A stretch of 29,313 nucleotides of DNA from a virus, in the IMG/VR virus record IMGVR_UViG_3300049812_004853, positions 1 through 29,313 of that record; one strand, 5' to 3'. Below, piece after piece: positions 1-29,313 of the stretch. Every line of letters begins with the position of its first letter. Within the stretch, counting starts at the first letter, position 1. The position numbers were made by a program, and so were the translations under genes. The notes below the pieces were generated by a model that searched no databases, had not been told where the DNA came from, and worked only from the letters and a program-made list of their open reading frames with translations.

Positions 1-176
1 TCATTCTCAATTCCTTAGATTATACTTTGGACAGATGGGAACAAACTGGTTATCATTGCGAAGAAGATCAACAGGCAATCGACTCAGTATATAAGGAGTT
101 AGAGGGAACAATCGACAAGTATTATGAAAAGGTTGAAAAGGCACAGGCAAAGCAACCGACCCCACAATGGGATTGA
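1..176 (+). CDS. 3' end of a small phage protein (5' truncated)
   Basis: An open frame enters the window from the left; whole codons start at base 3 and the frame ends at TGA 174-176. The 57 visible residues are hydrophilic, rich in Glu, Lys and Gln, and probably helical (…YKELEGTIDKYYEKVEKAQ…), ending in PTPQWD. I do not recognise the family and the N-terminus is missing. The TGA stop lies inside the TTGACA box of the promoter for the next gene, so the two units are packed with no spare bases. The opposite-strand frame over the same bases looks like a shadow, because this frame reads straight into a well-placed downstream promoter and gene. Confidence 0.6.
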   Translation, partial: ILNSLDYTLDRWEQTGYHCEEDQQAIDSVYKELEGTIDKYYEKVEKAQAKQPTPQWD

Positions 177-201
177 CAAACTCTCCATAATCCATTATAA
201 T
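173..201 (+). promoter_or_regulatory. consensus sigma70 promoter
   Basis: TTGACA (173-178), a 17-nt spacer, and TATAAT (196-201) match the consensus at all twelve positions. The predicted start near 208 places an AAGGAG Shine-Dalgarno sequence (209-214) almost at the 5' end of the transcript, 15 nt before the ATG at 230. A perfect host-type promoter is typical of immediate-early phage genes read by unmodified host polymerase. Confidence 0.8.
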
Positions 202-229
202 ATACGCAAGGAGAAAAACATTCAAATTA

Positions 230-460
230 ATGAAAAATCTTTATATTGTTGATTATTGGGTTCCGTTTCCTCAATCTGAATATGGGGGAATAGTCAATGT
301 AATTGCCGAGACGGATTCCGAGGTTTTTGACCTATTATCAGCAGATGACTCTTTCAATGAGTCATATATAGATCGTATTATGCCAAATGTCAAAAAGGCA
401 CAACGACTTCCATTATCAGAAGATTATGAGTCGGGCATCATCGAAGCATTTGTGACTTAA
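230..460 (+). CDS. conserved cyanophage-type hypothetical protein, 76 aa
   Basis: A 76-residue acidic protein starting MKNLYIVDYWVPFPQSEYGG and ending SGIIEAFVT. The pattern YIVDYWVPFP-SEYGG-NVIAE, followed by FNESY and KAQR, resembles a small protein family I associate with T4-like cyanophages, but I know of no assigned function. No signal peptide or membrane segment is visible; it is probably a small soluble alpha/beta protein. The start is supported by AAGGAG 15 nt upstream and a perfect sigma70 promoter. It is the first gene of a short co-directional run to 998, which suggests early expression during host takeover; that role is inference from context. Confidence 0.8.
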   Translation: MKNLYIVDYWVPFPQSEYGGIVNVIAETDSEVFDLLSADDSFNESYIDRIMPNVKKAQRLPLSEDYESGIIEAFVT

Positions 461-489
461 TAAATCAAGTCATTATTAACTTAACTATC

Positions 490-651
490 ATGGAACCAAA
501 GTATCGAATTGAAGAACAGTCAACCACAGGATGGAATGACTGGGATGAGACAAAACCAGACATGACGAAGGAGGAATGTCAGGCAATTTATAAGACAATT
601 ATTAATGACGGAATTAACCCTGATGACTTAAGGATTAAGAGAGTGTCATAA
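490..651 (+). CDS. small acidic hypothetical protein, 53 aa
   Basis: The frame runs from ATG 490 to TAA 649-651 and encodes 53 residues beginning MEPKYRIEEQSTTGWNDWDE and ending LRIKRVS. The YRIEE-TTGW start, a TKEEC helix and a closing INPDDLRI strand resemble a small conserved phage and cyanobacterial protein type of unknown function. The stop overlaps the next start by one base (TAATG), a classic translational-coupling junction. No clear Shine-Dalgarno sequence precedes the ATG, so translation may depend on the upstream gene in the same transcript. Confidence rests on the frame, the coupling and the recognisable pattern rather than on length. Confidence 0.7.
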   Translation: MEPKYRIEEQSTTGWNDWDETKPDMTKEECQAIYKTIINDGINPDDLRIKRVS

Positions 652-998
652 TGTATGTACCCCAAGTCAATGATTATGTTGTATGGAATCGACATGGATT
701 GAGTGATGAGGGATGGATATATTTTAAGAGTCAACCAACAGAACAAAAGAAGGGATTTCAATCAACTTCTCAGTACTTGACCATTGAGGTGGGTGTCAAA
801 AAGAAACCTGACTGTCAATATGATAAGAATAATCATCATAAATTCATACATATTCTTCTGTTATGTTATGAGAATCAATGGAAAGAGTTGAGATTTGTAA
901 AGAAAAGAAAGAGTCAGTATGATGATTCAATCTTACTTGAATCCAAAGAAATTGAGTCTGGAAGTACGGCAACTCAGAATACTCACAGAGGACAGTAA
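651..998 (+). CDS. conserved phage hypothetical protein, 115 aa
   Basis: A 115-residue protein starting MYVPQVNDYVVWNRHGLSDE. The first 85 or so residues look like a compact beta-rich fold: an N-terminal strand (YVVWNRHG), then GWIYFKSQ, YLTIEVGVKKKPDC, and HHKFIHILLLCYENQWKELRFVKKRKSQYDD. The pair of IEVGVK-KP-C and KFIHILLLC-NQW blocks recalls a small protein conserved in cyanomyoviruses; I know of no function. The last 25 or so residues are polar and probably disordered. The gene is coupled to its upstream neighbour through TAATG. No promoter is visible between 460 and 651, so it is probably read from the promoter at 173-201. Confidence 0.78.
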   Translation: MYVPQVNDYVVWNRHGLSDEGWIYFKSQPTEQKKGFQSTSQYLTIEVGVKKKPDCQYDKNNHHKFIHILLLCYENQWKELRFVKKRKSQYDDSILLESKEIESGSTATQNTHRGQ

Positions 999-1022
999 TT
1001 ATGTATTGTATGATACACAAAT

Positions 1023-1052
1023 ACCTTTTATTTAATTAAAAAAGGTTATTTT
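1023..1052 (+). terminator. weak AT-rich hairpin after the first gene run
   Basis: ACCTTTT (1023-1029) pairs with AAAAGGT (1040-1046) across a 10-nt AT-rich loop and is followed by TATTTT. The stem is low in GC and would be only a weak terminator; its symmetry could serve both strands. It follows the stop at 998 by 24 nt, the expected place. Confidence 0.35.
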
Positions 1053-1239
1053 AAATATAAAAGAGTGTTTTATACCGAAGGGGAATCTGCATAGAATCTG
1101 TATGTATTATGATCTGATTGAATGTAGATTTAAATGCTTCTGAGAGTTGTGACCTTTGCGAGCATAGCATAAGGATCGCACTTCGTCAAGATATCAGACG
1201 GGCAAAATTCACAGAATGTTACAATTAGTACACAAGTAT

Positions 1240-1247
1240 TATAAATA
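1240..1247 (+). promoter_or_regulatory. T4-type late promoter box
   Basis: An exact TATAAATA octamer, the box recognised by the phage late sigma factor gp55 in T4. It lies 20 nt before the first TCTCGAC repeat and about 108 nt before the 49-residue ORF at 1355. In a region this AT-rich a chance match is possible, so late transcription of the repeat region is only a possibility. Confidence 0.4.
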
Positions 1248-1266
1248 AATTGTTACATTATATGAA

Positions 1267-1442
1267 TCTCGACTAGATTTTAAGCATTATACTTGACATC
1301 TCGACGAGATAGCACTATAATAACAGTATACAATTCAATTCTCGACTAGATTTTATGTACGACGATTTTGATCTCGACTATACATATGACTACTCATCGA
1401 GTCTCGACGAGGACTATGCCGACAGGTATCTTCTCGACGAGA
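1267..1442. repeat. cluster of six TCTCGAC(G/T)AGA near-palindromes
   Basis: Six copies of an 11-bp motif lie on one strand: TCTCGACTAGA at 1267-1277, TCTCGACGAGA at 1299-1309, TCTCGACTAGA at 1340-1350, TCTCGACTATA at 1372-1382, TCTCGACGAGG at 1402-1412, and TCTCGACGAGA at 1432-1442. Start-to-start distances are 32, 41, 32, 30 and 30 bp, close to three or four helical turns, so all copies face roughly the same side of the DNA. TCTCG-A-CGAGA is a perfect inverted repeat around one central base. One copy fills the spacer of the promoter at 1293-1321 and one ends 5 nt before the next ATG. The first and third copies extend to a 16-nt direct repeat ending in TTTTA. Two degenerate reversed copies (TAGTACGAGA) follow at 1510-1519 and 1583-1592. 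Confidence 0.85.
1293..1321 (+). promoter_or_regulatory. consensus sigma70 promoter with palindromic operator in its spacer
   Basis: TTGACA (1293-1298), a 17-nt spacer, and TATAAT (1316-1321) form a perfect sigma70 promoter. The spacer begins with the inverted repeat ATCTCG-A-CGAGAT (1298-1310), whose first base is the last base of the -35 box, so a protein bound there would block polymerase. Further copies of the motif lie 32 bp upstream and 41 bp downstream. The predicted start is near 1328, giving a leader of about 27 nt. The layout is that of a repressible promoter with three operators; the regulator is unknown. Confidence 0.8.
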
Positions 1443-1504
1443 ATGAAGAGCATGCACGAGAAAGTACAGACTTTCAACAACTTGCATATATGCATTATGC
1501 GTGA
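1355..1504 (+). CDS. small, very acidic Asp/Tyr-rich protein, 49 aa
   Basis: ATG 1355 to TGA 1502-1504 encodes 49 residues starting MYDDFDLDYTYDYSSSLDED. About a third of the residues are Asp or Glu, with seven Tyr and few basic residues, so the protein is strongly acidic. Three internal copies of the surrounding DNA repeat encode Leu-Asp or Leu-Asp-Glu (DLDY, SLDED, LLDEN) with CTC-GAC-GAG codons that are unusual in this AT-rich genome. There is no Shine-Dalgarno sequence; the last non-coding repeat copy occupies its place. The gene sits between a perfect promoter and a strong terminator. An acidic protein of this size could be a DNA mimic or a binding partner of a regulator, but that is speculation and I do not recognise the family. 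Confidence 0.6.
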   Translation: MYDDFDLDYTYDYSSSLDEDYADRYLLDENEEHARESTDFQQLAYMHYA

Positions 1505-1546
1505 TGTATTAGTACGAGATTTGCAGCTACAATGAATCAGACTACA

Positions 1547-1576
1547 AAACCCCATTATAGAGGGAAAGTGGGGTTT
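1547..1576 (+). other. hairpin in the 3' untranslated region
   Basis: AAACCCCA (1547-1554) pairs perfectly with TGGGGTTT (1569-1576), giving an 8-bp stem with a 14-nt loop. No T tract follows, so it is not a classic terminator. It lies between the small acidic gene and the strong terminator and could stabilise the 3' end of that roughly 310-nt transcript. Confidence 0.5.
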
Positions 1577-1603
1577 AGATTCTAGTACGAGAATGAATTA
1601 ACT

Positions 1604-1638
1604 AACTCTTGGACGTGGGAAATCCAAGAGTTTTTTTT
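1604..1638 (+). terminator. strong rho-independent terminator
   Basis: AACTCTTGGA pairs with TCCAAGAGTT (10 bp) around a 9-nt loop and is followed by an uninterrupted run of eight T (1631-1638). It closes the transcript from the promoter at 1293-1321 and separates it from the minus-strand gene that converges from 1809. Confidence 0.85.
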
Positions 1639-1656
1639 ATGTGTGTGCCGATTCGT

Positions 1657-1809
1657 TTATTGGCACATGTCATCGAATCTGAGCTGGGCACGGTAGGCAG
1701 CAACCGCTTGGGTGGTATCTTTATTAATATCATAACCTTGTTGCTCTAATTCGCATAGGCACTCATCGAATAAATCTTCCATAATCATTTCATTTTGGAG
1801 TGTAGACAT
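1657..1809 (-). CDS. small acidic hypothetical protein, 50 aa
   Basis: This is the only convincing minus-strand gene. The open frame extends upstream to 1971, but I place the start at the internal ATG (1809): it follows an AGGAAA Shine-Dalgarno sequence, and the 54 upstream codons read like translated leader DNA rich in Arg, Ile and His. The 50-residue product begins MSTLQNEMIMEDLFDECLCE and ends LRFDDMCQ. It is acidic and probably two helices (NEMIMEDLFDECLCELEQQ and TTQAVAAYRAQLRF). I do not recognise the family. The stop codon lies inside a TGCC…GGCA hairpin. A long divergent region shared with the gene at 2132 carries its promoters. Confidence 0.68.
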   Translation of the reverse strand: MSTLQNEMIMEDLFDECLCELEQQGYDINKDTTQAVAAYRAQLRFDDMCQ

Positions 1810-1873
1810 TTTTGTTTCCTGTAACGTTATTCTTAACTTAGCATCGATCCTTGGAGAATGGGGACATAATGTG

Positions 1874-1883
1874 ACACTAGTGT
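1874..1883. promoter_or_regulatory. perfect 10-bp palindrome in a divergent promoter region
   Basis: ACACTAGTGT is a perfect palindrome, partly extended to GTGACACTAGTGTGAC (1871-1886, seven of eight pairs). It lies in the 322-bp divergent region 1810-2131. A minus-strand TATAAT at 1903-1898 places it just downstream of a possible start for the gene at 1657-1809. GTGAC or GTCAC words recur at 2013-2017 and 2025-2029 near the plus-strand promoter. It could be an operator or a leader hairpin. Confidence 0.4.
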
Positions 1884-1959
1884 GACTGGCACAACGAATT
1901 ATAATTGCGCGGGAGGGGTGTCGAAGATTTATAATGAGTCCTACCCCAGACCTATCCTT

Positions 1960-1987
1960 ATTATAATGCATATCTAATTGGAATCAA
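1960..1987 (-). promoter_or_regulatory. minus-strand sigma70-like promoter
   Basis: Reading leftward, TTGATT (1987-1982), a 16-nt spacer and TATAAT (1965-1960) form a good sigma70-type site. It would give a leader of about 140 nt before the minus-strand ATG at 1809. A second TATAAT at 1903-1898 is an alternative with a poorer -35 box. Confidence 0.5.
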
Positions 1988-2001
1988 GTTAGAGTGTGCC
2001 A

Positions 2002-2021
2002 CTAATATCACTGTCACACAC
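2002..2021 (+). repeat. 20-bp direct repeat, copy 1
   Basis: The segment matches 2601-2620 at 18 of 20 positions, sharing TAATATNACTGTCACACAC. The two copies flank the gene at 2132-2596 and its promoter, as if bracketing a cassette. Confidence 0.6.
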
Positions 2022-2024
2022 ATG

Positions 2025-2053
2025 GTGACATTCGTGGTCAGTTACACTATAAT
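2025..2053 (+). promoter_or_regulatory. sigma70-type promoter
   Basis: GTGACA (2025-2030, five of six), a 17-nt spacer and TATAAT (2048-2053) form a strong promoter. The predicted start near 2060 is downstream of the ATG at 2054, which argues that this ATG is not used and that translation starts at 2132. Confidence 0.7.
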
Positions 2054-2131
2054 ATGTACATGAGGTTCTTAATTAGACTTGGTAAACAAGTTAGCATAGA
2101 ATCTCAAAAGTTCCTTATCCTTTTTTCCCTT

Positions 2132-2596
2132 ATGCCAAATTGGTGCAGAAACAGAGTTGATGTTTACTCAGAAAACAAAACTGACTTGCAAAAGGTCTTG
2201 GACATCTTTAATAATAAAAACGTATTTAATCAGATCATCCCCGAACCAAACTGGTCAAAGATTCCTTTTAAAGGAGAACTTCCTCAAGTTCGTGAAATGA
2301 AAGCACCGAACGGAAAGGTAGTCATGACAGTCACAGAATTTTCTGATGGTACTCAGGATACCAGATGGTATGACTGGCGATTAGAAAACTGGGACACTAA
2401 ATGGGATGTGCATGATGCTGAAATAGAGGAGGAAAGATGGGGTGCTGCGAATGAGTTGGAATCTTTCACAGCAGAGTTTCAAACCGCATGGTCACCACCC
2501 GAAGCAATCTGTCGTCGTCTTCGTGATATGTTCCCGAAGGTTAGCATCTCATGGTTCTATGATGAGCCAGGAATGCAATCAGCGGGATACCTATAG
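2132..2596 (+). CDS. DUF1281/Api92-like ferredoxin-fold protein, 154 aa
   Basis: I start this gene at ATG 2132 because MPNWCRNRVDVYSENK is the hallmark N-terminus of the family (MPNWC-NRV), and because the in-frame ATG at 2054 lies at or upstream of the predicted transcription start. The 154-residue protein has the NWCRNRV strand, a helix TDLQKVLDIF, a FNQIIPEPNW segment, a Trp-rich centre (WYDWRLENWDTKWDVHDAE), then FTAEFQTAWSPPEAICRRLRDMFPKVSISWFYDEPGMQSAGYL. The TAWSPP-A-C-L and YDEPGM-AGYL motifs are typical of DUF1281/Api92-like proteins found in phages and mobile elements. The biochemical function is not known to me. It has its own promoter and terminator, so it is a self-contained unit. 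Confidence 0.85.
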   Translation: MPNWCRNRVDVYSENKTDLQKVLDIFNNKNVFNQIIPEPNWSKIPFKGELPQVREMKAPNGKVVMTVTEFSDGTQDTRWYDWRLENWDTKWDVHDAEIEEERWGAANELESFTAEFQTAWSPPEAICRRLRDMFPKVSISWFYDEPGMQSAGYL

Positions 2597-2614
2597 GACA
2601 GTAATATAACTGTC
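2597..2614 (+). other. hairpin directly after the stop codon
   Basis: GACAGT (2597-2602) pairs with ACTGTC (2609-2614) around AATATA. It starts at the base after TAG 2594-2596. It overlaps the second copy of the 20-bp repeat and precedes the terminator. Confidence 0.45.
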
Positions 2615-2620
2615 ACACAC
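2601..2620 (+). repeat. 20-bp direct repeat, copy 2
   Basis: The segment matches 2002-2021 at 18 of 20 positions. It lies between the gene's stop and its terminator, about 600 bp from the first copy. Confidence 0.6.
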
Positions 2621-2641
2621 CCTCTTCACGGAGGGTTTTTT
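2620..2641 (+). terminator. compact rho-independent terminator overlapping the next promoter
   Basis: CCCTC (2620-2624) pairs with GAGGG (2631-2635) around the loop TTCACG and is followed by six T. The loop supplies the only plausible -35 box (TTCACG, 2625-2630) for the following TATAAT. Confidence 0.75.
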
Positions 2642-2652
2642 ATTGCTATAAT
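2625..2652 (+). promoter_or_regulatory. sigma70-like promoter
   Basis: TATAAT (2647-2652) is exact. A TTCACG at 16-nt spacing is a weak -35 inside the preceding terminator loop. The start is predicted near 2659, about 20 nt before the ATG at 2679. The sequence after the -10 box (ATAAGTATGTAAGCAA) closely resembles that at 3315-3335. Confidence 0.6.
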
Positions 2653-2678
2653 AAGTATGTAAGCAAATTTCCCACACT

Positions 2679-2957
2679 ATGCCCAAACCCGAAATTCACT
2701 ATTCTCCCGCATTTGGAATGGGTTTCTACATCGCAGAAGATGGAACTCTAATGAGTATGCCAGCAGTTACAGATGCAGATGGTCGCACCACTATGGATGT
2801 TGACAATGAAATTGCAGTTGATGAATGGGATGACCCAAGTGTTTATTCTCCAGAGCATTTTTTAGTGCTTGCACAGATAATGCAGATCTGCACTCTCAAA
2901 CGTGACTATGTTAACATCGGTTACTATGCAGAAAAATTCGGGAGTGCAGTAAAATGA
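2679..2957 (+). CDS. hypothetical protein, 92 aa
   Basis: A 92-residue acidic protein starting MPKPEIHYSPAFGMGFYIAE. The N-terminal 40 residues read as beta strands (GMGFYIAEDGTLMSMPAV); the second half has a likely helix (SPEHFLVLAQIMQICTLKRDYVNIGYYAEKFGS). I do not recognise the family and see no catalytic motif. The leader has no Shine-Dalgarno sequence; instead TTTCCC (2668-2673) lies 5 nt before the ATG. The stop overlaps the next start as ATGA (2954-2957), so this gene and the 42-residue gene after it are translationally coupled. Confidence 0.72.
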   Translation: MPKPEIHYSPAFGMGFYIAEDGTLMSMPAVTDADGRTTMDVDNEIAVDEWDDPSVYSPEHFLVLAQIMQICTLKRDYVNIGYYAEKFGSAVK

Positions 2958-3082
2958 ATGAGAATACCTACGAAGAAATTCTCAAACTTTATAACGAAGG
3001 GGACTTTGACCTCTTCGAATTAAAGTCCGATCTCTACTATCAACTCTTTTACTCTTATAAGGATGATTACTATGAAACCTAA
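2954..3082 (+). CDS. small acidic hypothetical protein, 42 aa
   Basis: ATG 2954 overlaps the previous stop by four bases (ATGA) and the frame ends at TAA 3080-3082. The product starts MNENTYEEILKLYNEGDFDL and ends with a Tyr/Asp-rich stretch (SYKDDYYET). It looks like two short acidic helices. No family is recognised. The case for a real gene is the tight coupling upstream and the overlap with the next gene downstream, which make a contiguous chain without wasted sequence. Confidence 0.55.
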   Translation: MNENTYEEILKLYNEGDFDLFELKSDLYYQLFYSYKDDYYET

Positions 3083-3272
3083 CGGCATTAACATTCAACT
3101 CACACCATCTCAATATGATATGGTATATGATCTCATCATGATGGCATATGATTTAGATTACCCATCTCAAAAAGGTTGGGACATGCAGACCTATGATAAC
3201 ATGGTAGATAATGTCTGTAATGGAACGTCTACCATACTTTCAAACGATGTCAAAGGTATTATGCCAGTTTAA
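3072..3272 (+). CDS. hypothetical protein, 66 aa
   Basis: I prefer ATG 3072 over the in-frame ATG at 3063: the only purine-rich stretch (AAGGA, about 3059-3063) is spaced correctly for 3072, and MKPNGINIQLTPSQYDMVYD is a natural protein start. The product is 66 residues; ITLTP-type wording (NIQLTPSQYDMVYDLIMMAY) suggests a strand followed by a helix. It overlaps the previous gene by 11 nt. The stop TAA lies in the loop of a 7-bp hairpin (3262-3281). No family or function is recognised. Confidence 0.62.
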   Translation: MKPNGINIQLTPSQYDMVYDLIMMAYDLDYPSQKGWDMQTYDNMVDNVCNGTSTILSNDVKGIMPV

Positions 3273-3281
3273 TTACTGGCA
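3262..3281 (+). other. hairpin enclosing the stop codon
   Basis: TGCCAGT (3262-3268) pairs perfectly with ACTGGCA (3275-3281); the stop TAA 3270-3272 is in the 6-nt loop. No T run follows, so it is not a classic terminator. The minus-strand gene at 1657 ends in a similar structure (TGCC…GGCA, 1647-1666), also with its stop codon inside. Confidence 0.5.
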
Positions 3282-3290
3282 CATACTGAC

Positions 3291-3320
3291 TTCACAAAAC
3301 GTTTACCTATCGTTTATAAT
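3291..3320 (+). promoter_or_regulatory. sigma70-type promoter
   Basis: TTCACA (3291-3296, five of six), an 18-nt spacer and an exact TATAAT (3315-3320). The predicted start is near 3327, about 26 nt before the ATG at 3353. The leader ends in CCCTTTCCC rather than a Shine-Dalgarno sequence. Confidence 0.65.
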
Positions 3321-3352
3321 AGGTACATAAGCAATTCATCCCCTTTCCCTAC

Positions 3353-3709
3353 ATGAGACTTATTGAACAGCAAATGAACTATGCAATCCGTAATAAGGAG
3401 AACTTTTCGAAGTCCAACACCTTGGTTCGTTACGATGCAGATGAGAACTTGAGCTCTGTTTACTTACACGGACACCGTATTGCCGACTACTGCCACACTA
3501 AGGGCAAAGCATGGATCAGTTCATGCGGGTGGGAGACTAACACCACTAAGTCCAGGCTCAATGCGTTTCTTTATGAAGTTGCATACGGTGTATCTGTATT
3601 TCAAAAGAACTGGCAGTGGTTCCTACATGACAATCGTACCACGGCAACAATCGACTTCTATGATAACATGGTAGTCTTCAGCAAACCCCTTACACTCTCA
3701 GCAGTGTAA
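3353..3709 (+). CDS. conserved phage/cyanobacterial hypothetical protein, 118 aa
   Basis: A 118-residue protein starting MRLIEQQMNYAIRNKENFSK. It reads as an N-terminal helix (IEQQMNYAIRN), NTLVRYDADENLSSVYLHGHRIADY (two strands around YLHG-IA), a strand with SSCGWETNTTKSRLNAFLYEVAYG, and a C-terminal FLHDNRTTATIDFYDNMVVF. The IE-MN-AIRN start plus LHG-RIA plus CGW-T-TTKSRLNA pattern resembles a protein family I associate with T4-like and T7-like cyanophages, without a known function. It sits alone between its own promoter and a terminator. CCCTTTCCC (3341-3349) precedes the ATG by 3 nt. A shorter frame inside the same bases is a shadow. Confidence 0.82.
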   Translation: MRLIEQQMNYAIRNKENFSKSNTLVRYDADENLSSVYLHGHRIADYCHTKGKAWISSCGWETNTTKSRLNAFLYEVAYGVSVFQKNWQWFLHDNRTTATIDFYDNMVVFSKPLTLSAV

Positions 3710-3720
3710 ACAATTGTTTC

Positions 3721-3750
3721 AGATGCTCACATTGCGTGGGCATCTCTTTT
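3721..3750 (+). terminator. terminator hairpin overlapping the next promoter
   Basis: AGATGCTCAC (3721-3730) pairs with GTGGGCATCT (3736-3745) in a 10-bp stem with one G-U pair and a 5-nt loop. A short T run (3747-3750) follows and runs directly into TATAAT (3750-3755). Confidence 0.65.
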
Positions 3751-3755
3751 ATAAT
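3726..3755 (+). promoter_or_regulatory. sigma70-like promoter inside a terminator
   Basis: An exact TATAAT (3750-3755) with a weak CTCACA -35 box (3726-3731, four of six) at 18 nt, both embedded in the preceding terminator. The predicted start near 3762 leaves a leader of about 25 nt ending in CCCTTTCCC. Confidence 0.55.
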
Positions 3756-3786
3756 AGTAGTATAACAAATTAATTCCCTTTCCCAA

Positions 3787-4032
3787 ATGAATCCAACAGA
3801 CAGAGTTATTAAGAGAATCCTAGAAGTCGAGAACTTTCAAAACATGGCATGCGTATGTGATGACTTCGCAGACTTCGTAACAGAGATCATGGAATGGGGT
3901 GTGGATCACATCGCAGGAGTTGACTTCTTTGATTCGTATAAGTCATTCAGAGATTTTACTTTCAATCCTGAGTTAGACATCGACAAACTAGATGCGTTCA
4001 TCATATCAGAAAACGGATACATCAGGGGGTAG
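3787..4032 (+). CDS. hypothetical protein, 81 aa
   Basis: An 81-residue acidic protein starting MNPTDRVIKRILEVENFQNM. It is Asp- and Phe-rich and largely helical by eye (VIKRILEVENF, FADFVTEIMEWGVDHI), ending FIISENGYIRG. No known motif or family is recognised. CCCTTTCCC (3776-3784) lies 2 nt before the ATG and there is no Shine-Dalgarno sequence. The GGGGG just before the stop (4025-4029) lies 6 nt before the next ATG and can serve as ribosome-binding site for the following small gene, so the two are probably co-transcribed and coupled. Confidence 0.72.
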   Translation: MNPTDRVIKRILEVENFQNMACVCDDFADFVTEIMEWGVDHIAGVDFFDSYKSFRDFTFNPELDIDKLDAFIISENGYIRG

Positions 4033-4035
4033 AAA

Positions 4036-4203
4036 ATGAAGAGATATACATCACCCGTTGACGGTTGCCAATTCGATTACTACGTAGAGAATGGCAACCT
4101 ATCCTATAAGATCGATGGACTCGACTGGCAGGATTTCGTGATTGAAGACAAAAGAGCATATGCGGATTATGAGTATAAGGAGTTTATGTCCTTATTGCGT
4201 TAA
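4036..4203 (+). CDS. small hypothetical protein, 55 aa
   Basis: ATG 4036 to TAA 4201-4203 encodes 55 residues starting MKRYTSPVDGCQFDYYVENG. Short strands (CQFDYYVENGNLSYKIDGLDWQDFVIED) are followed by a helix (AYADYEYKEFMSLLR). The gene starts 4 nt after the previous stop with a GGGGG ribosome-binding site at good spacing. No family is recognised. Confidence 0.62.
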   Translation: MKRYTSPVDGCQFDYYVENGNLSYKIDGLDWQDFVIEDKRAYADYEYKEFMSLLR

Positions 4204-4230
4204 GTCCATTCGTTCGTGATTGCAGCAGTT

Positions 4231-4248
4231 GGGGGGTTGATGCCCCCC
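4231..4248. other. all-GC hairpin after the cassette block
   Basis: GGGGGG (4231-4236) pairs with CCCCCC (4243-4248) around the loop TTGATG. This is the most GC-rich stretch in an AT-rich window. Neither strand has a T run after the stem, so termination would be incomplete at best; a pause or RNA-stabilising structure is an alternative. Confidence 0.55.
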
Positions 4249-4249
4249 G

Positions 4250-4356
4250 TATATAAAAACGGCATGGGAACCTAGTCTACAAAGTGTTACGAAAGGCAGA
4301 TATAAATTCCACGTCTTAAAAAAAATTTTCGCATATATAAAAACGACGACTAGGTT
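4250..4356. repeat. direct and inverted repeats before the AbrB-like gene
   Basis: TATATAAAAACG occurs at 4250-4261 and again at 4334-4345, 84 bp apart. A perfect 9-bp inverted repeat, AACCTAGTC (4269-4277) and GACTAGGTT (4348-4356), could form a long-range stem closing a 70-nt loop. A TATAAATT box (4301-4308, seven of eight against the late consensus) lies inside. The region ends 9 nt before ATG 4365. It may be a regulatory leader, but no known riboswitch or tRNA fold is recognised. Confidence 0.5.
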
Positions 4357-4364
4357 TTCATTAA

Positions 4365-4538
4365 ATGAAAAAAAATTTTGACGAAATTTATTCCACTGTA
4401 GAGATCGATCCAGTAACTGACCGATATCATATGACAATTCCAGAAGAAGTTGTAAATGAACTTGACTGGTATGAAGATCTTGTGTTAAAATGGAATCTAG
4501 ATGTAGACGGAATTTACCTTACCTTAAAAGATGACTAA
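4365..4538 (+). CDS. small AbrB/MazE-like (swapped-hairpin) protein, 57 aa
   Basis: ATG 4365 to TAA 4536-4538 encodes 57 residues. After a short lead (MKKNFDEIYSTVEIDPVTDR), the rest follows the AbrB/SpoVT/MazE half-barrel pattern: a strand ending in IP (YHMTIPEE), helix VVNEL, a WYEDLVLKWNL strand, and a closing DGIYLTL strand. In that family the pattern is -x-IP-xx-V-xxL-xx-xD-x-hxW-…-DG-x-h-x-L, and members are dimeric DNA-binding proteins or antitoxins. DNA binding is therefore plausible but inferred from pattern alone. The stop overlaps the next gene by 8 nt. The repeat-rich 150 bp upstream would be a natural target if it autoregulates. Confidence 0.65.
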   Translation: MKKNFDEIYSTVEIDPVTDRYHMTIPEEVVNELDWYEDLVLKWNLDVDGIYLTLKDD

Positions 4539-4722
4539 CACTCAAACAAAATTTTATCATATTTACCTCAATGATAAATGTCTGTTTAAGAACCTATCAC
4601 TTGAAGAATTTTCATTAATATGGGAGAAATTATATACATCATACTGGAGAGAAGAAATAACATATACAGAAGTCTCTGACATGAGTGTGGGAGACTCTAC
4701 AATCTATGAATCTTCTTATTGA
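4531..4722 (+). CDS. conserved cyanophage-type small protein, 63 aa
   Basis: A 63-residue protein starting MTNTQTKFYHIYLNDKCLFK. The KFYHIYL-DKCLFKNLSLEEFSLIWEKLY…LTYTEVS-type pattern recalls a small protein repeated across T4-like cyanophage genomes; the function is unknown to me. It overlaps the AbrB-like gene by 8 nt (ATGACTAA), implying coupled translation. Its TGA stop (4720-4722) is embedded in the TTGACA box of the next promoter. Confidence 0.75.
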   Translation: MTNTQTKFYHIYLNDKCLFKNLSLEEFSLIWEKLYTSYWREEITYTEVSDMSVGDSTIYESSY

Positions 4723-4747
4723 CAAAACCTTCTATATAAGTTAGAAT
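4719..4747 (+). promoter_or_regulatory. near-consensus sigma70 promoter
   Basis: TTGACA (4719-4724), a 17-nt spacer and TAGAAT (4742-4747, five of six). The predicted start near 4754 is 14 nt before the ATG at 4768. As at 173-178, the -35 box contains the upstream gene's TGA stop. Confidence 0.7.
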
Positions 4748-4767
4748 TGAATTGATCGCAATCTATT

Positions 4768-5544
4768 ATGGCAAAAGGATTTACAGTAAAGGCTAAGACA
4801 CCCACAAAACCAAAAGCACCAGAGTGGGACTATGAAAGAGCAAAAGAATTAATTAAAGGTAAAAGAATTGTTTTCTGTTTACCAGGTCGAGGAGTATCAT
4901 ATCAATACTTAAAGGCATTCGTACAATTATGTTTTGATATTGTACAGTGTGGTGGAAGTATACAGATATCACAGGATTATTCATCAATGGTCAACTTTGC
5001 CCGTTGTAAGTGTTTAGGTGCAAACGTACTGAGAGGACCAAATCAAGTTCCATGGGATGGAAAGTTAGAGTATGACTATCAACTTTGGATTGACTCTGAT
5101 ATTGTTTTTAATTCAGAGAAGTTCTTTCAGTTAATTCTTGATGCCAATCCAGAAGGAAAAGAGGAAAAGCATATTGTTGCAGGTTGGTACTGTACCGAAG
5201 ATGGTAGAACAACCTCGGTGGCACATTGGTTGGAAGAAGATGATTTTCGAAGCAATGGTGGTGTGATGAATCACGAAACAATCGAAAGTATATCAAAACG
5301 TAAGAAACCGTTCACCGTTGATTATACAGGTTTCGGATGGTTACTAATCAGAAAGGGTGTATTCGAACACGAAGGACTACCTTATCCATGGTTTGCTCCT
5401 AAGATGCAGGTATTTGAATCGGGTGAGGTACAGGACATGTGCGGCGAGGATGTCTCGTTTTGTCTCGATGCAAAGGAAGCAGGATTTGAAATCTGGTGTG
5501 ACCCACGAATTCGTGTCGGACATGAAAAAACAAGAGTTATATAG
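4768..5544 (+). CDS. glycosyltransferase-like (GT-A fold) protein, 258 aa
   Basis: A 258-residue soluble protein. A Lys-rich N-terminus (residues 1-30) precedes a GT-A-like core: a first strand and loop (KRIVFCLPGRGVSYQYL, 32-48), a helix and strand with SIQISQDYSSMVNFAR, and LWIDSDIVF (107-114), whose DSD has the place and form of the metal/nucleotide-sugar binding DxD motif. Later come TGFGWLLIRKGVFE (187-200) and GEDVSFC-AGFEIWCDPRIRVGHEK (226-254), matching the acceptor-side ED and C-terminal His of family-2-like enzymes. Similar proteins recur in T4-like cyanophages. The donor and acceptor are unknown; modification of host surface, DNA or virion is possible. It overlaps the next gene by 23 nt. 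Confidence 0.78.
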   Translation: MAKGFTVKAKTPTKPKAPEWDYERAKELIKGKRIVFCLPGRGVSYQYLKAFVQLCFDIVQCGGSIQISQDYSSMVNFARCKCLGANVLRGPNQVPWDGKLEYDYQLWIDSDIVFNSEKFFQLILDANPEGKEEKHIVAGWYCTEDGRTTSVAHWLEEDDFRSNGGVMNHETIESISKRKKPFTVDYTGFGWLLIRKGVFEHEGLPYPWFAPKMQVFESGEVQDMCGEDVSFCLDAKEAGFEIWCDPRIRVGHEKTRVI

Positions 5545-5695
5545 AGTTCGTCGAGGACAGGAGATTTTGGGAAAGAATCTTACAGAGGAAGAGTACTTTG
5601 ATTTAATGGAAGATCTGGCACAACAGTTTTATGATGGTGATCTTCCGAACCCTCTCGACCTTATAACTGAGATTCAGAATAAATACGAAGAGTAG
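5522..5695 (+). CDS. conserved small phage protein, 57 aa
   Basis: The frame is open from 5357, but the part upstream of 5522 lies inside the glycosyltransferase-like gene and reads as a shadow. I place the start at ATG 5522, giving 57 residues starting MKKQELYRVRRGQEILGKNL. The YRVRRG-EILG-LTEEEYFDLMEDLAQQFYDGDLPNPLDLITEI pattern is a small conserved protein I associate with cyanomyoviruses, probably one strand pair followed by two helices. It overlaps the upstream gene by 23 nt, so translation is likely coupled. Function unknown. Confidence 0.78.
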   Translation: MKKQELYRVRRGQEILGKNLTEEEYFDLMEDLAQQFYDGDLPNPLDLITEIQNKYEE

Positions 5696-5709
5696 GAAAA
5701 GGTTAAAAA

Positions 5710-6231
5710 ATGTCACTATTAAAAGTAAATGCAATTAGGCATGTAGATAGCACTAGAGATAATATTGCCTTAAATTCTAACGGAACAATCGATAAACCCA
5801 TTTTGTTGACTAATATGACTAATGTATTAGGTGGTGTTGGATCATTAACAACCACCACTGCAAATGTTGGAATTGCCCAGGCAAATGCTCAAATTGAAAA
5901 AGGTACAACTGGTTGGACAACATCAGGATCGAATGCATACACATTTGTATGTCCTGTCGATGGAGTATATGCTGTTAATGCACATGTAGCTTATGGTGAT
6001 ATCACACCAGGTAGAGTGATATGGGTGATGGCATATACAATGGGAGGAGGAAATCTACCACTTTCAACTTATGTTGAGATAATGGATCATACTTCAATCG
6101 ATTATGCGAACATTAGTTATTTTAACTTATGGGAGTTTACAGCAGGAACCAGACTCGGAGTGGGTAGAAATAGTGCGAGTGGAACTATGACAGCTCATAA
6201 TATACAGTGGGGAATACATTTAGTAGCATAA
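5710..6231 (+). CDS. C1q-like jelly-roll appendage (tail fibre/decoration) protein, 173 aa
   Basis: A 173-residue protein in two parts. The first 45 or so residues (MSLLKVNAIRHVDSTRDNIA…) match the short tag at the start of many marine phage fibre and decoration proteins. From about residue 50 to the end is a C1q/TNF-like beta domain: GWTTSGSNAYTFVCPVDGVYAVNAHVAY (68-95) is the classic F-CP-DGVY-V centre of C1q domains, followed by strands and a hydrophobic ending (IQWGIHLVA). Such domains trimerise and bind surfaces or glycans. AGGAAAAGG precedes the ATG. Location just before the baseplate block supports a virion role, most likely receptor contact or decoration; the exact position on the particle is inferred. 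Confidence 0.75.
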   Translation: MSLLKVNAIRHVDSTRDNIALNSNGTIDKPILLTNMTNVLGGVGSLTTTTANVGIAQANAQIEKGTTGWTTSGSNAYTFVCPVDGVYAVNAHVAYGDITPGRVIWVMAYTMGGGNLPLSTYVEIMDHTSIDYANISYFNLWEFTAGTRLGVGRNSASGTMTAHNIQWGIHLVA

Positions 6232-6247
6232 CTACAATAATTTAACA

Positions 6248-6958
6248 ATGTCTACATTAATTACAAACTTACCCTCCTATGAGGTATGGGTGAGAAAAGA
6301 ATACTTGACCGACCATAAGAGTGGTCACGGTGAATTTGTCAAAGGAGTCTGGGTATCAGCAAAGAGTATACCTGGTCGTGCCTTTTATTTTGAAACTTAT
6401 CTACCTGAGTATGCAGCAATGTTTGATAAGTTACCAATCTCTGCGTTTCTCTCGTCTCCAGAGATACCAGATCCTGATATGACACTTCATAATCTACAGT
6501 TTTGGAATTGTATGGACTATGGTGTGGTTGCCGTTCAGAAGCAGTTTATCGGTTCAATGCACTATGAAGTCTATACAAGGGATTTTGGCAATCAGACAGG
6601 CACGTACATATGTACTCTTGACAACTATCACTCTGATGTTGATGCGATTGATTACTCAACCAGTGAACAACCTGCCGAACATAAGTCTCATAACCTCTTA
6701 GAATTGGACAATGGGCAGTTTTGTCTCTATCCAAACAACAGAATGAGAATATATGACAATAGTATCACTCCTGAGACACCTAAGATTCCTGATTTTAAGG
6801 TATCAACCGTGTATTATCAGGTGGAGAATGGTCATGATCGTGACGGATTGGGGTCGGAAGAGAATTATTTCTGGAAAACTGCTAAAGAAAGGTCTGTTGA
6901 TATGAATGTTGGAGCAGGAAATACGGCAATTGAGAATAATGAACCAGAATTGGGATAA
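6248..6958 (+). CDS. conserved phage hypothetical protein, 236 aa
   Basis: A 236-residue soluble protein beginning MSTLITNLPSYEVWVRKEYL. It is rich in aromatic residues and mixed alpha/beta: EVWVRKEYLTDHKSGHGEFVKGVWVSAKSIPGRAFYFETYLPEYAAMFDKLP (10-62), LQFWNCMDYGVVAV (85-98) and a PNNRMRIYDNS segment (162-172) are likely core elements. The C-terminus (VYYQVENGHDRDGLGSEENYFWKTAKE) is polar. I associate this with cyanomyovirus genomes near gene 25 but know of no function; a virion or assembly role is inferred from position only. There is no Shine-Dalgarno sequence near the ATG. It ends in a GATAAATA late-like box that may serve the following gene. Confidence 0.78.
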   Translation: MSTLITNLPSYEVWVRKEYLTDHKSGHGEFVKGVWVSAKSIPGRAFYFETYLPEYAAMFDKLPISAFLSSPEIPDPDMTLHNLQFWNCMDYGVVAVQKQFIGSMHYEVYTRDFGNQTGTYICTLDNYHSDVDAIDYSTSEQPAEHKSHNLLELDNGQFCLYPNNRMRIYDNSITPETPKIPDFKVSTVYYQVENGHDRDGLGSEENYFWKTAKERSVDMNVGAGNTAIENNEPELG

Positions 6959-6961
6959 ATA
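6954..6961 (+). promoter_or_regulatory. possible late promoter box
   Basis: GATAAATA matches the late consensus at seven of eight positions and overlaps the TAA stop at 6956-6958. The next ATG is at 6981, a spacing similar to that of the two exact late boxes in the window. Confidence 0.4.
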
Positions 6962-6980
6962 AATCATTACAGGAGAAAAA

Positions 6981-7121
6981 ATGGTAATTAAAGTCGATAA
7001 AAGTGAAGAATTTAACAAATCTGGTAAAAAATTAATCAGTGAATATGATGGTGATGGATATTTTAAGGAAGATGAGGAGAAAAAACCTGAATTTCTAAGT
7101 GAAAGTCAAAAAAATAGTTAA
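6981..7121 (+). CDS. small charged hypothetical protein, 46 aa
   Basis: ATG 6981 to TAA 7119-7121, with AGGAG (6971-6975) at good spacing. The product is 46 residues, starting MVIKVDKSEEFNKSGKKLIS, then EYDGDGYFKEDEEKKPEF and a polar tail. It is dominated by Lys, Glu, Asp and Ser and is probably disordered. No family is recognised. The good ribosome-binding site and its place just before gene 25 argue that it is real. Confidence 0.6.
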   Translation: MVIKVDKSEEFNKSGKKLISEYDGDGYFKEDEEKKPEFLSESQKNS

Positions 7122-7129
7122 AAAAACGG

Positions 7130-7137
7130 TATAAATA
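7130..7137 (+). promoter_or_regulatory. T4-type late promoter for gene 25
   Basis: An exact TATAAATA, 17 nt before the gp25 ATG at 7155, with a predicted start near 7143. It marks the beginning of the late baseplate operon. Gene 25 has no visible Shine-Dalgarno sequence and a leader of only about 12 nt. Confidence 0.75.
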
Positions 7138-7154
7138 AATATAAAACTTGGTTC

Positions 7155-7556
7155 ATGGCAATCAAAAGGGTATCAAGAGCGTTTAAAGACATTAGTTTAT
7201 CGTTTTTACCCCACCCAGTCACTAAAGATTTACCAATTCTCAAGAATGAGAGTGCAATTCGTCGATCTGTGCGTAATATTGTCGAAACAATACCGTCTGA
7301 AAAATTTTTTAACCCTGATTTTGGGTCAGATGTGTACCGAAGTCTCTTTGATTTTGTTGATTTTGGTACAGCAAACGAAATTCAGGAACAAATTAAGACT
7401 TCAGTCGAAAATTTTGAACCAAGAGTTGATAATGTAAGGGTTGAAGTTGACCCATTTCCTGATTTGAATCAGTTTGAAGTCACTGTAATTTATGATATCG
7501 TCGGTCAAGAGTTCCCAACTCAAGAATATTCATTTATATTAGAGGCAACAAGGTAA
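7155..7556 (+). CDS. 25: gp25-like baseplate wedge protein, 133 aa
   Basis: A 133-residue protein of the GPW/gp25 family, essentially the same length as T4 gp25 (132). It runs MAIKRVSRAFKDISLSFLPH, then NESAIRRSVRNIVETIPSEKFFNPDFGSDVYRSLFDF (about 32-68), where the N-terminal-helix, ERPF/P-F-SG-like and LF elements match the family, then IKTSVENFEPRVDNVRVEV (83-101), which carries the conserved EPR motif. In T4, gp25 is a small wedge component between gp6 and gp53 that helps nucleate sheath assembly. The late promoter lies 17 nt upstream, and the stop is immediately followed by the gp6 start (TAA-ATG), so the two are co-transcribed and coupled. Confidence 0.95.
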   Translation: MAIKRVSRAFKDISLSFLPHPVTKDLPILKNESAIRRSVRNIVETIPSEKFFNPDFGSDVYRSLFDFVDFGTANEIQEQIKTSVENFEPRVDNVRVEVDPFPDLNQFEVTVIYDIVGQEFPTQEYSFILEATR

Positions 7557-9458
7557 ATGCCTTTCTCAAATTTTACAAATCTTGATTTCGATCAGATAAA
7601 AACATCAATTAAGGACTATTTAAGAGCAAATTCTAATTTTTCGGACTTTGACTTTGATGGTTCAAACTTTTCTGTCTTAATTGACACACTTGCGTATAAC
7701 ACATATATTACTGCATTCAACTCAAACATGGTTGTAAACGAATCTTTCCTTGATTCTGCAACTTTGAGAGAGAATGTGGTTTCATTAGCATCAAACATTG
7801 GATATACACCAAGGTCTAGAACGGCAGCAAACGCACAAATATCGTTTGATGTTAGTATCACTAGTAGTGTGAGTTCAGTCACCTTACAACCTGGTATAGT
7901 ATGCACAGGAGACGTTGATAATGAGACATATACTTTTGCAATTACAGAACCAATAAGTGTAAATGTTGTTGATGGGGTTGCAAAGTTTGAAAATATTAAT
8001 GTTTATCAAGGAACTTACCTAGAAAAAACATTTAAATATGACGGATCACTTGATCAAAGATTTATATTAGATAATGCATTTATAGATACTTCAAAAATTG
8101 TTGTTTATGTCAGACCAGATGGAAGTAACGTAACTGGAACTGAATATACACTAATAGATGATATTGTTAATATTGATTCAAATTCAAAAATTTTCTTAAT
8201 CAAAGAAATACAGGATGAAAGATATGAATTAAAATTTGGAGATGGATTTTTTGGTAAAAAATTAGGAAGTGGTGCTAATCAGGATGGTGATGAAATTATT
8301 GTCAAATATATTACAACAGATGGTGAGGAAGGAAATGGCGCACAATTTTTTACTTTCTCTGGAATATTAAAATCTGGAAACACAATCGTAAATTTTGAAA
8401 CTCCATCAATTATAACGAATGTCAAAGCACAAAATGGAGGAAATATTGAATCTATTGACTCAATTAAGTATTTTTCACCAATAACGTACTCATCTCAGAA
8501 TCGAGCAGTTACATCAAGGGATTATGAGTCAATAATTAAGAAAATTTATCCAAATACAGAGTCTGTCTCAGTAATCGGTGGTGAAGAATTAGATCCACCA
8601 GAATTTGGTACAGTTGTAATCAGTATAAAACCCAAAAATGGTGATTTATTATCAGATTTTTCAAAAAATCAAATTTTATCAAAATTAAAGCAATATACAA
8701 TTTCAGGTATTAATCAAAAAATTGTAGATCTTAAAATATTATATATTGAACTTGATTCAAATGTGTATTATAACGATTCTTTTATATCATCAGCTGATTC
8801 TTTAAAAACAACTGTCATAGATTCTCTCACAAAATACTCTCAATCAATTAACTTAAATCAATTTGGTGGAAGATTGAAATATAGTAAGTTGTTAAGTGTT
8901 ATTGATAATAGTAATAAAGGAATTACATCAAATATAACTAAAATTAGAATGCGCCGCAATTTACAAATAGTATCAAACAAATTTTCACAATATGAATTGT
9001 GTTTTGGTAATAAATTTTACGTTGATCCTAGTGGATTTAATATAAAATCAACTGGGTTTACAATTTTTGGAAAATCAGGAACATTCTATCTATCAGATAT
9101 TCCAAATTCTGATCTTACAACAGGAGTTTTACGTATAATTCAAATATTAGAAGATGGGTCAATAGGTAATATCATTTCAAATGCAGGATCAATCGATTAT
9201 GAAAAAGGTGAAGTAAATGTATCCACAGTTAATTTTTTATCAACAGAAAAACCTAATAATATTATTGAAGTACAAGCATTTCCAAGATCAAATGATGTTG
9301 TCGGATTAAAAGATTTGTATGTCTCACTTAACATCTCAAATAGTTCAATAAATATGGTAAGAGATGTTATTTCATCAGGGGACGAAGTTTCTGGAGTTCA
9401 ATTTACTAGAGATTTCTACTCATCAAGTTATCCAAACGGAAAAATAATTAGGACATGA
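7557..9458 (+). CDS. 6: gp6-like baseplate wedge protein, 633 aa
   Basis: A 633-residue protein, close to T4 gp6 (660). The N-terminus (MPFSNFTNLDFDQIKTSIKD) is the usual 'loop then helix' start with LRENVVSLASNIGYTPRS (about 63-80). A baseplate-J/gp6 core follows: FGDGFFGKKLGSG-GDEIIVKYITTDGEEGNG (about 227-262) and SRDYESIIKKIYPNTESVSVIGGEE (about 320-345). The C-terminal 200 residues are beta-rich and more divergent. In T4, gp6 dimers join neighbouring wedges and form the inner baseplate ring. The ATG directly follows the gp25 stop, and its own TGA overlaps the next ATG by four bases (ATGA). Confidence 0.95.
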   Translation: MPFSNFTNLDFDQIKTSIKDYLRANSNFSDFDFDGSNFSVLIDTLAYNTYITAFNSNMVVNESFLDSATLRENVVSLASNIGYTPRSRTAANAQISFDVSITSSVSSVTLQPGIVCTGDVDNETYTFAITEPISVNVVDGVAKFENINVYQGTYLEKTFKYDGSLDQRFILDNAFIDTSKIVVYVRPDGSNVTGTEYTLIDDIVNIDSNSKIFLIKEIQDERYELKFGDGFFGKKLGSGANQDGDEIIVKYITTDGEEGNGAQFFTFSGILKSGNTIVNFETPSIITNVKAQNGGNIESIDSIKYFSPITYSSQNRAVTSRDYESIIKKIYPNTESVSVIGGEELDPPEFGTVVISIKPKNGDLLSDFSKNQILSKLKQYTISGINQKIVDLKILYIELDSNVYYNDSFISSADSLKTTVIDSLTKYSQSINLNQFGGRLKYSKLLSVIDNSNKGITSNITKIRMRRNLQIVSNKFSQYELCFGNKFYVDPSGFNIKSTGFTIFGKSGTFYLSDIPNSDLTTGVLRIIQILEDGSIGNIISNAGSIDYEKGEVNVSTVNFLSTEKPNNIIEVQAFPRSNDVVGLKDLYVSLNISNSSINMVRDVISSGDEVSGVQFTRDFYSSSYPNGKIIRT

Positions 9459-12400
9459 TACAAACAGGGATTGTAAGTAAAGTAAAAATACAAGATATAT
9501 TATCGAATCAACTTCCCAATTTTATTCGGGATGAAAGTCCTCTTACTGTTGATTTTTTAAAACAATATTATATTTCACAAGAGTATCAAGGTGGTCCTAC
9601 TGATATTTCCGATAATTTAGAGCAATATATTGATATTAATAATCTAACACCAGAAGTCATAGTTGATAGTACAATTTTATCTTCAGGAATAACATCAACA
9701 ACTTCTGAAATTGTTGTTTCATCAACAAAGGGATTCCCTAATCAGTATGGACTATTTAAGATAGATGATGAAATAATTACATACACTGGTTTAACTACAA
9801 ATACATTTACTGGTTGTATTCGTGGATTTAGTGGAATTACTAGCTATCATGCTGATTTAGAAAAGGACGATTTGGTATTTAATTCATCAACAGCAGAAAG
9901 TCACGTTACATCATCTTCTGTTCAGAATTTAAGTTCATTATTTTTAAAAGAATTTTATAAAAAATTTAAAGCAACATTTTTACCAGGATTAGAGGAAACT
10001 GATTTTCAATCAAATTTAGACGTTGGAACATTTATAGGAGAAGCAAGGTCACTATATCAGACAAAAGGAACAGATGAGTCATTTCGAATATTATTTAATG
10101 TTTTATATGGTATAACACCGTCTATTCTTAATTTAGAAGAGAGATTAATAAAACCCTCATTTGCAAATTATGTGCGAAGAAGAGTTTGTGTTGCCGAACT
10201 TTTAGAAGGAAATCCTCGAAAACTTCAAGGACAATCTTTACTTAAAGGATTGACTGGACAAACTTTGTTTAGAAGTGATCTTGATATTGATGTAAACGCA
10301 TCAATATCCGAAATTGAACCTTTTGAAAGAACTGATTCTGGTTTGAGTGGAATCACAACTTACTATAAGATTGGTTTATTTATTGGATATGATGATAATT
10401 CAGATGTAAGAAGTGATTTTATAGTTGTTCCAAATACAAAATCAATTGAGAATGTTTCAGTTGGTGCGAGTGTAATTACTGTTGATTCAACAGTTGGTTT
10501 TGGAACTACAGGAACAATTATATCAGGTGTAAACACAATCACATACACTGATAAAACAGTAAATCAATTTTTGAATTGTACAGGTATTACGAGTGCAATA
10601 GAACCGATACAAAATATTAGATCAAACATAACTTATTTTGGTTTTGAGGATGGTGACTTAAATAAAAAAGTAGTATTAAGATTAACTGGAGTTATTTCTG
10701 AGTTTGAACAAGAGGGAAATATTGACGTTAATGAAGGAGAAATAATTTCTATCAAACATATTGGTGATAAAGTTCAAAATCCTGAAAGTAATGCAACATA
10801 TAAGGAAACTTTTGCAAATTCATGGATTTATAATACGAGTTCTTCATATTTTATTGTAGAAAAATCGGGTAATACTCATACTTTAGGTAGTGAAATTGAC
10901 CAATCAAGTTTAAAGGTTGGTGATACTGTTGAGATTGTTCAAAGAGATAGTAATAATATTATACCATCAAGTGATGAAATTCGTGTAGTGAGTATTAATA
11001 AAAATGAAAATTCTGTTACTTTAAGTGATAGTGTTATTTCAGATTTTGTTACCGAAGAAGATAAAGAAAAATTTAAGTTAAGAAAAAAATTAAATAAACC
11101 AAATAGTTCTGGTGCTGTAATAGAGTATGGTTCTAATTTAATATCAGATATTCAAAATGTTTATGTTGATGATGAAAATGCGTATATTACATCAAACTCA
11201 TTACCATCATTTTCAAATATATCTAACAAGTATTTTGATCAAATAAAAATAAATACAAAAAATATTTCAGCAAATTTTGCAGATGCTAATAATGTAATAT
11301 TAGAAGATCCACTAGATGATGAAACGACTTTTTCAACAATAAAATTTGGATCTGCTGTTCCATTTGAAACTGGAGATAAAATATTTTACAGTTTTACCAA
11401 TGGAAATTCACTTGTAGGTTTAGAAACTGGTGCTTACTATCTAAAAGTTTTTGATGATAATGAAAAAATTAAATTATATGGATCTCCTTCAGGTTTAGAT
11501 GATGGACAGAATATTAATATTTCAAGAGATCCAAATGATGGAATTCATAATTTTATTTTATTTTCGCAGAGATCAAATAAAATTGGTGCTCAGAAGTTAG
11601 TAAAAAAATTCACTTTATCCCAAAATTTAGGAAATGGGGAAAATGAAGTAACACCAGTTGGTGAAACAGGAATATTAATTAATGGAGTTGAAATTAAAAA
11701 TTATAAATCCGATGATAAGATATATTTTGGACCATTAACTTCTGTTGATGTTTTAAATTCTGGTGAAGATTATGATGTGATAAATTTACCTAATATTATA
11801 ATATCAACTGGAATTGGCACAACTGCACTGGTACAACCTGTTGTGTCTGGTAAAGTTGAAGATGTTTTTGTAGATCCTCAAAATTTTGATGTTGATCGAA
11901 TAGTATCAATTGGAATAACTGGAGGTAATGGATCTGGTTGTATATTAGAACCAATTATAGGTACAAGATTTAGAAAAGAATTCTTTAGAACAGAACCAAT
12001 AACAAACGAAACTAGTAGTGGTATTAATACAACTAATGAAACTATTACATTTTTGGAAGAACACAATTTTGTTGATGGAGATAAAGTAATTTATGATTCC
12101 AATTCTCGTGAATCTATAAAAATTGTAGGTGTTGCAACTAACAAATTAGTCAATAATTCAGCTTACTATGTTGGATTAGTCAACACAAAGACAATTAAAT
12201 TATATGAAACATTTGAAGATTATTCATCTGGAATATCAACAATAAATTTAGGTTCTAATAGTGGATTAGGTAACCATATTTTTAAAATTGGATTAAAAAA
12301 TTCTTTATTAGATATAAAGGTCATAGATGGTGGTCAAAATTACACTAATAGAAAGTTAATTGTCAAACCAACAGGTATATCCACAGCAAATAATACAATT

Positions 12401-15400
12401 AATTTTACAAATCATGGATTTAATGATGGTGATTTAATTGAATATACTGGAAATATTTCGGGATTGAACCAAAATAATAATTATTACATTGTTAAAACCG
12501 ATGATAATTCTTTTAGTTTAAGTAATGCTGGAGTTGGTGGAACAATAATATCAAACTATCAAAGAGAAGAGATAGTAACTTTAAATTCTGTGGGTTCAGG
12601 ATCTCACATTTTCAAATTTCCAGATATTAAAGTATCTGTATCAATCGCAAATACAGTAGGAGTTGGAACCACAAGTTTAATTGCAACACCTAAAGTAAGA
12701 GGATCTATTAAACAACTATATCTTTATGAACCTGGTACTGGTTATGGTTCAACAACTGTTAATAATCATAAAAAACCAATAACAACTTTAAAAAATGGTA
12801 AAAATGCATCATTAACACCTATTATCAAAAATGGTGAAATTTCAGAAGTTACAATTCAATCAGGTGGAAGAGAATATTTTTCAGTTCCTGACCTTGAGGT
12901 TATAGATTCAACTGGTAAAGGTGTTGGGGGATTATTAAGACCAGTAATATCAAATCAAAAAATAACTGATGTTATAATCATTAATTCTGGAATTGGATAT
13001 TCAACTTCATCATCAATAAATGTTAAACCCGCAGGTAAAAATGCATTATTTAATTCCAGTGTAAGATCACTCACTATAAACAAAGGTAATAATCAAAATG
13101 GAATTAACGTCACTGAACATTTAGAGGAATCTGAAAATAAACTTAAGTATAGTTTTATTGGTTATTCAACAAGTCCATTTAATGATGATGGTACAAAAGT
13201 ATCTGAAATTATTGGATGGGCATATGATGGAAATCCAATATATGGACCTTTTGCTTATGATAATCCAGAAAATCCTCCCAGTAACGATATTGGTAGAAGA
13301 AGATTAGTATCAGGATATACACTTAACACTGCAAATATAGTTGATAGACCAAATTTTGTAGGTGGTTTCTTCGTGGAGGATTATATTTTTACAAATGCTG
13401 GAGATTTAGATGAACATAATGGTAGGTTTGAAATTACCGAAGATTTTCCAAATGGTGTTTATGTATATCATGCTACAGTAGATGCAGATAATAACCCAAC
13501 ATTTCCATATTTTATAGGAGATACTTTTAGATCTAAAAAAGAAAATTTTAACTTTGAAAATAATTTACAGACAAATTTTGATTTTGCTAGTAATAATCTA
13601 TTAAGAAATACATTTCCGTATAAAGTCGCAGACAATTTTGCAAATAACGATTTTATTGTAGAAACTAATGAAATTGAAGATCAAAAAATTGAAATATCTT
13701 CAGTTTCATCTGGATCAGTTACTGGATTTGAAATTTTAAGCAGTGGTTCTGATTATAAAGTGGATGAATTGTTAAGTTTCGATTTAGATAATTCTGATGA
13801 TTTAATTACATCAATATCAAAAGTAAAGGGACAAACAGTAACAAATTTAACCTCTGAGATTGAAAAAACAGAAGATTCAGTATTATTATGGTCTGATGGT
13901 AAGATAAAAGTGGTTACACCAACTAGTCATATCTTTAACACTAATGATGTAATCAATATATCAGGTTTGACAACTGATTTGTCATCATTAAACGGTAGTT
14001 ATAAGATTGGAATTACTACATCTGCATCAAAAACAATATCTACAATTTCATCTTCACCAGTTGCAGGATTTACAACAGAAATATTTGTTTCAAGTATTCC
14101 ATCATCTATCTCTGTAGGAAGTAGTATTGGTATAGGAACTGAGACTTTGAAAATATTGAATATTTACGATAATTTAAATATTTTAACTGTTCAAAGAGAT
14201 ACACTAGCTTATGGTACAGTTCACAATCGGGGAACTCAAGTAAATTATTTACCTAATTTATTTACATTCAATAAAGACATATCTTTCTTTGATTCTATAG
14301 TCAATAAAAAAGTATTTTTCAATCCAGATCAAACAGTTGGTATAGGAACTGATGATGGAACTGAAAATACGTTATCATTCTCTTTTGCTGGTAGTAATAT
14401 AACAAGAAATGTACCAACAAAACAAATATATCTTGAAAATCATCCATTTAAAACAAATGAAAAAGTAATATTTACAATACCTAGTGGATCTCCCGTAATT
14501 GCAATATCAACTGATAAAGATTCTCCTACATTTAACCTTTCAACTGGCGATTCTTTATATATTGTAAATAAAACAATTAATACAGTAGGTATAAAAACAG
14601 GTATTGGAAATAATTTTAATGAAGTATACTTTAGAAATATCAACAGTGCTGATAGTGATCTATATTCATTTGAAACTGATTTCAATCAAGTTAAAACCAC
14701 TGTTAGTAGAGTAAAAACAACAGTAACCACATCTTCATCACATGATTTAGAAAATAATGATTCAATTGACTTATTAGTCAAACCTAAATTATCGGTTGGT
14801 ATAGGAACTTCATCTCATGTAAGAATTTTAAGAGATACTGAAACAGGTAATTTATTAATTAATCCAATTTCATTCAGTAATGCTGGAATATCAACATTAA
14901 CAAATACAATTACTATAGTTGATCATGGATTAAAAACAGGTGAAAAAATTAAATATAATTCAAATTTACTTCCAGAAGGATTACAAAATCAAAATTATTT
15001 TGTATATAAAGTTGATGATGATAATATAAAATTAGCAAAAACATTTAAAGATTCAAAAAAATTAATACCAAATATAGTTGGTTTGGGGTCAACTGGAGGA
15101 ACATCACAATCTCTATCTTTAATTAATCCACAATTAATTTCTATAAAGAATAATAACTTAAGATTTGATTTATCTGATTCTTCAGTTTCTGGTTACAAAT
15201 TAAGATTCTATTATGATCAAGACTATGGTAATGAATTTATATCATCTGGAATTTCCACTATTTTTGATGTAGTATCAGTTGGAAATACCACAACGATTGG
15301 ATTTGGAACTGCTTTACCAGAAAAATTATATTATAATCTTGAAAAATCTGGATCAATTAGCACAACTGACACCGAAGTTCACAATTATTCAAAAATAATA

Positions 15401-18400
15401 TTTGTAGACAGTGATTATAATGGAACATATAATATTAATAGAATTGATGATACATCTTTTAGTTTGTTTTTAGGTGATAGACCTGAAAAATTATCTTATA
15501 ATAATGTTGAGGCAACCACAACATATAAAACAAATTCAAAAACAGCAAAGGGTGGTATTGAAGCAGTAAAAATAATATCAAGTGGGTCTAACTTTAAAAA
15601 ATTACCTGATTTTGTTGGTGTTTCAGGGACTTCTATTGGTAGAGGTGCTGCTATTATTCCTACATCAAATTCAATAGGAATTGTTGAATCTGTGAGAGTT
15701 ATTAATGAAGGGTTTGAATATTCCTCTGACAAAACTTTAGAACCAGAAAGTTTAATAGCTTCAACCATAGAAATTAAAAATTCAAGTACTTTAGGTATTG
15801 TTAGTGTTACTAATGGTGGATCTGATTATATTAATGCACCAGATATTGTAATTATTGATTCTGATTCTGGAGCAAAAATTGAAAGTGGTTTTATAGAACC
15901 GATAATGCTTGAAAATAGTATTTTATCTGTTGATATTAAAGAACTTCCTAAAGGTCTACCACTAAATCCTGTAACTCTAAGAACTATTAATAATACAAAC
16001 GGAATCACAATACTTGAGGTTAAATCTAATGCAGGATCTTCTTATACATGTAAATTATCAACTCCAGATGGATTATTTTCATCAAACCCATTTGCAGTTA
16101 ATGATAGAGTTTTTATAGAAGGTATAGAAAAAATTTCTGGAATAGGTTCGGGATTTAATTCCAAAGATTATGGATTTAATTTATTAAAAGTAACAAAATT
16201 CAATGCAAATGTTGGTGGATTTGCAGAGATAACAATTGATGTATCTGAGTTTGGAGCAAGTAACACAGGTATTGCAAAAACAATCGTAACAACATTTGCA
16301 AATGCTATAAATGAAGCAGATTATCCCAAATTCTTTGTAACACAAAATCAATCTTTATTTGATGTAAATGAACCACTGATAATTAATAACAGAACTTCAA
16401 ATTTAAAAATTGTAAAAACATCTAATAGTAAGTTAAAAGTATTTGGAACTGATAACTTAAATGTAGGTGATATTTTATCAGGAAAAAATTCTGGTAGTCA
16501 AGCAACAGTTTCTAAAATTACAGAAAATAAAGGTAGATTAAAGACAGATTTCTCTATTTCAAAGAATATAGGATGGAATGATAATATTGGAAAATTAAGT
16601 GAAGATTTTCAAGTTATACCTGATAATGATTATTATCAAAATATGTCTTACTCTATTCAAAGTCCTATAGAGTGGAGAAATTTAGTAACACCTGTTAATA
16701 ATTTACTACATTCGAGTGGAACTAAAAATTTTGCTGATACTGGGATAACATCTACGACTAACATATCAATAGGTTCTTCAGATATAGTCTCAGTTATTGT
16801 AGATTTATTTGATGAGAAAAGAGTGGACGAATTGAGAAATATTGACACAGTAAGGGATGACGATGTAACTGATGATAATATAACTAGAAAAATTGTTTTT
16901 GATAATATTCGATTATCAAATTATATTAGTTGTGATACGAACGATGTTCTTGTAATTGATAATATAAATCAAGAATTTTCTAATTTAGAAGGAGATCCTG
17001 ATGATTTTCTAACCTTATTACAATTTAATCCCAATGAAAATGAACTATTCAATAATTTTTTAATTCGTACTGAAAGTAACTCCACTCAAGTTAATCGAAT
17101 ACAATTTTCAGATTTCTTGGTATTAAGTAATGGTGATACTAATATTCTCCTTGAAAAAGGTAGATTGATAAATTCAGGTATTGGACTTACAAATTCAGAA
17201 GAAAATAATTTTGTTGATTTTAAATTAGTTAAAGACAATAATACTGAAATTGAATCATTTAGATTTTCACCATCTTCAGATGAGAATTTGGATATTGATT
17301 ATGATTTAAAATTATTCTCATCCAATTTTACTAGCACTGTAATCGGTGTTGGAACAGCATCAATAGGCACAATTGATTTAACATCTGTCATAAAAACCTG
17401 TCAAGTAGGTGTAACTACAAATATTATTTCAGTTCCTACAAATAAATTTGAATCATTACATGCTTTAGTAAATGTGATCAATACTAATACTAATGAGATG
17501 AATTTAGTAGAAACCTTTGTTTCTCACAATGGTAATGATTCATTCATCGCACAATCATTCATAGACACTGAAACAAATCAATTATCTACCAATCAAATAG
17601 GAATTATCACTTCTACAATATCTAATAATAAGTTAAATTTAACTTTTGAAAATAATTTAACAGGTTCTAATACCATTAAATTAAAAGCAAAAGTGATTGG
17701 TATCGGTACAACTGGAGTTGCCAACGGAACTTACAGATTCAAGGCAAATGGTCAATCAGATGGATCTGAAAGAACAACTTTATATTCAGGACTATCGTCA
17801 ACAAATACAGGTATTTCAACAATTATTAGTTTGAATTCTCAATTATTTAATTCAATAAAATCAGTCGTTGAAGTTAGTATAGGATCATCAAAAGCACTGC
17901 ATGAAGTTCTAGCTATACACGATGGAACAGATGCATACGTTCAACAATCTGGTTCATTATCAATCACCAAAGATTTTAATTCAGAATATGATCCTTCATT
18001 AGGATTAGGAACATTTAGTGCGTCTTATACATCAAATATTTTTGAACTGAAATTTCATCCAGATAACACAACTGGCATATCCACTGTTGTTTCATTAAAT
18101 CATTGTTTTTATAATGAATTAGATAAAGTTAATACACCTTTAGATTTAGTATATGGAGGTATAAGAGAAAGTAACGAAGTAAAAGAGTATAATGCTTTAG
18201 AGGGAACTAGAGTTAAAAAAACAGAGTTTGATTTAACTGTTAATGAGACACCAATTTTTGCAAAATCATTTAATCCTTCAGATTCCTCTGTTTTAAATTT
18301 ATCAACTGGTAAGTTTACAATATCCAATCATTTCTTTAGAGAAAATGAAGAGTTAATATATCTTCCTAAATCTACATTTGTTGGTGTTGGTTCCACTGCG

Positions 18401-21400
18401 ATGCAATATAAAAATGGATCTTTCGTAGATATTCTTCCATCAACAGTATTTGCAAATACTGTGACTAAGAATTCATTTTTCATATCAACTACAAGATCAG
18501 GAACAGCTGTAACATTTGTGAGTGTGGGAGAAGGAAATGCACATAAATTTGAAATGAAAAAAAGCAATGAAAAATCTATTATTTCAATTGATGATGTTGT
18601 ACAATCACCTTTAATTAATACTAATGTAAATCATTTATTAGAGAATAATATTGGATCTCAAGTTGGACTTAACACTAGCATTATTAATTTAAGTGGAATT
18701 TCAACAATTTCAGTAGGTGATATTTTAAAAATAGACAATGAATTCTTAAAAGTTGTGAATGTGGGTATTGCAACAACAAATGGAAATCCTGTTGGAACAT
18801 CAGGAACTTTTAATGTGGTTGAAGTTGAAAGAGGATTTGTGGGCACTTCTAATTCAACTCATGCTGATGGAACTACGGTTCAAAGATTTACTGGAACTTA
18901 TAATATAGTTGAAAGTAAATTATTCTTAAGTGATCCACCAAGAGGTAATCCTAATAGAGTTAAGGATGATAGTAATTTAGATTTTCCAAGGTCAACGTTT
19001 AATGGAAGAGTATATTTAAGAAATAATTATGATAGTAATTTGATATATGACGATATTTCAGATAGTTTTACTGGAATAAAATCAACATTTACTTTAAAAG
19101 TTGGGGGAGCTAATACAATTGGAGTTGGAACAACTGGTGGAAGTGGTATTTTATTCATAAATGGTATTTTCCAATCACCATCAACAGAATTCAATCCAGA
19201 TAAAAATTTCAAGATAATTGAGAGTGGTACTGGTGCAACAGGAGTTACAAGTGTGGTATTTTCAGGAATAACATCAGATAATGGATCTCCGTTCATATCA
19301 AATGATAATATTAACTTTAATGAATTACCAAGAGGTGGTATTCCCATATCATTTGGATCAACTGTTACAGGATTGGGTTATGCTCCATTAGTTGGTGCAA
19401 AAGTGAAAGTACTTACTGGTGTAGGTGGAACAATAACGGACGTTGTTGGGGTAGCATATAGTGGATCTGCATTAGGAATTCAAACTGCTACTTATAATGA
19501 AGTGACAGGTATAATGACAGTCAAAACTGTTAATGAGCATAAATTTAAAAATTCAAATGAGGTAGTATTACTTGGAGGTTTAGAATTTGCTTGTGCTGCT
19601 CCTCATGCTGGAGTTACAACAACTATCTTTCCTGATGGCACAATAGGAGATAAATTCCCTGTCGTATCAATAGCAGCAACAAATGTATTTGGTATTAACA
19701 TTGGTGTTAGCACAATACCTCATGCTTATGTTGGATCAGGTAATGCTTATCCATATTTTAGTAATTTAACCTTTGGATCTGGATATAATGGATTAGTATC
19801 AATAGGAGTGACTGTTGAAGATTTTGGATATGAACATCGTTTCGTGTCTGCTGATGTGAATGGTATTGATAAAAACAATGGTGGTGATATTACTGCAATT
19901 GATGCTGAATATAACCCCACAACAGGTGTTTTAGTTATTACCTCTCCAAATCATGGTATGAGTGATAACGATCTGGTTTTAATTAAAACTGGTTCAATTA
20001 GATTTACATGTGCAAGGGATAATTTTAAAACAGTTCATCCATATCCAAGATCAACTGATCCAGTAGCTGGTATCAATACAGTGGTCGATGTATTAACTCC
20101 TGATGTATTCAGTGTGGATGTTGGTGTCAATGTTGGAAGTGGTGCACAAATAACTGCGACTGCAGGTGTTGGTGGAACAGCAATATTTACAATTGCAGCA
20201 GCAGGATCAAATTATAAAGATCCTGAAGTATTTGTATCTGAACCATCATATTCAAATTTATCAGTGACTGGTGTTTCAAGATTAGGTATTGGTACTACCA
20301 CAGATACAGGAACTGGTTTGAGAGTTAATGCGATAGTAAGTGCAAGTTCAACTACTGGAATAGGTTCAACAATGTTTGAGATTTCAAGATATGAAATTGT
20401 AAATTCTGGTTATGGATTTAAAGAGGGAGATGTTGTTGAAGCTGTTGGTTTGGTCACTGCAAAGGGCATGGGATCTCTTCAAACTAGATCAACTCTAAGT
20501 ATCGATCAAGTTTATAAGGATCGATTTGCAATGTGGCAATTTGGTGAATTTGATTATATCGACTCTATCAAATCACTTCAAAATGGAACAAGAACTAGAT
20601 TCCCACTTAATTTCAATAATGAGTTGATTAGTGTAGAGGCAAGTAATACACTATCTGAAAGTGTAGATATTGAGAATATATTCTTTGTTACTATAAATGG
20701 TATAATTCAAGAACCAACTAAAGCATATACTATAAATGGTGGAACTTCCATAAACTTCAGTGTAGCACCAACTGGTGATTCTGAAGTTGGAAAAAATGAT
20801 GGTGATGATATTAGTATTCTATTTTATAGAGGAACATCTGGAGTAGATTCATTAATTGTTGATGGAGATGATTCAAATATAAAAACAGGTGATGGAGTAA
20901 GAATTGAATCTGGTAATCAAATACCAGCACAAGATAATAGAACCATAACGGGAATTACTACATCGACTGTTTTAGATACAACTGTATATCGAAATCAAGG
21001 TATTAGTGATATAATTTCAAGACCTCTAACACTCATTAAACAAAAAAATGATCTTACGATTAACAAAGTTGTGGTTTCGAAAAAAAGATCTGAGTTAGAA
21101 CCAAGAATAATACCAATTGCAAAGATAATTGATGATATTTCTACTACAGATACGGTGTTGTTTACAGATAATGCAGATTTATTTAATTATGAAGATGAAG
21201 GAACAGTATTGATAAATGCATCAATTACCAATTTAAGTAATCTCAATTCCGTGAATGCATCTGCTACTGCAACTGTTTCTTCAGGAACAGTCAGTGGAAT
21301 TACAATAACTAACGTTGGTTCTGGGTATGCATCAGCCCCAACAGTTTCTATTTCTGCTCCACCAAGTATTGGTGTTGGTGTAGGAACAACAGCAACTGCC

Positions 21401-22057
21401 ACGGCAGTCTTAGGGGGTGATTTTTTATATGATATACAAATTACAAATCCAGGTTTAGGATATACCATCGCACCAAAAGTTTTGATTAGTAGTCCAATAC
21501 AATCAAATACCTTTGAAAACTTAACAACTTCAGGATTAACTATTTTGGAAAGCGCTGGTTTGATTACAGGAATCGGAACAACAACATTATCAAATAAATT
21601 GGGATTAGAATTTTCAGTGAAAAAGGATAGTACTGCAAACTTTAATGCAATAAATGTTGGTGATCCAATTTATATTTTTAACACTACAATCGGATCAGGA
21701 CTTATATCTATTAATAATAGTGGTTCAGATACTGATACTGTGGGTATTGGTACAACATTTGTGGATAATATATATACCGTTGCATCATTTACAAGTAGTG
21801 CTAATACTGGAGTTGTTACTTGCCTAATAAAATCTAACACATCCACCACTGGATTGAGTGCTGTTGGATTTGCGACAGCACCAGTTGGAAACTATTCCAT
21901 AGCAAAAATAAGTGGATTTACAAGATCATCATCACCTGTATCAATCGGAGTTACGGGATTGACTATTGATGCTGGATTATCAACATTCCCAACACTTAAA
22001 AGGACTGGTGGTAACGATACATTCAATAAAACTGGTGGATTATTGACACCTTCTTAA
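9455..22057 (+). CDS. giant gp7-like baseplate protein with YHYH domain and beta repeats, 4,200 aa
   Basis: A single 12.6-kb frame that overlaps gp6 by 4 nt (ATGA). Residues about 20-60 (LPNFIRDESPLTVDFLKQYY) and 190-240 (IGEARSLYQTKGTDESFRIL, then FNVLYG) match the part of T4 gp7 that reads YDFYSTKG-ASYKFLFKVLYNEE, so the N-terminus carries the wedge-initiator core, in gp7's place after gp6. The rest is beta modules: RG-…-H 'III-Y-GL' units (80-140), VxxGSGYTxxP units (about 770, 950, 1090, 1130-1200, 2030-2120, 3590, 3650, 3940-4010), NHG-GD-V-Y units (about 860, 980, 1820, 3350, 3490) and NGIxQxP units (about 3050, 3230, 3750). A YHYH domain lies at about 1230-1360 (GWAYDGNPIYGPF, then LDEHNGRF, NGVYVYHAT, PYFIG). 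T4 gp7 is only 1,032 residues. The extra mass probably forms peripheral baseplate structures. Codons are very AT-rich. Confidence 0.88.
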   Translation: MIQTGIVSKVKIQDILSNQLPNFIRDESPLTVDFLKQYYISQEYQGGPTDISDNLEQYIDINNLTPEVIVDSTILSSGITSTTSEIVVSSTKGFPNQYGLFKIDDEIITYTGLTTNTFTGCIRGFSGITSYHADLEKDDLVFNSSTAESHVTSSSVQNLSSLFLKEFYKKFKATFLPGLEETDFQSNLDVGTFIGEARSLYQTKGTDESFRILFNVLYGITPSILNLEERLIKPSFANYVRRRVCVAELLEGNPRKLQGQSLLKGLTGQTLFRSDLDIDVNASISEIEPFERTDSGLSGITTYYKIGLFIGYDDNSDVRSDFIVVPNTKSIENVSVGASVITVDSTVGFGTTGTIISGVNTITYTDKTVNQFLNCTGITSAIEPIQNIRSNITYFGFEDGDLNKKVVLRLTGVISEFEQEGNIDVNEGEIISIKHIGDKVQNPESNATYKETFANSWIYNTSSSYFIVEKSGNTHTLGSEIDQSSLKVGDTVEIVQRDSNNIIPSSDEIRVVSINKNENSVTLSDSVISDFVTEEDKEKFKLRKKLNKPNSSGAVIEYGSNLISDIQNVYVDDENAYITSNSLPSFSNISNKYFDQIKINTKNISANFADANNVILEDPLDDETTFSTIKFGSAVPFETGDKIFYSFTNGNSLVGLETGAYYLKVFDDNEKIKLYGSPSGLDDGQNINISRDPNDGIHNFILFSQRSNKIGAQKLVKKFTLSQNLGNGENEVTPVGETGILINGVEIKNYKSDDKIYFGPLTSVDVLNSGEDYDVINLPNIIISTGIGTTALVQPVVSGKVEDVFVDPQNFDVDRIVSIGITGGNGSGCILEPIIGTRFRKEFFRTEPITNETSSGINTTNETITFLEEHNFVDGDKVIYDSNSRESIKIVGVATNKLVNNSAYYVGLVNTKTIKLYETFEDYSSGISTINLGSNSGLGNHIFKIGLKNSLLDIKVIDGGQNYTNRKLIVKPTGISTANNTINFTNHGFNDGDLIEYTGNISGLNQNNNYYIVKTDDNSFSLSNAGVGGTIISNYQREEIVTLNSVGSGSHIFKFPDIKVSVSIANTVGVGTTSLIATPKVRGSIKQLYLYEPGTGYGSTTVNNHKKPITTLKNGKNASLTPIIKNGEISEVTIQSGGREYFSVPDLEVIDSTGKGVGGLLRPVISNQKITDVIIINSGIGYSTSSSINVKPAGKNALFNSSVRSLTINKGNNQNGINVTEHLEESENKLKYSFIGYSTSPFNDDGTKVSEIIGWAYDGNPIYGPFAYDNPENPPSNDIGRRRLVSGYTLNTANIVDRPNFVGGFFVEDYIFTNAGDLDEHNGRFEITEDFPNGVYVYHATVDADNNPTFPYFIGDTFRSKKENFNFENNLQTNFDFASNNLLRNTFPYKVADNFANNDFIVETNEIEDQKIEISSVSSGSVTGFEILSSGSDYKVDELLSFDLDNSDDLITSISKVKGQTVTNLTSEIEKTEDSVLLWSDGKIKVVTPTSHIFNTNDVINISGLTTDLSSLNGSYKIGITTSASKTISTISSSPVAGFTTEIFVSSIPSSISVGSSIGIGTETLKILNIYDNLNILTVQRDTLAYGTVHNRGTQVNYLPNLFTFNKDISFFDSIVNKKVFFNPDQTVGIGTDDGTENTLSFSFAGSNITRNVPTKQIYLENHPFKTNEKVIFTIPSGSPVIAISTDKDSPTFNLSTGDSLYIVNKTINTVGIKTGIGNNFNEVYFRNINSADSDLYSFETDFNQVKTTVSRVKTTVTTSSSHDLENNDSIDLLVKPKLSVGIGTSSHVRILRDTETGNLLINPISFSNAGISTLTNTITIVDHGLKTGEKIKYNSNLLPEGLQNQNYFVYKVDDDNIKLAKTFKDSKKLIPNIVGLGSTGGTSQSLSLINPQLISIKNNNLRFDLSDSSVSGYKLRFYYDQDYGNEFISSGISTIFDVVSVGNTTTIGFGTALPEKLYYNLEKSGSISTTDTEVHNYSKIIFVDSDYNGTYNINRIDDTSFSLFLGDRPEKLSYNNVEATTTYKTNSKTAKGGIEAVKIISSGSNFKKLPDFVGVSGTSIGRGAAIIPTSNSIGIVESVRVINEGFEYSSDKTLEPESLIASTIEIKNSSTLGIVSVTNGGSDYINAPDIVIIDSDSGAKIESGFIEPIMLENSILSVDIKELPKGLPLNPVTLRTINNTNGITILEVKSNAGSSYTCKLSTPDGLFSSNPFAVNDRVFIEGIEKISGIGSGFNSKDYGFNLLKVTKFNANVGGFAEITIDVSEFGASNTGIAKTIVTTFANAINEADYPKFFVTQNQSLFDVNEPLIINNRTSNLKIVKTSNSKLKVFGTDNLNVGDILSGKNSGSQATVSKITENKGRLKTDFSISKNIGWNDNIGKLSEDFQVIPDNDYYQNMSYSIQSPIEWRNLVTPVNNLLHSSGTKNFADTGITSTTNISIGSSDIVSVIVDLFDEKRVDELRNIDTVRDDDVTDDNITRKIVFDNIRLSNYISCDTNDVLVIDNINQEFSNLEGDPDDFLTLLQFNPNENELFNNFLIRTESNSTQVNRIQFSDFLVLSNGDTNILLEKGRLINSGIGLTNSEENNFVDFKLVKDNNTEIESFRFSPSSDENLDIDYDLKLFSSNFTSTVIGVGTASIGTIDLTSVIKTCQVGVTTNIISVPTNKFESLHALVNVINTNTNEMNLVETFVSHNGNDSFIAQSFIDTETNQLSTNQIGIITSTISNNKLNLTFENNLTGSNTIKLKAKVIGIGTTGVANGTYRFKANGQSDGSERTTLYSGLSSTNTGISTIISLNSQLFNSIKSVVEVSIGSSKALHEVLAIHDGTDAYVQQSGSLSITKDFNSEYDPSLGLGTFSASYTSNIFELKFHPDNTTGISTVVSLNHCFYNELDKVNTPLDLVYGGIRESNEVKEYNALEGTRVKKTEFDLTVNETPIFAKSFNPSDSSVLNLSTGKFTISNHFFRENEELIYLPKSTFVGVGSTAMQYKNGSFVDILPSTVFANTVTKNSFFISTTRSGTAVTFVSVGEGNAHKFEMKKSNEKSIISIDDVVQSPLINTNVNHLLENNIGSQVGLNTSIINLSGISTISVGDILKIDNEFLKVVNVGIATTNGNPVGTSGTFNVVEVERGFVGTSNSTHADGTTVQRFTGTYNIVESKLFLSDPPRGNPNRVKDDSNLDFPRSTFNGRVYLRNNYDSNLIYDDISDSFTGIKSTFTLKVGGANTIGVGTTGGSGILFINGIFQSPSTEFNPDKNFKIIESGTGATGVTSVVFSGITSDNGSPFISNDNINFNELPRGGIPISFGSTVTGLGYAPLVGAKVKVLTGVGGTITDVVGVAYSGSALGIQTATYNEVTGIMTVKTVNEHKFKNSNEVVLLGGLEFACAAPHAGVTTTIFPDGTIGDKFPVVSIAATNVFGINIGVSTIPHAYVGSGNAYPYFSNLTFGSGYNGLVSIGVTVEDFGYEHRFVSADVNGIDKNNGGDITAIDAEYNPTTGVLVITSPNHGMSDNDLVLIKTGSIRFTCARDNFKTVHPYPRSTDPVAGINTVVDVLTPDVFSVDVGVNVGSGAQITATAGVGGTAIFTIAAAGSNYKDPEVFVSEPSYSNLSVTGVSRLGIGTTTDTGTGLRVNAIVSASSTTGIGSTMFEISRYEIVNSGYGFKEGDVVEAVGLVTAKGMGSLQTRSTLSIDQVYKDRFAMWQFGEFDYIDSIKSLQNGTRTRFPLNFNNELISVEASNTLSESVDIENIFFVTINGIIQEPTKAYTINGGTSINFSVAPTGDSEVGKNDGDDISILFYRGTSGVDSLIVDGDDSNIKTGDGVRIESGNQIPAQDNRTITGITTSTVLDTTVYRNQGISDIISRPLTLIKQKNDLTINKVVVSKKRSELEPRIIPIAKIIDDISTTDTVLFTDNADLFNYEDEGTVLINASITNLSNLNSVNASATATVSSGTVSGITITNVGSGYASAPTVSISAPPSIGVGVGTTATATAVLGGDFLYDIQITNPGLGYTIAPKVLISSPIQSNTFENLTTSGLTILESAGLITGIGTTTLSNKLGLEFSVKKDSTANFNAINVGDPIYIFNTTIGSGLISINNSGSDTDTVGIGTTFVDNIYTVASFTSSANTGVVTCLIKSNTSTTGLSAVGFATAPVGNYSIAKISGFTRSSSPVSIGVTGLTIDAGLSTFPTLKRTGGNDTFNKTGGLLTPS

Positions 22058-22075
22058 ATAATGTTAAATATTATG

Positions 22076-22083
22076 TATAAATA
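22076..22083 (+). promoter_or_regulatory. T4-type late promoter for gene 8
   Basis: An exact TATAAATA in the 43-bp gap between the giant gene and gene 8, with the start predicted near 22089 and the ATG at 22101. It gives gene 8 and the next gene transcription independent of the 12.6-kb gene upstream. Confidence 0.75.
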
Positions 22084-22100
22084 TCTAAAAAACTATTAAT

Positions 22101-23657
22101 ATGCCAGCGGTAGTAACAGATCAATTTAGAATAGCAAACGCAGGTAATTTTGTAGATTCTGTTTTAGACTCTAATAATTCTTACTATGTATTTTTAGGAT
22201 TGCCTAATCCAGCAGTAGCTGGTTTTGGTAGAACAACATCTTGGCCATCCGATCCAATTGATAATCAGCAATATCTAACACACTACAGAGACACTTCACT
22301 ATTCGGGAAAAAAATAAATTCTTCAAATATAAGAAGAGTAGTAAAAAAACATAGTTGGGCAGCTAACACCAAGTATGATATATATCGTCATGATTATAAT
22401 GAGCAAACAAATAAAGCACCAAACTCACAAACTGGAAGTTTGTATAAAACAAATTATTATGTTATAACTTCTGAATTTAAAGTTTATATTTGTTTGAGTA
22501 ATGGTAGTACTGGTGATTCTCCTAAAGGTGTAGATTCATTAGATGAACCCACTTTTACAGATTTAGAACCATCTACAGCTGGTACGCAAGATCCTTATGT
22601 ATGGAAATATCTGTTCACAATTTCACCAAGTGACGTTATAAAATTCGATTCAATCGAGTATATTGTTTTGCCAAATGATTGGTCAACAACCACTGACTCA
22701 CAAATTCAATCAGTTAGAGAGGCAGGAGATTCTGATATTAATAAAAATCAGATAAGGAAAGTATATATTGAAAATGGTGGAACTGGTTATACAGGCACGA
22801 GTGAAATTTGTAATATTCTTGGTGATGGAAGTGGTGCAAAGGCACTTGTAACTATTACCAGTGGTAAAATTACTGATGTGATTGTTACATCTGGTGGTTC
22901 TGGGTATACATTTGGTATGGTAGACCTAACAAATCTTGGTACACCGTCAACTCATGCAAAGTTGATACCGATAATTCCACCCTCTAAAGGACATGGATTT
23001 GATATTTACACTGAGTTAGGTGCCGATAAAGTTTTAGTTTATTCACGTTTTGATGATTCAACAAAGGATTTTCCAATAGATACTCATTTTGGTCAAGTGG
23101 GAATAATTAAAAATCCAAATGACTTTACAAATTCAGGCATATTAACGGCTTCTCAATTCTCATCTTTATCCTCTATTAAATTAAGTACTGCAATTCCTTC
23201 AACCACAGATTTTAATGCTTTGATTGGTATTGGAATCACACAATCTGTAAGTGGAGGCACTGCAAAGGGTATTGTGGCATCATATGATAAAGATACTAAA
23301 GTTTTGAAATATATTCAAGATAGAGGTTCATATTTAAATCCAACTTCTTTTGATAACACTGATTTTGCAAATGTCGGTACAAGATCAAAAGTTTTGTCTT
23401 TTGAAAATACAGATACATCTAGTGATATATTTGGTCAAGGTGGAGCAGTTTCTTTTTCATCTGGTATTGAGGATTTTACTGGAATTACAACCACAATTGG
23501 TAATAGACAGATAAATTTGGGAGTTAACTTCACAAATGGTCTAGCCGATCCAGAAATAAATAAAAAGACTGGTGATGTCATCTACATTGATAACAGAAAA
23601 AAAGTTGAAAGAGACATCAGGCAAAAAGAAGACGTTAAAATCATTCTAGAATTCTAA
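22101..23657 (+). CDS. 8: gp8-like baseplate wedge protein with inserted modules, 518 aa
   Basis: A 518-residue protein that aligns by eye with T4 gp8 (334 aa) at both ends and the centre. The start VVTDQFRIANAGNFVDSV corresponds to IVTSKFRTEKMLNFYNSI. DPYVWKYLFTISPSDVIKFD and EYIVLP (164-191) correspond to DGYVWEYLFEIPPDVS and EYIVVP. GQVGIIKNPND (331-341) corresponds to QISIITNPLEA. The end, TGDVIYIDNR then EDVKIILEF, corresponds to GEMIYMENR then EEINILFTF. The extra length is mainly VYIENGGTGYTG…VIVTSGGSGYT modules (219-275) and a second insert (about 345-480). Gp8 is a dimer in the wedge's outer part. A late promoter lies 18 nt upstream. Confidence 0.9.
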   Translation: MPAVVTDQFRIANAGNFVDSVLDSNNSYYVFLGLPNPAVAGFGRTTSWPSDPIDNQQYLTHYRDTSLFGKKINSSNIRRVVKKHSWAANTKYDIYRHDYNEQTNKAPNSQTGSLYKTNYYVITSEFKVYICLSNGSTGDSPKGVDSLDEPTFTDLEPSTAGTQDPYVWKYLFTISPSDVIKFDSIEYIVLPNDWSTTTDSQIQSVREAGDSDINKNQIRKVYIENGGTGYTGTSEICNILGDGSGAKALVTITSGKITDVIVTSGGSGYTFGMVDLTNLGTPSTHAKLIPIIPPSKGHGFDIYTELGADKVLVYSRFDDSTKDFPIDTHFGQVGIIKNPNDFTNSGILTASQFSSLSSIKLSTAIPSTTDFNALIGIGITQSVSGGTAKGIVASYDKDTKVLKYIQDRGSYLNPTSFDNTDFANVGTRSKVLSFENTDTSSDIFGQGGAVSFSSGIEDFTGITTTIGNRQINLGVNFTNGLADPEINKKTGDVIYIDNRKKVERDIRQKEDVKIILEF

Positions 23658-23661
23658 GAAA

Positions 23662-26600
23662 ATGTCACAAAAAATTAATCTAAATGCAAGTCCATACTAT
23701 GATGATTTTGATAGTCAGAAAAATTTTCATAGGGTTCTTTATAAACCTGGTTTTCCAGTACAAGCAAGAGAATTAACACAACAACAATCAATATCACAAA
23801 ATCAAATTGAAAAATTTGGTGATCATATATTTAAAGAAGGTTCAGTTGTAATACCAGGAGGAGTCGGATATGATACACAATATAATGCGGTAAAATTAAA
23901 TAGTACTAATTTTAATATTGATATATCAGTATACATTGATAATTTTATTGGAAAGAGAATAATTGGATCAGAATCAGGAATAGAAGCAGTTGTAAAGTTT
24001 GTTTCTCTTCCAGATGGTGGTGATGTAGAAAATATAACTTTATATGTAACTTATTTAAGTGCCGATAACAATTCACAATACACTACCTTTGTAAATGGAG
24101 AAACATTAAGTGCAACCGAAAGTGTTGTATACGGTAATACCACAATTAGTGCTAATACTCCATTTGCATCACTAGTTTCTGAAGATGCAACTGCCATTGG
24201 ATCTGCTGCATTTATTTCTGAAGGAGTATATTATGTAAGAGGATTTTTTGTTAATGTTTCTGATCAAATAATTATATTAGATCATTACTCAAACAATCCA
24301 AAATATAGAGTTGGATTACAGGTTAATGAATTAATTGTTGATGCAAAAGAGGATAATTCTTTGTTTGATAACGCAAAGGGATTTACTAATTTTGCAGCAC
24401 CAGGTGCTGATAGACTTAGTATAGAATTAAAATTAACTAAAAAACTATTAACCGATAAAAATGATACTGATTTTATTGAATTATTAAGACTTGATGATGG
24501 TATATTGAAGGTAATACAACCAAAGAGTCAGTATAATAAAATTCGTGACTGGATTGCAGAAAGAACTTATGATGAATCTGGTGATTATAGTGTAGAACCA
24601 TTTAAAATGAATTTATTCAATTCATTAAATGATAATTTTGGAAATGGTGGTTTATTTTTTAAAGATGAAAAAACAGATCAAGAAAATACACCATCAGATG
24701 ATTTAATGTGTTTAAAAATATCTGCAGGTGAAGCATATGTAAGAGGATATGATATTAAAAAAGCAGGGACAACAATTGTAGATGTTGAAAAACCAAGAGA
24801 TGTTGGAATTAGAAGTGATGTGGGTGTTGGTTTTGAGATGGGAAATATTTTAAAGTTGAATAATGTTACACAAGGTATTGCAGTTCAAGGAAGTATAGTA
24901 AAATTATTTGATAACTTTAACTCTACTGGAACTAATATTGGTAGTGCAAGAGTTTATGCGTTTAATTTAGAGGACGCTGCTTATGAGGATGCATCTACAA
25001 GATGGGAATTAAGATTGTTTGATGCTCAAACAAATACAGATTTAGTTTTAAATCAAGCAGTAAGTAATACTCAATTACCAAAAGGTTCATTTGTAAAGGG
25101 AAAAAGTAGTGGAGCAAGTGGATTTGCCGTTGGTGCTGGTGGTAATTCAACAGTTATTTCATTGAATGAAACTTCAGGATCATTTAATGTTGGTGAACAG
25201 ATACAAATAAATGGTGTTGATTTTCCAAGAACAATTGGAATTGCAACTGCATATACAGCACAAGATATCAAATCTGTGGGTGACGGTGCCAAATTGAAGG
25301 CAGATGCCGTATTAGAGAGATTCAGACTGCCAAACAATATAGTTGATGTAGTTATTGATGGTGCCACTGTTACCGCACCAGGTAACGTATTTACAGGCAT
25401 GAGGGTTGGATCTGTTGTTAGATATGCAAAACCAGGATTTAGCACAGAAACTTATAATAAAGTTGCATCTGTTGGTGCTGGTGGAACTAATTTAACACTT
25501 CAAGCAATATCTTCAGGAGTTCCTGGTGTATATGAAGGTGCTCTTGCTACTGGTGATTCAATATCAGTTCCAATGTTTATTGGTGCACCGTTTATAGAGG
25601 GAACAGGATCTTTGTTCGTACCTTTACCAAACATCAATATAGCAGATATTAATTTATCAGATTCTACATTAAAAATTACAAAACAAGTTTCTAAAGTTGC
25701 ATCTGGTGGTTCAGTAACAATTGCAGATAGTGATATTACAGATGTGTCTGATGTGATATTTGAAACTTTTGATCAGGAAAGATATTCATTGTTTACCACA
25801 TCCAGTGGTGCTCCTCTCACAATTACAAATGATTCGTTTTTATATGGAAGCAATCAAATTTCTGTGTTTGATGTAACTGGTAATAACAATAAAACATTAA
25901 ATGTAACTCTTACTAAAACAAAAATTAAATCAAAATTAAAAACTTATAATCGAAGTCAAAAAATTAATATAACCAGATCAAAAAATGCACAGTCAGGTAG
26001 TGTTGCAGCAGGAAATGGTGGTTCAATTGCAGATGGACTTACTTTTGATGCTAGATATGGATTAAGAGTTCAAGATGAGGAAATATCTTTAAATTATCCA
26101 GATGTCGTTAAAGTTTTAGGAGTTTATGAATCTACAAATACATCTGCACCAGTATTAGATAAATTGACTTTTACAAGCACTGTTGCTGTACATGATAATG
26201 CAATTATTGGTGAAAACATAATTAGTCAAGAAAACAATACAATTGCAAGAGTTGTATCTTCACCCACCAATAATGTATTAGAAATAGTATACTTAACAAC
26301 AGGAAAATTTCAGACAGGTGAATTAGTAAAATTTGAAGAATCAAATATAGAATCAACTATTGAATCAATTACAATTGGAAAATATAAAAACATAACAAAT
26401 TTATTTACCTTAGATAAAGGTCAGAAAGATCAGTATTATGATTATTCAAGACTAGTGCGTAATCGAAATATTTCTGAACCAAGTGCTCAATTATTAGTAG
26501 TATTTGATTATTATTCTGTTGCTTCTGATGATGGTGATGTATTTACAGTATTAAGTTACGACGAAGAAAGATTTTCAAATGATATACCTGATATTGGTAT

Positions 26601-29313
26601 ATTTGGTGTAAGAGCAACAGATACACTTGATTTTAGACCAAGAGTTTCAGTATATGATCCCTCTACTGATACAGGATCACCTTTTGAATTTTCTGCAAGA
26701 GATTTTAGTGGAACTGCTGTTTTACGTTATATTACACCAAATGAAAGTTCTATAGTTGATTTTGAGCATTATTTACCAAGAGTTGATAGTGTTTATCTTA
26801 ATAAATTTGGTGAATTCATATACGAAAAGGGAGTATCAAGTTTAGATCCGAAGGAACCTGTTAAAACTGCTGAATTAATGAAATTGGCAACAGTCACATT
26901 ACCATCGTACCTATTTAATACTCAAGATGCAATCTTAAGTTTTGTTGATAATCGAAGATTTACAATGAGAGATATTGGTGATATTGAGGATAGAGTTACT
27001 AATTTAGAAGAAACTACCACACTATCTCTTTTAGAGGTAAGTGCTCAAACTTTACAAATTCAAGATGAAGAAGGTAGAAATAGATTTAAAAGTGGATTAT
27101 TTGCAGACTCATTTAGAAATTATTCATTTATAGATCTTGATCAATCATTAATACAAATAAATCCCAATGCACAAGAATTGATAGCACCTAGAACAAGGAA
27201 TACTCTAGCATCTCAAATTACACCAGCACAAAATATTATTAGTTCAGAGTTAGATTTTAATGAAGATTTTGAATTATTTGACTCAAACGTTAAAAAGACA
27301 GGAAATATAATTACTTTAAATTATGATGAAGTTGAGTGGATCAGTCAACCATATGCAACAGAAACTATAAATGTTAACCCCTATGAACTACCAGTATTTT
27401 TTGGTGAAGTAGAATTAGATCCTCAAAGTGACATATGGACTAAAACTGTACAACTTGAAGATAAAACTATTCGACAAACAGGTGTTGATAAAACTCTAGC
27501 TTTCTTTGATGAACGAGTAAATCAAAGTGCCTTGAGGAAAATCAACAGTTTTGATCAAGCTAATAATGCAAAAACATTTAATGGAATGTTATATATGAAT
27601 CCACACGGTGATGCGGGTCGTAGGCAAAGACAAGGAATAATGAAGGCAGGACAATTTATTCAACAACTCGATGCAGACGGAATAGCTAGAAACAAGTACG
27701 TACAGAGACAAAAAAGTTTTTCAAACGTTCGAGTTGTAAGTAATCAAAATCTTTTAGTCGGATCAACTAATGATGATTTTGTTAGATCTCGAAATATTCA
27801 ATTTATATCTGAAGGATTTTTAGACTTTGTACAGACATACTTATTCTTTGATGGTCAAAAGATATCAGATATAATTCCAAAATTACTTGAAATAACACCA
27901 ACAAAAAATGGTTCTGCATATGGATCAAAGGGTTCATACAAAATTGGAGAGGAAGTTCATGCTCTCAATGAAGAGGGTGATGTAATTATGAAATTTAGAT
28001 TATGTCAACCAAATCATAAATCTGGAAAATATAATAGTCCATCGGAAACATATTTTAATAATCCTTACACTTTAGGTGTAACTGAAATATCATCAAATTA
28101 TAGTCAACAATCAACAGTTTTGAATGTTGATACCAAAGCACTTTCTGAAGAAGCACAGGGTAAATATTTTGGATATGTGACAAAAAATTCTCAACTGGTT
28201 GGGCAGGAAAGTGGTGCTACTTCATTTGTAAAAGATTTAAGATTAATCACTGATGCTTTTGGTGATATAATTGGTTCATGTTTTATTCGTGATCCACATA
28301 ATCAACCAGCACCACCTGTCAAGATACAAACAGGTCTTACAAACTTTAAACTTACTACAAGTCCAACAAATGAAAATATAGAACCAACCCAAAAATTTGG
28401 ACTTATAACTGCTGAGACAGAATACAGTGCTGTTGGTACAAATGAGGTATGGCAGCAAACAAAAGTTGAAGCTGAAGATAAAATTACAATTCAATTGAGA
28501 AGACCAAGGAAAAAACACTATGACCCTCTCGCACAAACATTTATTGTAGGTGGTAATGTTTTAGACGCAAATGATGTAAGAGATTCAAATAAAGATTTGA
28601 ATGGTGTTTTCATAACTGCAGTTGAAGTTTATTTTTCATCAGTGGATACTGTAACCAATGCTCCAATAAGATGTGAGATAAGATCAACTATTGCGGATGC
28701 AAGACCATCAACTGAGGTTATAGGAAGAAGCAAGACTCTTAGACCAAAAGGTACTGATGCAAATGGAAATGAAGTTACACTAATTGAATTTGATCCTGAT
28801 CAGGCAAGTAAAGCAACCAAATTTACTTTCCCCGAACCAATTTATTTGGATTCTGGCAAATCTTATTCATTTGTATTAGTCGCACCAAGAAGTGTTGCTT
28901 ATAATGTCTGGACAGGAAGACATGGTGGTGTTGCCATAAACCCAGCTACAATTCAAGGAGCAGATCCTGGTTCATCTCTAATATACTCAACACAATATGG
29001 TGCAGGTGCCATATTTAAGTCACAAAATGGTGCTCTTTGGACAGAGGATCAACATCAAGATATTACCTTTAAATTATATAAAGCTAAGTTTACATCACAA
29101 TCAGGTTCAGTATTCTTTAATAACCCTGATTTGGATGAAAGTAATGGTTATGGAACTGGATTAATAAACAATCCTCTTTTCACTCTTTCAAAAACAGGAT
29201 CAATTGGTATAACTACAAACCAAGGTATGGGAACATTCCTTACACCAGGTCGAAAAATTTGTGGAGGTCAAAACACAAGCACTGCAGTGATTACAGGTGT
29301 TGGATGTTCTGTC
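23662..29313 (+). CDS. large tail/baseplate structural protein with DUF4815-type N-terminus (3' truncated)
   Basis: The frame opens at ATG 23662, 5 nt after the gene 8 stop, and is still open at the window's last base, giving 1,884 visible codons. The N-terminus (SPYYDDFDSQKNFHRVLYKP, then PVQARELTQQQSISQNQIE) is the YD-FD-KNF-RVLF-PG-P-QARELTQ-QS pattern I associate with DUF4815 phage structural proteins. It is followed by FISEGVYYVRGFFV, YSVEPF and ISAGEAYVRGYDI segments, the last ending at a DVEKPRD motif. The middle is beta-rich. Near the end, DPLAQTFIVGG (about 1620) and GVFITAVEVYFSS resemble a repeated tail-protein domain. It follows gp8, where T4 has gp9 and gp10, so a peripheral baseplate or fibre-attachment role is likely; homology to gp10 is not established here. 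Confidence 0.85.
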   Translation, partial: MSQKINLNASPYYDDFDSQKNFHRVLYKPGFPVQARELTQQQSISQNQIEKFGDHIFKEGSVVIPGGVGYDTQYNAVKLNSTNFNIDISVYIDNFIGKRIIGSESGIEAVVKFVSLPDGGDVENITLYVTYLSADNNSQYTTFVNGETLSATESVVYGNTTISANTPFASLVSEDATAIGSAAFISEGVYYVRGFFVNVSDQIIILDHYSNNPKYRVGLQVNELIVDAKEDNSLFDNAKGFTNFAAPGADRLSIELKLTKKLLTDKNDTDFIELLRLDDGILKVIQPKSQYNKIRDWIAERTYDESGDYSVEPFKMNLFNSLNDNFGNGGLFFKDEKTDQENTPSDDLMCLKISAGEAYVRGYDIKKAGTTIVDVEKPRDVGIRSDVGVGFEMGNILKLNNVTQGIAVQGSIVKLFDNFNSTGTNIGSARVYAFNLEDAAYEDASTRWELRLFDAQTNTDLVLNQAVSNTQLPKGSFVKGKSSGASGFAVGAGGNSTVISLNETSGSFNVGEQIQINGVDFPRTIGIATAYTAQDIKSVGDGAKLKADAVLERFRLPNNIVDVVIDGATVTAPGNVFTGMRVGSVVRYAKPGFSTETYNKVASVGAGGTNLTLQAISSGVPGVYEGALATGDSISVPMFIGAPFIEGTGSLFVPLPNINIADINLSDSTLKITKQVSKVASGGSVTIADSDITDVSDVIFETFDQERYSLFTTSSGAPLTITNDSFLYGSNQISVFDVTGNNNKTLNVTLTKTKIKSKLKTYNRSQKINITRSKNAQSGSVAAGNGGSIADGLTFDARYGLRVQDEEISLNYPDVVKVLGVYESTNTSAPVLDKLTFTSTVAVHDNAIIGENIISQENNTIARVVSSPTNNVLEIVYLTTGKFQTGELVKFEESNIESTIESITIGKYKNITNLFTLDKGQKDQYYDYSRLVRNRNISEPSAQLLVVFDYYSVASDDGDVFTVLSYDEERFSNDIPDIGIFGVRATDTLDFRPRVSVYDPSTDTGSPFEFSARDFSGTAVLRYITPNESSIVDFEHYLPRVDSVYLNKFGEFIYEKGVSSLDPKEPVKTAELMKLATVTLPSYLFNTQDAILSFVDNRRFTMRDIGDIEDRVTNLEETTTLSLLEVSAQTLQIQDEEGRNRFKSGLFADSFRNYSFIDLDQSLIQINPNAQELIAPRTRNTLASQITPAQNIISSELDFNEDFELFDSNVKKTGNIITLNYDEVEWISQPYATETINVNPYELPVFFGEVELDPQSDIWTKTVQLEDKTIRQTGVDKTLAFFDERVNQSALRKINSFDQANNAKTFNGMLYMNPHGDAGRRQRQGIMKAGQFIQQLDADGIARNKYVQRQKSFSNVRVVSNQNLLVGSTNDDFVRSRNIQFISEGFLDFVQTYLFFDGQKISDIIPKLLEITPTKNGSAYGSKGSYKIGEEVHALNEEGDVIMKFRLCQPNHKSGKYNSPSETYFNNPYTLGVTEISSNYSQQSTVLNVDTKALSEEAQGKYFGYVTKNSQLVGQESGATSFVKDLRLITDAFGDIIGSCFIRDPHNQPAPPVKIQTGLTNFKLTTSPTNENIEPTQKFGLITAETEYSAVGTNEVWQQTKVEAEDKITIQLRRPRKKHYDPLAQTFIVGGNVLDANDVRDSNKDLNGVFITAVEVYFSSVDTVTNAPIRCEIRSTIADARPSTEVIGRSKTLRPKGTDANGNEVTLIEFDPDQASKATKFTFPEPIYLDSGKSYSFVLVAPRSVAYNVWTGRHGGVAINPATIQGADPGSSLIYSTQYGAGAIFKSQNGALWTEDQHQDITFKLYKAKFTSQSGSVFFNNPDLDESNGYGTGLINNPLFTLSKTGSIGITTNQGMGTFLTPGRKICGGQNTSTAVITGVGCSV

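Follow-up and report, generated by a model that had tools for sequence, protein, structure and literature searches.

The DNA considered here, hereafter the window, is a stretch of 29,313 nucleotides from IMG/VR virus record IMGVR_UViG_3300049812_004853 (positions 1 to 29,313), and it raises the question of why six near-identical palindromic sites crowd around and inside one small gene. The window covers part of a T4-like cyanophage genome, with small early-type genes followed by homologues of baseplate gp25, recognised by homology search, and gp6. After the gp6-like gene lies a 4200-residue ORF (9455-22057, + strand), in the position occupied by the giant gp7 in P-SSM2.

A scan of the window with the pattern TCTMGWCKAGA, allowing at most one mismatch, found six copies between 1267 and 1442 and zero elsewhere in the 29 kb. 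They start at 1267, 1299, 1340, 1372, 1402 and 1432, in steps of 32, 41, 32, 30 and 30 bp. Four of the six are exact TCTCGACKAGA, and those at 1372 and 1402 carry one mismatch each. When the window was dinucleotide-shuffled 300 times, no cluster of at least six sites in 200 bp arose (at most 3 sites); 1000 shuffles of positions 901-1900 likewise gave none (at most 2). All six 11-bp sites that the initial annotation had described within 176 bp were thus recovered with their spacings, and the shuffles never reproduced the cluster. Its placement of the sites (one upstream, one in a promoter spacer, one at the ribosome-binding position and three in coding sequence) also matched the coordinates found, and the perfect sigma70 promoter with a site inside its spacer was located. 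The features are as follows; the site copies have no strand assigned.

1161-1189, minus strand: divergent promoter-like sequence TTGACG-17-TATGCT, upstream of the array
1267-1277: candidate operator copy 1 (TCTCGACTAGA), upstream of the -35 box, kept in loci L001-L005
1293-1321, plus strand: sigma70 promoter TTGACA-17-TATAAT of the small gene, 12/12 matches, conserved in relatives
1299-1309: copy 2 (TCTCGACGAGA), filling the -35/-10 spacer
1340-1350: copy 3 (TCTCGACTAGA), at the ribosome-binding position, ending 4 bp before the ATG at 1355
1355-1504, plus strand: 49-codon ORF encoding an acidic LAYRHYA-family protein of 49 aa, whose C-terminal residues persist while their codons vary synonymously
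1372-1382: copy 4 (TCTCGACTATA, one mismatch), within L-D-Y codons
1402-1412: copy 5 (TCTCGACGAGG, one mismatch), within L-D-E codons
1432-1442: copy 6 (TCTCGACGAGA), within L-D-E codons

Proteins of the LAYRHYA family are 42-71 aa long, end in LAYRHYA and are very acidic, with a median net charge of -14 over 128 distinct sequences. Pfam and PHROG searches with family members gave no match, and the structure model was of low confidence (pLDDT 62). Since the C-terminal LAYRHYA residues are kept while their codons change synonymously, the protein is real.

Comparison with related sequences showed that the motif first proposed, TCTCGAC(G/T)AGA, had captured a recurring near-palindrome but was too narrow. 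The full unit is a symmetric 13-bp palindrome, ATCTMGWCKAGAT, of the form ATCTMG-W-CKAGAT. Its half-sites vary independently, and asymmetric non-coding variants point one way in 68 cases and the other way in 48, a pattern that a dimeric DNA-binding protein would predict. The suggested helical spacing also stood in part: non-coding spacings in relatives tend to cluster near multiples of 10.5 bp (31-33 and 41-42 bp; vector length 0.39, N=225 non-independent spacings), but spacings of 24, 36 and 39-40 bp were found as well. Spacings between coding copies are additionally constrained by the reading frame.

IMG/VR was searched with the 49-aa protein, independently of the motif, and the array was kept in all seven loci found, with L006 and L007 partly degenerate to half-sites. 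At the level of sequence, these seven loci are the least biased evidence of conservation. The expected recurrence of the motif in related genomes was borne out in them and in many loci found by the motif itself, the latter inflating the apparent conservation. Because the motif served as the search key, the following counts show breadth and not frequency: ATCTMGWCKAGAT arrays of 3-11 copies lie on more than 100 IMG/VR contigs, a pair-of-sites pattern matched at least 119 viral stretches, and arrays with at least three sites occur in 122 loci among those examined. The small gene is present in 89 loci, representing 73 distinct coding sequences. Several of the genomes are fragments, and the sequences behind the codon and spacing counts are related to one another, which inflates those counts. 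At least one of the arrays, that of L224, resembles a GC-rich tandem repeat of unrelated kind. The pair pattern also matched at least 119 stretches in bacterial genomes, by title mostly unrelated bacteria, which we took as chance matches of common codons.

Named carriers of the array are S-T4, S-SRM01, P-SSM2, AG-345-F15 and AG-345-L05. The small protein is identical in P-SSM5, and S-SKS1 retains two complete sites along with many half-sites. The S-SKS1 gene (L381:8893-9096) holds half-sites ACGAGAT in R-D-T codons, not full palindromes in L-D-E codons. S-BM3 carries a diverged array and no intact small gene. In the remaining T4-like cyanophages compared, which are the majority, exact sites did not cluster. 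We also looked for a diverged motif at the equivalent place of array-less phages (Syn9, S-PM2 and others) and rejected it, as a clearly denser cluster was seen only in S-PM2 and is unrelated in sequence. This S-PM2 cluster (L271:11471-11603) consists of seven copies of GAAATCTCA in about 130 bp, spaced mostly 17 bp apart and located upstream of gp25.

The position of the sites relative to the promoter and the start codon was then compared across loci. The -35/-10 spacer held a full core in 43 of the 48 distinct loci whose promoter could be scored; 25 further loci were unscorable because the promoter pattern was mismatched, some of them carrying TATACT by eye. In 70 of 73 distinct loci, a core ended 2-8 nt upstream of the start codon. 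Thus repeated palindromic sites overlap promoter elements. The composite pattern TTGACA-operator-TATAAT matched 112 viral stretches, compared with 4 for the control with a reversed operator. Among 88 distinct promoter-operator matches, 75 precede a LAYRHYA-type ORF and 8 lie by unrelated genes or no genes, each with a single core; the others are multi-core arrays with no ORF in the range searched.

Codon choice in the coding copies is consistent with selection on the DNA itself, as the initial annotation had suspected. Within the small genes LD[EDY] is spelled CTC-GAC 145 times out of 177, while their other leucines are mostly CTT; neighbouring genes use this spelling for 34 of 278. In related sequences the sites are therefore conserved as DNA beyond coding, both in codon choice and in the non-coding copies. 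An element acting in RNA, whose transcribed copies would pair with one another or recruit an RNA-binding protein to the start codon, might be expected to look similar, for the copies are near self-complementary and one precedes the start codon in nearly all loci. We consider it quite improbable: fold z-scores of four leaders (-1.75, -0.26, -0.30 and +0.88) were not significant, an Rfam search gave no match, and the upstream and spacer copies lie outside the transcript from the array promoter.

The initial annotation had also offered a partition- or origin-like array, in which an initiator or centromere protein would occupy iteron-like repeats. In keeping with such a site are the multiple, phased repeats, the AT-rich DNA upstream and divergent promoter-like sequences (TTGAC-17-TATGCT or TATAAT); a strict promoter pattern detected a divergent one in 19 of 67 distinct loci, and 67 shuffled segments gave none. 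In P-SSM2 the detrended GC-skew maximum is close to the array, but in S-SRM01, S-T4 and S-BM3 the skew extremum is more than 10 kb away. Moreover, no iteron, Rep or Par signature was seen, nor any Rep or Par gene close by; the sites match promoter spacers with precision, and the array is absent from most T4-like cyanophages compared. With skew extrema not consistently at the array, this proposal found no support, and an origin or partition site is very unlikely.

Two other gene families were observed in the array neighbourhood. A GIY-YIG endonuclease family (Pfam) is found at L119:10576-11394 (- strand) and in 30 other loci; in 26 of 26 loci with comparable orientation its gene is upstream of the small gene and on the other strand, and none was seen near the array in the window. 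A DUF6267 protein is encoded at L012:1513-2412 (- strand) and in 47 other loci of the array neighbourhood, and in array-less phages too; its KIDG motif is, by eye, reminiscent of nucleotidyltransferases.

Gene and array do not always travel together. Sf-CH8 has a LAYKHYA homologue, read by eye, without an array, so the expectation that relatives keeping the gene also keep the motif fails in this one distant case. Arrays without the small gene were found in S-BM3, L419 and L454, and S-SM2 lacks both, its promoter leading straight to the next gene. The gene-only state of Sf-CH8 and the array-only state of S-BM3 indicate that the two are separable. Such separability between phages, within a variable region of small genes, would suit module shuffling like that of T4-type PeSL cassettes, where conserved repeats at gene borders promote recombination. 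This reading is highly unlikely, as it leaves the palindrome, the fit to the promoter spacer and the in-gene copies unexplained.

Some relatives carry two to four arrays, the window genome having one. The extra arrays precede two other small-gene families, ITPISRKAKNRFSNLMG and QTPYNQCEWRTQSF; they are intergenic, often overlap the preceding stop or the following start, and have no sigma70 promoter recognisable by sequence. These promoterless arrays indicate that simple promoter occlusion is not the whole story. They, together with the sites inside coding sequence, would fit a stoperator-like silencing in which the chief effect of the sites is to stop RNA polymerase during elongation throughout the early small-gene region, with the promoter site as a single example. 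The cyanophage sites, however, are palindromic, clustered and of no fixed orientation, unlike mycobacteriophage stoperators (PMC6550527), and the window's genome has a single array. We therefore regard silencing mainly by elongation block as unlikely. A multi-site operator at the promoter, which accounts for most of what was observed, is the reading we prefer; a further part as roadblock or in looping is suggested by the promoterless arrays.

A host-encoded regulator was considered and rejected: in 390 cyanobacterial genomes arrays were absent and a single paired match was seen, and 30 small cyanobacterial genomes, selected on size, held about 30 exact sites, below the about 160 matches of the reversed pattern (row sum). 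Comparison of seven array-bearing with six array-less phage genomes established no regulator, and gave as best candidate a family represented in the window by the following gene.

4365-4538, plus strand: 57-aa protein with a predicted MazE/AbrB swapped-hairpin fold, candidate regulator, 3 kb downstream

By blastp, this was the only small non-structural family present in 7/7 array-bearing and 0/6 array-less genomes, and its gene lies downstream on the same strand in 22/22 loci holding both gene and array. A Pfam search with the window protein gave no match. The structure model (pLDDT 85) resembles MazE and AbrB N-domains, with a MazE match probability of 0.99 and TM of 0.71, none reaching E<0.001. 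Profile searches found remote MazE/AbrB-like relatives in array-less S-PM2, Syn1 and others, which weakens the link to the array; the match in S-BM3 was weak, and Sf-CH8 carries a MazE/AbrB-like protein without an array. That the protein at 4365-4538 is the array's regulator is hence a doubtful assignment.

Taken together, the array is probably a multi-site transcriptional operator for a dimeric, most likely phage-encoded DNA-binding protein that would shut off an early promoter. The operator proposed by the initial annotation is well supported at the DNA level by the kept sites, the spacer site, the codon skew and the 112 against 4 matches, and the cooperative regulator it added is plausible. 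In the mechanism we propose, a dimeric protein would read the 13-bp ATCTMGWCKAGAT, one half-site per subunit. Bound in the spacer, it would keep host sigma70 RNA polymerase off the strong early promoter, and binding upstream, at the start codon and in the gene, roughly on one DNA face, could give cooperative repression and a roadblock. The operator may thereby time or autoregulate the acidic LAYRHYA protein early in infection. The sequences directly show the sites with their placement and conservation; protein binding, cooperativity and the identity of the regulator are inferred, as is repression, and not activation, from the spacer position of the site. A bolder version, to which we give little credence, is dedicated early-gene silencing by a MazE/AbrB-fold oligomer that would act on promoter, intergenic and in-gene palindromes as repressor and roadblock, with the LAYRHYA protein as its antagonist. 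If this were true, the LAYRHYA sequence would be partly dictated by operators encoded in its own gene.

The array looks like a previously unreported on/off switch of an early gene in T4-like viruses of marine cyanobacteria. In the papers searched, neither the motif in connection with cyanophages nor any of the locus tags sought turned up, and no early-gene repressor system for T4-like cyanophages was found. A conserved operator array with an attached target gene, on more than 100 viral contigs, could serve as bait for finding the regulator, and it offers a way to ask how these phages time early transcription with host RNA polymerase. The array further provides a clear example of a protein sequence shaped by regulatory DNA.

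The operators OL and OR of lambda consist of several near-identical palindromes around a promoter, one of which excludes RNA polymerase. The array likewise has promoter palindromes, one positioned against RNA polymerase, but here up to 11 copies run through the start codon into coding sequence, and the phages are lytic T4-like cyanophages. lac O2 and galOI are auxiliary operators inside genes, and the in-gene copies of the array could similarly strengthen repression; the difference is that two to four copies sit in a gene of about 50 codons and apparently shape its amino-acid content (LDE repeats). PeSL cassettes, which have been discussed for T4-like phages (PMC4503421), share with the array a conserved regulatory sequence in the variable early region. 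Such a cassette combines an early promoter with a stem-loop terminator; the array has the promoter and is a repeated palindrome, with no terminator-like site called there. A hairpin between sites was seen by eye in some secondary arrays. The stoperators of cluster A mycobacteriophages are asymmetric 13-bp sites, mainly in one orientation genome-wide, bound by the immunity repressor (PMC6550527). Both systems have many copies of one site, and in related cyanophage loci some intergenic copies appear promoterless, as judged by sequence. For the cyanophage sites, neither one predominant orientation nor genome-wide dispersal was found; all exact TCTMGWCKAGA matches fall in one cluster in P-SSM2, G001, G412 and G413. 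In contrast to stoperators (PMC6550527), they are palindromes without a preferred orientation and lie only in the early region.
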